64,000 nucleotides of DNA from Shouchella clausii (GTDB lineage: Bacteria > Bacillota > Bacilli > Bacillales > Bacillaceae_D): positions 3,162,001-3,226,000 of the forward strand of contig NZ_CP019985.1 in assembly GCF_002250115.1 (NCBI RefSeq), given 5' to 3'. A program made the position numbers and the translations under genes. The notes beneath the pieces were generated by a model. That model was not told where the DNA came from, ran no database searches, and was given only the letters and a program-made list of their open reading frames with translations. Each line of letters starts with the position of its first letter. Within the stretch, counting starts at the first letter, position 1. Shown in pieces: positions 1 through 64,000 of this stretch.

Positions 1-1
1 A

Positions 2-886
2 AAAAAGAAGACGATTCTTGTTTCAAAAGCTGTCCATCCAGAGGCACGTGCGGTTTTGAAAACAAATGCGTACGGGCAACGTTTGAATGTCATAGAAATT
101 GATGCTAATGCGAATGTGACTGATATCGAGTCATTAAAGGCGGCTTACAATGAAGATGTTGCTTGCGTCATTGTCCAACACCCTAACTTTTATGGCAACC
201 TTGAACCTCTTGCTGAAATCGAGGAAATTGTCCATCAAGGTAAAGCGCAATTTGTTGTTTCGAGCAACCCGCTTGCCCTTGGCGTCTTAAAGCCTCCTGG
301 CGACTTTGGGGCGGACATTGTCGTTGGCGATGCACAACCGTTTGGGATTCCGGTTCAGTTTGGAGGACCTCATTGCGGCTATTTTGCGACAACGAAAAAA
401 TTAATGCGTAAAATTCCTGGAAGGCTCGTAGGGCAAACTGTCGACGAAGAAGGGCGGAGAGGTTTTGTTTTGACGTTACAAGCCCGTGAACAGCATATTC
501 GCCGTGAAAAAGCAACCTCCAATATTTGTTCAAATCAGGCGCTTAATGCATTGGCTGCATCTGTTGCGGTGACTGCCCTTGGCAAGCAAGGTGTGAAAGA
601 AATGGCAAAACAAAATGTGCAAAAAAGCGCCTATTTAAAAAAACAGCTTACCCTTGCAGGTGTAGACATAGTAGGCGACGGGCCAACATTTAATGAATTT
701 GTCATCAACTGCGGACAGCCTGTCAAAGACGTAAATCGCAAATTGTTGGAAAAAGGGATGATTGGCGGTTTTGATCTCGGCAGTGTTGAGCCAGAACGGA
801 ACGGACAAATGCTCGTTTGCGTGACAGAACTGCGCACAAAAGAAGAGTTGGATTTCTTCGCGAATGAAATGGGGGCGCTCGTATGA
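2..886 (+). CDS. gcvPA: Glycine dehydrogenase (decarboxylating) subunit 1, 5'-truncated by window edge
   Basis: The frame is open from base 2, so only the C-terminal ~294 residues of a protein that is normally about 450 are present. GcvPA is one half of the two-subunit P-protein of the glycine cleavage system: with GcvPB it decarboxylates glycine and passes the aminomethyl group to the lipoyl H-protein in the cytoplasm. The visible part has the family's conserved blocks GGPHCGYFA and GRLVGQT, followed by [17 protein letters not shown]. The stop overlaps the gcvPB start (ATGA), which implies translational coupling. gcvT and any glycine riboswitch would lie upstream, outside the window. Confidence 0.95.
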
Positions 887-2358
887 CACAAGCAAAAGAT
901 GTCGCATTGATTTTTGAATTAAGCAAACAAGGACGCATTGGCCATAGTTTGCCTGACTTGGATATTGAAGAGCAGCCGCTTGAATCTCTGCTCCCTGAAG
1001 CATATGTACGTGAGGAAGAGCCTGAGCTCCCGGAAGTGTCGGAGTTGCAAATTATGCGCCATTACACAGCCTTATCAAAACGAAACCATGGCGTTGACTC
1101 CGGTTTTTACCCACTTGGTTCGTGCACAATGAAGTACAATCCGAAAATTAATGAAGACATTGCCCGCTCGCCTGGTTTGGTGCATGTCCATCCTTACCAG
1201 CCGGAGGAGCAAGTACAAGGATCGCTGAAGATGCTCTATTCGTTGCAAACAGCACTTGCGGAAATTACAGGCATGGATGAAGTGACATTGCAACCAGCTG
1301 CAGGAGCCCATGGTGAATGGACAGGGTTAATGATGATTCGCGCTTATCATGAGGCGAATGGCGATAAGAAGCGTACGAAAGTGGTCGTTCCTGATTCGGC
1401 CCATGGGACGAACCCAGCCTCGGCCACTGTTGCTGGCTTTGAATCAGTAACAGTACGTACAAACGAAGCAGGGCTTGTCGATTTAGACCATTTACGTGAA
1501 GTGGTCAACGAGGAAACGGCTGCCCTTATGCTGACCAATCCGAATACGCTTGGCTTATTTGAAGCAGACATACAGGAAATGGCTGATATCATTCATCGTG
1601 CAGGAGGAAAACTGTACTATGATGGAGCCAACTCCAATGCGATACTGGGGATCGCTAGACCAGGAGATATGGGTTTTGATGTAGTCCACTTGAATTTGCA
1701 TAAGACATTTACAGGTCCACATGGGGGCGGTGGTCCAGGCTCAGGACCAGTTGGCGTCAAAAAAGAACTGGTTCCCTTTTTGCCTAAGCCAGTGTTAATC
1801 AACGACGGCGGCTTTTTCCGTTTTGATGCTGATCGGCCACAATCGATTGGCCGTGTAAAACCGTATTACGGGAATTATGGCATTAACTTGCGCGCCTACA
1901 CGTATATTCGCACAATGGGCCCAGATGGATTGCGACAAGTCTCTGAAAACGCTGTGCTAAATGCCAATTATATGATGCGCCGGCTAGAGCCCTATTATGA
2001 TTTGCCGTATACGCAACATTGTAAACATGAATTTGTCCTATCTGGCAAACGCCAGAAAAAACTTGGCGTACGGACGCTTGATATAGCGAAGCGGCTTCTT
2101 GATTTTGGCTATCACCCGCCTACTATCTATTTTCCGCTTAACGTCGAAGAATGTATGATGATTGAGCCAACTGAAACGGAATCAAAAGAGACGCTGGATG
2201 AGTTTATTGAAGCGATGATCCAAATTGCTAAAGAAGCAGAGGAATCGCCAGAACTTGTCCAAGAAGCGCCACACCATACGGTCATTAAGCGCTTAGACGA
2301 AACACTTGCAGCGCGCAAACCGATTTTGCGTTATGAAATGAAAAAAGAAACAGTCTAA
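883..2358 (+). CDS. gcvPB: Glycine dehydrogenase (decarboxylating) subunit 2
   Basis: A 491-residue, full-length PLP-binding subunit of the glycine cleavage P-protein. The motif [18 protein letters not shown] contains the expected Schiff-base lysine (K274). [11 protein letters not shown] block and a YGNYG block are typical of the family. The start overlaps the gcvPA stop by four bases, so the two subunits are made together. The gene is followed directly by a strong Rho-independent terminator, making it the last gene of the gcv operon. Confidence 0.96.
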
Positions 2359-2365
2359 AATGAGA

Positions 2366-2401
2366 AAGCAGCCGAGGCGCAAGGGGCCTGGCTGCTTTTT
2401 T
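2366..2401 (+). terminator. Rho-independent terminator of the gcv operon
   Basis: An AGCAGCC...GGCTGCT stem with an inner AGGC/GCCT extension is followed by a T tract, eight bases past the gcvPB stop. Confidence 0.85.
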
Positions 2402-2417
2402 CAAAACAAGTTGTGCA

Positions 2418-2801
2418 TTATTTCTTTTTGACTTTGCCTGTCCAGTTGCGGAAGCCGCCTTTTAAATAAGAAATGTCTTGGACGCCCCGCTTTTTCCGCA
2501 GCAGTTTTGCCGCTTGTTTGCTCCGTGTGCCCGATTGGCAATACAGATAGACAGGCTGGTCTTGGCGGATTTCGTTTAACCGCTGCCGTATTTGTGAGAG
2601 CGGAATATTACGCGCTCCTAAAATATGGCCACCCTCATATTCGCGTGTTTCCCGCACGTCAATTAGCTGTGCTTTGCGGTAGCCTTTAATAAATTCGTCT
2701 TGGCTCAATGTCTTCAAATACTTCGGTTTGTAAAAACGAGATGCAATAAAAACGATGAGCACAACTGTGAGGACAATAAGAATGATTGTTTGTGCATCCA
2801 T
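2418..2801 (-). CDS. yqhL: Membrane-anchored rhodanese-like protein YqhL
   Basis: A 127-residue protein with an N-terminal transmembrane helix (about residues 4-21) and one rhodanese domain exposed behind it. The active-site loop YCQSGTRS carries the cysteine expected to form a persulfide. B. subtilis YqhL has this size, architecture and position (between gcvPB and lipM, opposite strand). The family transfers sulfane sulfur, but no specific acceptor is known to me. It is convergent with gcvPB across the shared terminator region. Confidence 0.88.
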   Translation of the reverse strand: MDAQTIILIVLTVVLIVFIASRFYKPKYLKTLSQDEFIKGYRKAQLIDVRETREYEGGHILGARNIPLSQIRQRLNEIRQDQPVYLYCQSGTRSKQAAKLLRKKRGVQDISYLKGGFRNWTGKVKKK

Positions 2802-2975
2802 AATATGAGGCTAGATTCTCCTTTTGCAATATCAACTATCATTATTATAAGCGCGGGTCTCATTTTTTTCAATAATTGTAGCAGACAGGAGAAATGGCTT
2901 TGACGCTTACGGAGAATTCCTCAGTTTGGTAAACTAATAGAGGAATGTAGCACACTAGGAAAAGGAAGCGATTTT

Positions 2976-3809
2976 ATGAGTGAAGTATGGCGCTTTATCG
3001 ATTCAAAAAAACAAGGGCCCGCTTATAATATGGCCTTAGACGAGGCGTTGTTGAATTGGCACAGCGAAGGAAAAATCCCCCCGACTATTCGTTTTTATGG
3101 CTGGGAACCGGCGACGTTGTCAATTGGTTATTTTCAGCGTGTCGCCAAAGAAATTCGAATGGAAGCTGTTAGAGAAAAACAGCTCGGCTTTGTGCGCCGC
3201 CCTACGGGAGGGCGTGGCGTGTTGCATGAACATGAGTTAACGTATAGCGTGATTGTGTCAGAAGCCCATCCAGCTATGCCAAAGACGGTTACAGAAGCAT
3301 ACCGCGTCATTTCCACAGGGTTGCTTGAAGGATTTAAAGCATTGGGCCTCAATGCTTACTTTGCTGTTCCTGACAGCGAAAAAGAGCGTGAGGCATTAAA
3401 GAAGCCAAGGTCTGCGGTTTGTTTTGACGCCCCGTCCTATTATGAATTAGTCGTGGAGGGGAAAAAAATAGCCGGGAGTGCGCAAACGCGGCAAAAAGGC
3501 GTGATTTTGCAGCATGGCTCAATTCTTCTAGATATAGACGAAGAGAAATTGTTTGATTTATTCCAGTATCGAAGCGACCGGTTGAGAGAGCGGATGCAGC
3601 GCGCTTTTTCGCAAAAGGCCGTTGCGATTAACGCCCTTAGAAAGGAGCCTGTCACATTAGACGAGGCAAGCCGAGCGTTTAAACAAGGGTTCGAGAAAGG
3701 CCTAGGCATTCAATTGGTCCCTTATCAGTTAAGTGAATCGGAAGAAAAGGAAGTCCAATCGTTAGCGAAAAGCCGTTACGAGAGCGATGAATGGAACTTC
3801 CGCCGTTAG
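2976..3809 (+). CDS. lipM: Octanoyl-[GcvH]:protein N-octanoyltransferase LipM
   Basis: A 277-residue lipoate/biotin ligase-fold protein. LipM moves octanoate from acyl carrier protein to the GcvH lipoyl domain, the first step of lipoate assembly in Bacilli. The conserved [12 protein letters not shown] block and the GKKIAGSAQ lysine loop are present. The acyl-accepting cysteine is C149 in [12 protein letters not shown], close to C150 reported for B. subtilis LipM. Its position beside the gcv operon fits, because GcvH is the acceptor and lipoate is also needed by BkdB encoded further on. The RBS GGAAGCG precedes the ATG. Confidence 0.93.
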
Positions 3810-3892
3810 TTCGCTACTTGAATGGCCGAATTGGGCTATGCTAAGATAAACGTTGACTCTTTTTGAAAGCCTGGTGGAAAGGACGTGTTGCT

Positions 3893-6193
3893 TTGCAATA
3901 CGAAAAAGAACGCGCCGCTTATATACATGCATTTATAAGGACAAAACAAGCAATGCTCCGTGAACAACTGGAAGGCGTAGCGGGCGATGAAATGGAATTG
4001 AAGGAAACGTTTTGGGATCATGTCACCGTCAACTTTTCCAATAGCCACGAGATTCAAGAGACGATCTCCAGCATTAAACAACAAGCAGAACTTTTAAATG
4101 AACGGGAACGTAGTGGCGCACTAATTAAAAAACAAATGCGGACGTTGCGGCGGTTAGCTGATTCTCCCTACTTTGGCCGAATTGATTTAAAGATCGAAGG
4201 AGAAAATCAGGCTGAACCGATTTACATTGGCATCGCCTCGCTAATGGATGAAAACGATAGCGATTTTCTCATTTATGACTGGCGTGCCCCGATTTCTAGC
4301 GTCTATTATGATTCAGAAATTGGCCCTGTTACCTATACGGCGCCAGCTGGTACAGTCAAAGGGGTGTTAGAGAACAAGCGACAATATGTGTTTCGCCGCG
4401 GCGAGTTAAAAGCCATGTTCGATACATCGCTTGCGATTGGTGACGAACGTTTAAAGGAATCTCTTGGCGAAGGCGCTTCCCGTTATATGAAAACGATTGT
4501 TTCCACGATTCAAAAAGAACAAAACCAAGCCATACGTGATGAAAAAAGCCGGTATTTGGTTATACAAGGAGTGGCAGGCAGCGGAAAAACGTCTGTGGCA
4601 ATGCAGCGTGCTGCTTATTTGCTTTTCCGCCATCGTTCTCACATTGAAGCAAACCAACTTGTTTTGTTTTCGCCGAATGAGTTGTTTTCCAGTTATGTGT
4701 CGACTGTTCTTCCTGAGTTAGGCGAAGAAAATATGAAGCAATTGACGTTTCGTGGTTACCTTTATAAGCGACTTGGGCGTGTGTATGAAGTAGAAGACGG
4801 ATTTGCCCAGCTTGAATATATACTAGGCGCAGATAAAGGCGAGTTGTACCGAACGCGAATGAGAAGCATTGCTGTAAAATCAGGGCGTGCATTTAAAGAA
4901 AAACTGGATGCTTTTATTGAAAAGCTGAAAGAAGGGGGACTATTTTTTAAAGACGTCCGTTTTCGCAAAAAGACACTGATACCAAAAGAAGATATTGAAA
5001 CGTATTTCTATTGCTTGGATCATGGCATTCCTTTGCAAAATCGGCTTAGGCTCACTGGGGAATGGTTGTTAAAAGAGATCGCCAAACAAGAAGGGAAAGA
5101 ACGTTCTGAAGCATGGGTCGAAAAAGCCCGTGAGCTGTTAGACAATGAAACACTGCTGCGAACGCACTGGGAAGTAGAAAAGGCAACTGCGAACGAAGAG
5201 GAGTTCGGTGCCCAAGAAAGACAAGAACAACTTATTGCTAAACAACTGGTGCGCGAGGCGTTTGAGCCATTGAAAAAGCGGATAAAAGCGCTCGCTTTTA
5301 TTGATAGTGAAAAGCTATACGAACAATTTTTATTTGATGATTGCCATCGGGATACGGACGGATTTGCTGCCGTTGCCTTATGGTCTAGCAGTGAAATTAG
5401 TAAAAAGCGGATGCCTTATGAAGATGCAACGCCGTTTCTCTATTTACAGGACCGTGTTAAAGGGTTACAAGTAGACCGGTCCATTAAACACGTCTTCATT
5501 GATGAAGCACAGGATTACACTCATTTTCAGCTCGTCTATATGCAAATGCTCTACCCAGCCGCCCATTTTACAATTGTCGGCGACGTCAGCCAGACGCTTT
5601 ATATCCACGGGCCAAACCAAACAGGCTTAATCGGTGGCGACGAGGCTGATGTCAAATACATGGCGTTCTATAAAAGCTACCGGTCTACTGAAGCCATTAT
5701 TCGTTTTGCTCGGGAGATGCTGCCGAATCCAGAGGAGATTATCCCATTTGAACGGCCTGGTGATGTGCCTGTTTTGGTGAAGGGAACAAGCCGCCAAGCT
5801 TTAATAAAGCCTGTTAAAGAATGGGTCGAACAAATGGGAGAGAGAGGCTACAGGACGGTTGCCGTAATCGTCAAAACGGCGAAAGAAGCAAACGATGTCC
5901 ATGCCCAGCTGAGCGAATGGCTCGATATTCAGCTTGTGGCCAAAGACCATCATGAATACAAAGAAGGAGCAGTCGTTTTGCCTGTTTACTTGGCGAAAGG
6001 CATTGAATTTGATGCAGTCGGCGTATTTGATGCGTCTGCAAGCCATTATGCTTCTTCCCAAGAACGGTACCACCTTTACACAGCATGCACGCGGGCGATG
6101 GACCACTTAACCGTTTTTGCCGCAGGCGAATGGTCGCCATGGCTGAAGCCGATCCCGTCCCACCTTTATGAAGAAAAACAAGCGCTCTCCTAA
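3893..6193 (+). CDS. helD: HelD-type UvrD-like helicase, RNA polymerase recycling factor
   Basis: About 766 residues from the favoured TTG start at 3893 (an in-frame TTG at 3863 is possible; GAAAGGA upstream of 3893 is the better RBS). Order: N-terminal coiled-coil arm that in HelD enters the RNA polymerase secondary channel; Walker A GVAGSGKTS near residue 223; an inserted variable region; Walker B FIDEAQDYT; and a C-terminal RecA-like half with GDVSQTLY and YTACTRAMD. B. subtilis HelD (774 residues) releases stalled RNA polymerase from DNA. It is convergent with the transaminase gene and its stop codon lies inside a duplicated terminator hairpin. Confidence 0.88.
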   Translation: MQYEKERAAYIHAFIRTKQAMLREQLEGVAGDEMELKETFWDHVTVNFSNSHEIQETISSIKQQAELLNERERSGALIKKQMRTLRRLADSPYFGRIDLKIEGENQAEPIYIGIASLMDENDSDFLIYDWRAPISSVYYDSEIGPVTYTAPAGTVKGVLENKRQYVFRRGELKAMFDTSLAIGDERLKESLGEGASRYMKTIVSTIQKEQNQAIRDEKSRYLVIQGVAGSGKTSVAMQRAAYLLFRHRSHIEANQLVLFSPNELFSSYVSTVLPELGEENMKQLTFRGYLYKRLGRVYEVEDGFAQLEYILGADKGELYRTRMRSIAVKSGRAFKEKLDAFIEKLKEGGLFFKDVRFRKKTLIPKEDIETYFYCLDHGIPLQNRLRLTGEWLLKEIAKQEGKERSEAWVEKARELLDNETLLRTHWEVEKATANEEEFGAQERQEQLIAKQLVREAFEPLKKRIKALAFIDSEKLYEQFLFDDCHRDTDGFAAVALWSSSEISKKRMPYEDATPFLYLQDRVKGLQVDRSIKHVFIDEAQDYTHFQLVYMQMLYPAAHFTIVGDVSQTLYIHGPNQTGLIGGDEADVKYMAFYKSYRSTEAIIRFAREMLPNPEEIIPFERPGDVPVLVKGTSRQALIKPVKEWVEQMGERGYRTVAVIVKTAKEANDVHAQLSEWLDIQLVAKDHHEYKEGAVVLPVYLAKGIEFDAVGVFDASASHYASSQERYHLYTACTRAMDHLTVFAAGEWSPWLKPIPSHLYEEKQALS

Positions 6194-6210
6194 ACGGAAG
6201 CGCTTGTTTC
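6178..6210 (+). terminator. helD terminator hairpin (copy 1 of a duplicated hairpin)
   Basis: The stem ACAAGCGCT / AGCGCTTGT around CTCCTAAACGGA is followed by a short T run and contains the helD TAA stop. Nearly the same sequence recurs at 6364-6394 on the other side of an inverted-repeat element. Confidence 0.75.
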
Positions 6211-6364
6211 AGCCTGTAGACAAACGCTCGCATACTTCGTCATTTGTCTCGGTCATATGTTCATGAACACTTGTTCTATTCACATCTTCCCTCGCCTGCA
6301 CTCCTCGTCTGACAAGCGTTTTCTATCAGTCTGAATGATTTTGTCGACAAAGTCGACAAAATCA
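6210..6364 (-). repeat. Dispersed intergenic inverted-repeat element, copy A
   Basis: On the minus strand this reads: a perfect 13-bp hairpin TGATTTTGTCGAC/GTCGACAAAATCA (6336-6364), then CAGACTGATAGAAAACGC..., then GAGGAGTGCAGGCGAGGG, ending ...GAGCGTTTGTCTACAGGCTG at 6210. The ends form an imperfect inverted repeat (CAGACTG.TAGA.AAACGC). The copy between 43636 and 43826 is about 160 bp and clearly homologous; shorter relatives lie near 14273, 22829 and 25951. It has no credible coding capacity and resembles a MITE or REP-type element. Confidence 0.8.
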
Positions 6365-6394
6365 AGCGCCCTCCTAAACGGGGGCGCTTGTTTC
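6362..6394. terminator. Transaminase-side terminator hairpin (copy 2 of the duplicated hairpin)
   Basis: The stem CAAGCGCCC / GGGCGCTTG surrounds TCCTAAAC. The minus-strand TAG of the transaminase gene lies inside it. It differs from the copy at 6180-6210 at only three positions, and the changes keep the stem paired. Confidence 0.75.
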
Positions 6395-7228
6395 GTTTTT
6401 AATGTGCGCTGCAAGTGCTTGTTGCAGTTTTCTTGTTACAGGGCCGACGGACAGTGTAGCGACTACATCGCCTTTGAACGTATGGACAGGCGTAATTTCA
6501 ATCGATGTGCTAGTAATGAACGCTTCTTCCGCGTGGGCAAGCACTTCTTTAGGAAACGGCTCTTCCACAACATCGATCCCCATGTTCTTAGCAATCGAGA
6601 TGATTTCCTGGCGTGTAATGCCATTTAAAATCAAATTGTTTGCCGGATGTGTGTATAAAGTCTCATTGTTGACAAGAAATAAGTTAGATGAAGATCCTTC
6701 TGTGACCGCATCATCACGGTAAAGCACCGCCTCTGCACAATCGTGGTCGCTTGCTTTCCGTTTGGCGAGGACATTGCCTAGCAAGTTGATGGTTTTTATG
6801 TCACAGCGGAGCCAACGGATATCAGGCGTTACATAAACGGAAACGCCCTTTTCCTGGCTTGCTTGCATCGGCTTATCAGGGAGTGCAAAGCCAGTTAAAA
6901 CAGGCGTTTCTTCACGGGTATACAAATGGTTGCGAGCGCCTGCCCCCCTTGTAAATTGGACGTAAACAGAGCCATTTTCGATTTTTTCGGTGTTCTTGTA
7001 ATCGTTTAGGCGGGCTGCCAACGTTTCTTTTTGATAAGGAATGCGCATGTCGAGTTTTTCTGCGCTGGCATACAACCGGTCTAAATGAGCATCGAGCGCA
7101 AAATAACTTCCTTCATAAATGCGTACAACTTCATAAATGCCATCACCGAAATGGTACCCGCGGTCATTGTATGAAACATGGGCCTCTGTTTCAGGGACGA
7201 TGGAGTCATTCACGATAATATGATTCAT
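6374..7228 (-). CDS. dat: D-amino-acid transaminase
   Basis: A 284-residue fold-type IV PLP enzyme that interconverts D-alanine and D-glutamate with their keto acids, supplying D-amino acids to the wall. The start MNHIIVNDSIV is preceded by GAGGG; an upstream in-frame start at 7300 lacks an RBS. Family blocks YNDRGYHFGDGIYEVVR and IKTINLLGNVLAKRKA (the PLP lysine is in KTINLL) are present, as is the LNGITRQ PLP-phosphate loop. Length and motifs fit Dat better than branched-chain aminotransferase. It is convergent with helD. Confidence 0.92.
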   Translation of the reverse strand: MNHIIVNDSIVPETEAHVSYNDRGYHFGDGIYEVVRIYEGSYFALDAHLDRLYASAEKLDMRIPYQKETLAARLNDYKNTEKIENGSVYVQFTRGAGARNHLYTREETPVLTGFALPDKPMQASQEKGVSVYVTPDIRWLRCDIKTINLLGNVLAKRKASDHDCAEAVLYRDDAVTEGSSSNLFLVNNETLYTHPANNLILNGITRQEIISIAKNMGIDVVEEPFPKEVLAHAEEAFITSTSIEITPVHTFKGDVVATLSVGPVTRKLQQALAAHIKNETSAPV

Positions 7229-7362
7229 TTTTAGCCCTCGTTTCCTATATTTTCTTCTTGACGTCTCTTCTATTTTCCAAAAAGAACGCTTGTTTGTCAA
7301 TGGGAGTAATGAAATTCATTCTAGATACACATTCTATAGGAAAATAAAAAAGGAGCGTTTTG

Positions 7363-8388
7363 ATGAGGCCATTTTACCCCCAACTTGTGTACTTTGAACC
7401 ACAAGCGCTTAATTATCCACTTGGCAAGGAACTATACGAGAAGTTTAAAAACGCAGATGTCGAAATTCGGGAGACAACGTCACACAATCAAGTACGGAAC
7501 ATCCCAGGGAAAAATGAAAATCAAAAATACCGGAATGCCAAATCGACACTTGTAGTCGGTGTCCGAAAAACGTTAAAATTCGACACGTCCAAGCCATCGG
7601 CAGAGTACGCCATTCCATTGGCTACAGGGTGTATGGGGCATTGCCACTACTGCTATTTGCAAACAACGCTTGGAGATAAACCGTACATCCGAACATATGT
7701 AAATCTCGATGATATTTTTTCGGCAGCTGATCATTATATGAAAGAGCGTGCGCCAGAAATCACCCGTTTTGAAGCGGCTTGCACATCCGATATTGTCGGC
7801 ATCGATCATTTAACGCATTCATTAAAGAAAACAATTGAATTTATCGGGGAGCGTGAATATGGCCGGCTTCGCTTTGTCACGAAGTACCACCATGTGGATC
7901 ACCTCCTCGATGCCAAACATAACGGCAACACGCGTTTCCGTTTTAGTGTCAATGCTGCACATGTTATTAAATATTTTGAACCAGGAACGTCCAATTTTTT
8001 AGAACGGATCGAGGCTGCTGAAAAAGTCGCTAAAGCGGATTATCCACTTGGCTTTGTGATCGCACCGATTATTTGGCATGAAGGCTGGAAAGAAGGTTAT
8101 CTTGAATTGTTTGAACGTTTAGAAGCAAGTTTGCCTTCCTACGCGAAGAAAGATTTAACATTCGAAATGATCCAGCACCGTTTTACACAAACGGCGAAAC
8201 GAGTCATAAACAAGCGTTATCCGAAATCAAAGTTGGAGATGGAGGAGAAGGAGCGGAAATACAAATGGGGCCGATATGGACGTGGAAAGTATGTTTACAA
8301 AGATGAACGGGCGGCCGAGTTGCGCGACACCCTTACTGGCTATATTGACAAATACTTTCCGCGTGCAAAAATCGAGTACTTTACGTGA
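7363..8388 (+). CDS. splB: Spore photoproduct lyase
   Basis: A 341-residue radical SAM enzyme. The cluster motif GCMGHCHYCYL (CxxxCxxC) binds the [4Fe-4S] cluster that cleaves SAM, and the enzyme reverses the thymine dimer 'spore photoproduct' in germinating spores. ATG 7363 follows the RBS AAGGAGCG; a TTG three bases upstream is possible. A CATTCTA sequence at 7330-7336 resembles a sigma-G -10 element, which would match forespore expression known for splB, but no convincing -35 was found. splA is not visible upstream. Confidence 0.95.
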   Translation: MRPFYPQLVYFEPQALNYPLGKELYEKFKNADVEIRETTSHNQVRNIPGKNENQKYRNAKSTLVVGVRKTLKFDTSKPSAEYAIPLATGCMGHCHYCYLQTTLGDKPYIRTYVNLDDIFSAADHYMKERAPEITRFEAACTSDIVGIDHLTHSLKKTIEFIGEREYGRLRFVTKYHHVDHLLDAKHNGNTRFRFSVNAAHVIKYFEPGTSNFLERIEAAEKVAKADYPLGFVIAPIIWHEGWKEGYLELFERLEASLPSYAKKDLTFEMIQHRFTQTAKRVINKRYPKSKLEMEEKERKYKWGRYGRGKYVYKDERAAELRDTLTGYIDKYFPRAKIEYFT

Positions 8389-8463
8389 TCCCCCTGTCTC
8401 TTATCTCCATTTTATAGTAAGATAAGAAGTGACGGCTTTCGCCTGTTTGATTGGAGGGATTTC

Positions 8464-8895
8464 ATGCCAACACCAAGCATGGAAGATTATTTAGAGCGGA
8501 TTTATATGTTAATTGAAGAAAAGGGATATGCAAGGGTATCGGACATTGCCGAAGCGCTTGAAGTCCATCCATCGTCGGTGACGAAAATGGTTCAAAAACT
8601 GGATAAGAGTGATTATTTGGTGTATGAGCGTTATAGGGGTTTGGTTTTAACGGCAAAGGGCAATAAAATCGGCAAAAGGCTCGTTTATCGCCATGAATTG
8701 CTCGAGGATTTTATGAAAATCATTGGTGTGGACGATACCCATATTTATAAAGACGTAGAAGGGATTGAACATCATATCAGCTGGGATGCGATAGACCGGA
8801 TTGGCGACCTTGTCCAATACTTCCAAGAAAACCAAACGCGAATCGACGAGTTGCGGGAAATTCAAAAGCGCAACGACTTTCCCGAAGACGAGTAA
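8464..8895 (+). CDS. mntR: Manganese-responsive transcriptional regulator MntR
   Basis: A 143-residue DtxR-family metalloregulator. Residues 1-70 form a winged helix ([32 protein letters not shown]...[10 protein letters not shown]), followed by the dimerization/metal domain with conserved D8, H and E residues, including HELLEDF and EGIEHHIS. With Mn(II) bound it represses Mn uptake genes and activates efflux. Position between splB and yqhO and length match B. subtilis. It ends in its own terminator. Confidence 0.95.
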
Positions 8896-8933
8896 CGATC
8901 ACAGTTTATGAACTGCCTTTATAGCACCCCCGT

Positions 8934-8961
8934 AAAAAGAAGGAAACCATCCTTCTTTTTT
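8934..8961 (+). terminator. mntR terminator
   Basis: AAGAAGGA / TCCTTCTT with a five-base loop, followed by a T tract. Confidence 0.8.
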
Positions 8962-8990
8962 CACATATAGGTGATAAGGGGGTGACGAAA

Positions 8991-9887
8991 GTGAATGTAG
9001 ATGCCGTGTTTGCAGGAGGCGGCGTTAAAGCGTTTGCCTTTGTAGGGGCAGTTGAAGCAGCGGAAGAACGCAAGCTTTCTTTTACACGGATTGCCGGTAC
9101 AAGCGCAGGTGCAATTATAGCAGCGCTGCTTATGGCTGGCTATACGAGTAAAGAGCTGCATCGGCTGTTAGATCAGCTTGATGTCGTAAAAATGAAAGAT
9201 GAACGGATGTCGTTTTTGCCTTTACCTGTTGCCAAGTGGATCAATCTTTACTTTCGCCTCGGTTTATATAAAGGCGATCAGTTGGAAGCATGGCTTCAAG
9301 ACGTTTTGGCGGAAAAAGGCATCCGTCGTTTTGCTGATCTTCCGAGCGGCTCATTGCGGGTAATTGTTTCCGACATTACCCAAGGACGAATGGTTGTGCT
9401 CCCAGATGATTTGCCTAAATATAAATATGACCCCGGCGCCTTTAGCGTAGCAAAGGCCATTCGCATGAGCTGTAGCATTCCGTATTTTTTTGAGCCGGTA
9501 AAGCTAAATGACAGATCGGTGAAAAAAAAGCTGTTTTATATGGTCGATGGTGGGTTGCTAAGCAATTTTCCGATGTGGCTATTTAAAGACGGCAGCCAAG
9601 GAGGTTGGAGGCGGCCGGTGATTGGCTTTCAATTAGCGCCACGGCTTGACGAGCGGCCGCCAGCGGTAATCAACAATGCCGTTGACATGTACAAAGCGCT
9701 GTTCGAAACGATGACAAGCGCCCATGATATTCGCTATATTAGTGAAAAGCATGCGAAAAATGTCGTCTTTATCCCGGTCGAGGACATCAAATCAACCGAC
9801 TTTTCGCTAACGACAGAAGAAAAACAGCATATGGTCCAACTCGGTCGAGAAAAAACAACTGCCTTTCTATCGACATGGACACCTTAA
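8991..9887 (+). CDS. yqhO: Patatin-like phospholipase family protein YqhO
   Basis: About 298 residues from GTG 8991, chosen because AAGGGGGTGA lies at RBS distance (GTG 8982 is also in frame). The patatin fold is marked by the oxyanion loop GGGVKAFAFVGA, the nucleophile elbow GTSAG and the DGGLLSNFP block carrying the catalytic aspartate. These families hydrolyse acyl lipids; the substrate of YqhO is not known to me. It sits between mntR and yqhP as in B. subtilis and is followed by a perfect long terminator hairpin. Confidence 0.9.
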   Translation: MNVDAVFAGGGVKAFAFVGAVEAAEERKLSFTRIAGTSAGAIIAALLMAGYTSKELHRLLDQLDVVKMKDERMSFLPLPVAKWINLYFRLGLYKGDQLEAWLQDVLAEKGIRRFADLPSGSLRVIVSDITQGRMVVLPDDLPKYKYDPGAFSVAKAIRMSCSIPYFFEPVKLNDRSVKKKLFYMVDGGLLSNFPMWLFKDGSQGGWRRPVIGFQLAPRLDERPPAVINNAVDMYKALFETMTSAHDIRYISEKHAKNVVFIPVEDIKSTDFSLTTEEKQHMVQLGREKTTAFLSTWTP

Positions 9888-9925
9888 AAACCGGAGGCTC
9901 TTTCGCGAAAGAGCCTCCGGTTTTT
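9886..9925. terminator. Bidirectional terminator between yqhO and yqhP
   Basis: A perfect 19-bp inverted repeat (AAAAACCGGAGGCTCTTTC and its complement, two-base loop) with A and T runs at its ends. Confidence 0.9.
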
Positions 9926-9982
9926 AGCTAAACGCAAGTTGTCCGTTCCAATATTATCCCGATTGACTTGAAAGAGTAAACA

Positions 9983-10384
9983 TTACGCTTTTTTCTTGCG
10001 CTTCGGTTTCGCCCCTTTGCCCTCAATGACAGTCAACTGTGGCCCTGACCGGCGTTTTGCTCCTTTTTTTAATGGGCTTTTTGCCTTTGCAACTGGTTTG
10101 GCTCCGTTTTGTTTGAATCCTCGTTTTTGTTCCTGCTTGTTTGCAGAACTAGTTCGCTGCGCTTTTTTTATTTGAGCGCGTGTCGGCCCGTCTTTCCGTT
10201 TCGGGAAAATGCTCGTGCCGTACCGTTTTGCGATCACAAGCCGATAAATAAAGTAAATTGCCGCGATGGCGATCACAGCTTTGCCAACCATTGAAAAGAA
10301 GCTGCCAATGTTGCTGAAAATGCCAATTGCCGCCAGTGCGAGCAAGACAACAAAAATGGTTTTCATTCGGTTATTCACGTCCAT
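9983..10384 (-). CDS. yqhP: Small membrane protein YqhP (SA1362 family)
   Basis: A 133-residue protein with two adjacent hydrophobic helices (about residues 8-24 and 30-49), followed by a strongly basic, low-complexity tail ending KPKRKKKA. The GAAAGGGG RBS precedes the ATG. B. subtilis YqhP and staphylococcal SA1362 share this layout and neighbourhood; the function is unknown. The cationic tail suggests contact with nucleic acid or phospholipid, which is inference only. Confidence 0.75.
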   Translation of the reverse strand: MDVNNRMKTIFVVLLALAAIGIFSNIGSFFSMVGKAVIAIAAIYFIYRLVIAKRYGTSIFPKRKDGPTRAQIKKAQRTSSANKQEQKRGFKQNGAKPVAKAKSPLKKGAKRRSGPQLTVIEGKGAKPKRKKKA

Positions 10385-10724
10385 GTCCCCTTTCTAAATA
10401 AAAGCTTAAAGCTTGCGCAAACACGTTCGCAAAAATAGCGTCCATCGTCTAAAGCGGTTCCATGGACATACGGCCAAATGAGGAAGATACATGCACAAGG
10501 TTGTGAACATGCAAGATGGGGAAATTGAAGTTCTGATTTTATCGCTCATTCATTTATAAGTAAAGTATAAAACGTCTATGAACAGCGGGCAAGGCAAATT
10601 GACGAAGATTGGTTTTTAAAAGTATGTACGGCAAATCCTTGTTTATACCTTTTTTTAGCAAAAACGAACAAGCGTACAAGTATTTTTTCATTTAGGGCAT
10701 GCTAGCAAATGGAGGTGTGCAAGC
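10385..10724. other. 340-bp intergenic region between yqhP and yqhR
   Basis: No gene, tRNA or strong hairpin was found. TTGACG at 10599 and TATGTA at 10623, 18 bp apart, could be a weak promoter for yqhR. yqhQ, which occupies this place in B. subtilis, is absent. Confidence 0.5.
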
Positions 10725-11219
10725 ATGTCAAGAAGAAAAGAGTTGCATCGGCAAATACAAGAAGAAAAACAAATGAGCTTTACTACTAAAACGGTGTTGA
10801 TCGGCTTTTTTGGTGGGCTTATTTGGTCTTTAATCGGCTATTTCTCTTATTATTTCAATTTTACACAAGTCGGGCCTTCCTTTGTCCTATTGCCATGGGC
10901 TTTAGGAGAATGGAAAACGGGCCACATTGGCCAGGTTGTTGGCGTTGGCGTCATTGCGATTTGCTCGATTGGGGTTGCGTTTTTGTACAAATGGATGCTG
11001 CAAAAAGTAAATAGCATCTGGCCTGGAGTCGGTTTTGGCGTATTGATATGGGTAATTGTTTTTTACATTCTTAATCCTTTTATTCCACAATTAAAACCAG
11101 TCCAATCGTACACAATTAATACACTGGTTACAACATTATGTCTATTTATCCTTTACGGGCTGTTTATCGGCTATTCGATTGCTTATGAGTATGCGGAACA
11201 AAACGAAGCTCGTCATTAA
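10725..11219 (+). CDS. yqhR: Conserved membrane protein YqhR
   Basis: 164 residues with four predicted membrane spans (about 23-45, 60-85, 95-118 and 130-155), short charged ends and no catalytic motif. The RBS GGAGGTG precedes ATG. Size, topology and location upstream of the Xaa-Pro peptidase gene match B. subtilis YqhR, whose role is unknown. Confidence 0.8.
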   Translation: MSRRKELHRQIQEEKQMSFTTKTVLIGFFGGLIWSLIGYFSYYFNFTQVGPSFVLLPWALGEWKTGHIGQVVGVGVIAICSIGVAFLYKWMLQKVNSIWPGVGFGVLIWVIVFYILNPFIPQLKPVQSYTINTLVTTLCLFILYGLFIGYSIAYEYAEQNEARH

Positions 11220-11291
11220 TTAGAGCCCCGTTTCCCAGTGGCAAAAATTGTGCTACAATTTGCTTATTCAAGGAAGAAGCGAGGGATAGCC

Positions 11292-12362
11292 ATGTCGATT
11301 GTAAAAACATTGCAAGCAAAGTTAAGCGATTATGAATTGGACGGTTTGCTTATTTCCAGCAGTATTAACCGCCGCTATGTCAGTGGGTTTACCGGAACGG
11401 CTGGCGCTGTTTTACTTACTGAAACAGACGCACTGTTTTTGACTGATTTTCGTTATACCGAACAAGCAATGAAACAAGTCGTTGATTGTTCTGTAATTGA
11501 ACAAAAAGGCACGCTACCACAGGAAGTTGCCGCGCAAGTGGAACGTCTCCACATAAAGCGCCTTGGTTTTGAGAAAACACAGCTTACATATGCAGAATTT
11601 GAAACATATCAAAACTTGCTGGACAATACGAAATTGATCCCCGTTTCGCAAGTGGTTGAATCGCTTCGTATCATAAAAACAGAGGAAGAGATTGCGATTA
11701 TGCAAAAAGCGGCAGCGATTGCCGATGAAGCGTTTGCCCATATTCAAGGATACATTAAACCTGGCGTAAGAGAAATAGATGTTTCCAACGAGCTGGAGTT
11801 TTTTATGCGCAAAAAAGGAGCGACGTCGTCTTCATTTGATATTATTGTTGCTTCTGGCGTTCGTTCTGCTTTGCCTCATGGCGTCGCTTCAGAAAAAACG
11901 ATTGAGCATGGTGAATTGGTAACGCTCGATTATGGTGCTTATTATAATGGCTATTGTTCAGACATAACGCGGACGCTAGCAGTAGGGGATGTATCGGATG
12001 AATTGCTAGCTATTTATGAAACGGTCCGGGTTGCTCAAGAGCGAGCTGTTGAGGGCATTAAAGCAGGCATAACTGGCAAGGAAGGCGATGCCCTTGCACG
12101 AGATTACATTGCTGAAAAAGGGTATGGCCAATATTTTGGCCACTCAACAGGCCACGGGCTCGGCATGGAAGTACATGAAGGACCAAGTTTATCAACAAAA
12201 TCGGATATTGTTTTGCAGCCAGGAATGGTCGTGACGGTTGAGCCTGGCGTTTATATACCTGGCGTTGGTGGTACGCGTATTGAAGACGACGTCGTCATTA
12301 CAGAAAACGGGAACTCGACGCTAACCCATTCGCCGCGGACGCTCATTCATGTCGGTGTATAA
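11292..12362 (+). CDS. papA: Xaa-Pro aminopeptidase (M24 family)
   Basis: 356 residues from ATG 11292, which follows GAGGGATA. The N-terminal creatinase-like domain spans about 1-130; the C-terminal pita-bread domain carries the dinuclear metal ligands in [17 protein letters not shown] (two Asp), [15 protein letters not shown] (His), VEPGVY (Glu) and [10 protein letters not shown] (Glu). It removes N-terminal residues before proline in the cytoplasm, and may help recycle proline-rich peptides. It sits directly upstream of efp, as in B. subtilis (yqhT/papA), a fitting neighbour because EF-P eases polyproline translation. Confidence 0.92.
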
Positions 12363-12424
12363 AGACACAGAGCGAAAGCTGTGGTATAGTAAACAAGGCA
12401 AATTGTGCAAATGGAGGAAACGAA

Positions 12425-12982
12425 ATGATCTCAGTAAATGATTTTAAAACGGGCTTAACCATTGAAGTCGATAATGGCATTTGGCAAGTGATGGAGTTCC
12501 AACATGTTAAACCGGGAAAAGGAGCAGCGTTTGTCCGCTCAAAACTGCGTAACTTGAGGACGGGCGCAATCCAAGAGAAAACGTTCCGTGCTGGTGAGAA
12601 AGTCGCAAAAGCGCATATTGAAAACCGTCGTATGCAATATTTGTATGCAAGTGGCGACACACACACATTTATGGATAACGAAACGTATGAACAGCTTGAA
12701 CTGCAAACAGCACAAATTGAGTACGAGCTAAAATTTTTAAAAGAGAACATGGAAGTACATGTCATCTCGTATGAAAGCGAAACACTGGGCGTAGAAGTGC
12801 CGAATACGGTCATTTTAGAAGTTGTGGAAACCGAGCCTGGAATTAAAGGCGATACAGCCTCAGGAGGTACGAAGCCGGCAACTTTAGAAACAGGTTTGAC
12901 TGTTCAGGTGCCTTTTTTCGTAAACCAAGGCGATAAGCTAGTAATTGACACAAGATCAGCTTCTTACGTATCAAGAGCATAG
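12425..12982 (+). CDS. efp: Elongation factor P
   Basis: 185 residues, three beta-barrel domains. The loop at residues 29-37 ([10 protein letters not shown]) carries K32, the residue that is 5-aminopentanolylated in B. subtilis. EF-P binds between ribosomal P and E sites and rescues ribosomes stalled on proline runs. RBS GGAGGAAACG precedes ATG. It shares a bidirectional terminator with aroK. Confidence 0.97.
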
Positions 12983-12988
12983 CATAAT

Positions 12989-13030
12989 AAAAGCGGCTTT
13001 TCCTTGCTAGTCAGGAAAAGCCGCTTTTTT
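12989..13030. terminator. Bidirectional terminator between efp and aroK
   Basis: A perfect 16-bp stem, AAAAGCGGCTTTTCCT and its complement, around an eight-base loop with A and T runs at its ends. Confidence 0.9.
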
Positions 13031-13574
13031 AGCCTTCGATTTCATAGGCGAGGTGGAGCGATTCTTTTAAATACTCCGCGGCTTCCTCGACATTGAAAGC
13101 GTCTGTCGAAAAGCGGGAGTGATAATTTTCATAAGCCTTGCGTCTTACTGTGTAAAGTTGTTTTAATTCAGGCATCGATTTTCCTTGGAGAATCGGGCGG
13201 TTGTCAATCAGCATGTGGACACGGTCTTTCCAACACTCAAATGAAAGATCCAAGTGAATGACAATGCAGTCGGCAAGGCAGCGCTGGCGGACCGCTTCTT
13301 GTGTAAAAGCGCCGCCGCCAAGGGAAATAATTTTCAATTTTTCCTTGCAAGCAGAAAAAACGGCTTCTTTTTCATGTTGGCGAAAAAAAGCTTCCCCATG
13401 TTTTTCAAAAATCGCGGGAATGCTCATGTTCAACTTTTCTTCAATCTTGGCATCGATATCAATAAAATCACGGTACATTTTTTTGGCGAGCGCTTGGCCA
13501 ATGCTTGTTTTGCCGACGCCCATAAACCCGACTAAAACGATGTTTTTTTCAATTAAAGGCACTTCTGTTCTCAT
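13029..13574 (-). CDS. aroK: Shikimate kinase
   Basis: About 181 residues from ATG 13574 (GTG 13583 is possible but lacks an RBS). The P-loop GFMGVGKTS, the shikimate-binding DIDAKIEE and FFRQHE motifs, the SLGGGAF loop and a lid arginine region (DNRPIL) are all present. It phosphorylates shikimate on the way to chorismate. In B. subtilis aroK lies elsewhere, while yqhS, a type II dehydroquinase gene, sits in this neighbourhood; a different shikimate-pathway gene occupies the region here. Confidence 0.93.
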   Translation of the reverse strand: MRTEVPLIEKNIVLVGFMGVGKTSIGQALAKKMYRDFIDIDAKIEEKLNMSIPAIFEKHGEAFFRQHEKEAVFSACKEKLKIISLGGGAFTQEAVRQRCLADCIVIHLDLSFECWKDRVHMLIDNRPILQGKSMPELKQLYTVRRKAYENYHSRFSTDAFNVEEAAEYLKESLHLAYEIEG

Positions 13575-13793
13575 AGATGGCACTCTCTTTTACAATCAAT
13601 TTGCTAATAGTATAGCAAAAAAATTAGCAGTGTGGGGAAGGCGTACGCCAGTTTTTACGAAACGGTAGGATGGGCTTGCATAAAAGGAGAACATCCGATA
13701 AATTGAAATAATGTCATTTTTATTTTATTGGCTAAAATGTTTTAGACTAGCCAGTTAACTGTACAGAAGGATCATTCAAAGGAGAGACATTTT

Positions 13794-14093
13794 TTGGCTA
13801 CTAAAAAAAAACCTGTTTCATTTCTAAAAAAGCCTTGGGTATCGTCTATTGGTGTATTTTTATTGTCACAAATAATTTTTATTATATTTGAGACGACAGG
13901 CTGGATCCCTTATAGGGATTTTGATGATGGAACGTTATATGGAAAAATTGTTGGAGCTCCCATTTTTACAAAGTGGCTTGCTTTTTATGAAGAACCACAT
14001 ATGAATTTACTTACCGTATTTTTTGGTATCTTTTTTCTGGTACCTGGAATGATAGGGGCAATAAAAACTATTTTTGTCACTGAAAAAAACTAG
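13794..14093 (+). CDS. YfzA-like two-helix membrane protein
   Basis: 99 residues from a TTG start with RBS AAGGAGAGA. Two hydrophobic helices (about 17-34 and 70-90) flank a loop with the conserved-looking TGWIPYRDFDDGTLYG. The overall pattern resembles the YfzA family of small Bacillus membrane proteins of unknown function. Codon use is more AT-rich than its neighbours, and B. subtilis has no gene here, so local insertion is likely. The family call is from memory and tentative. Confidence 0.55.
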   Translation: MATKKKPVSFLKKPWVSSIGVFLLSQIIFIIFETTGWIPYRDFDDGTLYGKIVGAPIFTKWLAFYEEPHMNLLTVFFGIFFLVPGMIGAIKTIFVTEKN

Positions 14094-14142
14094 TAAATGT
14101 TTGGAAATAGTTTCTTCAGCAATCGGGCGCGATTGTTGGCTA

Positions 14143-14174
14143 AAAGATACGAGAGCTTTCTCTTGTATCTTTTT
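14143..14174 (+). terminator. Terminator of the YfzA-like gene
   Basis: AGATACGAGAG / CTCTTGTATCT with a four-base loop, one G-U pair and a T run. Confidence 0.75.
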
Positions 14175-14272
14175 AATTTTTGAGTGGTTTTGTCCGTTAC
14201 ACTAGAAAACCGAAAGGCAATAAAAATGTTCTTTTTGCTGGGTCTGGCTTTCGGTCCGTAAATTACTGCTAG

Positions 14273-14345
14273 GAACCACTCGTTCTATTCGCATCTTCCC
14301 TCACCTACACTCCTCTTCTGCCAAGCGTTTTCTATCCGTCCGATT
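14273..14345 (-). repeat. Remnant of the dispersed inverted-repeat element, copy B
   Basis: The minus strand reads GGATAGAAAACGCTTGGCAG, then AGAGGAGTGTAGGTGAGGGA and AGATGCGAATAGAACG, matching the left half of copies A and E with scattered changes. A decayed form of the GTCGAC hairpin (GTCAACAAAAAT) precedes it. The right half is missing. It lies in the 365-bp gap between the YfzA-like gene and yqhV, which otherwise holds only hairpins. Confidence 0.65.
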
Positions 14346-14458
14346 ATTTTTGTTGACGTTTTTTTATCGTTTTATCCTGTTCTAAAACGGTCCTTGCCTT
14401 TCATAGAGTGTACAAAGTGCTTGTCTTTCGAAAAGACCGAAATGGGGTGACCGGCAAA

Positions 14459-14737
14459 TTGAATATGTTTGTTGCCATTAAATGGGCCCTTCTGGTCATG
14501 GTAGGGTTGAGGCTGCTTTCTGGCTTGATTGAAATTAGCGCTGCCTTGCTAATGCTCAAATACAACAGCATTGAACGTGCGGTAGCGATCAATGCTGTCC
14601 TTGCCATCGTCGGTCCTTCAATTTTTTTACTATCGATCGCCATTGGCTTGATCAGCATTGCTGATAAACTGTCGCCAAGCAAATTAGTCTTTATCGCCAC
14701 AGGCGTTGCCCTCATTTTAATTGGCATCCGCAAATAG
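14459..14737 (+). CDS. yqhV: YqhV family membrane protein
   Basis: 92 residues from TTG 14459, placed ten bases after GGGGTG; a longer GTG start at 14408 would lack an RBS. Three hydrophobic spans cover most of the protein. B. subtilis YqhV has about this length and the same place between efp and spoIIIAA, and is sporulation-associated. No enzymatic motif is seen. An RBS-bearing 11-base gap to spoIIIAA suggests cotranscription. Confidence 0.75.
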   Translation: MNMFVAIKWALLVMVGLRLLSGLIEISAALLMLKYNSIERAVAINAVLAIVGPSIFLLSIAIGLISIADKLSPSKLVFIATGVALILIGIRK

Positions 14738-14748
14738 GAGGATCGCTT

Positions 14749-15678
14749 ATGCTTCGTGACTTACTGCGGCTGTTTCCCCAGCCGGTTCAATCCTTTATAG
14801 AAGGCCTTCGCACAGCGGAATTGGAGGAGCTTGAAGAAATCCGGTTAAGGGTGGGTCAACCGGTTGAATGTCTGTTTGCCTCCCGTTCCGTTTATTCAAC
14901 CAATCCGCTATACCGATTTTCCGTTGCTGACGCTAGCTATGTTTTAAACCAACTTAGCCAGTATTCGCTCTATGCGTTTGAAGAAGAACTGCAAAAAGGG
15001 TATATCACCGTGGCTGGCGGGCACCGAGTCGGCCTTGCTGGGAAAACCGTTTTGGAAAACGGTGCCGTCCAGACCATTCGTCCAGTCAGCTCTTTTAATG
15101 TACGGATTGCCCGCCAAAAAATAGGAGCTGCAGAAAAGGTAATTGACAAACTTTATGATCGACAGACAAATAGTTGGCAGAACGCGTTGCTCATTGGACC
15201 ACCGCAAACTGGGAAAACAACCGTATTGCGCGATGTAGCTCGGATCGTTAGCACAGGAAGCAAAAAAGACCACATCCCCTCCTGTAAAGTCGGCATTGTC
15301 GATGAACGTTCAGAAATTGCCGGCTGTGTGGCTGGTGTTCCACAGCATGAACTCGGGATACGGGTGGATGTTCTCGATGGTTGTCCAAAGGCAGAAGGAA
15401 TGATGATGTTAATCCGCTCTATGTCTCCTGATGTCCTCATCGTCGATGAAATTGGTAGAGAAGAAGATGCAAAAGCGATTCTAGAAGCACGCCATGCAGG
15501 CGTTAGCCTTATTGCCACCGCTCACGGTCATACATTGGAAGAAGTAGCAAAGCGCCCCGTTTTTAACGGGCTGTTTGAACAAGAGGCGTTCACTTGTGTC
15601 ATTGAATTAGGGAAAAGCCCGCGCCCTGGCAGCATTAAGCGAGTAAGACGCCCGCAGCAAACGAGGATAAGACGATGA
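14749..15678 (+). CDS. spoIIIAA: Stage III sporulation protein AA, secretion-type ATPase
   Basis: 309 residues. The P-loop IGPPQTGKTT (about 147-156) and Walker B VLIVDEIG place it with the GspE/PilT-like ATPases; it is the only cytoplasmic motor of the SpoIIIA-SpoIIQ channel that links mother cell and forespore after engulfment. It has RRPQQTRIRR-like basic residues at its end and overlaps spoIIIAB by four bases. In B. subtilis the operon is transcribed by sigma-E in the mother cell; no clear sigma-E promoter was identified here by eye. Confidence 0.95.
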   Translation: MLRDLLRLFPQPVQSFIEGLRTAELEELEEIRLRVGQPVECLFASRSVYSTNPLYRFSVADASYVLNQLSQYSLYAFEEELQKGYITVAGGHRVGLAGKTVLENGAVQTIRPVSSFNVRIARQKIGAAEKVIDKLYDRQTNSWQNALLIGPPQTGKTTVLRDVARIVSTGSKKDHIPSCKVGIVDERSEIAGCVAGVPQHELGIRVDVLDGCPKAEGMMMLIRSMSPDVLIVDEIGREEDAKAILEARHAGVSLIATAHGHTLEEVAKRPVFNGLFEQEAFTCVIELGKSPRPGSIKRVRRPQQTRIRR

Positions 15679-16187
15679 AATGGCTCGGTGCAGCGCTCAT
15701 TCTTTTATGCTCCACTCTTTACGGGCTAGAGCAGGCGAAAAAGCTAAGAGACAGACCCCAGCAAATTCGCCAGCTTCGTGTAGCATTACAGGCGCTTGAA
15801 GCAGAAATGCTTTACGGGCAAACGCCTCTCGCTCAAGCTAGCGAAAACATTGCCAAGCAACTAGAAGGTGCAATTGGAGACATGTTTGCCTGTTTCGCGG
15901 CAAAGCTTCGTGCGCGTAAGCAAACGGCAATGGACGCTTGGCGGGAAGCGTTAGAGGCCGTGTGGGAAGAAACGGCATTAAAAAGCGGAGAACGGGAAGT
16001 GTTGCATCAGTTTGGCGCTACGCTTGGAACAATGGACCGCAGTCAGCAACAAAAACAGCTTAAGCTCGCCCAAACCCATTTGGAGCGTGAGGAGCTTGAA
16101 GCGAAAGAGACACAGCTTCGCTATGAAAAAATGGCAAAAACGTTAGGCGTGCTTGCAGGGCTGTTACTCGTCATTTTATTTGTATAA
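15675..16187 (+). CDS. spoIIIAB: Stage III sporulation protein AB
   Basis: 170 residues: an N-terminal membrane helix, a long alpha-helical cytoplasmic body rich in Q/E/K, and a C-terminal helix (LGVLAGLLLVILFV). The layout resembles GspF-type platform proteins of type II secretion and matches the known SpoIIIAB. Translation is coupled to spoIIIAA by an ATGA overlap. Confidence 0.93.
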   Translation: MKWLGAALILLCSTLYGLEQAKKLRDRPQQIRQLRVALQALEAEMLYGQTPLAQASENIAKQLEGAIGDMFACFAAKLRARKQTAMDAWREALEAVWEETALKSGEREVLHQFGATLGTMDRSQQQKQLKLAQTHLEREELEAKETQLRYEKMAKTLGVLAGLLLVILFV

Positions 16188-16213
16188 AAAGCGAAAGCAG
16201 GGAGGATGAGCAG

Positions 16214-16420
16214 GTGGCATATGATGTGAATACGATATTCCAAATTGCCGGAATTGGCATTATCGTCGCGATGATGCATACCGTGCTTAAGCAAATGGGC
16301 AAGGAAGATTGGGCCCACTGGGTGACGCTAATCGGCTTTGTCGTTGTTTTATATATGGTTGCCACAATCATTGACGACTTGTTCCAAAAAATCCGCAGCG
16401 TGTTTTTGTTCCAGGCGTAG
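16214..16420 (+). CDS. spoIIIAC: Stage III sporulation protein AC
   Basis: 68 residues from GTG with RBS GGGAGG upstream. Two hydrophobic helices separated by a short charged loop (KQMGKEDWAHW). SpoIIIAC is a small integral membrane component of the mother-cell side of the feeding-tube channel. Size and position are as in B. subtilis. Confidence 0.92.
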   Translation: MAYDVNTIFQIAGIGIIVAMMHTVLKQMGKEDWAHWVTLIGFVVVLYMVATIIDDLFQKIRSVFLFQA

Positions 16421-16438
16421 CCAAGGAGGTGAGCTGCG

Positions 16439-16834
16439 ATTGAAATCGTCCAACTAGTTGGATTAGGGCTGATTGCAACATTTCTAGCACTTGTCGTAAA
16501 AGAGCAGAAACCGGCATTTGCTTTTTTGCTGACAATGTTCGTTGGCGCCTTTATTTTTCTATTTTTGATTGACGAAATTGCCGTCATGATTGAGATGATC
16601 AGCCAGCTTGCCGAAAGTGCCAACATCCATATGGTTTATTTGCAAACGATTTTAAAAATCATAGGCATTGCTTATATTACAGAATTTGGCGCACAAATTG
16701 CCAAGGATGCCGGTCAAAGCTCAATTGCTTCAAAAATTGAACTGGCAGGAAAGATCTTTATTCTTGTGCTGGCAATCCCTATCATCAAGGCTGTCATTGA
16801 AATGATTTTGTCGCTTTTGCCCATGTCGGGATAA
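16439..16834 (+). CDS. spoIIIAD: Stage III sporulation protein AD (apparent AUU start)
   Basis: 131 residues when started at ATT 16439. The frame upstream is closed by TGA at 16430, and the only plausible initiator after it is ATT, seven bases downstream of the near-perfect RBS AAGGAGGTG (16423-16431). The N-terminus then reads (M)EIVQLVGLGLIATFLALV, as expected for SpoIIIAD; starting at the next NTG (16526) would delete about 30 conserved residues. It has four hydrophobic segments and is an integral membrane part of the SpoIIIA complex. AUU initiation is rare and is discriminated against by IF3. Confidence 0.88.
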   Translation: MEIVQLVGLGLIATFLALVVKEQKPAFAFLLTMFVGAFIFLFLIDEIAVMIEMISQLAESANIHMVYLQTILKIIGIAYITEFGAQIAKDAGQSSIASKIELAGKIFILVLAIPIIKAVIEMILSLLPMSG

Positions 16835-16848
16835 GGAGGACAAGCGTA

Positions 16849-18042
16849 ATGGGAAGCAAAAAATCCGTCGTTTCCTTGCTTTTCTGCATCGTTTGTTGCT
16901 TTGGCCTTCAAAGTGAGACCGCGTTTGCAGAAGAAAATGACGTCCAACCGCCAGCAGAAGAGCTCGTAAACGAGCAGTTAAACATATTAAAGCTTGATGA
17001 AATCCAAGACTACTGGGAGTCCGTCTCAGAAGAGTACGGGGGCTTTCTTCCTGAAAGCCAAAAAGGGAACTTAACCGATTTTTTAAAAGGAGACAAGCAG
17101 TTTGATTTAAAGGAGTGGGGCATCGGCCTTATAAAATACTTGTTCCATGAATTGATCGTCAATGGGAAACTAATGGGAATGCTGCTGTTGTTGACGATTT
17201 TTTCTTATATCCTTCAATCGTTTCAAACCGCATTTGAACATCAGACAGTGAGCAAAACCGCTTATGCGGTCACGCTGTTAGTATTAGCGATGATTGCGAT
17301 GAATGGATTTCATACAGCCATTACATATGCGACAGAAGCGATTAATTCGATGGTGCACTTTACGATTGCGTTGCTGCCGCTGTTGCTGGCAATGATGGCT
17401 TCCATTGGCGGCGCTTCGACTTCTGCATTGTTTCATCCGATTATTATTTTTTTAGTCCATACGAGTGGATTAATCGTCAATGCTGTCGTTTTGCCGCTTT
17501 TATTCATTTCGGCTGTCCTTGGCATAGTCAGTACATTTAGTGACCACTATAAAGTGACACGACTAGCGAATTTATTCCGGACTGGAGCAGTTGGGCTGCT
17601 AGGCATTTGTATGACTGTCTTCCTAGGCGTCGTTTCAGTCCAAGGGACGACGACTGCCGCTGTCGACGGATTAACGCTGCGGACCGCAAAGTTTATCGCG
17701 AGCAATTTTGTTCCAGTAGTAGGACGAATGTTTACAGATGCGACGGATACCGTTGCGAGCGCTTCATTGCTTTTAAAAAATACGATAGGCATGAGTGGGC
17801 TTGTCATTCTCTTGGCTATATGCGCTTTTCCAGCGATTAAAGTGTTGTCGATTGCGTTTATTTTTCAAGTTTCGGCTGCTGTTCTACAGCCACTTGGCGA
17901 CGGGGCAATCATTGATTGTTTAGGGATCATCGGCAAAGCCGTCCTATATGTGTTTGCGGCGCTTGCACTCGTCGGCTTCATGTTTTTCTTAGCAATCACA
18001 TTAATGGTTGCCGCTAGCAACATCGCTTTTTTGATGAGGTGA
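16849..18042 (+). CDS. spoIIIAE: Stage III sporulation protein AE
   Basis: 397 residues with a signal peptide (positively charged MGSKK, hydrophobic core, AFA-E cleavage-like site near 26), a soluble acidic stretch of about 80 residues, then at least six membrane helices. It is the largest membrane subunit of the SpoIIIA channel. RBS AAGGAGGACAAGCG precedes ATG. Length agrees with B. subtilis (399). Confidence 0.94.
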   Translation: MGSKKSVVSLLFCIVCCFGLQSETAFAEENDVQPPAEELVNEQLNILKLDEIQDYWESVSEEYGGFLPESQKGNLTDFLKGDKQFDLKEWGIGLIKYLFHELIVNGKLMGMLLLLTIFSYILQSFQTAFEHQTVSKTAYAVTLLVLAMIAMNGFHTAITYATEAINSMVHFTIALLPLLLAMMASIGGASTSALFHPIIIFLVHTSGLIVNAVVLPLLFISAVLGIVSTFSDHYKVTRLANLFRTGAVGLLGICMTVFLGVVSVQGTTTAAVDGLTLRTAKFIASNFVPVVGRMFTDATDTVASASLLLKNTIGMSGLVILLAICAFPAIKVLSIAFIFQVSAAVLQPLGDGAIIDCLGIIGKAVLYVFAALALVGFMFFLAITLMVAASNIAFLMR

Positions 18043-18055
18043 GGAGGCGTGCAAA

Positions 18056-18679
18056 ATCGAATTTATTAATGGGTGGGTCACGTCGATCGTGCTGTTGATT
18101 TTGCTCGCGGTCGTCCTTGAATTGCTTTTGCCAAATACAGCGTTAAAAAACTATGTCAAACTGGTTGTTAGTTTAATGCTGCTTGTCATGATGCTCCAAC
18201 CTGTGCTTTCCTTGTTTCACCAAGACCCAGAAAAATGGCTCTACAGCCTGGTAGAGCAGGCATCTCAACAAGAACAAGCCATTGATATTGAGGAAAAAAT
18301 AAATTCACAAAAAAAAGAGATAGATCAGTTCTTTGATGCATATACATCTGAACAAGTGGCTGTCCAACTAAAAGACCAAGTTGAGGAAAAGTTGGCGAGT
18401 CGTCATCAAATGTCCATTACGCACATCGCCGTGGCGGAGACAGCAGAGGAACCTGGAGTGGCGATAGAAGTCCATGTAGGTTCGTCGGAAAAAGCAGAGT
18501 CCAGCTTAGGTGCGGGGAAGCCGATTGAACCTGTTTCCATTGAAATCGACACAACCGACGGGCGTAGCCAGCAAAAACCAGTTGAAAACAATGACGAGGT
18601 TGCTCTGTTTTTGGCCGACGAATGGGGTGTTCCAGAGTCCGCAATCACATTGGTAAGAGAAGGAGGGGTGGGTGAATGA
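18056..18679 (+). CDS. spoIIIAF: Stage III sporulation protein AF (apparent AUC start)
   Basis: 207 residues when started at ATC 18056, eight bases after the RBS GAGGAGG (18041-18047). The next NTG in frame is GTG 18089, which would remove EFINGWVTSI, a segment that lines up with the N-terminus of B. subtilis SpoIIIAF as I remember it (MSFLTEWLTTI). No in-frame ATG/GTG/TTG exists upstream because TGA closes the frame at 18035. Two membrane helices (about 8-25 and 33-52) precede a soluble domain expected to form part of the channel's ring in the intermembrane space. Stop overlaps the spoIIIAG start. Confidence 0.85.
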   Translation: MEFINGWVTSIVLLILLAVVLELLLPNTALKNYVKLVVSLMLLVMMLQPVLSLFHQDPEKWLYSLVEQASQQEQAIDIEEKINSQKKEIDQFFDAYTSEQVAVQLKDQVEEKLASRHQMSITHIAVAETAEEPGVAIEVHVGSSEKAESSLGAGKPIEPVSIEIDTTDGRSQQKPVENNDEVALFLADEWGVPESAITLVREGGVGE

Positions 18680-19338
18680 ATGAAAAAGAAAAAGCTGACG
18701 ATTGGTTTAAAAAATGGCTACCTAAACAGCCAGATAAAAAAAAACGCAGCTTTTCGCCCAAATACATCTTACTGCTAGGCTGTCTCGGTGTAGCGTTAAT
18801 GCTTTTGAGTCAATTTTTGCAACCGGAAAATGATGACGCGATGCCAGCTACAAATGAGGCAGACTCGAATGAAGACGGCGGGGAGGACACAGCTCCTGTG
18901 TTTGGCCGGAAAGTCGAAGAAAATTCAATGGCTGACTATGAAATGCGTTATGAAAATCAATTGCGCGAGGCGCTGCAAGAGATAGTCGGCGTCAATAATG
19001 TCTCAATCGTTGTCAATCTCGCGGAAAGTGAAAAGCAGGTTTATGAAAAAAATGTAAAACGCGGGCGCCAAGAGACACATGAGACAGACCGTGAAGGCGG
19101 CAGCAGACAAGTAGAGGATACACAAGAAGAAGAAAATGTTGTGATTACCCGCAACGGCGATCAAGATGAGCCGCTTGTCATTTCGAAAGAAAAACCAGCG
19201 GTAGCAGGCGTACTTGTTGTTGCGGAAGGAGTGGAAAATGTACAAGTAAAGGCTTGGGTAGTAGAAGCGGTGAGCCGTGTGTTAGATGTAGCGCCACATC
19301 GCGTATCTGTAATGCCGAAGAAAATGAAGGAGGAATAA
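18676..19338 (+). CDS. spoIIIAG: Stage III sporulation protein AG
   Basis: 220 residues: a basic cytoplasmic tail (about 1-30), one membrane helix (YILLLGCLGVALMLLSQFL), an acidic linker and a ring-building-motif domain (YENQLREALQEIVGVNNVSIVVNL...), with a charged insertion and a final conserved VSRVLDVAPHRVSVMPKK. SpoIIIAG forms a large ring in the channel. ATG overlaps the spoIIIAF stop. Confidence 0.94.
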   Translation: MNEKEKADDWFKKWLPKQPDKKKRSFSPKYILLLGCLGVALMLLSQFLQPENDDAMPATNEADSNEDGGEDTAPVFGRKVEENSMADYEMRYENQLREALQEIVGVNNVSIVVNLAESEKQVYEKNVKRGRQETHETDREGGSRQVEDTQEEENVVITRNGDQDEPLVISKEKPAVAGVLVVAEGVENVQVKAWVVEAVSRVLDVAPHRVSVMPKKMKEE

Positions 19339-19340
19339 AA

Positions 19341-19895
19341 ATGGTTCTTAAAAAGCAAACGGTTTGGCTATTGACAATGTTAAGCTTAATGTTGGTTCTT
19401 GGTGTGTACTATGCCTATCCAGGTAATCAAAACGCTGGAGATGAAGGGACAGACCCAATCGCTTCAGAAGAAGCAGGGGTGGAAGTCGAAGTGAATGAAG
19501 ATGGCACGGTTGATGGTGATATGATCGCAAGCCTTTCTGGTAACGACAATTACACGGAAGCGCGTTTAAAATTAAATGAGGCACGCCACAAAGAAGCAGA
19601 ACAGTATACCCGTGAAGCGTCTGCTGAAGATAGCTCTGCTGAGGAAGCAGTAGCCGCGAACGACAAATCGATTGAAATCCTTGCTGTAGGGGACAACGAG
19701 CAAATGCTGGAATCGCTCTTGCGTGCAGAAGGGTATAACGATGCGCTCGTCATGTCTGAAGCAGACAGCGTACAAATCATGGTCCAAGCCGAAAGCCTTT
19801 CAAAAGCCGAAGCCAACTCAATTATGCAGCTTGCCAAAGAGCATTTGCAAACAACTGCAGACATTTCTGTCCACTTGGATGAAATAACAGAATAA
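19341..19895 (+). CDS. spoIIIAH: Stage III sporulation protein AH
   Basis: 184 residues from ATG 19341 (RBS AAGGAGGAAT). A single N-terminal helix (about 7-25) is followed by an acidic linker and a C-terminal YscJ/FliF-like ring-building domain (from about residue 100). SpoIIIAH on the mother-cell side binds SpoIIQ from the forespore to make the engulfment zipper and channel. It is the last spoIIIA gene and is followed by a terminator. Confidence 0.94.
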   Translation: MVLKKQTVWLLTMLSLMLVLGVYYAYPGNQNAGDEGTDPIASEEAGVEVEVNEDGTVDGDMIASLSGNDNYTEARLKLNEARHKEAEQYTREASAEDSSAEEAVAANDKSIEILAVGDNEQMLESLLRAEGYNDALVMSEADSVQIMVQAESLSKAEANSIMQLAKEHLQTTADISVHLDEITE

Positions 19896-19905
19896 TACTA
19901 GTTAT

Positions 19906-19944
19906 AAGCGGCTTGATGCAGCATTTGCTCAAGCTGCTTTTTTT
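19906..19944 (+). terminator. spoIIIA operon terminator
   Basis: AAGCGGCTTGA / TCAAGCTGCTT with a T7 run, one G-U pair. Confidence 0.8.
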
Positions 19945-19969
19945 GCAGCATGCATTCCTCTTCTACACA

Positions 19970-19978
19970 TGGTATAAT
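19970..19978 (+). promoter_or_regulatory. Extended -10 promoter upstream of the acidic orphan gene
   Basis: TGGTATAAT is a perfect extended -10 element (TGn plus TATAAT) placed between the spoIIIA terminator and the next RBS. No good -35 was found, which extended -10 promoters can tolerate. Confidence 0.6.
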
Positions 19979-20013
19979 ACAGCAATGTATAATGAAGTAA
20001 GGAGAGATTGCAG

Positions 20014-20358
20014 ATGGAATGGTCTGATTTAACGGAGGGAGCGAAAGCTGTCCTTGAGCAGACGCGCAATATAAAAAATGACCATATTCAAATCGTCGAA
20101 TTTGAAGTTGGCTTTTCTGAAGAAATCGAAGACGAAGACGGCGACCGTGTGAGCGTGTCGATCCAAGAAGAAGACTACGAAAACTTAAAGCGTTATACCC
20201 AGGAAAATGAATACGGGGAAAAGTACCATATGGCCCGCAATAAAAATATTGTTAAGATCATTTTGTTGGAGAATGGGAAAATACCGGACAACCTCTCGGA
20301 ATTTCCTGTGTTTCGGCAATACAAAAAAGACGCACAAACGACAGAAGAACAAGAGTAA
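20014..20358 (+). CDS. Acidic hypothetical protein between spoIIIAH and accB
   Basis: 114 residues from ATG 20014, preceded by AAGGAGAG. It is rich in Glu and Asp (FSEEIEDEDGDRVSVSIQEED) and lacks membrane segments or recognisable motifs. It has its own extended -10 promoter. In B. subtilis accB follows spoIIIAH directly, so this gene is an addition to the locus. I do not recognise the family and no function is proposed. Confidence 0.7.
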   Translation: MEWSDLTEGAKAVLEQTRNIKNDHIQIVEFEVGFSEEIEDEDGDRVSVSIQEEDYENLKRYTQENEYGEKYHMARNKNIVKIILLENGKIPDNLSEFPVFRQYKKDAQTTEEQE

Positions 20359-20510
20359 GGGGGAGCACTCCCTCTTACGCCTGCAATTTTATTACATATT
20401 AAAGGATTTTTCCTCGCCAACCCCGAACGTTAGTACATGATCTATGGGACGGGTGGCGCTGAAGTGGTATGACCACTAAACCTAAGCAATTGAAAAGGAG
20501 CTGCTACAAG

Positions 20511-20999
20511 ATGTTTAAAGTTGATGAAATTAAAAGTCTAATAGAAGCACTTGATTCCTCTTCTCTTGAGGAACTTGAACTGGAGCAAGAAAATGGAAAA
20601 CTTGTATTAAAGAAAAACAATGGTCAAGTCGCAGTGCCGCTCGAACAGCCGACAGCCGCTGTACAAAAAGCGCCTGCTGCCGCGCCAGCACCAGCGGCGC
20701 AGCCGGAAGAAAAAGTCGAAAGCAAAGAGCCAGAAGCCAATGCAGATGGACGGGATTTGTTTACGGTTACGTCGCCGATGGTAGGGACGTTTTATGCAGC
20801 GCCATCGCCTGATGCTGATCCGTATGTACGCACAGGCGATAGCGTTGAGGAAGACACGGTTGTCTGCATTGTCGAAGCAATGAAACTAATGAACCCGATT
20901 GTAGCCGATACAAAAGGGAAAATTGTTGAGATTGTGGCAGAAAACGGTGAACTTGTTGAGTACGGACAGCCGCTAATGGTTGTTGAACGGAATAAGTAG
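20511..20999 (+). CDS. accB: Acetyl-CoA carboxylase biotin carboxyl carrier protein
   Basis: 162 residues from ATG 20511 (RBS AAAGGAG). The N-terminal segment [14 protein letters not shown] is followed by an Ala/Pro/Glu-rich flexible linker (about 45-80) and the biotinyl domain, whose VEAMKLMN motif carries the biotinylated lysine K125. It shuttles carboxybiotin between AccC and the carboxyltransferase for malonyl-CoA synthesis. Cotranscribed with accC, 11 bases apart. Confidence 0.96.
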
Positions 21000-21010
21000 G
21001 GGCGATAACG

Positions 21011-22369
21011 ATGATCAAACGAATTTTAATAGCCAACCGCGGCGAAATTGCCGTTCGGGTCATTCGCGCGTGTAAGGAGCTCGGCATTGAAACAGTGGCC
21101 GTTTTTTCTGAAGCAGATGCTGATTCATTACACGTCCAACTTGCAGACCAAGCATTTTGCATTGGGCCAACAGAGTCTGCCAAAAGCTACTTGAATTTCA
21201 CCAACTTAATGAGCGTAGCGACATTAACGGAAACGGACGCGATTCATCCTGGCTATGGCTTTTTAGCGGAAAACGCCGATTTCGCGGAAATTTGCGCAGA
21301 CTGTAACATTACCTTTATTGGCCCAAGCCCAACAGCGATAAGCCGGATGGGGACAAAAGATGTTGCCAGGGAAACAATGGCGAAAGCCGGCGTGCCAATC
21401 GTACCTGGGTCAAATGGAATTGTGGAAACAATTGAAGATGCAAAACAAATTGCCCGCGATATTGGATACCCTGTTATTATTAAAGCAACGGCCGGTGGAG
21501 GCGGTAAAGGGATCCGCGTCGCCCGCAATGAGAAAGAATTAGAATCGGGCATTAAAGTGACACAGCAAGAAGCAGAGACGGCCTTTGGCAATCCTGGCGT
21601 TTATTTGGAAAAGTATATTGAAGATTTCAGGCATGTTGAAATCCAAGTGCTGGCCGATAACCACGGCAACGTTATCCATTTAGGCGAGCGCGATTGTTCG
21701 ATTCAGCGCCGTTTGCAAAAATTGCTTGAAGAAAGCCCTTCCCCTGCAATTACAGAGGAAAAGCGTCAAGAAATGGGGCGCGCGGCGGTAGAAGCGGCAA
21801 GGGCCGTTCAATACTCTGGAGCTGGTACAGTTGAATTTATTTATGACCACAATACGGGCGATTTTTATTTCATGGAAATGAATACGCGCATTCAAGTTGA
21901 GCATCCTGTGACGGAGATGGTCACCGGTGTTGATTTGATTAAAGAACAAATCCGCATCGCAGACAATGAAAAGTTGTCGTTGGCGCAAGAAGATGTCACG
22001 TATAACGGGTGGTCAATCGAATGCCGCATTAACGCTGAAAATCCAGAAAAGAACTTTATGCCATCTCCAGGAAAAATCGTTGACTACCTTGCTCCTGGTG
22101 GACTTGGCGTCCGCGTTGATTCAGCTGCTTACCCAGGCTGCGTCATCTCGCCATTTTATGACTCGATGATCGCCAAAGTAATCGTGCATGGCGCTACTCG
22201 GGAGGAGGCAATTGCCCGGATGAGACGGGCGTTGTCTGAATTTGAAATTAGCGGTGTTGATACAACGATTCCGTTCCATCTCCAGCTTCTAAACCATGAG
22301 GTGTTTGTTTCTGGCGATTTTAATACGAAGTTTGTTGAAGAACATGATGTGATGCCAGTAAAAAAATAA
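21011..22369 (+). CDS. accC: Acetyl-CoA carboxylase, biotin carboxylase subunit
   Basis: 452 residues, standard length. Biotin carboxylase N-domain ([21 protein letters not shown] begins it), ATP-grasp domain with the glycine-rich loop [11 protein letters not shown] and catalytic [10 protein letters not shown], and a C-terminal domain. It carboxylates biotin on AccB with ATP and bicarbonate. Confidence 0.97.
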
Positions 22370-22387
22370 GCAAAGGGGCGTTTAAAC

Positions 22388-22798
22388 ATGGAAGACCACC
22401 AACTGTTAGAACTTGACGAGCAAAAAGGCGGGCTTGGGAAAGTCGAAATCTCTCCAGAAGTCATTGAAGTAATTGCCGGTATCGCGACACAGGAAGTGGA
22501 AGGTGTAGCTGCATTAAGAGGCAACTTTGCTGCTGATGTAGCCGAACGCCTCGGGAGAAAGAACCATGGAAAAGGCGTTAAAGTTGAACTGACAGAAGAA
22601 GGCATTATTGTCGACGTTTCCATTATCATTTCCTATGGCGCAGCTGTGCCGGAAGTAGCCAAATTAATCCAGCTTAATATTCAACAAGCGCTGGAAACAA
22701 TGACGGCTATTCGCTTAAATGAAATCAATGTCCATGTCGTCGGCGTTTACTTTGAGTCCCCAGAAGCACAAAACTCAGTAGATAACGACTACGAATAG
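22388..22798 (+). CDS. yqhY: Asp23/Gls24 family protein YqhY
   Basis: 136 residues. The Asp23 domain begins GKVEISPEVIEVIAGIA, and TQEVEGVAAL is a typical signature. YqhY lies after accBC in many Firmicutes; genetic work in B. subtilis ties its loss to acc suppressor mutations, suggesting it tunes acetyl-CoA carboxylase. It is followed by a short inverted-repeat element and terminator. Confidence 0.9.
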   Translation: MEDHQLLELDEQKGGLGKVEISPEVIEVIAGIATQEVEGVAALRGNFAADVAERLGRKNHGKGVKVELTEEGIIVDVSIIISYGAAVPEVAKLIQLNIQQALETMTAIRLNEINVHVVGVYFESPEAQNSVDNDYE

Positions 22799-22828
22799 GC
22801 GCCTTGAGATTGCATTCGAAAACTTGAT

Positions 22829-22886
22829 CAGGCTGATAGAAAACGCTTGTTAACATCAACGTATGCGAGCGTTTGTCTACAGTCTG
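22829..22886 (+). repeat. Dispersed inverted-repeat element, internally deleted copy C
   Basis: CAGGCTGATAGAAAACGCTTG at the left and TATGCGAGCGTTTGTCTACA then GTCTG at the right, with only about 15 bases between. It is a 58-bp derivative that keeps both ends of copy E and abuts the yqhY terminator on its right. Confidence 0.75.
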
Positions 22887-22889
22887 AAA

Positions 22890-22911
22890 AACCGGCTACT
22901 GCCGGTTTTTT
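22890..22911 (+). terminator. yqhY (accB-accC-yqhY) terminator
   Basis: AACCGGC / GCCGGTT with loop TACT and a T run, immediately right of the inverted-repeat element. Confidence 0.85.
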
Positions 22912-22974
22912 CTGTTTTTACGTCGCCACTGATTTGCGCTATACTAAACAAGACAAATCATAAAGGAGTTAATT

Positions 22975-23376
22975 ATGAACCGACGTGTAGCAAGGCTGCG
23001 AGCTGTGCAAACACTCTACCAGCTGACTTTAATTGATATCGACGTGGACAAAGCGATCGAAAATACGCTAAATGATGAAGAAGAACCGAGCGAATTTTAC
23101 AAAACGCTTGTCTATGGGACGCTTGAACACCAAAATGAAATTGACGGGTATTTAAGCGAAAATTTAAAAGGGTATACGCTTGACCGACTGGGCCACGTTG
23201 ACCGGGCAATCGCACGCATGGGATTGTTTGAGATGTTGTATTTAGACGATATCCCTGTAAATGTGACGTTGAATGAATCAATCGAGCTTGCAAAAGCATT
23301 TGGCGGGACTGATGCAGGACGTTTTATCAATGGGGTATTGTCGAATTCATATGATACGGCAATGAAAAACAAATAA
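22975..23376 (+). CDS. nusB: Transcription antitermination factor NusB
   Basis: 133 residues, all-alpha. The arginine-rich N-terminus (MNRRVARLRAVQTLYQL) binds boxA RNA; DRLGHVDRAIARMGLFEML and NVTLNESIELAKAFGG followed by FINGVL are the family signatures. It acts with NusE (S10) in rRNA antitermination. First gene of a run nusB-xseA-xseB-ispA. Confidence 0.96.
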   Translation: MNRRVARLRAVQTLYQLTLIDIDVDKAIENTLNDEEEPSEFYKTLVYGTLEHQNEIDGYLSENLKGYTLDRLGHVDRAIARMGLFEMLYLDDIPVNVTLNESIELAKAFGGTDAGRFINGVLSNSYDTAMKNK

Positions 23377-23393
23377 ATTAGGAGGCTCGTGGG

Positions 23394-24770
23394 ATGGCTG
23401 GAAATGCTGGTGTCGCTGAAGCTTGGACAGTAAGCGAAGCGACACGTTATATTAAGCAATTGTTAGAAGACGATCCCCATTTGCCTGAAATATGGATACG
23501 CGGCGAACTTTCCAATTTTAAACAGCATACGCGCGGCCATATGTATTTTACAATCAAGGATGAAGGATCGAGGATGCAAGCTGTCATGTTTGCTGGCTAT
23601 AACCGCTTCCTCCGCTTTAAGCCTGAGAATGGCATGAATGTGCTCATTCGTGGCGAAATCAATGTGTACGAGCCATATGGGCAGTACCAATTTTATGCAA
23701 AAGAAATGCAGCCTGACGGCATTGGCAGTTTGTTTGCCGAGTACGAGCGTTTAAAGAAAGCGCTTGAGGCGGAAGGGCTATTTGCTGAGGAACGTAAGCG
23801 CCCAATTCCCCGTTTTCCAACACATATTGCGATTATTACGTCGCCAACAGGCGCTGTGATCCGTGATATGATGACGACATTAAAACGGCGCTATCCGCAA
23901 ATACGAGTGACGCTTTTTCCTGTACTTGTCCAAGGAGAAGGAGCGCCGCTTTCCATTAGCCGCGCGCTGGAACAGGCGAGCATGGCCAATATTTTTGATG
24001 TCGTTATTGTCGCCAGGGGCGGCGGTTCGATTGAAGAGTTATGGGCTTTCAACGAAGAAATGGTAGCGCGGGCGATTGCAGAAGCCGCTGTTCCTGTCAT
24101 TTCGGCTGTCGGCCATGAAACAGACTTTACGATTAGCGATTTTGCAGCCGACAGACGGGCTCCCACTCCAACGGCGGCCGCAGAATTTGCTGTGCCAGAT
24201 TCCCGTGAACTAATGGAGCATATCGGCCATTTGAAAAAGCGACTAGAACGTTCGCTTGTCGAGCAAGTAAAAACAAGGCGGACAGAGCTAGAGCGGTTGA
24301 AACGCTCCTATGCGTTCCGTTACCCTGTCCAACTCGTCCATCAAAAGGAACAGCAACTTGATGGGCTAATGGAACGGTTAAACCGGGCCATGCAAATAAA
24401 ATTGGAGCAAAAGACACTGGCGTTTAAACATATGAACCAAGCCATTCTCCGTCAGCATCCCGCTACCCGGGTTAGCCAATTGCAAAAAGAACGACGGCAA
24501 AACCATGAGCGTCTCGTTCGAGCAATGGCGGCAGAGACGCAAAGGAAACGGCAAAGCCTGTCTGCCTTAATCCAACAACTTCAGCTCTTAAGCCCGCTAG
24601 CAGTAATGGACAGGGGCTATTCGCTCGTTTATAAAGACGATGCGTTAGTGAAGACGGCGAAAGACATTGACATAGAAGATGAGATCGTAGTGAAATTGGC
24701 AGATGGAAACTTACAATGCCAAGTAGTGGGGAAACGAGAAATGAAAAGTGGAGGTGAATCAAATGGCTGA
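23394..24770 (+). CDS. xseA: Exodeoxyribonuclease VII large subunit
   Basis: 458 residues. N-terminal OB-fold ([17 protein letters not shown], then [10 protein letters not shown]), catalytic core with [29 protein letters not shown] and APTPTAAAE, and a long coiled-coil C-terminus that gathers XseB subunits. It degrades single-stranded DNA. ATG follows AGGAGGCTCG; the end overlaps xseB by eight bases. Confidence 0.96.
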
Positions 24771-25002
24771 AACAAAGGATTTGCCGTTTGAGGAGGCCAT
24801 GAGGCAGTTGGAATGGCTCGTGGAAAAACTAGAGGAAGGCAATGTCCCTCTCGAACAAGCAATTGATATGTTTAAGGAAGGAATGGACTTATCGCAAAGC
24901 TGCCATGAAAAATTACTGAAAGTCGAGAAGCAGCTTGACCAAATTATGCATGAGGATGGGGAACTGGTTGAGGCGAATTTAGAAGAGGAGGCAAACGAGT
25001 GA
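24763..25002 (+). CDS. xseB: Exodeoxyribonuclease VII small subunit
   Basis: 79 residues from ATG 24763 (RBS GGAGGTG). The [18 protein letters not shown] signature and helical hairpin are typical. Several copies bind the XseA coiled coil. It overlaps xseA upstream and ispA downstream (GTGA), so all three are translationally linked. Confidence 0.95.
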
Positions 25003-25886
25003 GCGCATTGTTCCAAACGTTTTTAGAAGAGGCTAGGCAGCTTGTGGACAAAAAGTTGCCTGAATACGTGCGGGAGTTAGAGGCTGAGCACCGGTTAAAG
25101 GAAGCGATGCTTTACTCACTCGAAGCAGGCGGCAAACGGGTGCGCCCCGTGTTGTTGTTGGCTGTGTTGGAGGCATATGGCCAACCGATTTTACACGGCC
25201 TTGACGCAGCGTGCGCAATTGAAATGGTGCACACTTATTCTCTCGTTCACGACGATTTGCCGGCAATGGATGACGATGACTTACGCCGGGGCCAACCGAC
25301 GAATCATAAAGTATTCGGTGAAGCCACAGCCATTCTCGCAGGCGACGCTCTGTTGACACAAAGTTTCGCCTTGATTGCCAATGCTGACGCTCCCCTAACG
25401 GCAGAAACAAAAGTATCGATCATTGCCGCCCTCTCGAAAGCGGCTGGCGCTAGCGGCATGGTTGGCGGGCAGCTTGCAGACATGTTTGCGGAAGGAAAAC
25501 AGCTTACCGTTGAACAGCTTGCCAACGTTCACAAGCGCAAAACGGGCGAATTGTTGGCTTTTTCAATCGAAGCAGGAGCCCTGATTGCTGGGGTATCAAA
25601 CGAGGAACGGAGCAAATTAAACGAATTCGGACAGGAGATTGGGCTATTATTCCAAATCAAAGACGACATTCTTGATGTAGAAGGCGATGCAATCGCCATC
25701 GGTAAGCCTGTCGGCAGTGACGCTGTCAATAATAAAAGCACTTATCCAGGGCTTCTTGGCCTTGAGGGAGCGAAAACGATGCTTCACACTCATTATGATC
25801 GGGCTTTACAAGTGCTCGATGAGCTTCATTTGCGAGGGACGTTGCTCGAGGACTTGGCAAATTACATCGTTACGCGTGACCATTAA
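24999..25886 (+). CDS. ispA: Farnesyl diphosphate synthase
   Basis: 295 residues from GTG. The first aspartate-rich motif [14 protein letters not shown] and the second QIKDDILD, plus GGKRVRP, mark a short-chain trans-prenyl synthase. It joins two IPP units to DMAPP to give farnesyl-PP, precursor of undecaprenyl-PP and menaquinone. dxs, for the first step of the MEP pathway feeding it, lies just downstream. Confidence 0.95.
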
Positions 25887-25950
25887 ACACCAAACAGGAA
25901 AAGAGAAAGTTGGAAGGAAGAAAGAACGGCTTATAAAACGAGGCAACCGA

Positions 25951-25980
25951 TGACGTATGGGAGCGTTTGCCCGCAGTCTG
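25951..25980 (+). repeat. Remnant of the dispersed inverted-repeat element, copy D (right end)
   Basis: GACGTATGGGAGCGTTTGCC then CGCAGTCTG matches the right end of copies C and E with two or three changes. As in those copies its last base abuts a terminator hairpin. Confidence 0.65.
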
Positions 25981-26008
25981 AACCAACCTGGAGGCGGTTG
26001 GTTTTTTT
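25981..26008 (+). terminator. ispA operon terminator
   Basis: AACCAACC / GGTTGGTT with a seven-base loop and a T run. Confidence 0.85.
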
Positions 26009-26054
26009 ATGAACAGCGACAGTAGGTTATTGCTGTTCTTTCCGTCCATCTTTT

Positions 26055-26063
26055 TGTTATAAT
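26055..26063 (+). promoter_or_regulatory. Extended -10 promoter of dxs
   Basis: TGTTATAAT (TGn plus TATAAT) lies between the ispA terminator and dxs, so dxs probably has its own transcript. Confidence 0.55.
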
Positions 26064-26148
26064 TGCCTAAACAAAGACAAGACTTATCCTCCGGTAACAG
26101 CGATTGATTTGTAGGAGAGAAGCAGAACAGAAAATGGGGGTTTCAGCG

Positions 26149-28035
26149 ATGAACCTTGAAGAAATCCAAGACCCGAGCTTTTTAAAGAACTATTCGAATA
26201 AACAATTGGAAGAGCTTGCTGCGGACATACGTCGTTTTTTGATCGAAAAGCTTTCGGCGACAGGTGGCCATATTGGCCCGAACTTAGGGGTGGTCGAGTT
26301 GACACTTGCGCTCCACCAGCTTTTTGACAGTCCGAAAGATAAGCTGTTATGGGACGTAGGCCACCAAGCATATGTGCATAAAATTTTGACTGGGCGCGCA
26401 CCCCAATTTGACACACTTCGCCAATACAAAGGCTTATGCGGGTTTCCAAAGCGTACGGAAAGCGAGCATGATGTTTGGGAGACGGGACATAGCTCCACTT
26501 CTTTGTCAGGGGCAATGGGAATGGCGACAGCCCGGGATTTAAAAGGAACCAATGAAAACATTGTGGCGATTATAGGCGATGGTGCCCTTACAGGGGGCAT
26601 GGCCTTGGAAGCATTGAACCATATAGGGCATGAACAGAAGCATTTAATTGTCGTCTTGAATGACAATGAAATGTCAATTGCACCTAATGTCGGCGCTTTG
26701 CACAGCATTCTTGGCCGCTTGCGTACGGCTGGGAAATACCAAAAAGCAAAAGAGGACCTGGAAACGATTATTCGCAAAATCCCAGCCTTTGGCGGGAAAC
26801 TTGCAGATACGGCCGAACGATTAAAGGACAGCTTAAAGTACTTAATGGTATCGGGCATGTTTTTTGAAGAAATGGGGTTCACTTATTTAGGACCTGTAGA
26901 CGGACATGACTTAGATGACTTAAAACACCAGCTAAGTTATGCGAAAAAAACATCAGGACCAGTATTGGTGCACGTGCTAACGAAAAAAGGCAAAGGCTAT
27001 AAACCAGCAGAAGAAGATGCGACAGGAGCTTGGCACGGGACAGGGCCGTACAAGATTGAAAGCGGTGAAATGGTGAAAAAACCAGGGCCGCCAAGCTACC
27101 CGAGTGTTTTTGCAAACACGTTAAAACGAATTGCCCGCGAAGATGAACGGGTTGTAGCGATTACGCCAGCCATGCCAGGAGGCTCAAAGCTCGACTTGTT
27201 TGCTGAGGAGTTTCCTGATCGCATGTTTGATGTCGGCATTGCTGAACAACATGCGGCCACAATGTCAGCTGGTCTTGCGACACAAGGAATGAAGCCTGTT
27301 TATGCTGTCTACTCAACCTTTTTGCAACGTGGCTATGACCAAGTCGTCCATGATATATGCCGGCAAAACTTAAATGTGCTTATTGCGATTGACCGCGCTG
27401 GCCTAGTTGGCGCTGACGGGGAAACGCACCAAGGTGTATTCGATATTGCGTTTTTACGGTCATTGCCAAATATAACGATTTTAAATCCAAAAGATGAAAA
27501 CGAGTTCCAGCATATGCTCTATACAGGCATTTGCTACGATGACGGCCCAATTGCGATCCGCTATCCTCGTGGAAATGGCACAGGAGTGAAAATGGACGCT
27601 AGTCTTTCAAGGCTGCCAATTGGCAAATGGAACGTCCTTCAAGAAGGCACAGATGCGGCTATTCTCACTTTTGGCACGATGATCCCAGTGGCAGAAAAAG
27701 CGCTGGCACAAATGAAACAAGCAGGCTATAGCATTCGTCTCATTAATGCGAACTCCGTTAAACCACTTGACGAGAAATTGCTTGAAGCGCTTGCTGAAGA
27801 GGAGCTGCCGCTGCTGACCATTGAGGAATCTGTCCTTCAAGGCGGCTTTGGCAGTGCCGTACTAGAGTTTTACAATGAAAAAGGCATGCACGTGGAATTG
27901 AAGCGCATGGGCATTCCTGATTATTTTGTTGAGCATGGGAGCGTAGGCGAGCTCTATCAAGAAGTTGGATTAACGCCAGAGCGGATTGCCGACACGCTCA
28001 TCAGCATGTTGCCGCAAAAGCGGAAGAGGGCCTAA
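26149..28035 (+). CDS. dxs: 1-deoxy-D-xylulose-5-phosphate synthase
   Basis: 628 residues from ATG 26149; the N-terminus [14 protein letters not shown] aligns with other Dxs proteins, and earlier in-frame starts would add unconserved residues. Thiamine diphosphate motif [29 protein letters not shown], and the transketolase C-terminal domains are present. It condenses pyruvate and glyceraldehyde 3-phosphate, the entry step of the MEP isoprenoid pathway. Confidence 0.96.
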
Positions 28036-28039
28036 GCGA

Positions 28040-28852
28040 ATGGCAGTGAAAGAACGCCTTGATGTTCTCCTCGTTGAAAGGGGACTGTGTGAGACAAGGG
28101 AAAAAGCAAAACGAACGATTATGGCCGGGCTTGTCTATAGTGACTCCGAGAGGCTTGACAAGCCGGGCATGAAAGTAGCCGTTGATTTGCCGCTGCGTAT
28201 TAAAGGAGAACAAATGCCTTACGTGAGCCGAGGCGGATTAAAGCTGGAAAAAGCGCTGCAGACGTTCGATTTTCCTATCGCCGGAAAAGTCGGCCTTGAC
28301 ATTGGCGCGTCCACTGGCGGTTTTACTGACTGCGCTTTGCAGCATGGAGCGAAGCACATGTATGCCGTTGATGTTGGCTATAACCAGCTTGCTTGGAAAA
28401 TTCGCCAGGATGAACGTGTGACGGTGATGGAAAGAATGAATTTCCGCCACGCTGAACCTAATGATTTTGGCAACGGCATTCCCCAGTTTGCGACAATCGA
28501 TGTGTCCTTTATTTCCTTGCGCTTAATGTTGCCGCCGCTGTTTGCGATCATCGCTACCGGCGGGGATGTATGCGCCCTTATAAAGCCGCAGTTTGAGGCA
28601 GGGAAGGACCAAGTTGGGAAAAAAGGGATTGTCCGCGACCCGGCTATTCATGAACAAGTGATTGAAAGCATCGCCGCTTTTAGCTGTTCGATTGGATTTG
28701 ATGTTGTCGATTTAAGCTATTCGCCGATTACTGGCGGTGAAGGCAACATTGAATTTTTAATCCATTTGCAAAAAGGCAGTGGGCGTATGTATATACAAGA
28801 GGGAGTCATTCCCCAAGTCGTCGAATCATCCCAACGTTTAAAAAACCATTAA
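28040..28852 (+). CDS. yqxC: TlyA-family rRNA methyltransferase YqxC
   Basis: 270 residues from ATG 28040, five bases after the dxs stop. An S4 RNA-binding domain (KERLDVLLVERGLCETREKAKRTIMAG) is followed by an FtsJ-like Rossmann domain with SAM motif GLDIGASTGGFTDCALQHGA. TlyA relatives 2'-O-methylate rRNA; older annotation as hemolysin is not supported by sequence features. Located between dxs and ahrC as in B. subtilis. Confidence 0.92.
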   Translation: MAVKERLDVLLVERGLCETREKAKRTIMAGLVYSDSERLDKPGMKVAVDLPLRIKGEQMPYVSRGGLKLEKALQTFDFPIAGKVGLDIGASTGGFTDCALQHGAKHMYAVDVGYNQLAWKIRQDERVTVMERMNFRHAEPNDFGNGIPQFATIDVSFISLRLMLPPLFAIIATGGDVCALIKPQFEAGKDQVGKKGIVRDPAIHEQVIESIAAFSCSIGFDVVDLSYSPITGGEGNIEFLIHLQKGSGRMYIQEGVIPQVVESSQRLKNH

Positions 28853-28925
28853 AAAACAAAGGAAAGCCAAGCAGGCAGCAGAACGGGCAAGCTTGCCAAC
28901 CGGCCGCCATGCTGGGTATCTTGGA

Positions 28926-28955
28926 GAAGGCAGCGGCATGCGGCCTTCTTTTTTT
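28926..28955 (+). terminator. Terminator after yqxC
   Basis: GAAGGC / GCCTTC with an 11-base loop and T7, embedded in a GC-rich 200-bp gap that has no other feature seen. Confidence 0.7.
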
Positions 28956-29063
28956 GTCGACAGGCAGTGTATCAATCTTGCCGAAAGCGGGCAAACCGTA
29001 GATAATATAAAAAAGACGTTGTTCGTGGCAAAAATTGAATTTAATTTGAGGTAAGGTGAGGGC

Positions 29064-29513
29064 ATGAATAAAGGGCAACGCCATATTAAAATACGGGAAA
29101 TCATTACCAATTATGAAATTGAAACACAGGATGACTTAGTGGATCGGCTAAAAAGCGATGGCTACAACGTCACGCAAGCTACGGTTTCTCGTGATATCAA
29201 AGAACTTCATTTAGTAAAAGTACCGTTGCAAGACGGGCGCTACAAATATAGCCTGCCTGCAGATCAAAAATTCAACCCACAGCAAAAGCTGAAGCGGATT
29301 TTAACCGACAGTTTTATTAGTATTGATCGTACAGGCAACCTTGTCGTCATGAAGGCGATGCCAGGCAATGCGAATGCCATCGCTGTTCTAATTGATAATC
29401 TGGATTGGAATGAGTTAATGGGGACGATCTGCGGAGATGACACAATTTTAATTATTTGCCGTACCGAGCAAGATGGACAAGTTGTAACAGAACGGTTCTT
29501 GAATATGCTTTGA
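29064..29513 (+). CDS. ahrC: Arginine repressor
   Basis: 149 residues. N-terminal winged helix with the SR motif ([20 protein letters not shown]) and C-terminal arginine-binding hexamerization domain ([31 protein letters not shown]). It represses arginine synthesis and activates catabolism in response to arginine. The gene lies directly before recN, as in most Bacilli. Confidence 0.96.
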
Positions 29514-29529
29514 GGAAGGTGGCGAGAGG

Positions 29530-31226
29530 ATGTTAATGGAACTGTCGATAAAAAATTTTGCCATTATCCGCTCTTTAACAGTCCCTTTTGAAAAAGGGTT
29601 GACCGTGTTGACTGGGGAGACGGGCGCAGGCAAGTCCATTATCATCGATGCAATCGCATTATTGTTAGGCGGGAGAGGGTCAGCCGAGTTTGTCCGTTTT
29701 GGCGAAAAACGGGCCGAAATTGAAGGCTTGTTTGCGATTGGCGAGAACCACCCTGCCCTAAAAAAACTCGACCCAATTGGCGTTGAATGCGAAGAAGGAA
29801 TGCTCATTCTCCGGCGTGATATTACAGACGCTGGAAAAAGCATTTGCCGGATAAATGGCAAGCTGACAACGATTGGCGTGTTGCGGGAAGTCGGGCAAAC
29901 ATTAATTGATATGCACGGCCAACATGAGCACCAGTCATTAATGCGGATAGAAGAACATGTTGAACTATTAGACAGTTTCGGCGGCGAGGCCTTAAAAAAA
30001 CGCGGGCTGAGTATACAAGGTTGTTTAATGAAGTCCAAAAAATGGCGGACCGGATCAACAGTTTAAATCAAAATTCGCAAGAAATGGCTAGGAAAGCCGA
30101 TTTATATGCGTATCAACTACAAGAAATCGAACAAGCGAAGCTAACGCCAGGAGAAGACGAGGAGTTGTTGGCCAAACGTCATAAACTGGCGAATAGTGAG
30201 AAGCTTTATGAGGCCTTGACCCGTAGTTATGAACATATGTACGGCGAGGAGCGAGGCCTTGATTACATGAGCGGCATGCTTTCCCACTTAGAGACCGCTG
30301 CCTCGATTGACAAGGAATTAGCGCCTTTATATGAACAAATGTCTTCGAGCTACTATATGCTTGAAGAAGGCACATATGCGATTCGCGAAGCGATTGAGGC
30401 GATTGATTTTGACCCGGAAACACTTGGGTTTATTGAAACGAGGCTTGCTGAAATCGACAAGTTGAAACGCAAATATGGTGATTCAGTTGAAACGATATTG
30501 GAATATGCCGCCACGATTGAAGAAGAGCTGGAAGCGATTGAACATAAGGATGACCGGTTAGCGAATTTAACCGAAAAACGCGACGCCCTTGTAGAAGACT
30601 TGCTACTTGAAGCGGAAGCATTGACTGATTTGCGCAAGGCGGCAGCAGCGGAATTGATGGAAGCGATTGAGAAACAGTTGCAAGACCTATATATGGAAAA
30701 AGCGCAATTTCAAGTAGCGATTGAGCCTTATACAAATAAAGGAGATCTCTCGAGTTTAAAACGGTTAGGCCAAGACCGCATCGAATTTATGATTTCGGCG
30801 AACCCAGGAGAACCGTTAAAACCTCTTGCGAAAGTCGCTTCTGGAGGGGAATTGTCGCGAATCATGCTGGCGCTAAAGTCCGTTTTCACCGCAAAAGAAG
30901 GAATCACCTCTGTCATCTTTGATGAAGTCGATACAGGCGTGAGCGGCAGAATCGCCCAGGCGATAGGTGAAAAAATCCAGCGAATATCAGCTGGTTCACA
31001 AGTGCTTTGTATTTCCCATTTACCACAAGTGGCGGCATTAGCGGACCATCATTTGTACATTTCCAAAACTGAAACAGACAACCGCGTGTTCACGAGCGTC
31101 AAGGTTTTAAATGAAAACGAAAAAGTGGACGAACTAGCACGGATGCTTTCTGGCGTCGAAGTGACAGATTTGACCAGGAAAAATGCCGAAGAATTGCTCG
31201 CGCTTGCACAAACAAAAAAAATGTAG
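29530..31226 (+). pseudogene. recN: DNA repair ATPase RecN, reading frame broken at an A7 run
   Basis: RecN is an SMC-like protein of about 565 residues acting at double-strand breaks. The N-terminal part (Walker A GETGAGKS, MHGQHEHQSL) runs in one frame to 30000, then reaches TAA at 30066; the rest (coiled coil, ASGGELSRIML signature, VIFDEVDTG) continues in the -1 frame, beginning TRAEYTRLFNEVQKMADR. The switch coincides with seven A's at 29994-30000, phased A AAA AAA in the first frame, which is a possible -1 slippery heptamer. Loss of one A, transcriptional slippage, programmed shift or a sequencing error are all possible. Both halves are otherwise well conserved. Confidence 0.85.
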
Positions 31227-31230
31227 AAAA

Positions 31231-31255
31231 GCTACCCATTTTGGGTGGCTTTTTT
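31231..31255 (+). terminator. recN terminator
   Basis: GCTACCC / GGGTGGC with loop ATTTT and a T6 run. Confidence 0.8.
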
Positions 31256-31347
31256 CTCTTTCGCACGGTTATAAATATGGCCGCAGGAGGCAACATTAAT
31301 AGTACAGCCAGCATGGAGGTGTGGGTTGGGAGCGAGGAGTGAAACGT

Positions 31348-32622
31348 TTGAGAAAAGAGGGTGTACGATATGTAATTGGCGTCTTGCTTTTTTTATGTGT
31401 GGTAGGGCTAGGTTTTTCACCACAAGTAAGGCAATTTGTCAATACGCCTGTTGACCTGACCATATTTGAAGGAAGCAATGCTGTTATTGAAATGGCCGAC
31501 GTAACTGCTAAAGGCCATGTTGTTATTAAGGAACGAGATAACCGCACTTATTTGCATGGCAAATCGCCTGGCAGCGAAGAAGTTCTTGTTAAAGCTGGCC
31601 CGTGGCCAGTTAAAGCGATTGACGTTTCTGTTTTACCGAGCATAAAAGTGATTCCTGGCGGTCAATCGATTGGCGTCAAATTGAATACGGAAGGCGTCTT
31701 AGTCGTTGGCCACCATTTGATTGAAACGGCAAAGGGACAAAAATCACCTGGGGAATTTGCTGGAATTGAAGTGGGTGACCGGATTACAAAGATCAATGGC
31801 ATCAAAATGCACTCAATGAATGAAGTGGCTAAGCTTGTTCAAGATGCAGGGGAAGCAAACAAGGAACTGACAATAGAAGTACTCCGCAATGAAAAACCAA
31901 TTAAAACCGTTCTAAAACCAGAAAGAGCTAAAGGCGACCATTTGTACCGTTTAGGCCTCTACATTCGTGACTCAGCGGCGGGTGTTGGGACAATGACCTT
32001 TTATGAACCACAAAGCATGAAATATGGGGCGCTGGGCCATGTGATTTCTGACGTCGACACCCGTAAGCCGATTTCGGTTCACGATGGGCAAATCATGCGC
32101 TCTTCTGTCACGTCGATTTCAAAAGGGCTCCATGGCGAACCTGGTGAAAAGTTGGCGAGCATTGCGAAAGACAAAGACATTCTTGGCTCCATTAGCAAAA
32201 ACAGTTCTTTTGGCGTATTTGGGCAACTGGATCAAAAAGCGAATATGAAAAATGGCTTGTATGACGAACCGATGGCGATTACCACGGCAGATGAAGTGAA
32301 AGAAGGGCCTGCCAAAATCCTAACCGTTCTCGAAGGTGAAGAAGTCGAACAGTTTGATGTTGAAATAGTCAGCAGCGTTGCTCAAAATGGGCCTGCCACA
32401 AAGGGAATGGTCATTAAAGTGACTGATAAAAAATTGTTGCAAGAGACAGGTGGCATTGTCCAAGGGATGAGCGGCAGCCCGATTATTCAAGATGGCAAAT
32501 TGATTGGCGCAGTGACGCATGTATTTGTCAATGACCCGACAAGCGGTTATGGCTGCCACATTGGTTGGATGCTGGAAGAAGCCGGCATTCATACAGGATT
32601 GCTTGAAGCTAAAGCGAGTTGA
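31348..32622 (+). CDS. spoIVB: SpoIVB signalling peptidase
   Basis: 424 residues from TTG 31348 (AGGAG eight bases upstream; GTG 31321 and GTG 31339 are in frame). This start gives nearly the B. subtilis length and puts the catalytic serine of GMSGSP at 377. Order: membrane anchor (about 7-25), PDZ domain (about 110-190, [16 protein letters not shown]), S55 peptidase domain with His in GALGHVISD and the serine. Secreted from the forespore, it cleaves SpoIVFA to trigger pro-sigma-K processing. Genes recN-spoIVB-spo0A keep the conserved order. Confidence 0.94.
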
Positions 32623-32710
32623 TCACTCGTTTTAGCTTCTTTTCGTGTAAAATCCTTTTATTCCTATTTTTTGTGCGCCATTCTTTGATACAATGGTACT
32701 GGACAATTTA

Positions 32711-32788
32711 TGTCGAACAAATGGGATTTTAGGAGAATACGGTCTATTTTAAATTATTTAAAGGATTGCAGCCATCCTTGTCGAATCG
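32711..32788 (+). promoter_or_regulatory. spo0A control region: two 0A boxes and a sigma-H promoter
   Basis: TGTCGAA occurs at 32711-32717 and TTGTCGAA at 32778-32785, both fitting the Spo0A box. AAAGGATTG (32760-32768) and GTCGAATCG (32780-32788), 11 bases apart, fit the sigma-H consensus RNAGGAWWW-N11/12-RNNGAATWW. The downstream 0A box overlaps the sigma-H -10. In B. subtilis the sporulation promoter of spo0A is sigma-H dependent with nearby 0A boxes. Confidence 0.75.
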
Positions 32789-32823
32789 ATTACATACACC
32801 AAAAGGAATTGGGGGAAAACGAG

Positions 32824-33615
32824 ATGAGCAACGTAACAGTCTGCATTGCAGATGATAACCGCGAATTAGTCCATTTATTGAGTGAATATGTAGGTGCTCA
32901 ACCAGATATGGAAGTAATCGGCACAGCCTTTAATGGGCAAGAATGTTTAACGGTTGTAGAAGAAAAAATGCCAGATGTGCTACTGCTTGACATCATTATG
33001 CCCCATTTGGATGGGCTTGCTGTGCTGGAACGTTTAAGTCAACGAGAGAAAAAGCCACAAATTATCATGTTGACTGCTTTTGGCCAGGAAGATGTAACGA
33101 AAAGAGCCGTCGATTTTGGCGCTTCCTATTATGTATTAAAACCATTTGATATGGATGCATTAATGGAGAAGATCAGAGAGATAGGCGGTAGCAAAAAAGC
33201 GAAGCGGACAAGAACATCCTCTTTGTCGTTTCATACTGCTCCTCGCCCTGAAGAAAGGCAAGTCAACTTGGATGCGAGCATTACAAGCATCATTCATGAA
33301 ATTGGTGTGCCAGCGCATATAAAAGGGTACATGTATTTGCGTGAAGCGATTACGATGGTTTATAAAGACATTGAACTTCTTGGCTCGATCACAAAAGTGC
33401 TTTATCCGGACATCGCTAAGAAATTCAACACGACAGCGAGCCGAGTCGAACGGGCCATCCGCCATGCGATTGAAGTCGCCTGGAGCAGAGGGAACATTGA
33501 CTCCATTTCAAATTTATTTGGCTATACAGTAAGCCAGTCAAAGGCCAAACCAACCAACTCTGAATTTATTGCAATGGTCGCTGACAAGCTACGGATAGAA
33601 CATAAGGTCAGCTGA
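32824..33615 (+). CDS. spo0A: Sporulation master regulator Spo0A
   Basis: 263 residues from ATG 32824 (RBS GGGGGAAAACGAG). Receiver domain with acidic pocket ADDN and phospho-acceptor D56 in [11 protein letters not shown] and K in MLTAFGQ and VLKPFD, then the unique Spo0A C-terminal DNA-binding domain ([21 protein letters not shown]..., [20 protein letters not shown]). Receives phosphate from Spo0B and controls entry to sporulation. Longer in-frame starts from 32710 lie in the promoter and are unlikely. Confidence 0.98.
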
Positions 33616-33631
33616 AACTCGAATAGGCAAG

Positions 33632-33668
33632 AAACCAAGCGCTTAAGCCGAAGTGTCTTGGTTTTTTT
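33632..33668 (+). terminator. spo0A terminator
   Basis: AAACCAAG / CTTGGTTT with an inner CTT/AAG pairing and T7. Confidence 0.8.
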
Positions 33669-33716
33669 GCGTAAAAAGAACGAATGGGCCCATACTAAAG
33701 GAGAGGTGGTGGCTAT

Positions 33717-33867
33717 GGCACTTACAAAAAGGATGTCCTTTCCCCCGTTGTTAGAAAGGACAAATAGAAAAAACCCATTAAGTACACAGGCAGGACGAGC
33801 TAATTTGGGCAATCAATGGTTGTGTGCTAAAGACGTTCGTCCGTTAAAGCGTGGCGTTCCTAGATGA
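33717..33867 (+). CDS. Small basic hypothetical protein downstream of spo0A
   Basis: 49 residues from ATG 33717 with RBS AAGGAGAGG; rich in Arg/Lys with one Cys, no hydrophobic helix. Its stop overlaps the start of the next gene (ATGA), the best sign that it is real and coupled to that gene. I do not recognise it. Confidence 0.5.
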
Positions 33868-34622
33868 TTACATTGTTTTTATTATTGCCGCTCCTTTCCA
33901 TCGCCCTGAGTGTCGGTTTTGCCGATGCTGGATGGACATTATCAGACAGTAGTAGCAAAAGGAAAATGCCATTTAGCCTAGGGGCTTTTATCTTATACAG
34001 CTATGCTGCTTTATGCGGCCAACTAGCAGTGTCGGTGGCCTTTTTTTCTTATTTGCCGTTAGCGTACGCCACGCTTGTTTGGGCAATTGGTTTTTATTAT
34101 GATTGGCGCAGGAGCAACGATGTCACGAGAAGCGTTTTCGCTTGGAATGATCCACTGATTCTTATTGGGATTTTAGCTGCTATGTTGTTCGCTTGGCAGT
34201 TGACAAGCACGGTTAGCTTCTGGCATTGGCTTATCGCGATTGCGTTGTTGGTGATGCTACCTTACACCGGACAAAAGATCAACAAACATCCACTTTTCTT
34301 ATGGAAAGCCAGCTTCTGTTTTCTTGTTGTTGTCTTTTTCGTCATCGAGACGCCTCAATTCGCCGACGTACTATACGTTGTCACGGTGTTTTATATTGCT
34401 TTTGTATTGGAGGGAGAACGTGAAGCTTGTTTCGGTACAAGCGGGGCGTTGTTGCTCGGGAGCATGGCGGCGATTTGGGCCATATCTACCCATTCCTTGA
34501 CGCTGCAATTTGCTTGTTTAGGCGTATCCATGTTTTTGGCCTATATACCGTTGGCACGACCGTCTAGCGGAATAGGCGTTCTTCGCTGGATTGGCGAATT
34601 AGGAATAAGCAAGCATGAATAA
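33864..34622 (+). CDS. Polytopic membrane protein, possible degenerate GT4 (MraY/WecA-like) relative
   Basis: 252 residues with about nine hydrophobic segments. The pattern KRKMPFSLGAFILY near residue 35 and CFGTSGALLLGSMAAI near 190 recall the 'PxxGG' and 'GDxGSLxLG' blocks of polyprenyl-phosphate sugar-phosphate transferases, but the metal-binding aspartates of those blocks are missing (G-T-S-G instead of G-D-S/T-G). If homologous it is likely non-catalytic. No secretion signal or other domain is seen. Coupled to the 49-residue protein upstream. The similarity is a visual judgement only. Confidence 0.6.
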   Translation: MITLFLLLPLLSIALSVGFADAGWTLSDSSSKRKMPFSLGAFILYSYAALCGQLAVSVAFFSYLPLAYATLVWAIGFYYDWRRSNDVTRSVFAWNDPLILIGILAAMLFAWQLTSTVSFWHWLIAIALLVMLPYTGQKINKHPLFLWKASFCFLVVVFFVIETPQFADVLYVVTVFYIAFVLEGEREACFGTSGALLLGSMAAIWAISTHSLTLQFACLGVSMFLAYIPLARPSSGIGVLRWIGELGISKHE

Positions 34623-34652
34623 AAAGCATAACGAGCTCGCTATGCTTTTTTT
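34621..34652. terminator. Bidirectional terminator before yqzF
   Basis: AAAAGCATA / TATGCTTTT around ACGAGCTCGC, with A and T runs; it overlaps the yqzF 3' end. Confidence 0.75.
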
Positions 34653-34882
34653 CGCGTAAATGAACGAGTGACTTTTCCTCGTTTTTTATCACGGTGAAAA
34701 ATAAAACCGGCCAAAAACCACATCCCTAACGCAAAAAAGAGCAATCCTGCCAAAAATTGAACCCAAATGGCCGGATAAGGCTGTTGTTGAATAAAGAAAA
34801 AGGCGTCGCGCATTAGCTTGATTCCATAGCCTGCGCCGATAATCGGAATAAGCAATATGCATAAAGCGATCACTCTGCCCAT
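34640..34882 (-). CDS. yqzF: DUF2627 family membrane protein YqzF
   Basis: 80 residues with two membrane helices (about 4-22 and 38-62) and a basic tail ending TRKKA. The MRDAFF...IWVQFLAGLLFF block and position just upstream of bkdR match B. subtilis YqzF. Function unknown. Confidence 0.8.
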   Translation of the reverse strand: MGRVIALCILLIPIIGAGYGIKLMRDAFFFIQQQPYPAIWVQFLAGLLFFALGMWFLAGFIFHRDKKRGKVTRSFTRKKA

Positions 34883-35050
34883 GATATCCCAACTTTCAAA
34901 AAGTCGCTTTGTTTCTGAAGTATTCTTTCTCTATTGTAAAGGAGTTTGCCAAAAAAGTACATGTATTAGTTGCATCCTGGGCGTAATTGTACGATACTTA
35001 AAGAACTAATAGTAGCGTATATGACCAAGTCCTAATTTTGGGGTGATAGA

Positions 35051-37024
35051 GTGAACAGCGCAATTTTTGTAGGCTCTGGCAATGAATCAAAACAGTTACT
35101 AGCCGTGCTTTTGCAATTAGAATTGTTTACGTCAATCGCAGTAATATCAAAAGAGGCCCCGATTCAAGCGCTTGCCAAAAAGCATCGACTGCCTTGTTAC
35201 CCTGATGAACAAGAAGGGATACAACCAGCCGACGTTGCTATTAGCGATGATCCGCGCTGGGATTCATTCTGTGTAAAAAGATGGACGTTCCAAATGGCGT
35301 GGGAAAAAGTGCTGGAAGCAATCAAAGACGACTTGCTTATGAAAAAAGCGATTCATGCGATTCAAGACGGGATGATTGTTGTCAATCGCTTTGCCCAAGT
35401 TCAATTTATGAATGAAGCTGCCGCACATATGGCTGGTGTTGAACTTGCCAAAGCAATTGGCAAGCCGATTCAAACACTTTTGCCCTCGAGCGGCTTACCA
35501 CGGGTGATCGAAACACAACAACCGGAGTATAACCAATTGCATGAATTTGATAATGGCACAGTTATTGTCACGACCCGTGTGCCCCTTATTTTTGGCGGTG
35601 CGTGCAGCGGCGCAATTGCGGTCTTTAAAGATGTGACAGAAGCGACGCAATTGGCCGAACAAGTTACGGACTTGCGTAGTATTCAAACGATGCTCGAAGC
35701 AATCATAAATTCATCCAACGATGCGATTTCAGTCGTTGATGAGAACGGGACAGGCTTAATGGTCAATCCCGCTTATACGAAGCTGACCGGCCTTAACAGC
35801 GATCAAATAATCGGTCAGCCGGCAACAGCTGACATTTCTGAAGGGGAAAGCATCCATATGCAAGTGTTGCGGACGAAAAAACCTGTCCGTGGGGCACGGT
35901 TGAAACTAGGGCCCCATAAAAAAGATGTCATCGTGAATGTTGCCCCTGTAATTGTTGATGGCGAACTGAAAGGAAGCATCGGTGTCATCCATGATGTGTC
36001 TGAATTGAATCGCCTATCGTCCCAGCTACAGCATGCACAAAAACGGCTGGCAACATTAGAGGCGACCTATTCCTTTTCCGAAATTGTCGGCACTTCGAAA
36101 GAGATGGCATTTGCGATTGAACAAGCAAAGCGCGGCGCGAAAACGTCGTTTCCCATTTTGCTGTTAGGGGAAACAGGTACAGGGAAAGAATTGTTTGCCC
36201 ATGCGATACATAACGAAAGCGAACGGAAAGGGCAGCCATTTGTCCGCGTAAATTGTGCAGCATTGACTGAGACGCTGCTTGAGTCAGAGCTGTTTGGCTA
36301 TGAACAAGGTGCTTTCTCAGGAGCATTAAAATCTGGGAAAAAAGGGTTGTTTGAAGAAGCAGAGCATGGCAGCATTTTTTTAGACGAAATTGGAGAAATG
36401 TCTCCTAATACACAAGCAAAACTGCTGCGTGTTTTACAAGAACAGGAAATCGTTCGGGTTGGTGGCACAAAACCAATTCCTATCCATGTCCGGGTCATCG
36501 CTGCCACAAATGTCGATTTAGAGGGAGCGATTCGTGAAAAACGATTCCGAGAAGATTTGTATTACCGGCTTAATAAATTGCCAATCCGCATTCCGCCTTT
36601 GCGTGAGCGGCTAAGTGATTTGCCTGCGTTAATTGACCATCTCCTCAGAAAGTTAAATTTAGATTATGGCCATAACATCCAGTCGATTTCAAAACTTGTT
36701 CTTTCCCGTTTCGAAGGGTATTATTGGCCGGGGAATGTTCGCGAACTTGAAAACGTCCTTGCCCGTTCGATGATTTATATGGATCTCGGCGCGACAGAAT
36801 TAACGGACGTCTCGCTGCCCCAGGAATTTGGCCAGTCAGGTAAAAGGGAAGTTAGCCATGCTGCTGCCCCAAAACAACTTCAGGCGTTTTTAGCTGAAAA
36901 AGAAAAGGAACATTTGCGACAAACGCTTGCTGAAGTAGATGGTGTAAAGACAGAAGCGGCGAAATTACTTGGGATCTCCATTCGCTCGCTCTATTACAAG
37001 CTTGAAAAATACAACCTCGCATAA
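35051..37024 (+). CDS. bkdR: Sigma-54-dependent activator of branched-chain amino acid catabolism BkdR
   Basis: 657 residues from GTG (RBS GGGGTGATAG). Order: N-terminal sensory region (1-95), two PAS domains (about 100-210 and 215-325), AAA+ domain with Walker A GETGTGKE, GAFSGA (the sigma-54 contact loop, Thr replaced by Ser relative to GAFTGA), GSIFLDEIGEM and a Fis-type helix-turn-helix (KTEAAKLLGISIRSLYYKLEKY). In B. subtilis BkdR activates the bkd operon in response to isoleucine/valine or their metabolites. Tandem binding-site repeats and a -24/-12 promoter follow directly. Confidence 0.93.
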   Translation: MNSAIFVGSGNESKQLLAVLLQLELFTSIAVISKEAPIQALAKKHRLPCYPDEQEGIQPADVAISDDPRWDSFCVKRWTFQMAWEKVLEAIKDDLLMKKAIHAIQDGMIVVNRFAQVQFMNEAAAHMAGVELAKAIGKPIQTLLPSSGLPRVIETQQPEYNQLHEFDNGTVIVTTRVPLIFGGACSGAIAVFKDVTEATQLAEQVTDLRSIQTMLEAIINSSNDAISVVDENGTGLMVNPAYTKLTGLNSDQIIGQPATADISEGESIHMQVLRTKKPVRGARLKLGPHKKDVIVNVAPVIVDGELKGSIGVIHDVSELNRLSSQLQHAQKRLATLEATYSFSEIVGTSKEMAFAIEQAKRGAKTSFPILLLGETGTGKELFAHAIHNESERKGQPFVRVNCAALTETLLESELFGYEQGAFSGALKSGKKGLFEEAEHGSIFLDEIGEMSPNTQAKLLRVLQEQEIVRVGGTKPIPIHVRVIAATNVDLEGAIREKRFREDLYYRLNKLPIRIPPLRERLSDLPALIDHLLRKLNLDYGHNIQSISKLVLSRFEGYYWPGNVRELENVLARSMIYMDLGATELTDVSLPQEFGQSGKREVSHAAAPKQLQAFLAEKEKEHLRQTLAEVDGVKTEAAKLLGISIRSLYYKLEKYNLA

Positions 37025-37028
37025 TTTT

Positions 37029-37063
37029 GCCTGCAAAAATATGCACGCCTGCAAAAACATGCA
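37029..37063 (+). promoter_or_regulatory. Tandem upstream activating sites for BkdR
   Basis: GCCTGCAAAAATATGCA and GCCTGCAAAAACATGCA are repeated with an 18-base period, about 45-75 bases before the -24/-12 promoter. Each contains a near-palindrome TGCAAAAAnATGCA. Placement is right for an enhancer-type activator; assignment to BkdR is inference from context. Confidence 0.7.
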
Positions 37064-37069
37064 GGAAAT

Positions 37070-37092
37070 AACAGCCAATGTCAGCTGTTTTT
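37070..37092 (+). terminator. Short bkdR terminator
   Basis: AACAGC / GCTGTT with a T run lies between the activator sites and the sigma-54 promoter. Confidence 0.5.
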
Positions 37093-37104
37093 ATGCCTAA
37101 AAGA

Positions 37105-37122
37105 TTGGCATATCTTTTGCAT
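37105..37122 (+). promoter_or_regulatory. Sigma-54 (-24/-12) promoter of the bkd operon
   Basis: TTGGCATATCTTTTGCAT keeps the TGGCA and TTGCA blocks at exact spacing (GG at -24, GC at -12). It lies 60 bases before bcd, downstream of an activator gene of the sigma-54 class. Confidence 0.88.
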
Positions 37123-37181
37123 GTTTGTTTAAGGAACAAGCGGCAATAGAGCCATAGCTTGAGTTAAGGGGGACCAACAAC

Positions 37182-38279
37182 ATGGAATTATTTGCAAAGA
37201 TGGTAGAGCGCGATTACGAACAAGTAGTCGTGTGCCAAGATAAAACATCAGGATTAAAAGCAATTATTGCGATTCATGACACCACACTTGGGCCTGCGTT
37301 AGGGGGAACAAGAATGTGGAAGTACGACACGGAAGAGGAAGCGATTGAAGATGTGCTCCGTCTGGCTAGAGGGATGACATATAAAAACGCCGCAGCTGGT
37401 CTGAATTTGGGTGGAGGAAAGGCCGTTATTATTGGCGATCCACGCTCAAATAAAAATGAGGAAATGTTCCGGGCGTTTGGCCGCTATATCCAAGGGCTTA
37501 ATGGCCGTTACATTACGGCTGAGGATGTGGGCACGACCGTTGAAGATATGGATATGATCCATCAGGAAACAGACTATGTGACCGGGATTTCGCCAGCATT
37601 TGGCGCTTCGGGCAATCCTTCTCCAGTGACTGCTTATGGCGTTTATGTAGGGATGAAAGCAGCGGCGAAAGAAGGGTTTGGTTCTGAGGACTTAGCTGGG
37701 AAAACGATAGCAGTCCAAGGAGTAGGCAATGTTGCTTACAATCTTTGCAAATACCTCCATAAAGATGGAGCTGAGCTGATTGTAACCGATATTCATAAAC
37801 CGTCTGTAGAGAGGGCTGTTGCCGATTTTGGCGCTACTGCCGTTGATCCAACTGAGATTTACAGCATCAAATGCGATATTTTCGCGCCATGCGCCCTTGG
37901 AGGCGTCATTAACGATGATTCCCTTGCCAAGCTGAAGGCATCGGTCATTGCTGGTGCTGCTAACAACCAGCTTAAAGAAGAAAAGCATGGTGTTCGCTTG
38001 CAAGAAATGGGGATCGTATATGCTCCTGATTACGTTATTAATGCAGGCGGCGTCATTAATGTAGCAGATGAGTTAAACGGGTATAACCGTGACCGGGCAT
38101 TTAAAAAAGTTGAGGGCATTTATGATAACGTCGCCCGTGTGTTTGAAATTGCCAAGGAAGAAAATATCCCTACGTTTCAAGCGGCTGACCGTATGGCCGA
38201 GCAGCGGATCGAGCGGGTCCGTTATGCAAGAGGGACGTTTTTGCAAAATGAGCATCACATCCTTTCGAGGAAAAAGTAA
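37182..38279 (+). CDS. bcd: Leucine (branched-chain amino acid) dehydrogenase
   Basis: 365 residues of the Glu/Leu/Phe/Val dehydrogenase family. Catalytic lysines lie in [14 protein letters not shown] and [20 protein letters not shown]; the NAD site is [17 protein letters not shown]. It oxidatively deaminates Leu, Ile and Val to the keto acids oxidised by the following gene products. RBS AAGGGGGACC. First gene of the sigma-54 operon; ptb, which precedes it in B. subtilis, is absent. Confidence 0.95.
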
Positions 38280-38298
38280 GCAGGAAGAGGTGGGCTAA

Positions 38299-39720
38299 AT
38301 GGCGGAAAACTACGACCTTGTCATTGTCGGCGGCGGCATTGGCGGCTATGTGAGCGCAATTCGCGCCGCCCAAGAAGGGTTAAAAACAGCGCTCGTTGAA
38401 CAAGGATTGCTAGGAGGCACATGCTTGCATAAAGGCTGCATTCCAAGTAAAGCATTGCTAAGAAGCGCGGAAGTGCTGCGCACCGCCAAAGAAGCAAGCG
38501 TGTTTGGCGTCGCAACTGGACCAGTCGCATTTGATTTTGCCGGTGCGCAAAAACGGAAACAAGAGATTGTTGATCGGTTGGCTCAAGGTGTAAAGGCGTT
38601 AATGTCGAAAGGGAAAATCGATGTTTACGAAGGAAGAGGGCGCATGCTCGGGCCATCGATTTTTTCGCCAAGCCCAGGCACAATATCGGTTGATTTGGCT
38701 GATGGCGACAATCAAATGCTTATTGGCAAAAATGTCATCTTGGCAACAGGGTCGGTACCAAGACCACTTCCGCATACACCCTTTGATGGCAAACAAATTT
38801 TAAGTTCCGATGACGTTTTGCAGCTAAAAGAGCTACCCGCGTCGATGGTGATTGTTGGCGGCGGTGTTATTGGGATTGAATGGGCTTCGATGCTTGTTGA
38901 CTTTGGCGTCAGCGTAACCGTTGTCGAAGCTAGTGAAACGATTTTGCCAACAGCAGATCAAGCGGTAGCGGCAGAAATGGAAAAACAGCTGAAAGCGCGA
39001 GGGGTCGTGTTTTATACGAACGCCCAATTAGATGAACAAACGGTGGCCACGACAAGTTCAGGCATAAAGGCGACTGTGTATCAAAATCAAGAAGAACATA
39101 GCATTGAAGCAGAAAAAATGCTTGTCGCCATCGGCCGTGTCGCCAATGTCTCTGACATTGGCATTGACAATACAGACATCGCCTTGGCACATGGCTGCAT
39201 TGCTGTAAATGAATATGGGCAAACAAAGGAATCACACATTTATGCCGTTGGCGACTGTGTAGGCGGTTTGCAGCTTGCCCATGTCGCTGCCCATGAAGGC
39301 ATTGTCGCTGTTTCCCATATAATTGGCAAACAGGTTGAACCAGTTGATCCACTTGCTGTTCCTTCATGTGTGTACAGTTTTCCTGAAGCCGCACAAGTGG
39401 GGATGACAGAAACGCAGGCGAAAGAAGCAGGCCATGCTGTAAAAATTGGCACATTTCCGTTTGCGATGAACGGCAAAGCCCTTATTCATGGCGAGGCAGG
39501 CGGTTTTGTCAAATTGATTTCCGATAAAGACACAAGCGACTTATTAGGCGTCCATATTATTGGCACGCACGCAACGGATTTAATTAGTGAAGCGGCGCTT
39601 GCAAAATTCCTTGATGCAGCGGACTTTGAGCTAGCAGAAACGATACACCCGCACCCGACATTAGCAGAAGCGATCGGCGAGGCGGCGCTGGCAGTTGATG
39701 GGTATGCAATCCATAAGTAG
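38299..39720 (+). CDS. lpdV: Dihydrolipoyl dehydrogenase, E3 of the branched-chain keto-acid complex
   Basis: 473 residues. FAD motif IVGGGIGGYVSAIRAAQ, redox-active disulfide in GGTCLHKGCIPSK, NAD site IVGGGVIGIEWASMLVDFGV, and C-terminal HPHPTLAEAIGEA with the catalytic His. It reoxidises the lipoyl group of BkdB with NAD. Lies 19 bases after bcd; buk, found between them in B. subtilis, is absent. Confidence 0.95.
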   Translation: MAENYDLVIVGGGIGGYVSAIRAAQEGLKTALVEQGLLGGTCLHKGCIPSKALLRSAEVLRTAKEASVFGVATGPVAFDFAGAQKRKQEIVDRLAQGVKALMSKGKIDVYEGRGRMLGPSIFSPSPGTISVDLADGDNQMLIGKNVILATGSVPRPLPHTPFDGKQILSSDDVLQLKELPASMVIVGGGVIGIEWASMLVDFGVSVTVVEASETILPTADQAVAAEMEKQLKARGVVFYTNAQLDEQTVATTSSGIKATVYQNQEEHSIEAEKMLVAIGRVANVSDIGIDNTDIALAHGCIAVNEYGQTKESHIYAVGDCVGGLQLAHVAAHEGIVAVSHIIGKQVEPVDPLAVPSCVYSFPEAAQVGMTETQAKEAGHAVKIGTFPFAMNGKALIHGEAGGFVKLISDKDTSDLLGVHIIGTHATDLISEAALAKFLDAADFELAETIHPHPTLAEAIGEAALAVDGYAIHK

Positions 39721-39733
39721 AGGGGATGGGAAG

Positions 39734-40735
39734 ATGACGAACAAAAAACATGAAACGCTTGGATTAAGCGATGCTGAAGTGGTGGAAATGTACAAGACGA
39801 TGTTGCTCGCAAGACGAATTGATGAGCGGATGTGGCTTTTAAACCGGGCCGGCAAAATTCCATTCGTCATTTCCTGCCAAGGCCAAGAAGCTGCCCAAGT
39901 CGGCGCTGCCTTTGCCTTAAATCGCGATGTTGATTACGTTCTCCCGTACTACCGCGACATGGGCGTGGTGCTGGCATTTGGCATGTCGGCGAGAGATTTA
40001 ATGCTTTCAGGCTTTGCGAAAGCGGAAGATCCGAGTTCAGGAGGCCGGCAAATGCCAGGGCATTTCGGTCAGAAGAAAAACCGGATCGTCACTGGTTCTT
40101 CTCCCGTAACCACACAAGTGCCCCATGCGGTCGGGATTTCACTTGCGGGCAGGCTAGAGGGCAAGAATTTCGTCACGTTAACAACGTTTGGCGAAGGCTC
40201 GTCTAACCAAGGTGACTTTCATGAAGGGGCCAACTTTGCTGGCGTCCATAAACTTCCCGTCATTTTTATGTGTGAAAACAACAAATACGCCATTAGCGTC
40301 CCAATTGAAAAGCAATTAGCATGCGAGCATGTTGCAGACCGGGCAGTAGGCTACGGGATGCCAGGGATAACGGTGGACGGCAACGACCCTCTTGCCGTAT
40401 ATGAAGCAGTTAAAACAGCAGCGGACAGGGCACGGCGTGGTGAAGGACCTTCTTTGATTGAAACCGTTTCTTACCGCTTGACACCTCATTCAAGCGATGA
40501 CGATGACCGCGCTTATCGCTCACGGGAAGAAGTGGCAAAAGCAAAAGAAGAAGACCCGATTGCCACGTATGCAACCTATTTATTAGAGTCGGGAACAATC
40601 GATGCCCATGCAATGGAGACGTTGGAAGAAGAAGTGAAACAAATTGTTGACGAAGCAACTGATTATGCGGAAAAGGCTGCCTATGCTGCCCCGGAAACCG
40701 CTTATTTGCATGTGTATAGCGAGGAGGCAAACTAA
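39734..40735 (+). CDS. bkdAA: 2-oxoisovalerate dehydrogenase E1 alpha subunit
   Basis: 333 residues from ATG 39734 (RBS AGGGGATGGG). Thiamine diphosphate site GEGSSNQGDFHEGANFAGVHKLPVIFMCENN, and the regulatory-loop region YRLTPHSSDDDDRAYR. With BkdAB it decarboxylates branched keto acids. ATG of bkdAB overlaps the stop. Confidence 0.95.
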   Translation: MTNKKHETLGLSDAEVVEMYKTMLLARRIDERMWLLNRAGKIPFVISCQGQEAAQVGAAFALNRDVDYVLPYYRDMGVVLAFGMSARDLMLSGFAKAEDPSSGGRQMPGHFGQKKNRIVTGSSPVTTQVPHAVGISLAGRLEGKNFVTLTTFGEGSSNQGDFHEGANFAGVHKLPVIFMCENNKYAISVPIEKQLACEHVADRAVGYGMPGITVDGNDPLAVYEAVKTAADRARRGEGPSLIETVSYRLTPHSSDDDDRAYRSREEVAKAKEEDPIATYATYLLESGTIDAHAMETLEEEVKQIVDEATDYAEKAAYAAPETAYLHVYSEEAN

Positions 40736-41718
40736 TGGCCGTAATGTCCTATATAGAGGCTGTCACAAGAGCACTGGAAGAGGAAATGGAAAAAGATAAA
40801 CGCGTATTCGTGCTTGGGGAAGATGTCGGCAAACGCGGCGGCGTTTTCCGGGCGACGAAAGGGTTATATGAACGCTTTGGGGAAGAACGCGTCATTGACA
40901 CGCCACTTGCGGAATCAGCGATCGCTGGTGTGGCAATTGGCGCAGCCATGTACGGCATGCGTCCAGTCGCGGAAATGCAGTTTGCTGATTTTATTATGCC
41001 AGCTTTTAACCAAATTATTTCAGAAGCAGCCAAAATTCGTTATCGCTCCAACAATGATTGGTCATGCCCAGTGACGATTCGTGCTCCTTATGGTGGCGGC
41101 ATTCACGGCGCCCTTTACCATTCGCAAAGCATTGAAGCGTTGTTTTCAAGTACACCAGGGCTGAAAGTGGTGATGCCTTCGACTCCTTACGATGTCAAAG
41201 GTCTTTTGAAAGCGTCGATTCAACTCGATGATCCAGTATTGTTTTTAGAGCACAAACGGGCTTACCGGTTAATTAAAGGCGAAGTGCCTGAAGAGGAGTA
41301 CACGTTGCCAATTGGCAAAGCAGACGTAAAACGGGAAGGAGACGATGTGACGGTCATTACCTATGGATTGGCTGTCCATTTCGCCTTGCAAGCAGCTGAA
41401 AGACTAGAAAAAGACGGAATTTCGACGCATATTCTCGATTTGCGCACCGTTTATCCTCTTGATCAGGAAGCGATTAAAGAAGCAGCAAGCAAAACGGGGA
41501 AAGTCTTGCTTATCACAGAAGACAATAAAGAAGGCAGTATCATTAGTGAAGTAGCGGCGATTATTGCGGAACATTGCCTATTTGATTTAGATGCGCCAAT
41601 CGAGCGTCTGGCCGGGCCTGACATCCCAGCCATGCCTTATGCGCCTACGCTTGAAAAAGAATTTCTGATTAGCCCTGATAAAGTGGAGCGTGCGATCCGC
41701 AAACTTGCTGAGTTTTAA
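40735..41718 (+). CDS. bkdAB: 2-oxoisovalerate dehydrogenase E1 beta subunit
   Basis: 327 residues. Transketolase-like pyrimidine-binding domain (GEDVGKRGGVFRATKGL, DTPLAESAIAGVAIG) and C-terminal domain (VTVITYGLAVHFALQAAE, LDLRTVYPLD). It forms the alpha2beta2 E1 with BkdAA; its start overlaps the bkdAA stop (TAATG). Confidence 0.95.
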   Translation: MAVMSYIEAVTRALEEEMEKDKRVFVLGEDVGKRGGVFRATKGLYERFGEERVIDTPLAESAIAGVAIGAAMYGMRPVAEMQFADFIMPAFNQIISEAAKIRYRSNNDWSCPVTIRAPYGGGIHGALYHSQSIEALFSSTPGLKVVMPSTPYDVKGLLKASIQLDDPVLFLEHKRAYRLIKGEVPEEEYTLPIGKADVKREGDDVTVITYGLAVHFALQAAERLEKDGISTHILDLRTVYPLDQEAIKEAASKTGKVLLITEDNKEGSIISEVAAIIAEHCLFDLDAPIERLAGPDIPAMPYAPTLEKEFLISPDKVERAIRKLAEF

Positions 41719-41730
41719 GGAGGTAGAACC

Positions 41731-42987
41731 GTGGCGACAAAAATGACGATGCCCCAATTAGGCGAAAGCGTAACGGAAGGGACAATCAGCAGGTGGCTAG
41801 TTGCACCAGGAGACACCGTCCAAAAGTATGAGCCGATTGCTGAAGTGTTAACGGATAAAGTGAGCGCAGAAATTCCTTCCTCCTATACAGGTACGATTGA
41901 ACAGTTGCTTGTCGACGAAAATGAAACGGTTGCTGTCGGCGTTGACATTTGCACCATTGTAGAAGAAGAGAGCAGCGAGGCCGAGGAAAGCAACAACGAA
42001 ATCAAAACAGAACAAAAGCCTATTTCTCCTACGAGAGAGCAAACAAAAGTGGAACCTAGCCAAAAAAGCCGTTATTCGCCAGCTGTTGTCCGATTGGCTC
42101 AAGAACATGGGCTCGATCTTACAACCATTCCTGGAAGCGGCAGAGGCGGACGCATTACAAGGAAAGACGTTCAAGCTTATATCGCTGGCAACCATACACC
42201 GGAGCCGCAACAACCGCAAGCGCCGGCAAAGCAACAGGAACCAGTTCGCACCACACCTTCTCAGGCAATAGCAGCCCACGACCAGGAAATCCCAGTCACA
42301 GGTGTACGCAAAGCGATTGCTGATAACATGGTTAAAAGCAAAATGGAAGTGCCTCATGCTTGGACAATGGTTGAAGTGGACGTAACCAATCTCGTCAAGC
42401 TCCGTGATAAGAAAAAGGCCGCATTTAAAGAACAAGAGGGGATTTCGCTAACGTATTTGCCCTTTTTCATGAAAGCATGCGTCGAAGCGCTAAAAGAATA
42501 TCCGGAAATCAACTCCCAATGGAACGGCACAACCATCGTCCGCAAAAAAGACATCAATCTTTCGTTAGCGGTGGCAACAGAGGATGCTTTGTACGTTCCT
42601 GTTATTCATCAGGCCGATGAGTTAACAATAAAAGGGCTCGCCAAAAAAGCCGATGAATTGGCGAAAAAAGCACGCACTGGAAAATTGACTGGAGCAGACA
42701 TGCAAGGGGGAACGTTTACGCTCAACAATACAGGGTCGTTTGGCTCAATCATGTCACAGCCAATTATAAACAGCCCCCAAGCAGCGATTCTTTCAGTCGA
42801 ATCAATTGTCAAGCGCCCCGTTGTCCGCGAAACGGAAGAAGGCGACGTCATTGCGATTCGCCATATGGTCAACCTGTGCTTGTCGCTGGACCACCGTGTG
42901 TTAGACGGCCTCGTTTGCGGCCGGTTCCTCGCATCGATGAAACGTCGGTTAGAACAAATGAACGAGGATTCGACATCCATTTATTAA
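41731..42987 (+). CDS. bkdB: Dihydrolipoyl acyltransferase, E2 of the branched-chain keto-acid complex
   Basis: 418 residues from GTG (RBS AAGGAGG). One lipoyl domain with K43 in LTDKVSAE; an acidic linker; the E1/E3-binding domain (SPAVVRLAQEHGLDLTTIPGSGRGGRITRKDV, about 110-145); Pro/Gln linker; and the catalytic core ending LDHRVLDG. It transfers acyl groups to CoA, giving isobutyryl-, isovaleryl- and 2-methylbutyryl-CoA for branched fatty-acid synthesis. Confidence 0.95.
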   Translation: MATKMTMPQLGESVTEGTISRWLVAPGDTVQKYEPIAEVLTDKVSAEIPSSYTGTIEQLLVDENETVAVGVDICTIVEEESSEAEESNNEIKTEQKPISPTREQTKVEPSQKSRYSPAVVRLAQEHGLDLTTIPGSGRGGRITRKDVQAYIAGNHTPEPQQPQAPAKQQEPVRTTPSQAIAAHDQEIPVTGVRKAIADNMVKSKMEVPHAWTMVEVDVTNLVKLRDKKKAAFKEQEGISLTYLPFFMKACVEALKEYPEINSQWNGTTIVRKKDINLSLAVATEDALYVPVIHQADELTIKGLAKKADELAKKARTGKLTGADMQGGTFTLNNTGSFGSIMSQPIINSPQAAILSVESIVKRPVVRETEEGDVIAIRHMVNLCLSLDHRVLDGLVCGRFLASMKRRLEQMNEDSTSIY

Positions 42988-43101
42988 CCAAGCAGTCCCT
43001 GGGCAGCTCGAGTCTACAAAATGGTGACCACGGAAACGCAATGCTTGTGAAATAAAAGCGAGCAGCTTACAATAAGGTCAGAACAAAAAGGAGGGCGAAA
43101 C

Positions 43102-43530
43102 ATGCAGCAGTTTAATTTTTTTATGAATGACGTCGTCCAAGAGGCGCGCAATGATATGGTTCACGCTGGCTATACGGAGTTGAAAACCGCTGAAGAAGTC
43201 GACGAGGTATTATCACAAAAAGGAACAACGCTCGTGATGGTCAATTCCGTATGCGGGTGCGCAGGTGGGATTGCCCGCCCAGCGGCAGCTTATATGAAAA
43301 ATTACGAAACACAACCTGATCGTTTTGTAACTGTATTTGCTGGCCAAGATAAAGAAGCGACGGCACGGGCGCGTGAATTCTTTACAGGATATGGACCATC
43401 TTCGCCTTCATTTGCATTGCTAAAAGACGGCCAAATCCAAACAATGGTTGAGCGCCATGAAATTGAAGGACATGAGCCAATTGAAGTTGTGCAGAAGCTA
43501 GAACAGGCAGTCGACACGTACTGCAAATAA
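43102..43530 (+). CDS. brxB: Bacilliredoxin BrxB (YqiW)
   Basis: 142 residues, DUF1094/BrxA-B family with the CGC active site (C51-G-C53) in [15 protein letters not shown]. Bacilliredoxins remove bacillithiol from S-bacillithiolated proteins in the cytoplasm. RBS AAGGAGGGCG. Following the bkd genes is the B. subtilis order (yqiW). Confidence 0.93.
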
Positions 43531-43609
43531 GCCATTTTGGCATAGTCAGACGTCGAGCAAAGACGCTTATACAGAAGTCATAAGCGAGTACGCTGAATTG
43601 GTGTGCATA

Positions 43610-43852
43610 AGGCCTTTCCTTACAAGGGAAGGCCTGAGGTTGTCGACAAAGTCGATAACCGCCCTCAGACTGATAGAAAACGCTTGTCAGACGAGGAGTG
43701 CAGCCGAGGGAAGATGCGAATAGAACGTGGGTTCATGAGCAGCGATTTTCTTGCGCATGAAACGACAGTTTCAAAGCATATGAGTGAGGCAAACGACGAA
43801 GTATGCGAGCGTTTGTCTACAGTCTGAGGCCTTTCCTTACAAGGGAAGGCCT
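43610..43852 (+). repeat. Full-length dispersed inverted-repeat element, copy E, bracketed by an exact 26-bp hairpin duplication
   Basis: Structure left to right: hairpin AGGCCTTTCCT/AGGGAAGGCCT (43610-43635); a second hairpin GGTTGTCGAC/GTCGATAACC; then a 161-bp body 43666-43826 starting CAGACTGATAGAAAACGC and ending GCGTTTGTCTACAGTCTG (inverted ends); then an exact second copy of the first hairpin (43827-43852) followed by a T tract. Only the right hairpin looks like a functional terminator. A 74-codon frame across it (43603-43827) is judged non-coding. The element fills most of the 430-bp gap after brxB. Confidence 0.85.
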
Positions 43853-43908
43853 TTATTTTTGCTGTTGGTCAACGCTTCAAATGACGCTTGGCAAACATGA
43901 ACTTAAGA

Positions 43909-43937
43909 TGGCAAGCAAGCAGTGCATATGCTATAAT
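43909..43937 (+). promoter_or_regulatory. Sigma-A promoter of the hypothetical gene at 43963
   Basis: TGGCAA, 17 bases, then TATAAT with an upstream TG (TGCTATAAT, extended -10). Confidence 0.65.
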
Positions 43938-43962
43938 GGCAAAGTGTAAAGGGGTGTTTCTA

Positions 43963-44328
43963 GTGCAAGCACAGTATGAACGAATCCAACAATATTTAAA
44001 TATGGATGAGGAAATTTCATTTAAAGAATTTCAAGACTTCTACAAAGAAGTGATCAATGAATTAAGCAAAATCCACCAAGGAATGGACGAGGCAACATTG
44101 TGGAAAGCGCTATTTGTCGTTGAAAATATTATTTCCAATGCTGACGGGCGCGCCAAAGAGACAAAGGGAACAGAAGCAAAAAAATACAGCAAAATGTCCC
44201 AGCGCTTGCAGCTCTATGCAAAAAATTTCGGCGTGCGACTAGGCGAAGCAGGCTATACAGAAGAAGATATTAATGAACGCTTCCAGCAAATGTTTGCCGA
44301 AGGAGAAGAAGCGGCCAAGTCGTCATAA
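43963..44328 (+). CDS. Hypothetical helical protein between brxB and the tRNA-Arg gene
   Basis: 121 residues from GTG 43963 (AAAGGGG nine bases upstream). Soluble, mostly helical by eye, with charged runs NADGRAKETKGTEAKKYSKM and no membrane span or known motif. It has a good promoter of its own. I do not recognise it; the last bacterial gene before the prophage. Confidence 0.7.
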   Translation: MQAQYERIQQYLNMDEEISFKEFQDFYKEVINELSKIHQGMDEATLWKALFVVENIISNADGRAKETKGTEAKKYSKMSQRLQLYAKNFGVRLGEAGYTEEDINERFQQMFAEGEEAAKSS

Positions 44329-44352
44329 TAAAAAAGAGGGAGAAATGGATTG

Positions 44353-44381
44353 TTGACAGCTCCCTCTCAATCAAGTATACT
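44353..44381 (+). promoter_or_regulatory. Strong sigma-A promoter of tRNA-Arg
   Basis: TTGACA, exactly 17 bases, TATACT; the mature tRNA begins 27 bases after the -10. It is embedded in an inverted repeat GAGGGAG / CTCCCTC that may also end the preceding gene. Confidence 0.88.
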
Positions 44382-44407
44382 TATACATGTCGTTAAAATA
44401 CTTATAG

Positions 44408-44480
44408 GCGCCTATGGTGAAATGGGATATCACACGAGATTCCGGTTCTCGCGTTGTGGGTTCGAATCCTGCTAGGCGCG
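44408..44480 (+). tRNA. tRNA-Arg (anticodon CCG)
   Basis: Cloverleaf assembled by hand: acceptor GCGCCTA / TAGGCGC (7 perfect pairs), D stem GTGA/TCAC, anticodon stem CGAGA/TCTCG with loop TTCCGGT (anticodon CCG, reading CGG), T stem GTGGG/CCTGC with loop TTCGAAT. The discriminator G is followed by TCA, so CCA is not encoded. The integrase gene lies 120 bases downstream, marking this as the prophage attachment tRNA. Confidence 0.93.
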
Positions 44481-44483
44481 TCA
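44461..44483 (+). other. Probable prophage attachment site (attL) in the tRNA 3' end
   Basis: The T-arm and acceptor 3' strand adjoin a tyrosine integrase gene. Tyrosine-recombinase prophages usually integrate in tRNA 3' ends and restore the tRNA from attP. The matching attR would lie beyond 64000 and cannot be seen. Confidence 0.6.
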
Positions 44484-44566
44484 AAATGCTGATATACCAG
44501 TACTTACGGACGTTTTACAAGGTTGAACAACACGAGATTAAGCCTAAAAAATCTTGCGTTGCCTTG

Positions 44567-44599
44567 AAGTCTCTTTCTACTCGAAAGGGGCTTTTTTTT
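44567..44599 (+). terminator. tRNA-Arg terminator whose 3' arm doubles as the integrase RBS
   Basis: AAGTCTCTTTC / GAAAGGGGCTT (two G-U pairs) with a T8 run. The AAAGGGG in its 3' arm (44584-44590) is the only Shine-Dalgarno-like sequence before the integrase ATG at 44602. Confidence 0.7.
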
Positions 44600-44601
44600 A
44601 T

Positions 44602-45561
44602 ATGCGAAAAAACAAGCTAGATGAAAAGGTTGTACAAGCGCTCCAAACATTTGATAGGATCAAGGAAAAGTCATTTGATGAAGCGCTTGAGGACTTTTGC
44701 GAGGATAGAAGAAGGTCAGGCACTAGAGAAAGTACCATCGTGTATTATCAAAAAGAGCTGTCGTTGTTTAGACGTTTTATAGTACGCGAAAAAGAAGGCG
44801 TTATTAAAGTATCGGAAATAGACAAGGAATTACTTGATGGCTTTGTAAACTATCTTAGAGACGAAAGAGGAAACAACATAGGTGGGGTCAATGCAAAAAT
44901 TCGCGCGGTTAGGGTGTTTATGTTTTATTGCGCGGAAATGAAATACATATTAAACAATCCAGCAGAGAACTGGAAGCAGATTAAAGGGAAAGAACCAGAG
45001 ATAAATGCATTTACATCTTCGCAAATAAAAGCATTGTTAAAGCAGGCCGACCGACAAACATTTACAGGATTGAGAGATTATAACCTAATGCTTTTCCTGC
45101 TGGATACAGGCGCAAGGATTAGCGAAGCACTATCTGTAAAAGTAGACGATGTTCTAATGGCAGAAGGTCGAGTATTCCTAAGAAACACAAAAAGCAACCT
45201 AAATCGTTATGTTCCAATTTCTGATCGGCTAAAAAATGAACTTAAACAGTATATTCGCGTGCATGATGGTATGAGTGAATATTTGTTTTGCAGCCTAGAC
45301 GGTCAGTTACTAAATAGGAATAGGTTCCGTTACATTCTACATACATACGGCAAAGAGGCAGAGATTAAAAATGTTAGATGCTCTCCACACACGTTTAGAC
45401 ATACATTTGCTAAGTTCTATATTTTGAATGGCGGCGATGCATTTAGCTTGATGCAAATAATGGGCCATTCAACATTAGACATGACAAAGAAATACGTTAG
45501 GTTATTTAGTACTGATGTTGTGAACAAGCACAAGCAGTACAGTCCAATAAACAACCTATAA
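44602..45561 (+). CDS. int: Tyrosine-family integrase
   Basis: 319 residues from ATG 44602 (a TTG at 44554 is in frame but lies in the terminator). N-terminal core-binding SAM-like domain (about 15-110), then the catalytic domain with R172 (DTGARISEAL), H263 and R266 (PHTFRHTF), H289 (MGHSTLDM) and nucleophile Y298. All catalytic residues are present. It should integrate and, with an excisionase, excise the element at tRNA-Arg. No excisionase gene is recognisable nearby. Confidence 0.93.
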   Translation: MRKNKLDEKVVQALQTFDRIKEKSFDEALEDFCEDRRRSGTRESTIVYYQKELSLFRRFIVREKEGVIKVSEIDKELLDGFVNYLRDERGNNIGGVNAKIRAVRVFMFYCAEMKYILNNPAENWKQIKGKEPEINAFTSSQIKALLKQADRQTFTGLRDYNLMLFLLDTGARISEALSVKVDDVLMAEGRVFLRNTKSNLNRYVPISDRLKNELKQYIRVHDGMSEYLFCSLDGQLLNRNRFRYILHTYGKEAEIKNVRCSPHTFRHTFAKFYILNGGDAFSLMQIMGHSTLDMTKKYVRLFSTDVVNKHKQYSPINNL

Positions 45562-45732
45562 AGTCGGAAAGAAAAAAGACAAAGAAAAGAACAAAAAAAG
45601 ATCAAGAATGGAACAATCATTGCGCTTTTACCGTGTTATTCTGTTAACATCGGAAAAGCAATAAGCCGATAGGGGCAATGTTGTACACAATAAATAATTT
45701 TCTGTAAACTTATAGATTTTTCCCTTATTTTA

Positions 45733-45741
45733 TGTTATAGT
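45733..45741 (+). promoter_or_regulatory. Extended -10 promoter of the 45-residue protein gene
   Basis: TGTTATAGT (TGn plus TATAGT), 32 bases before the ATG; -35 weak. Confidence 0.6.
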
Positions 45742-45772
45742 AAAGGTGACAAAAACAAGGGGAGTGATAAGT

Positions 45773-45910
45773 ATGATGAAGGCATTGTTTAGTATTCTTA
45801 GAGTTATGGGTGATGCGAAAGCTGTCGGTAATGGTACTTATCACAAGCGGGTTGCACGTCGGGCCATTCGTAAGCCAGTAAACAGAGCTATAAATAATTT
45901 GTTTAAATAA
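45773..45910 (+). CDS. Small basic protein (45 residues) in the integrase-proximal region
   Basis: MMKALFSILRVMGDAKAVGN opens a 45-residue protein with 12 Lys/Arg/His and a GTYHKRVARRAIRKPVNRAI core. It has an extended -10 promoter, RBS AAGGGGAGTG and a terminator starting at its stop codon, so it is a complete independent transcription unit. The pattern (amphipathic, cationic) could fit a nucleic-acid-binding or membrane-active peptide; the function is unknown. I recall similar short proteins in Bacillus genomes but cannot name the family. Confidence 0.7.
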   Translation: MMKALFSILRVMGDAKAVGNGTYHKRVARRAIRKPVNRAINNLFK

Positions 45911-45943
45911 GCTGCTCATTCCTGTGGGCAGCTATTTATTTTG
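45910..45943 (+). terminator. Terminator of the 45-residue protein gene
   Basis: AGCTGCTCA / TGGGCAGCT, six-base loop, followed by a T-rich tract. Confidence 0.8.
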
Positions 45944-46008
45944 TCCTGTGTAATTTGTTGCAGGAAAGGCACGTTCGCTGTCGAAGTATGGGGGCGGAGG
46001 TGCGATAT

Positions 46009-46752
46009 TTGAACCCTGAATTAAAAGAAAAGCTAGAGGAGTTTTGTAGGTGTTTTGAGAAGGAAGAAAAATTTTTAAATATTGAACAAGGTAACTATAA
46101 AAAACTAATCTATCATTTATATGAAAAATTTAAAAGAACTTCCTTGTTATATATTGATGCCTTTAACAGCACAACATTAAAGTTTCCCGAAATTGAGTTA
46201 ATACCTTTATTAAGAGTTTTAATTGAGACTAACCTACATTTAACATATGTACTAAAAGGGATAGATAACAAAAATGAGATTGAAAAAATGTATGAACAAA
46301 ACGAAAAGCATGGTTTTTGGCTTACTGCTAAGTTATTAAACGAGAAAAAGGAAAAAACTCCAGAAGAACAAAAATTTATTGATAGGTTTTATAAAGGTAA
46401 AGAAGATAGAGAACCTAAAAGGAATATAATTTTTAAAAGTATAAAGGTGTTAGCTCAGAAAACTAATAAGGAGATTTTTTATTATAATTATTATTTAGCC
46501 TTCAATAACTTTGTGCACTATAATAGTTCAACATACGTGAATTATACTTATCAAGAGGATAACAATCATTATTTTTATAGTTCTGGAAAGAGATCATTAG
46601 ATCATAGCGAAGAGTTACAAAAGGTTTTTGATATGGTTATATTAAATACATTTGCAGAGTTAAATGTTTTTCTTGGATCAGATGAAATAGCCGATAAATA
46701 TAATGCTATGTATTATTTAACATCCTTAAAAGATGTTGAAATAAAACATTAA
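46009..46752 (+). CDS. AT-rich accessory protein, DUF5677/HEPN-like
   Basis: 247 residues from TTG 46009, placed six bases after GGAGGTG. Mostly helical. LLRVLIETNLHLTYVLKG near residue 65 resembles the conserved R-x-x-x-E-T helix of DUF5677, and NNFVHYNSSTY near 165 places a histidine where HEPN-like families have theirs. Very AT-rich compared with both host and phage genes, with terminators on both sides (45910-45943, 46752-46778): the signature of a moron or cargo gene. A defence or toxin-like role is possible but unproven; family assignment is by eye. Confidence 0.6.
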   Translation: MNPELKEKLEEFCRCFEKEEKFLNIEQGNYKKLIYHLYEKFKRTSLLYIDAFNSTTLKFPEIELIPLLRVLIETNLHLTYVLKGIDNKNEIEKMYEQNEKHGFWLTAKLLNEKKEKTPEEQKFIDRFYKGKEDREPKRNIIFKSIKVLAQKTNKEIFYYNYYLAFNNFVHYNSSTYVNYTYQEDNNHYFYSSGKRSLDHSEELQKVFDMVILNTFAELNVFLGSDEIADKYNAMYYLTSLKDVEIKH

Positions 46753-46778
46753 CATCCATCTAACAGGTGGGTGTTTTT
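46752..46778 (+). terminator. Terminator of the accessory gene
   Basis: ACATCCA / TGGGTGT with a T5 run right after the stop codon. Confidence 0.7.
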
Positions 46779-46802
46779 ATTATGTCTAAGGAGTGAAGGT
46801 TA

Positions 46803-47066
46803 ATGACTCAATTAGAATATGAGCTAACGATGTGCGAACTCATTTGCTATCCAGATGTGCGACTTGAATCGAAGCAAGGCATCGATAATGCGATTGATAA
46901 GATGACACGGGATCAGCGTTTCGATTTGTTTCATCTAAAATGCAATCCAGATGCAACCAAACCAGAATCCAAATCGCTTTTAGCAATTGTATTTTCCGAA
47001 ATCCAAAAAGTAAATTCGAATATCAAAAATACAAAAGGTGAATCGGATGCCGCCGAAGCCACTTAG
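46803..47066 (+). CDS. Small phage protein preceding the HNH gene
   Basis: 87 residues, RBS AAGGAGTGAAGG. Acidic and helical (MTQLEYELTMCELICYPDVR...), no known motif. Overlaps the HNH start by 20 bases, implying coupling. Unknown function; possibly a packaging-related accessory. Confidence 0.65.
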   Translation: MTQLEYELTMCELICYPDVRLESKQGIDNAIDKMTRDQRFDLFHLKCNPDATKPESKSLLAIVFSEIQKVNSNIKNTKGESDAAEAT

Positions 47067-47448
47067 GAAATGCAAATCGCCAGGCTGTGGGAAGTTAACA
47101 AGGGACCGGTATTGCGAAGACCATGAACATCTAATTGAAAAGGACAAACGTGATAAGTGGATTCAATATGACAGAACCAAAAGGTATGCTGAGGATAACA
47201 AATCCTATCATGCTTTCTATAAGAGTCCGCAATGGATCGGCATGAGGGAAGCAGTGAAGCGTAGAGATCATGGGCTGTGTGTCAAATGCAAATCACAAAA
47301 CAGATTGGTGCCGATGGATGTTGTGGACCATATCATACCTATCAAAGAAGACTGGTCACTACGGCTAAACCCAGAGAACCTACAGTCATTGTGTCATGCT
47401 TGTCATAACCTGAAGACTGCAAAAGAAAAAGCAAAAAGGGAAATGTAA
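47047..47448 (+). CDS. HNH endonuclease (terminase-associated)
   Basis: 133 residues from ATG 47047 (AAGGTG upstream; GTG 47038 possible). Two zinc-knuckle-like pairs (CKSPGCGK...YCEDH) precede SPQWIGMREAVKRRDHGLCVKC, then DVVDHIIPI and NPENLQSLCHACHNLKT: the His-Asn-His metal finger. HNH proteins beside terminase genes of cos phages such as HK97 gp74 stimulate cos cleavage and head morphogenesis. Position before the small terminase fits. Confidence 0.88.
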   Translation: MPPKPLRKCKSPGCGKLTRDRYCEDHEHLIEKDKRDKWIQYDRTKRYAEDNKSYHAFYKSPQWIGMREAVKRRDHGLCVKCKSQNRLVPMDVVDHIIPIKEDWSLRLNPENLQSLCHACHNLKTAKEKAKREM

Positions 47449-47534
47449 ATTGCAAATCGGAAATTGGAAATCGAAAATGCAAATGGCAATTTGAAATTCG
47501 GAATTGGGATTTAGGATTCGGATTTTAGATTGCC
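47449..47534 (+). repeat. Degenerate tandem heptanucleotide repeat
   Basis: Directly after the HNH stop the sequence reads as about twelve drifting 7-mers: AAATTGC, AAATCGG, AAATTGG, AAATCGA, AAATGCA, ... ATTCGGA, ATTGGGA, TTTAGGA. The pattern slides from AAAT(T/C)GG to ATTNGGA. It is non-coding and followed by the putative cos region. Confidence 0.65.
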
Positions 47535-47882
47535 ATTCTTTATTGCCTTCTGAGCCGCTCATATTTGCCTGTGTAGCGACTTAGAAGGGAGTGAGGGAAT
47601 TTGTATTGCTCTCAGCTGTGGACAGCCACAACGGCAACAACAGCCACACAGACGGGGCAAAAAAAGAAACAACCACTAGGACACGAAAAAGAAAGCGGAA
47701 AAGAAAAAAGCGGAAACGATTTGGGAAGAGGAAATGGAAAACAAATGGAAATACCCCCACCTCAAAATCCTTAGAAAATCCAATCCCAGCACCGCTCGGC
47801 CCGCCTTTTTCGTACAAAATTCGTTTTATTATATTTTTCTGTATGTGAATAATTTCCATTTTAGCTGGAAAGGAGTGATTTT
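47535..47882 (+). other. Non-coding region before the small terminase gene, candidate cos region
   Basis: Contains a purine-rich tract of about 80 bases (47670-47755, A/G runs with few pyrimidines), then TACCCCCACCTCAAAATCC and AGCACCGCTCGGCCCGCC near 47795, a GC-rich island in AT-rich surroundings. Between HNH and the small terminase is the usual cos location in HK97-type phages of Gram-positives. An 85-codon Lys/Arg frame (47591-47848) is low-complexity and judged non-coding. The cut site cannot be placed by eye. Confidence 0.4.
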
Positions 47883-48359
47883 ATGGGTAGAAATGCAAAG
47901 CCAATCGATTTGCACCTGGTAGGCGGCAACAAAAGCCGAAAAACAAAGAAAGAAATTGAACAGAGAAAAAAAGGGGAAGAACAAGTTTCCTTTAAGTCAG
48001 ATAATGTTGTGGTTCCTGATTGGTTAAGTGATCGAGGAAAAGAAATTTTCAAACAACTGCTTGATGAATTTAAGTATACACAACTTTTAGCGAATGTCGA
48101 TACCCATTTACTCGGCTTCTTTTGCGATGCTATGGATGATTATATAAATATCAGCAAACTTATCAGGCAAAAAGGTTATTTAGATGGAGAAGGGAATGCA
48201 AATCAACTTCTTACTAAGAAAAAACATGTTTTTGACCAAGCTATGAAGGTAGCAAGCCAATTCGGTCTGTCTCCTTCGGATAGGGCGAAAATCGCAATGA
48301 ATATCGTTACAAAGGAAGTCGAACAGGATGATGGTGGGTCATTCAGTGGTCGTATATGA
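47883..48359 (+). CDS. terS: Phage terminase small subunit (P27 family)
   Basis: 158 residues. GRNAKPIDLHLVGGNKSRKTKKEIEQR is the P27-family opening; PDWLSDRGKEIFKQLL and FGLSPSDRAKI are further conserved blocks. It recognises the packaging site and recruits the large subunit. RBS GGAAAGGAG. Overlaps terL by four bases (ATGA). Confidence 0.93.
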   Translation: MGRNAKPIDLHLVGGNKSRKTKKEIEQRKKGEEQVSFKSDNVVVPDWLSDRGKEIFKQLLDEFKYTQLLANVDTHLLGFFCDAMDDYINISKLIRQKGYLDGEGNANQLLTKKKHVFDQAMKVASQFGLSPSDRAKIAMNIVTKEVEQDDGGSFSGRI

Positions 48360-50050
48360 CACTTTTAGAACGGGTTTATCAATACTCTATAGATGTTTCA
48401 GAAGGTAAAATCATTGCTTGTAAAAAACACAAACAAGCAGTTGAACGCTTTTTAAAGGATTTAGAGCGGTCCATTTATGATGAGGACTGCTATTTTTATT
48501 TTGATAACAACGAACTTGAAGAATTTAACGAATGGGCTTCTTTGTTCAGACACACAAAAGGCGTGCTGGCTGGACAACGAATAGAGCTTACTGATTTCCA
48601 ACTGTTTATTGCAGCTAATATCTTTTGTTTTAAACGTAAAGACAATGATTATCGTAAGATTTCCAGTGTTTACATTCAACTAGCAAGGAAAAATGCAAAA
48701 TCTCAATTACTTGCTATTATAAGTTCCTACGTCGCGTTCTTATCCGATCAGGTGGAAGAAGTATATATTTCAGGTTGGATGAAAGAACAGTCTGATATTG
48801 TTTATCAGGAAATTTTAAAGCAGCTTGAGAGAGTTCCTTCTTTTAAGGGAAAATATAAGACTTCTTATAATCGCATACAACATATTAAATCAGGCTCAAT
48901 CATAAGGGCTTTGAGTCGAGAAGCAAGACAGTTTGGAGAAGGAACAAATCCATCCCTGGCTATTTTGGATGAATATCATACCCATCTTACTAGTGAAATT
49001 ATGGAGTCTTTAGAAGAAGGTATGGGGGCAAGAATAAATCCACTGTCAGTTATTATAACTACAGCGGGAAGGAACCTAAACTCACCATGTAAGGCTGAAT
49101 ATGATTATTGTTCAAAGATTATTGACCCACACAACCCTGTGGAGAATGAAAATTACTTTGTTTTAATTTGCGAATTGGATGAAGGGGACGATCCATTTGA
49201 CGAGAGTCTATGGGTTAAGGCTAATCCTATAGCAGCAACTTACCCTGAAGGTATAGAAGCTATTAGAAAACGTGCTAAAAAAGCTAAAGACGCAGATGAT
49301 TCAATGACTTCGTATTTGACGAAGCGAATGAATATCTGGGTAAGCGCACAAGAGAGCGGGTATCTTGATACTGCCAAATGGAACAACTGCCTTTCCACAG
49401 AGAAAATAGACTTGAAAGGTAGAAAAGTATATCTTGGTCTTGATTTAGCCACGAAACATGACTTGTGTTCACTTGGGATCGTTATTCCATTAGAAAATGA
49501 GAGATTCTATGTTGATTCTCATTCGTTCTGTCCTTCGGAGTCACTTGAGGAAAGGATTAAAACGGATAGGGCGCCATTTAAGAAATGGCTAAGACAAGGA
49601 TTACTCACTCAAACAGAAGGGGCTGTAACAGATTTTAGTTACATTTTAGATCATGTGGAAATGCTAATTAGACAATATGAATGGGAAGTACTGGAAGTAT
49701 GCTATGACCCACATGAAGCGTCTTATTTTTCCCAGGAAATGACGGAGAAAGGCTATACAATGGTTGAGGTAAAACAGAACATTGCAACTCAGCATGAACC
49801 ACTCACAGAATTTAGAGAGAAAGTGTTAAAAGGTGAGATCATCCATAATGGCAACGGCCTGCTTACATGGGCAATCGGCAACGCCGTCACCGTCAGCAAC
49901 AGCGACGACAGAATAAAATTGAGCAAAAGCAAGTCCACAGAGCGCATTGATCCGATTGCTGCTGTGATCGATGCGTTTTCTCGTGCCATGTATTGCGAGG
50001 AATCAATAGACTATAACAAGCTTTTTCTTTCAAAAGGATTTAGCTTTTAG
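48356..50050 (+). CDS. terL: Phage terminase large subunit
   Basis: 564 residues, Terminase_1 class. Variant Walker A ARKNAKSQ (about 110-117), Walker B LAILDEYHTH, motif III ITTAGRN, and nuclease acidic residues in LGLDLATKHDL, CYDPHEAS and RIDPIAAVIDAFSRA. It translocates and cuts DNA at the portal. The last ~150 bases are distinctly more GC-rich than the rest, suggesting a recombination junction inside the gene. Confidence 0.95.
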   Translation: MTLLERVYQYSIDVSEGKIIACKKHKQAVERFLKDLERSIYDEDCYFYFDNNELEEFNEWASLFRHTKGVLAGQRIELTDFQLFIAANIFCFKRKDNDYRKISSVYIQLARKNAKSQLLAIISSYVAFLSDQVEEVYISGWMKEQSDIVYQEILKQLERVPSFKGKYKTSYNRIQHIKSGSIIRALSREARQFGEGTNPSLAILDEYHTHLTSEIMESLEEGMGARINPLSVIITTAGRNLNSPCKAEYDYCSKIIDPHNPVENENYFVLICELDEGDDPFDESLWVKANPIAATYPEGIEAIRKRAKKAKDADDSMTSYLTKRMNIWVSAQESGYLDTAKWNNCLSTEKIDLKGRKVYLGLDLATKHDLCSLGIVIPLENERFYVDSHSFCPSESLEERIKTDRAPFKKWLRQGLLTQTEGAVTDFSYILDHVEMLIRQYEWEVLEVCYDPHEASYFSQEMTEKGYTMVEVKQNIATQHEPLTEFREKVLKGEIIHNGNGLLTWAIGNAVTVSNSDDRIKLSKSKSTERIDPIAAVIDAFSRAMYCEESIDYNKLFLSKGFSF

Positions 50051-50059
50051 GGGGAGCTT

Positions 50060-50260
50060 ATGAGCAAAGAGAAAGGTGAAAAAGCATGGTTTAAGAAGCT
50101 TTTAGCGATGTTTTTGCTAGCGTTAAATGATTTCTTATTTATTATTGGAGCAGTTTTTATATTGGTAGCAACTTATAGATATAGTACAAACATCGGTCTT
50201 ATATTGACGGGTGTATTTTTTATGTTTTATTCGTTCTTGTTATCAAAACAGAGGGGGTGA
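50060..50260 (+). CDS. Small two-helix membrane protein between terminase and portal genes (DUF1056-like)
   Basis: 66 residues, basic N-terminus, two hydrophobic helices (about 18-40 and 44-61). RBS GGGGGAGC. Lactococcal/streptococcal and Bacillus HK97-like phages often have a similar short protein (DUF1056) in this slot; function unknown. Confidence 0.7.
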   Translation: MSKEKGEKAWFKKLLAMFLLALNDFLFIIGAVFILVATYRYSTNIGLILTGVFFMFYSFLLSKQRG

Positions 50261-50265
50261 ATTAG

Positions 50266-51555
50266 ATGTTAATGGAACGTTTATTTGAGAAACGGTCTGA
50301 TAATCCTGTGGGAAGCTGGTCGCCTAAAAGTGTACCTGATTGGGTTTTTGATATGTTTGGTTCAAAGGATACTGCTAGTGGCGAAAAAGTAAGCGAAACA
50401 ACGGCTCTTGTCCATCCAGACATATTTACATGTGTTAATGTGCTTTCAGATGATGTTGCGAAACTGCCTATTCATACATTTCAAAGAAAAAATGGTGCTA
50501 TACATCCTGTTTCTGACCATCCTGTATCTAAACTTTTATATATACGTCCAAACAAGTACATGACCTCATTCACATGGAAAAAGTTAATGATGGTTCATCT
50601 TGGTACCTGGGGAAATGGGTATTCTGCAATTAAATCTGACAAGGACGGGAAAGTTATAGAAATCTTACCTTTAAATCCTGCAAGCACTTCTCCCTATATA
50701 AACCCCGATACTGGCATGCTATGGTATGAAACGGTGATTAATAATGAATGTATCGAATTATACGCAGATGAGGTTTTACATTTTAAGGGTTTAAGTGAGG
50801 ATGGCATAATTGGGAAATCTCCAATCGCTGTAGTCAGGGAACATGTAGGGGCACAAGCGGCAGCTACAAAGTACAATTCAAGACTTTATAAAAATGATGC
50901 TACTCCACGCGGTATTTTAAAAGTACCGCAGTTATTAGAAGAGGACGCTAAAACAGCCGCACGGAAAGAATGGAAGCGGGTAAACAAGGGTGAAAATATT
51001 GCAATTATAGACGCTGGGCTTGAATACCAGTCGATTTCAATGCCGCTTCAAGACGCTCAATTTGTTGAAAGTATGAAATACAACAAGGCCCAAATTGCAG
51101 CTCTATATAAAATACCGCTTCATAAAGTAAACGAGCTTGACCGTGCTACTTTTAATAATATTGAGCATCAAGCTATTGAATATGTGAAAAACACACTACA
51201 ACCTTGGATAGTCGCTTTTGAACAAGAATTGGCAGCAAAACTTTTTACTGACCACGAATTTGATGATCTGAATTACTATCTAAAGTTCAACGTTAATTCA
51301 GAACTTCGTGGAGATGCCAAAAGTCGGGCTGAGTATTATGAAATCATGCATCGCATTTCAGGACTAAATACCGATGAAATCCGAGCATTTGAAGAGATGA
51401 ACGCGATACCTAACGGTGATAGGCATGTAATTTCTCTGAATTACACTTTCCTGGATATTTTAGAAGAATACCAACTTGCCAAAGCTGGAGCATTGAAAGG
51501 AGGTGGTGTAAATGGACAAGAATCAGGAAATACGCCAGCTAACAACGAAAATTGA
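50266..51555 (+). CDS. Phage portal protein (HK97 family)
   Basis: 429 residues. LVHPDIFTCVNVLSDDVAKLPIHTF, LYIRPNKYMTSFTWKK, and IPLHKVNE...ATFNNIEHQAIEYVKNTLQPW are characteristic of HK97 gp3-type portals. It forms the dodecameric DNA gate at one capsid vertex. ATG follows GGGGGTG; its end overlaps the protease gene by 44 bases. Confidence 0.95.
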   Translation: MLMERLFEKRSDNPVGSWSPKSVPDWVFDMFGSKDTASGEKVSETTALVHPDIFTCVNVLSDDVAKLPIHTFQRKNGAIHPVSDHPVSKLLYIRPNKYMTSFTWKKLMMVHLGTWGNGYSAIKSDKDGKVIEILPLNPASTSPYINPDTGMLWYETVINNECIELYADEVLHFKGLSEDGIIGKSPIAVVREHVGAQAAATKYNSRLYKNDATPRGILKVPQLLEEDAKTAARKEWKRVNKGENIAIIDAGLEYQSISMPLQDAQFVESMKYNKAQIAALYKIPLHKVNELDRATFNNIEHQAIEYVKNTLQPWIVAFEQELAAKLFTDHEFDDLNYYLKFNVNSELRGDAKSRAEYYEIMHRISGLNTDEIRAFEEMNAIPNGDRHVISLNYTFLDILEEYQLAKAGALKGGGVNGQESGNTPANNEN

Positions 51556-52144
51556 AGTTAGATCATTAGAAGGTGAAGAAGAAAAAGGCGAATATGTAGA
51601 AGGCTATGCTCTGAAATTCGAAAAGTGGTCAGAGCGCCTTTGGTATTTCAAAGAAATTTTGTCAAGAGGTTCTCTTGATGAAACGGACATGTCTAATGTT
51701 ATCGCTTGTTTTAATCATAATGAGAGCTATCCACTGGCAAGAAATACGGCATCTGGTGATACTGGAAAGCTTGAATTAGAGGTTGATAACATTGGACTTA
51801 AATTCAGATTTAAACCAACATCCACTTCTTACTCAAAAGATTTAGTTGAAAATATTCGCGCTGGAATTATTAATCAGTGTTCCTTTTCTTTTGAGTTGGA
51901 TTTCTCTGACGAGAATGTAGACGAATGGCGTTATAACGAAAAAGAAGACATTTATGAAAGACGCATCAATAAAATTCATCGCTTGCATGACATATCAATT
52001 GTCACCACTCCTGCATATTCAGATACAGAAGCCGTGGTCGGCGCTCGTAGTAAGAAGAAAGCAGAAGAGCTGTGGGAAGCCAGAAAGAAGCCAAAAGCAG
52101 AACTTGAAAAAATGAAACTAGAATTAGACCTGTTAAATCTATAG
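51512..52144 (+). CDS. HK97-family prohead protease
   Basis: 210 residues. The catalytic pair is visible as H69 in ACFNHNES and S124 in NQCSFSFEL; EGYALKFEKWSE and HDISIVTTPAYSDTEAVV are family blocks (U35/S78). It should remove the delta domain of the capsid protein during maturation. RBS AAAGGAGGTGG inside the portal gene. Confidence 0.93.
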   Translation: MDKNQEIRQLTTKIEVRSLEGEEEKGEYVEGYALKFEKWSERLWYFKEILSRGSLDETDMSNVIACFNHNESYPLARNTASGDTGKLELEVDNIGLKFRFKPTSTSYSKDLVENIRAGIINQCSFSFELDFSDENVDEWRYNEKEDIYERRINKIHRLHDISIVTTPAYSDTEAVVGARSKKKAEELWEARKKPKAELEKMKLELDLLNL

Positions 52145-52184
52145 GTCTATTTTTTATGTCCAAAAATCGAGAGGGGAAAAGAAA

Positions 52185-53432
52185 ATGACTAAAAAAGAAC
52201 GTGAATTACGCCAATTGTTAAAAACAAAACGTGAGGCTACTGAAAAAGCAATCGAAGAAGGTAAGAATGAAGAAGCTCGGTCGTTAATGGATGAAGCGAA
52301 AGGGATTAAGAATCAAATTGATCTATTGATTGAGGCGCGGGAACTTGATGCCCCTGACACCGAGGAACGTGATTTTGTTCCTGAAAAAGAGCGTAAACCA
52401 CAAGAAGATAAAGAGGAGCAGCGTGAATTCATCGCTACAAAAGAATATCGACAAGCTTGGTTCAAGGTCTTAACTGGTAAGGAAGATGATTTATCCCAGG
52501 AAGAACGTGGTATGTTGCAAAAAGTCATCAAGGAAAATCGCCAGTTGTCTGCTGGTTCTGATAAAGATGGTGGATATACAGTTCCAGAAGATATTTCACG
52601 TGAGATTTTAAAATCTATCCATGAAATGAACACTGTGCGAAATCTTGTAACGGTCGTTCCTAAGAATACTTCTTACGGTAACTATACTGTTCGCAAAGGT
52701 GTTGCTCAAAAGCTTTATAACACGGCTGAAAAAGAGCAAATCAAAGAACTAAAGAACATGGAATTTGACCAAATCACATGGAATATTAAAAAGTTTGCTG
52801 GCTTCTTGCCAATTTCAAGCGAACTTCTTGATGATTCTTTTTTAAACTTCACGCGAGAAATCATTGATTGGTTGTCTGAATCAGCTTTGACAACTGAAAA
52901 CGATGAAATCTTTTACGGGAAAGGCGACGAAAATGTTGAGGGCTTGCTGACAAATGATGTGTTTAAGCGGATTACTGCTCCTGATGAAATTACTATTAAA
53001 TTCTTGCGTCGTGTAAAAAACTCTATTGTTCAAGGCTACCGCCGCAACGCTGTATGGGTTATGAACACAGAGGCGTTTGAGACGTTAGCAAACATTGAGG
53101 ACAAGAACGGTCGTGGTATTCTTGCGGCTGATCCACGTAACGAAGATGCCTTTAACCTTTTCGGTCGCCCTGTCCATGTTTACGATGAAATTGTAACGGA
53201 TGATGAAACAAAAACAACGCAAATTCTGTTTGGTGACATTAAGCGCTGCTATCGTATGTTTGACCGGAAACGCTTTGAGATTAAATCCACAGACGTTGGA
53301 GCAGACGCTTTCTTGACTGATCAAACATACTTCCGCGGAATCGAACGTTTTGACGGCCGCATTGTTGATCCAGAAGGTGTTGTTATTGTAGAAGGATTAA
53401 AAGTAGCAGAAGGCGAGGAAGTTACACCCTAA
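52185..53432 (+). CDS. Major capsid protein (HK97 gp5 fold)
   Basis: 415 residues. Residues 1-100 are a charged coiled-coil delta scaffold (KKERELRQLLKTKREATEKA...); the mature shell domain begins near LSAGSDKDGGYTVPEDISREI. The gene ends VTP-stop as ACA CCC TAA; CCC TAA is a known kind of +1 slippery stop, and the +1 frame continues for 21 more codons (see 53427-53496). Confidence 0.94.
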   Translation: MTKKERELRQLLKTKREATEKAIEEGKNEEARSLMDEAKGIKNQIDLLIEARELDAPDTEERDFVPEKERKPQEDKEEQREFIATKEYRQAWFKVLTGKEDDLSQEERGMLQKVIKENRQLSAGSDKDGGYTVPEDISREILKSIHEMNTVRNLVTVVPKNTSYGNYTVRKGVAQKLYNTAEKEQIKELKNMEFDQITWNIKKFAGFLPISSELLDDSFLNFTREIIDWLSESALTTENDEIFYGKGDENVEGLLTNDVFKRITAPDEITIKFLRRVKNSIVQGYRRNAVWVMNTEAFETLANIEDKNGRGILAADPRNEDAFNLFGRPVHVYDEIVTDDETKTTQILFGDIKRCYRMFDRKRFEIKSTDVGADAFLTDQTYFRGIERFDGRIVDPEGVVIVEGLKVAEGEEVTP

Positions 53433-53496
53433 CCCTCCCCAAACATTGACTTCCTCCAGCGCTGATAGTACGTCTGTCACGCTGGAATGGTCATAG
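53427..53496 (+). other. Putative +1 frameshift site and C-terminal tag of the capsid protein
   Basis: At CCC(53427-53429)TAA the peptidyl-tRNA can slip +1 onto CCT and continue AAC CCT CCC CAA..., adding NPPQTLT...TSVTLEWS (21 residues) until TAG at 53494. The tag looks like the first two strands of a fibronectin type III domain. A CCAGCG/CGCTGG hairpin follows the slip site. The major tail gene ends the same way. Described precedents: Listeria phage PSA (capsid and tail) and SPP1 gp17.1*. Confidence 0.75.
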
Positions 53497-53516
53497 GGGA
53501 AGAAAGGAGATTATGT

Positions 53517-54002
53517 ATGGTTACTTATAATGTTTATCGCGACGGTGAAAAGGTAGCGTCTGATCTTAAGGAAAAGACATACACCGATACAGGGCTTGAA
53601 CCTGATACAACATACGAATACCAAGTAAGTGCTGAAAATGAAGCTGGTGAGTCTGAGCTATCTGAGCCGATTGAAGTGACAACTAAACCAATCGAAGTGA
53701 CAAGTGTCACTCTGTCACAGAAGACAATGACACTCGAAGAAGGAGCAACTAAAACGCTAACGGCAACAGTTGAGCCTTCCAATGCAACTGATAAGACGGT
53801 GCGCTATACAACATCTGACCGGGATATTGCGACCGTTAGCACTTCAGGCGAGGTGCGTACAGTGACAGGAGTAAAAGCTGGAACGGCGACAATTACTGCT
53901 CGCGCTGGTGAGCAAAGTGATGTTTGCACAGTCACTGTAAAAGCTCCACCACCGCCGCCTGAGCCAGAACCGGAACCAGAGGAACCGGAAGACGATGCTT
54001 AA
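53517..54002 (+). CDS. Ig-like/fibronectin head decoration-type protein
   Basis: 161 residues from ATG 53517 (AAAGGAGA upstream; ATG 53487 is in frame). It starts in the middle of a fibronectin III domain (TYNVYRDGEKVA...YTDTGLEPDTTYEYQVSAENEAGESELSEP, 1-55), followed by a BIG2 bacterial Ig-like domain (VTSVTLSQKTMTLEEGATKTL...GTATITA, 58-140) and a Pro/Glu tail (PPPPPEPEPEPEEPEDDA). Such domains decorate phage heads and may bind the cell surface. The missing first third of its FN3 domain is encoded just upstream as the capsid tag. Confidence 0.8.
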   Translation: MVTYNVYRDGEKVASDLKEKTYTDTGLEPDTTYEYQVSAENEAGESELSEPIEVTTKPIEVTSVTLSQKTMTLEEGATKTLTATVEPSNATDKTVRYTTSDRDIATVSTSGEVRTVTGVKAGTATITARAGEQSDVCTVTVKAPPPPPEPEPEPEEPEDDA

Positions 54003-54291
54003 GGAAGTCAAGCAATATTTGCGAATAGAAGAAGATTGGACTGAAGAAGATCAGCTAATTGAAAGTATGATCGAAGCGGGCAAAATCTTTATTAAGCAAT
54101 CCACAGGAAAGGCATTTAACGAGCAGAATGATCTGCATAAGTTATGCCTTTCTTTGTACGTGGCTCATAACTATGAAAACCGAGATACTTACACGCTTGA
54201 CAAGCATAAAGATTTATCTTTTAGCCTTGCTAACATGCTCACATTAATTAAGTATGGGAGTGATGAAATTGAAGACTCCCAGGATGATTAA
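53995..54291 (+). CDS. Head-tail connector protein (gp6-like)
   Basis: 98 residues. LKEVKQYLRIEEDWTEEDQLIESMIEAGKIFI is the typical opening of the Phage_connect_1/gp6 family (DNA-packaging adaptor below the portal). ATG overlaps the preceding gene's end by eight bases. Confidence 0.88.
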   Translation: MLKEVKQYLRIEEDWTEEDQLIESMIEAGKIFIKQSTGKAFNEQNDLHKLCLSLYVAHNYENRDTYTLDKHKDLSFSLANMLTLIKYGSDEIEDSQDD

Positions 54292-54622
54292 TGCTGGCCA
54301 CTTTAACAAGCGAATAGAAATTGAAGTTTATAAGGGCGACTTTAATGAAAATGGCATGTGGGTAAAAGATTGGTTTCCATATACAAAGGCAATGGCGTTT
54401 ATTCAGGTGAAGCAGCTAAAGGAAATCAGTGAGAACGACGTTCAAACACGAGAAGGCTATACTGAAATGACCATCAGGCAAAATAAAAAGACAATGGCGA
54501 TTGAAACCGGTATGCGAGTCAAACAAAAGGTGTTTGGGCAAGAGTTGCTTTATAAGGTTGATGACATTGATTATCGACCAAATGACAACAAATACATGAC
54601 TTTAAAGTGTATAAAGGAGTGA
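54254..54622 (+). CDS. Head-tail joining (head closure) protein
   Basis: Up to 122 residues; starts at ATG 54254, ATG 54263 or ATG 54284 are all possible, the last beginning MINAGHFNKRIEI, which is the usual N-terminus of the SPP1 gp16-like family. FIQVKQLKEISENDVQTREGYTEMTIR and YKVDDIDYRPNDNKYM support the call. Overlaps the gene upstream. Confidence 0.85.
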   Translation: MGVMKLKTPRMINAGHFNKRIEIEVYKGDFNENGMWVKDWFPYTKAMAFIQVKQLKEISENDVQTREGYTEMTIRQNKKTMAIETGMRVKQKVFGQELLYKVDDIDYRPNDNKYMTLKCIKE

Positions 54623-54626
54623 TCTC

Positions 54627-55031
54627 ATGGAGTTTGAAGTTTTGAATTGGGATGCTCTTTTGAAACAAGTAGAAGAATTAGGGCGGAACGTTAATCGCGC
54701 TGAAAATGCAGCTATTAAAGCAGGTGCGGAAGTTGCTTTGCCAGTCATGAAACAGGAAGTCCCACGTTCGAATATCAGTGCTGCAGATTACAAGCACATG
54801 GTTGATGATATTCAAGTAAGCAGGGTAAAAAATGTAGATGGTGTAAAGATGGTTGAGGTTGGCCCATCTGCTGGAAAAGGCGGTACGAGGTGGCGTGCTC
54901 ATTTCCTAATTAATGGAACAAAGTTTATGCCGCCGAATGATTTTGTTTTGAGAACAGCCCAACGTACGAAAGGTCAAATTCAAATTGCTATGTTGCAAGA
55001 ATTGCAAAAGAAAGTGATGGGCTGGCTATGA
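54627..55031 (+). CDS. HK97 gp10-like head-tail/tail completion protein
   Basis: 134 residues. NRAENAAIKAGAEVALPVMKQEVP and FLINGTKFMPPNDFVLRTA match the HK97 gp10 family. RBS AAAGGAGTG. Overlaps the next gene (ATGA). Confidence 0.87.
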   Translation: MEFEVLNWDALLKQVEELGRNVNRAENAAIKAGAEVALPVMKQEVPRSNISAADYKHMVDDIQVSRVKNVDGVKMVEVGPSAGKGGTRWRAHFLINGTKFMPPNDFVLRTAQRTKGQIQIAMLQELQKKVMGWL

Positions 55032-55387
55032 AAATTATAGATCGTACTGTTCAATTGGCACTGCAAAACGATTCGGAGTTGCGCCAGTCTGTGGGCAGCA
55101 AGGTTTTTCGTTACGTGGTGCCTGTCGCTTTTGAAGAAGACTGGCCGTTTATCCGCGTCGCCAGCATCAACAACATCGACACCCAATACGCCGACGACAA
55201 GGCGACTGACTCAACGATCACCATTCAAGTGGATGTATGGGACAAAGACCCTGATCCGCTTCTTCCGCACGTCGACAGAGTGATGAAATCGATGAACTTT
55301 AAACGAATTAGCGCCTATCCAGAGTTTAATGACAAGAAAAATGAAGTACGCATGATTCTGCGCTATGAAACACTAACTAAACTGTAA
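55028..55387 (+). CDS. Tail terminator-like protein
   Basis: 119 residues; the slot between gp10-like and major tail protein is that of the tail terminator (gpU/gp17-like), which caps the tail tube. DSTITIQVDVWDKDPDPLLPHVDRVMKSMNFKRI fits this class. The middle (55070-55300) is more GC-rich than its surroundings. Family call from position and pattern. Confidence 0.75.
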   Translation: MKIIDRTVQLALQNDSELRQSVGSKVFRYVVPVAFEEDWPFIRVASINNIDTQYADDKATDSTITIQVDVWDKDPDPLLPHVDRVMKSMNFKRISAYPEFNDKKNEVRMILRYETLTKL

Positions 55388-55399
55388 AGGATGATACAA

Positions 55400-56011
55400 A
55401 TGAGCGGAAATAAAACAACTCAAGGTTCAAAATCTTATATTGGATTGAGAGACCTTGTTTACGCAAAACTATTAGAAGACGTAAAAGGGAGTCTCCCTGT
55501 ATATGGACCTGTCAAAAGTTTAGCCCCAGCCAAAACGGCATCCATTAACCCTAACTCTTCAAGCTCAACGGAATATGCTGATGATGGTATCCTGGATGTC
55601 TTTGATTCAAATGGTGCTTATACTGTGTCATTTACGACAGCTGGTATTGATGATGAAGTACTTGCTGATCTATTGGGAGCTAAATACGAAGATGGCGGGA
55701 CGGAATACCACAAGGATCGCCGATCACCTTTTGTTGCTGTGGGATATAAATCTAAAAAAGCTGATGGTACGTTTGCGTATATGTGGCTATTAAAAGGCAA
55801 GTTTAACAACATTAACAGAGAGCACAATACACAAGAGGATTCAATCACTCCACAAGGAAATACGCTAGAAGGTACATTTATTGACCGTGATTCAGACGGA
55901 CTTTTCAAACATGTGTTAAATACAGCAAAAGCGCCTGAAGAGACGATTGAAAACTACTTCAAAAATGTTTACGGTGCTGCTACTGAGAGTGACGAAGATA
56001 CAACTCCCTGA
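55400..56011 (+). CDS. Major tail protein (phi13/TP901-1 type)
   Basis: 203 residues from ATG 55400 (AAGGATGAT upstream; ATG 55391 possible). IGLRDLVYAKLLEDVKGSLPVYG, and GAYTVSFTTAGIDDEVLADLLGAKYEDGG, are typical of phi13-type tube proteins. It ends TTP-stop as ACT CCC TGA, a +1 slippery stop that opens a 20-codon extension (see 56006-56072). Confidence 0.9.
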   Translation: MSGNKTTQGSKSYIGLRDLVYAKLLEDVKGSLPVYGPVKSLAPAKTASINPNSSSSTEYADDGILDVFDSNGAYTVSFTTAGIDDEVLADLLGAKYEDGGTEYHKDRRSPFVAVGYKSKKADGTFAYMWLLKGKFNNINREHNTQEDSITPQGNTLEGTFIDRDSDGLFKHVLNTAKAPEETIENYFKNVYGAATESDEDTTP

Positions 56012-56072
56012 TCCGCCCCAATCATTGACGGCTGAAGCTAGTGAGACGTCTGTCGATCTTCGGTGGTCATAG
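56006..56072 (+). other. Putative +1 frameshift site and C-terminal tag of the major tail protein
   Basis: CCC(56006-56008)TGA can slip to CCT, reading GAT CCG CCC CAA..., adding DPPQSLT...TSVDLRWS (20 residues) to TAG at 56070. The tag is homologous to that on the capsid (shared P-x-PPQ-x-LT...TSV-x-L-x-WS), and both end in the same 13 bases TGGTCATAGGGGA. Confidence 0.75.
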
Positions 56073-56090
56073 GGGACATAAAGCATTCGA

Positions 56091-56115
56091 GGGTTGGCAT
56101 AACGCCAGCCCTTTT
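56091..56115 (+). terminator. Terminator between major tail protein and tail chaperone genes
   Basis: GGGTTGGC / GCCAGCCC, five-base loop, T4 tract. It could lower transcription of chaperone and later tail genes relative to capsid and tube protein. Confidence 0.8.
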
Positions 56116-56151
56116 AATTTGGACTTATAAAATTTTTAGAGGTGATCGGAC

Positions 56152-56502
56152 ATGGAAATTACGCTACGTATCGACGGTAAAGATAAGACATTTGTAAACT
56201 CTTTCGTGCCTTTTGAAATGCGCAGAAAGGCATTAGAACTTGATAAATATGCGACTCAAAAAAATGCTGACCCAATTAAGCTATTTGATAAACAAGCTGC
56301 ATTTATCGTAGAGGTATTTGGTAACCAATTTACAGTTGAAGAATTTAAAGCTGGGTTTAACGCAATAGGCGCGCAGGATGCCCTATATGACTTGATTGCA
56401 GTTAATGTCCTTGGTCAAACACCGAGGGATGTACTAGAAGAACAGGAAAGACGCCTGGGAAAGATGCTGGAGCAACAAGCCCAAGAGAACAAGCAGAAAT
56501 AG
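56152..56502 (+). CDS. Tail assembly chaperone (gpG-like)
   Basis: 116 residues; MEITLRIDGKDKTFVNSFVPFEMRRKALEL is typical of the siphovirus gpG-like family. It lies before the tape measure gene and carries a -1 slippery heptamer near its end, giving a longer GT-like product. Confidence 0.88.
   Translation: MEITLRIDGKDKTFVNSFVPFEMRRKALELDKYATQKNADPIKLFDKQAAFIVEVFGNQFTVEEFKAGFNAIGAQDALYDLIAVNVLGQTPRDVLEEQERRLGKMLEQQAQENKQK
56457..56463 (+). other. -1 programmed frameshift heptamer GGGAAAG
   Basis: In the chaperone frame the site is phased G GGA AAG, identical to the phage lambda G-T site. After slipping, the -1 frame is open through to 56747 without a stop. Confidence 0.88.
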
Positions 56503-56747
56503 AAAAATTAAAAAAAATGACGAAGCACGAGCGTGCTGTTTATCGTTATGAAAAATTTCTTGATTTTTATCTATTGGAAGAGTCGAAAGGCATTCCAATT
56601 TATCAACTTGAGAAAACAGACGTGAACTTGTATTTCGAGTTACGAGCACATAGAAAAAAACGTGAACGAGAACAAAATGAGATTGAAACAACTCCTGACG
56701 GGGAGCCAGTTCCGAATGCAACGATTGATGAGGTATTTAACATCTGA
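56463..56747 (+). CDS. Tail assembly chaperone T-part, made as a GT fusion
   Basis: The 94-codon -1 frame following GGGAAAG, giving a fusion of about 198 residues with the first 104 of the G protein. The T part is highly charged (KHERAVYRYEKFLDFYLLEESK..., AHRKKREREQNE). An internal ATG at 56517 has no RBS, supporting expression only through frameshifting. GT is thought to link the tape measure to the tube protein during assembly. Confidence 0.82.
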   Translation, partial: DAGATSPREQAEIEKLKKMTKHERAVYRYEKFLDFYLLEESKGIPIYQLEKTDVNLYFELRAHRKKREREQNEIETTPDGEPVPNATIDEVFNI

Positions 56748-56764
56748 GGAAAGGAGGTAAACCT

Positions 56765-59700
56765 ATGTTTGGTAGTGCTTTTGGCAGTGCATCAGATGCA
56801 ACGGTCCTGCGTGTCGGCTGGGACGCCTCTGCTGTGGATAGCGGAGTAAGTAACCTAAACAGTCGCTTGTCGGCCGCTCGCTCTGAAATGCGTGCAACTG
56901 GCGCGCAAATGGGCGGCTTTGGAAGATCAACAGAAGGCTTGCGTAAAAAACAAGAAGGATTAAATAAGATTTATGAGCTGCAAGGGCAGAAGGTTAAAGA
57001 CTTAGAAGGCAACTATCAACGTTTGGTAGCTGAGAAGGGCGCTGAATCTAAGGCTGCTATTGATGCTTCCAGGCACTATAATAATGCCTTAGCTGAATAC
57101 GCCAAAATGGAAAGCCAACTACAAGACTTAACAAAAGAAATTGCTTTCCAAGAATCCGCTTGGGGCAGAATGGAAAGCGGTCTAACGGGCTTTTCGCAAT
57201 CCACAGGCAGGCTGGCTGACGGTTTTGGCAATGCAGGCAGAAAGATGACAATGGGGCTGACTCTGCCTATTGTAGGTATTGGTACGGCTGTCCTTAAAAC
57301 TGGTATGGAATTTGAAAAGTCCATGTCGAAAGTACAAGCTCTTTCTGGCGCTTCGGCTGAAGAGATGGCGAAAATGGAAGCCCAAGCAAAGGAGTTAGGT
57401 GAAAGCACTGTCTTTAGTGCGTCACAAGCTGCTGAAGCACAAGCCTTTTTGGCTATGGCAGGATGGGAAGTTGCTGACATTTATGACGCTATGCCAGGCT
57501 TGCTTAACCTTGCGGCAGCGGGGCAGATGGAACTTGGCCGGACTGCTGATATTACGTCAAACATCATGCAGGCGTTCGCGATCAATGCGAATGAAGCTGG
57601 CAGAGTATCGGATGTACTTGCCGAGGCAGCGTCCAACTCAAATACTGACATCGAAATGCTAGGGGAAGCGATGGAATATGCAGCCCCAACCGCAAATGTT
57701 TTTGGTTGGTCAGTAGAAGAAACAACAGCAGCCCTAATGAGCTTTGGTGATGCGGGTATCCAAGGCGGTAAAGCTGGGCAAGCTTGGTCGACATCGTTGC
57801 AGCGTTTGTCTAAACCAACCAGACAAATGCGCGACTTAATGGAAGAATTAAATATACAGATGTTTGATTCTGAAGGTGTCATGAAACCTCTGCCAGATCT
57901 AGTCGGCGAGATCGAAAAAGCGACTAAGGGTATGACAGACGAGCAGCAAGCGAATGTTATCACTACGCTGTTTGGTAACCAAGCCTTTAAACATTGGGCG
58001 ATACTACTCGAAGAGGGTTCTGAGGAGTTGGCCAACACAACTGAGCAGCTAGAAAACTCAGAAGGCGCTGCACAAAATATGGCAGATACCATGTTGGACA
58101 ATGCATATGGTTCCTTTGTCGAATTGAAGTCTGCTGCCGAGGGATTGGCAATCCAATTTTCCGAACACATGATACCACATTTCATTACCTTAACTGATAA
58201 GGCAACCGAACTTGTGCGTTGGTTTGGTAGCCTTGATAAAGACACACAAAAATACATCCTCACCGCTGCTGGTATTGCTGCTGTATTAGGTCCGGCTGCA
58301 ATCGTTCTTTCAACGACATTAAGATCAGTATCCTATCTTTCCGGCGGATTAGCTAAAGCAGTTGGGGCGTTTGGCAGATACACAACAGGTGCAAAAGTAG
58401 CTCAATCCCAAACGACGAAATTTGGTGCATCCGCACAGCTTGCAGGTACTCAAGTCGTTGCTGGTACAAAAAATGTTGGTCGTTTTGGTGGAGCGCTTGG
58501 CAAAATCGGTGGTATTGCATCTCTAGCTGGTCTTGGCATGCTCGCGTTTGGTGATGACAGCCAACAGGGGCTAGGAACAGCATTATTATTTGCCCCTGAA
58601 ATTGGTAAGCTTGGCAAAGGCATCTTTGATCTTGGTTCTAAAGCTGTAAAAGGCGGTGGCAAGCTAATAGGATTTGGCAAAAACGCATCAACGGCTAGTA
58701 AAGGTATCGGCACTCTCGCAAGGGGAGTAGGTACGTTTGGTAGTCGAGCTGCAGCACTTGGAGGGCCAATCGGTATTGGCGTTGCCGCGATCACGGGACT
58801 AGGCATAGCGGGCTATGAGGTTTACGAGCATTATAAAGATAAGGTGATGCCGACCTTTGATTCTTTCGGAGATATTGTCATGGACAATGGCGAAAAGATC
58901 AGCGAGTCTACTGCCAAACAGTTAGACGCCTTTAAAGCGTTGTCTGATGAAGCTATGATTGAAATCAATAAGCTTTCCTGGGGATCTCAAGAAGTCACCG
59001 ATGAAATGGCATCTAACCTAACAGGTAAGTTTTCCGAAATGGGAACGATGATTAAAGACGAATTGAACAAAAACTACACCAAGTCCCAAGAAGATTTGGA
59101 GAAGTTTTTAGGTCAATCCGAAGTCATTACAGCCGAACATCAAGCTGAAATCCAAAAACGGTATGAAGATCATTACAATGCGCGAGTTTCCCACACGGAA
59201 GAAATGGAAGGGCGCATAAATGATATAGTTCAAACCGCTGCTGACGAAAATCGCTCTATAACTGATGCGGAACGGGCTGAGATCAACCGAATTAAAGATT
59301 CCATGATGGAAGCGAATGTTAGAGCTGTCGCGCAAGGAAGCGAAGAACAGCAAGCGATTATGACCCATTTGAAACACTTATCTAGTGAAATAAATGCAGA
59401 ACAAGCTGCAGACACAGTTAAGAAATCTTTAGAAGCAAAGGAAGGAGCTATAAAAGCTGCTGATGAAAGAGCAACAGAAGTAATCAATTGGGCAAATAAG
59501 CAAGTTGAGGAAACCGGTTTGTTATCTCGCGAGGAAGCTGATCAAATTATTGCAGAAGCAAAGCGAAGAAGAGATGAAGAGATTACTGCTGCAGAAGATG
59601 CACATATAGGAGTTGTAAGAGAAGCGCAGAAACAAGCAAAAGGACATATAGATCAGGTCAACTGGGAAACAGGCGAAGTACTGTCTACTTGGGACAATTT

Positions 59701-61447
59701 TGTAAATGATCTAAGAGATTTTGTCAATTACGTTACTGGCAATATTAACAAAGTATTAGACTTTTTCGGAATCCCGAAAATCCCAAAATGGGAAGGCTCA
59801 AAATCTCCATCTAAAACAAAAAGTACAGAGCGAATGCCAGACTTAGGGCCGACACCATATGCAACAGGTACAAGCCCAATTGGACATCCAGAAGATGGCT
59901 GGGCGACTATCTCGGAAAAAGGACCAGAACTTGTCCATGATCCGAAAGTGGGAACGTTCGTTTCCAATAACAACGGTCCTGAACAAGTATTCTTACACAA
60001 GGGATCATCCGTCTTGCCTGCCCATCACACAAAGTCATTACTCAACCGCTACGGATTTGGTAACAAATCGGGCTTTATGCTTCCAGCCTATGAAACGGGA
60101 GTGGGTGAGGACGATCTGAGCTGGTGGGACTCATTGTTACAAGGGCCAAAGGCGTTATTTGATAAAGTCGTTGGCGCTTTCCAGCCGGACTGGATCAGCA
60201 ATAAAAAAGGTATGTACATGGACATTGCAAAAGGTACCTTTGACAAAGTTAAAGAGGGAGCTATCAAATTTTTCACAGATTTGATTCCTACTTTCGATTT
60301 TGGAGGGGGAGGTTTTCCGAACTTTCCGAAGCCGCCATTTGTGATGACATCTGGTTTTGGCCCACGTAAAAGCCCTGGGGGAATCGGTAGCTCAAACCAT
60401 AAAGGTATCGACTTTGCTGCACCAATTGGCACAAGCATACCGTCGCAATCCACAGGACGGGTTAGCTTTGCAGGCTGGCTAGGTGGATACGGTAACTTGG
60501 TTAAAATCAGCACTGGTATTTATGATTTACTCTACGGACACAACAGCAAAAACACTGTCAAACGCGGACAAAATGTATCGGTCGGGCAAACGATTGGGCT
60601 TGTCGGTAGTACGGGAAATAGTACTGGTCCACACGTACACTTTGAAGTACGTAAAAATGGCACGGCCGTCAACCCTAAAACGGTAGCTGGAGAGCTGAGC
60701 GGTGGCATTGGCGGTGTTAGTGTCGGCGGTAATGTAACAAAGTGGATTGCAGCAGCCATGAAAATTGCGGGGGTATCTGGTAAGGATTGGCTTAATGGAT
60801 TATCTCTGATTGCGCAAAAAGAATCAGGGGGCAATCCGCGAGCTATCAACAAGTGGGATATAAACGCAAGACGAGGTATCCCGTCTAAAGGTCTGATGCA
60901 AACCATCGGGCCGACATTTAATGCATTTAAGCTGCCTGGTATGGGTGACATTTATAATCCTGTTCATAACGCAGTAGCGTCGATCCGCTATATTCAAACT
61001 CGTTACGGCGGCATCAACAATGTACCAGGCATAAAGTCTATGAGGGCAGGAGGAAGATACGTTGGTTATGCTGATGGCGGTGTTAGTAGAAATCGACAAC
61101 TAGCCTGGTTGTCTGAAAGGAACCATGAAGAGTATGTTATTCCTTCTCAAGCTAACGAGCAATCGTTGTCATTGTTCGCCGAACTAGGCGAGAAACTTGG
61201 CGTATTTAATACTGTCCCGTCTGTGGATAGCGTAGAACCTGGCGATACTCGAACATATAGTGGTGGATTAAGTCTTAACTTTGATGCAATAACTAATCGT
61301 CTCGACTCGCTTATGCAAAATTTAAAAGATGTGGAAGTGTCACCAGTCATTAATTTAGTAGTCAAACTAGGTGAAGAAACAATCTATAAAAATATTGATC
61401 GTAAATTAGGCTCTCGATCTTACGTTGATGCTGTGTGGGAGGTGTGA
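56765..61447 (+). CDS. Tail tape measure protein with M23 peptidase and lytic transglycosylase domains
   Basis: 1560 residues, RBS AAAGGAGGT. N-terminal coiled coil; TP901-type tape measure domain (about 190-400, ALSGASAEEMAKMEAQAKELG... then AGIQGGKAGQAWSTSLQRL); hydrophobic Gly-rich region (about 490-680); a long helical middle; M23 peptidase (about 1190-1310) with H-x-x-x-D near 1211 and HVHFE near 1290; SLT-type transglycosylase (about 1330-1430) with catalytic E near 1352 in AQKESGGNP and GLMQTIGPTF. The two muralytic domains would open peptidoglycan during DNA entry. Confidence 0.93.
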   Translation: MFGSAFGSASDATVLRVGWDASAVDSGVSNLNSRLSAARSEMRATGAQMGGFGRSTEGLRKKQEGLNKIYELQGQKVKDLEGNYQRLVAEKGAESKAAIDASRHYNNALAEYAKMESQLQDLTKEIAFQESAWGRMESGLTGFSQSTGRLADGFGNAGRKMTMGLTLPIVGIGTAVLKTGMEFEKSMSKVQALSGASAEEMAKMEAQAKELGESTVFSASQAAEAQAFLAMAGWEVADIYDAMPGLLNLAAAGQMELGRTADITSNIMQAFAINANEAGRVSDVLAEAASNSNTDIEMLGEAMEYAAPTANVFGWSVEETTAALMSFGDAGIQGGKAGQAWSTSLQRLSKPTRQMRDLMEELNIQMFDSEGVMKPLPDLVGEIEKATKGMTDEQQANVITTLFGNQAFKHWAILLEEGSEELANTTEQLENSEGAAQNMADTMLDNAYGSFVELKSAAEGLAIQFSEHMIPHFITLTDKATELVRWFGSLDKDTQKYILTAAGIAAVLGPAAIVLSTTLRSVSYLSGGLAKAVGAFGRYTTGAKVAQSQTTKFGASAQLAGTQVVAGTKNVGRFGGALGKIGGIASLAGLGMLAFGDDSQQGLGTALLFAPEIGKLGKGIFDLGSKAVKGGGKLIGFGKNASTASKGIGTLARGVGTFGSRAAALGGPIGIGVAAITGLGIAGYEVYEHYKDKVMPTFDSFGDIVMDNGEKISESTAKQLDAFKALSDEAMIEINKLSWGSQEVTDEMASNLTGKFSEMGTMIKDELNKNYTKSQEDLEKFLGQSEVITAEHQAEIQKRYEDHYNARVSHTEEMEGRINDIVQTAADENRSITDAERAEINRIKDSMMEANVRAVAQGSEEQQAIMTHLKHLSSEINAEQAADTVKKSLEAKEGAIKAADERATEVINWANKQVEETGLLSREEADQIIAEAKRRRDEEITAAEDAHIGVVREAQKQAKGHIDQVNWETGEVLSTWDNFVNDLRDFVNYVTGNINKVLDFFGIPKIPKWEGSKSPSKTKSTERMPDLGPTPYATGTSPIGHPEDGWATISEKGPELVHDPKVGTFVSNNNGPEQVFLHKGSSVLPAHHTKSLLNRYGFGNKSGFMLPAYETGVGEDDLSWWDSLLQGPKALFDKVVGAFQPDWISNKKGMYMDIAKGTFDKVKEGAIKFFTDLIPTFDFGGGGFPNFPKPPFVMTSGFGPRKSPGGIGSSNHKGIDFAAPIGTSIPSQSTGRVSFAGWLGGYGNLVKISTGIYDLLYGHNSKNTVKRGQNVSVGQTIGLVGSTGNSTGPHVHFEVRKNGTAVNPKTVAGELSGGIGGVSVGGNVTKWIAAAMKIAGVSGKDWLNGLSLIAQKESGGNPRAINKWDINARRGIPSKGLMQTIGPTFNAFKLPGMGDIYNPVHNAVASIRYIQTRYGGINNVPGIKSMRAGGRYVGYADGGVSRNRQLAWLSERNHEEYVIPSQANEQSLSLFAELGEKLGVFNTVPSVDSVEPGDTRTYSGGLSLNFDAITNRLDSLMQNLKDVEVSPVINLVVKLGEETIYKNIDRKLGSRSYVDAVWEV

Positions 61448-61448
61448 T

Positions 61449-62288
61449 ATGCCAGCGATTTTAATTGAAAATATTGAGACTGGCCAAGTCTATGATTGCG
61501 AAGAACTTGGCTATTTGACGCGTAAATTTTTACCCCAATCGTTGCAACAAAGGCAAGTTAGGCAAGAAGCTGTGGGCAGCTCAAACGGGCATATTTACTT
61601 CCCACAGGCAACGAGCTATGGCGGCAGGATCATTGATTGGGATGTAATTGTCAAGGGCGAAAGCTATATGCACTATTTACTTAAACGCACAGAGTTTTTA
61701 GCCCTTATCTGTGGAAAGCAAGAGTTTTATGCATCGACAAAGGATGAACCCAACAAGCTGTGGAAAGTAACGGCTCCTAACGCCATTCAACTACCACACA
61801 TAGTCAGCTATGCAGGAGAAGCGCAGATTCAATTGGAATCGTCTTCTCCTTTTGCGTATTCGCGGGGAACCCTAGATGATCGATTTGACTTTAGCGGAAT
61901 TTGGCAATTTGGAATGAACATTCCCGCTATACCTGATCAAATTAAGTACCGTCATAGTATAAGGCGTTTCACCATATGGAATTTAGGTCATTCCGAGATA
62001 AATCCCAAGCGTATCAATGAAAATTTGAAAATCATCTACGAAGGCTCGTCCAATAATTTAATGATAAGGAATGCCACCACGAATACTGCATGGCAATATT
62101 ACGGCAGCACATCCGCTAAAGACATCATCATCTTAGAGGATGTGTTTTCTTTTAAAAACAGTCAGCCGATTTTTCCGGAAACGAATATGGAAGTGATTAC
62201 CCTAGCTCCTGGGCCGAACGAAATAATTTTGTCAGGAACAAGCGGTGCATTTGAGATCGGTTTCGACTTTCAATTTTTATTTATCTAG
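61449..62288 (+). CDS. Distal tail protein (Dit, Sipho_tail family)
   Basis: 279 residues from ATG 61449, RBS GGAGGTG inside the tape measure 3' end. VRQEAVGSSNGHIYFPQATSYGGRIIDWDVIV and WKVTAPNAIQLPHIVSYAGEAQIQLESSSPFAYS match Dit N-terminal and galectin-like parts. It joins tail tube to tip baseplate. Confidence 0.85.
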   Translation: MPAILIENIETGQVYDCEELGYLTRKFLPQSLQQRQVRQEAVGSSNGHIYFPQATSYGGRIIDWDVIVKGESYMHYLLKRTEFLALICGKQEFYASTKDEPNKLWKVTAPNAIQLPHIVSYAGEAQIQLESSSPFAYSRGTLDDRFDFSGIWQFGMNIPAIPDQIKYRHSIRRFTIWNLGHSEINPKRINENLKIIYEGSSNNLMIRNATTNTAWQYYGSTSAKDIIILEDVFSFKNSQPIFPETNMEVITLAPGPNEIILSGTSGAFEIGFDFQFLFI

Positions 62289-62311
62289 TGAACTAGCAAG
62301 GAGGGAAGCAA

Positions 62312-64000
62312 GTGAATGATTATAATGCGCAGATTAATAGTGAAATTTACAAGCGGTTAATTGAAATTAGTGACTTAAAAAACTTAGCAGCAACAGCGAA
62401 ATACCGCTCATTACGTGCTGAAGAATTGGCTCGCATCTCGGAAATGGAGTCTAAAATAACAAGGAAGCAAGTTAAGGCAGCACTCGAAGCAGGCGACCAA
62501 CTAGAAGAAGTGAAAATGCTTCGCGTCGATCCTGAAACGGGAGAAAAATTTGATACGGCTGCCGATATGGTTGCCGCATACCAGCGACGAACGAAAGAGA
62601 AAATTGACAAGATGCAGGCACAAATATTGCGAGAAGTGCATGTCGATGATTACGGTGCTGTACCGGATGGCGTCACGGACTCCACCGAAGCGTTTAAAAA
62701 GGCGCTCGGTGACGGAAACGTCAAGGTGCATATGTCGGCTGGTGTGTATCGGGCAAGAATTAAAGCGCCTAGCGACTCAATTTTGGTTGGGCAGGGAATT
62801 GACGTCACATATGTTAAATTGCCGGATGATGCCCCTGTTGATTCTTATGTTGTTACCAATGCCGACCATGTAAGCGGTGAGTCTCAAAACATACACTTGT
62901 ACGACTTTACCGCCGATTGGAATGCGTCGCGCTATCCAGAAGAAGGGCGCCCGTCAGCGGCTGGGGGATACAAGTCGTCTGGAGTCGTGTTTGCCGGAGC
63001 AAAATTTTCATCGGCCACACGAGTAAAAGCTAAAGACTGCCTATTGCATTGTTTTGACATAACGGCGGGAAATGCCGAACAAGTGTATTTTTATGACGGC
63101 GATAAGGTGATGGATGTTAACCCGCTGTCCAAAAACCCGTCCGAATACATCATGCTTACGGACTGTATTGCAGATGGTCACGGGGATGACGGCTTTACGA
63201 CGCACCATAGTAATTACCTTTTTATTGAGGGCTGCTTTTCAACTGGCGCGACCAACTATTTGGACATCGGCCACAAAAACAGCAACGGTTTCGAAATGGA
63301 TGACGGCTCGCGCTTTGTCTTTGTTAGTCGGTGCGTGTCTAAGGAAAATACGCGCGGCTATGAGGTAAAAGGACATGATTATTCTCTAGCAGGTGCAAAC
63401 ATCCATTTTACCGACTGTATCGACATCGGCTCAGTCATTGGCTTTAACTTCCGTCACATGGGGCATTACGGCAGTGAGGGGCAAGAGCCATCCTTATCCG
63501 CAAAGGATATTAGTGTCTCAAATTGCGTATCCCTATTCCCGCAAAAAAGATCGTGGGGCGGAGATACAGACCCGCGCGCGCTGTTTGTGTCATCGTATAT
63601 GGGTGTCAATATCCAGGGGTTTGAAGCAATCGGCGACGAGAATTTTGACGGTGAATTTGTCATCGAGTTCGCACGCGAAAGCGGTCAATACAACCTAAGT
63701 AACGTCATTATTCGTGGGTTTACTAAAGCTACCTACGATCTAATGGTGCGTGGCGGCGGTCGTCGAGTGGATAGCGTCAACGTGTCAAACTTTATTGCGC
63801 GAGACAGCGCGAAAAATGGTATCTATGTGGGTGGCTCTGGTTTAGAAAACGCCCATCTTGTTAATATCCAGCTACACGGCCGTGATGTAGCAGGCTCTGT
63901 TGGCATTACACTAGCAAACAACCAAACGTCTGTGTTGCTTGCATACGCTGATCGTTACGAGAAAGCGGGTAGTATTGCGGGCGAATTAATCGATAATTTC
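62312..64000 (+). CDS. Beta-helix tail spike / minor structural protein, 3'-truncated by window end
   Basis: The frame is open from GTG 62312 (RBS GGAGGGAAG) to the last base: at least 563 residues. An N-terminal helical adaptor (about 1-105) precedes the pectate-lyase-3 signature HVDDYGAVPDGVTDSTEAF (near 110), then repeated short beta-strand turns (KAKDCLLHCFDI, LTDCIADGHGDDGF, IEGCFSTGATN, VSRCVSKENTRGYEVKG, FTDCIDIGSVIGF) as in right-handed parallel beta-helices. Likely binds or cleaves a surface glycan. GC content is visibly higher than most upstream phage genes, suggesting modular exchange. Confidence 0.85.
   Translation, partial: MNDYNAQINSEIYKRLIEISDLKNLAATAKYRSLRAEELARISEMESKITRKQVKAALEAGDQLEEVKMLRVDPETGEKFDTAADMVAAYQRRTKEKIDKMQAQILREVHVDDYGAVPDGVTDSTEAFKKALGDGNVKVHMSAGVYRARIKAPSDSILVGQGIDVTYVKLPDDAPVDSYVVTNADHVSGESQNIHLYDFTADWNASRYPEEGRPSAAGGYKSSGVVFAGAKFSSATRVKAKDCLLHCFDITAGNAEQVYFYDGDKVMDVNPLSKNPSEYIMLTDCIADGHGDDGFTTHHSNYLFIEGCFSTGATNYLDIGHKNSNGFEMDDGSRFVFVSRCVSKENTRGYEVKGHDYSLAGANIHFTDCIDIGSVIGFNFRHMGHYGSEGQEPSLSAKDISVSNCVSLFPQKRSWGGDTDPRALFVSSYMGVNIQGFEAIGDENFDGEFVIEFARESGQYNLSNVIIRGFTKATYDLMVRGGGRRVDSVNVSNFIARDSAKNGIYVGGSGLENAHLVNIQLHGRDVAGSVGITLANNQTSVLLAYADRYEKAGSIAGELIDNF

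Follow-up and report, generated by a model that had tools for sequence, protein, structure and literature searches.

Short IS1182-type elements of Shouchella clausii lie at terminator hairpins and are flanked by two copies of the hairpin

The DNA analysed here (the window) is a stretch of 64,000 nucleotides from Shouchella clausii, part of a 4.52-Mb single-contig genome labelled G000 below. Downstream of an open reading frame it contains a short element, copy E, that lies between two copies of a terminator-like hairpin (Table 1). The parts that the initial annotation had described, namely a 161-bp body with the inverted ends CAGACTG and CAGTCTG (43666-43826), a GTCGAC hairpin read from the sequence to the left of this body, and an exact 26-bp hairpin, AGGCCTTTCCTTACAAGGGAAGGCCT, on both sides, were all found in their places. 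The true unit is not the 161-bp body but an element of 191 bp, since it is GAGGTTGTCGAC, rather than the inner CAGACTG, that directly borders the duplication. Most complete copies of the family are 154 bp in length, and copy E represents a 191-bp long form. Only the right hairpin of copy E is followed by a T-rich tail. A known RNA family was rejected for copy E, as no match to an Rfam family was obtained in 43400-44000 at E values up to 1; the strong fold of 43610-43865 (z = -9.48) is expected from the inverted ends and the hairpins, and we do not read it as a sign of an RNA function.

Table 1. Copy E, its parts and flanks, and the related copies in the window
Feature	Position	Strand	Basis
Stop codon of the open frame upstream of copy E	43528..43530	+	79 bp before the left hairpin
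Left duplicated terminator hairpin (target-site duplication), without T-tract	43610..43635	+	exact repeat in the window sequence; single at the empty site of G004, G009 and G011
Copy E, complete non-autonomous element, 191 bp, long form	43636..43826	+	blastn and patterns; absent here in 3 sister genomes
Outer left end GAGGTTGTCGACAAAGTCGATAAC... with hairpin 43639-43659	43636..43665	+	resembles the resident IS left end CAGCCTGTCGACAAAGTC, by eye
Inner inverted repeat CAGACTGATAGAAAACG (taken as left end in the initial annotation)	43666..43682	+	pattern search of the genome: 83 sites with at most 2 mismatches; reversed control 0
Right end GCGTTTGTCTACAGTCTG (18 nt)	43809..43826	+	pattern search of the genome: 70 sites with at most 1 mismatch; reversed control 0; resident IS ends in TTTTGTCTACGGTCTG
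Right hairpin copy; with the T-rich stretch 3' of it, the form of an intact intrinsic terminator	43827..43852	+	sequence
Copy A, complete, limits approximate	~6210-6363	-	hairpins on both sides (~6176-6209, ~6364-6393), diverged, still paired
Copy B, truncated left half, remnant without right end	14260..14343	-	window comparison
Copy C, internally deleted, then terminator hairpin	22829..22886	+	window comparison
Copy D, right part, then AACCAACCTGGAGGCGGTTGGTTTTTTT	25940..25981	+	window comparison

Related copies or remnants had been reported near 6210, 14273, 22829 and 25951, and they correspond to copies A, B, C and D. A terminator-like hairpin was seen at the right ends of copies A, C, D and E, as had been claimed for these four; the hairpin of copy D was missed by our hairpin script because its loop is 9 nt long. 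The site of copy A is also filled in a genome of the same genus (G009). The differences between the two hairpins of copy A (window 6176-6393) lie on both arms and, as judged by eye, preserve pairing.

The element is not confined to the window. At least 47 matches were found in a blast search of its own genome (40 of 155 candidates scored), and a pattern search with the right end TTTGTCNACANTCTG gave 40 sites, with none for the reversed control. The 18-nt right end was found in 9 of the 60 genomes searched, its own included. Within one genus the counts were 70 in G000, 67 in G004, 72 in G011, 44 in G009 and 8 in G006; outside the genus it was found in one genome of another genus of the family (2 sites) and in three genomes of other families of the order (7-11 sites). 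With the whole element as query, matching pieces numbered at least 50 in G004, at least 51 in G009 and at least 49 in G011, with 40 candidates scored in each. The family is short (mostly 154 or 191 bp), repeated, and has inverted ends and a target duplication, and it is a MITE family of the IS1182 type; the 32 copies with a duplication measure about 89-191 bp and are thus too short for a transposase gene. Two side observations concern the arrangement of the genome. At G000:C1:1195842-1196086 (L046) two copies of the MITE form a tandem pair, in which the first copy is followed by the second copy and not by a terminator. In addition, the sites G000:C1:3620 and 4501855 have the same sequence and flanks and are 4,498,235 bp apart, and a second pair of left ends has equal spacing, which makes it probable from the sequence that the two ends of the contig overlap by some 19 kb.

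The initial annotation had proposed that the element targets terminators, a proposal against which copies lying elsewhere would count, and the genome-wide survey bore it out. The 70 pattern sites (18 nt, at most one mismatch) were reduced to 68 by leaving out a site that is duplicated where the contig ends overlap and one further site. A strong hairpin was located at +0 to +2 of the right end in 58 of these 68 cases, and in 4 of the 10 misses the hairpin at +0 is short or eroded. A looser set of 75 right ends was drawn from the fetched loci (at most five mismatches in 22 nt, with eroded and some doubtful ends included and with IS left ends and the duplicate left out), and a hairpin scoring at least 18 was present at +0 to +2 in 59 of them, starting at +0 in 48, at +1 in 10 and at +2 in 1. 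Adjacency by chance was ruled out for the 75-end set by three controls: 50 dinucleotide shuffles gave a mean of 0.56 and a maximum of 2, five shifted offsets gave 3/75, 0/75, 0/74, 0/73 and 0/65, and a strong hairpin was present at 206 of 20,000 random window positions. In 47 of the 59, at least four of the 8 nt that follow the hairpin are T. The orientation of the element is biased, in that T residues after the right hairpin outnumber A residues before the left one in 20 of 32 complete copies (the reverse in 8, equal in 4). Furthermore, the stop codon of a flanking open frame adjoins 24 of these 32 copies (18 upstream, 14 convergent downstream, 8 both), in a survey whose frame finder took the wrong frame for L085 and short frames for L128 and L131. 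Judged from these features, the targets have the form of intrinsic terminators, i.e., a hairpin followed by a T-rich tract behind a gene, and dozens of small elements in this genome sit exactly at such hairpins. The IS1182 family is listed among those over-represented in gaps between convergent genes in a 2022 survey (PMC9208149), which fits terminators as targets. The frequent stop codons might also be expected if insertion were random and only harmless insertions behind genes survived, thereby accumulating at terminators as safe sites. This explanation is very unlikely, because selection alone could hardly place the element end at +0 to +2 of a stem in 58 of 68 cases or center a duplication on the dyad of the hairpin in 29 of 32.

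That duplication, which had been suggested from copy E to be a target-site duplication equal in length to the hairpin, was found in many copies of the family. The pattern of the outer left end identified 36 copies, and four without a duplication (2435611, 2868330, 3156121 and 3820861) were dropped. In the 32 copies with an intact left end that were retained, the hairpin to the right of the element recurs on its left. The sequence of the hairpin varies from site to site, the duplication is 18-30 bp long (most are 22-27 bp), it is centered on the dyad in 29 of the 32 copies, and its length is correlated with that of the independently found palindrome (Spearman 0.59, p=4e-4). The first base of the duplication is A in 26 of 32 copies and the last base is T in 28 of 32. 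When the dyad is set at the center, unbroken pairing continues for 1-2 bp past the duplication in 15 of 32 copies, and in 3 of 32 it stops 1 bp inside it; the palindrome edge is thus not always the duplication edge, and besides the foot an approximate spacing of 9-15 bp from the dyad may play a part. This leads to the main rival explanation, in which a symmetric transposase dimer would be positioned on the dyad and cut at a fixed distance of about 12 bp to each side, the hairpin being only a binding site. Such a long duplication of fixed length would agree with the centering in 29 of 32 copies, with the predominance of 22-27 bp and with the pairing that continues beyond the duplication in 15 of 32. 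It is nevertheless improbable, since the lengths range from 18 to 30 bp here and from 20 to 32 bp in relatives, following the palindrome (rho 0.59). Differences between the two hairpin copies were found at 7 of 125 loop sites and 13 of 520 stem sites (p = 0.08, not significant), in a comparison in which the hairpin assigned to 507567 was incorrect and that assigned to 603753 incomplete.

Whether the second hairpin arose with the insertion could be judged from related genomes. For 31 copies, G009 was searched for the downstream flank, and copy E was treated separately; its site is empty in G004, G009 and G011, and one hairpin is present there. In a first batch of 18 flanks, 17 were found, of which 13 were empty and 4 filled. 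A second batch of 13 MITE flanks gave 11 credible orthologs, 7 empty and 4 filled, while one flank had no match and one had only a short match of 74%. The site of 4425473 was counted as filled, since the letters show an eroded right end that the script did not see. In total, orthologs were obtained in G009 for 29 of the 32 MITE sites, and all 21 that are empty have a single hairpin, as have the empty G009 sites of four insertion sequences (IS) resident in G000 (4 of 4). Because the hairpin is single at every empty site, a pre-existing pair of hairpins, the finding that would have spoken most directly against the initial annotation, is ruled out. In G009, too, the element is flanked by two hairpins at 7 of the 8 filled sites, and at the eighth (L219) the left end was not found. 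The same data bear on the idea that the hairpins belong to the element as a carried terminator and not to the target. All 32 complete copies counted do have a hairpin at both ends, as such an element would; this idea has virtually no probability left, because the hairpin sequence varies by site and the 21 single hairpins at empty sites refute it. Deletion of the stem-loop, as described for IS1272, was not encountered: a hairpin stands on both sides of 32 MITE and 4 IS copies, and the empty sites have one. A separate observation concerns the orientation of the hairpins. At 4 of 19 compared sites, which were chosen by hand, the G000 hairpin fits that of G009 better when inverted (the 2465541 region (L086), 4000506 (L085), 530788 (L032) and 2639278 (L031), compared with L230, L229, L162 and L156). 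At 2639278, where the two species share the element, the loop is inverted in each of the two hairpin copies of G009, which, from the sequence, suggests loop inversion or independent insertions.

A full-length relative bearing a transposase, which had been proposed as something to look for, is present in the genome in five closely related copies (L082, L083, L085, L086 and L087). Its transposase matches NF033551 (IS1182) with 483 bits against a cut-off of 270 and contains the Pfam domains DDE_Tnp_1, DDE_Tnp_1_6 and DUF772; 8 of 10 matches to NF033551 in the genome are above the cut-off. Four of the five copies have an exact duplication of a hairpin, 21-28 bp in length, and L087 has none. The left end of the IS begins with CAGCCTGTCGACAAAGTC and its right end is TTTTGTCTACGGTCTG or a one-base variant. 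When compared by eye with the MITE, TGTCGACAAAGTC is identical at the left ends but only 15 of 20 positions agree over the outer end, and at the right ends 14 of the last 15 bases are identical. This similarity makes the resident IS1182-family IS the likely autonomous partner of the MITE, and its transposase would be the one that moves the MITE. For the other IS1182 types of the genome (L200-L203), no long repeat was seen and the ends were not found. The earlier statement that no described Bacillaceae family is known with these features needs correction, since IS1182 insertion sequences have similar ends and behavior, and hairpin targeting with deletion has been published for IS1272. A search of the open-licence literature found neither a description of this MITE family nor a report that duplication of the whole hairpin is a general rule. 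Apart from this, the transposase frame has no stop inside the IS in L082, L083, L086, L087, L211 and L212, where it ends 5-124 bp beyond in target DNA, and the frame of L085 likewise runs past the IS end, while the stop lies inside the IS in L127, L205, L206, L214, L215 and L216. The left end of the resident IS also has a terminator-like hairpin of its own, CAGCCTGTCGAC...GTCGACAGGCTTTTTT (L083:1117-1168), and a second hairpin lies just within the right end (L083:2604-2642).

The relationship to an IS also bears on insertion of a retro-element type. Terminator stems are also occupied by group IIC introns, which in this respect resemble the MITE; they insert 3' of the stem, without a duplication. 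A mechanism of this kind is scarcely conceivable here, as the element ends resemble those of an IS with a DDE transposase and the same duplications, a length of 191 bp leaves no room for a reverse transcriptase gene, and 43400-44000 had no Rfam match at E values up to 1.

Duplication of the hairpin is also found in IS1182 relatives of other bacteria, where 16 of 26 examined loci (Bacillota, Rhizobium and Providencia) have a repeat of the whole hairpin, with duplications of 20 to 32 bp. A scan of the genome_contigs collection gave 20 loci, and 13 were examined for flanking repeats. An exact hairpin repeat was present in 9 of the 13, namely in Secundilactobacillus kimchicus (53% identity), in Fictibacillus and at 7 loci of a single Halalkalibacter urbisdiaboli strain, and 4 of the 13 had no repeat; at L139 the hairpin measures 26 bp, of which 17 bp are repeated exactly. 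A search of plasmids gave 349 records with a match, from which 13 places were fetched, and 7 of these have an exact hairpin repeat of 20-30 bp (Sutcliffiella, Peribacillus, ISEfa7 of E. faecium, E. faecalis, two Rhizobium and Providencia). Four others (L208, L209, L210 and L213) have intact but unlike hairpins at the two IS ends, perhaps due to recombination between IS copies; at L207 only the right end was found, and at L217 no end was found.

We consider it very probable that the MITE uses the machinery of the IS1182 family, that the terminator hairpin is selected by its shape, that the element ends are joined at the feet of the palindrome and that the whole stem-loop is duplicated. A miniature, non-autonomous element would be mobilised by the transposition machinery of an IS1182-family IS, whose transposase would recognise the hairpin of an intrinsic terminator through its shape. 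The hairpin was presumably extruded, as a cruciform or in single-stranded DNA, when it was attacked, and cutting would have occurred at its feet. The two ends of the element would then be joined to the two feet of the palindrome, one per strand, with each 3' end of the element joining the 5' foot of the hairpin on its own strand. With joints at the two feet, the stagger would be equal to the length of the hairpin, and gap repair would copy the whole stem-loop. Joining at the 5' feet predicts duplications that are centered on the dyad and variable in length, as was observed; the A and T at the feet of the duplication are an additional observation beyond the prediction of this model. Since one hairpin copy remains before the T-tract, the terminator can remain functional and damage to the host gene may be avoided, and we infer that termination continues after insertion. 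The insertion would thereby regenerate its own safe site.

These results suggest that DNA shape, rather than sequence, can guide a transposase both in the choice of its target and in setting the target's size, and the secondary structure of the target seems to determine how long the duplication is. Most transposases generate a target duplication of fixed length, and the duplications of the IS1182 family are listed as variable, 0-60 bp, which sizing by the hairpin could explain. The results also point to a way in which an element can spread through a genome and leave transcription units intact, by landing on a terminator that is then rebuilt, and they open to direct test whether the target is exposed by cruciform extrusion, by transcription or by replication. 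On balance we lean, by a narrow margin, toward whole-hairpin duplication as the ancestral reaction of the IS1182 family across phyla, with the extruded hairpin as both target and ruler and with cuts at the 5' feet, and toward the deletion of the IS1272 type, at the 3' feet, as derived from it. If so, the MITE family would provide an extensive natural archive of this reaction, in which insertion copies the terminator and the stop signal of the host is kept.

Information on IS1182 elements is described as scarce in a 2025 paper (PMC12056078), with transposition occurring with or without target duplication, and targeting of palindromes by some members was noted by Siguier and colleagues without detailed data, according to Wan 2017 (PMC5678879). 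The closest known systems are IS1272 and TnSha1 of staphylococci, which have an IS1182-family transposase and choose the hairpin structure without sequence preference; for TnSha1, targets A-E were identified as terminators by RNA-seq (Furi 2016, PMC4923244). As in the resident IS copies, the transposase of IS1272 has no stop codon within the IS (Furi 2016, PMC4923244). In contrast to the Shouchella elements, which duplicate the whole stem-loop, IS1272 is described as deleting or replacing it, with no duplication (Furi 2016, PMC4923244; Wan 2017, PMC5678879). Duplication of the whole stem-loop was drawn in the model of Wan 2017 (PMC5678879) as a possible outcome only ('pathway b', 5' foot), with no example in the text that presents it, and the 25 pairs of empty and filled sites obtained here (21 for the MITE and 4 for the IS) provide evidence for this pathway. 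ISEfa7 (IS1182-like, named from the record annotation) is similar to the MITE in its ends, CAGACTGTAGACAAA...TTTGTCTACAGTCTG, and in the 23-bp hairpin duplicated on both sides, but it is autonomous, with a transposase about 59% identical; a literature search that was not aimed at ISEfa7 found no open-licence account of its target duplication. Bacterial MITEs as treated in a 2024 review (PMC10969869), in whose main text the term IS1182 does not occur, are likewise short, present in many copies, flanked by a target duplication and provided with ends common to a resident IS, whereas the elements described here have inserted at a terminator hairpin, and it is this hairpin that is duplicated. Finally, the SPRITE repeats of Streptococcus pneumoniae (PMC10383233, PMC10969869) are also small intergenic repeats linked to terminator-like sequences, but, going by their name and description, the terminator-like sequence lies within the repeat, whereas in the Shouchella elements it is part of the target.
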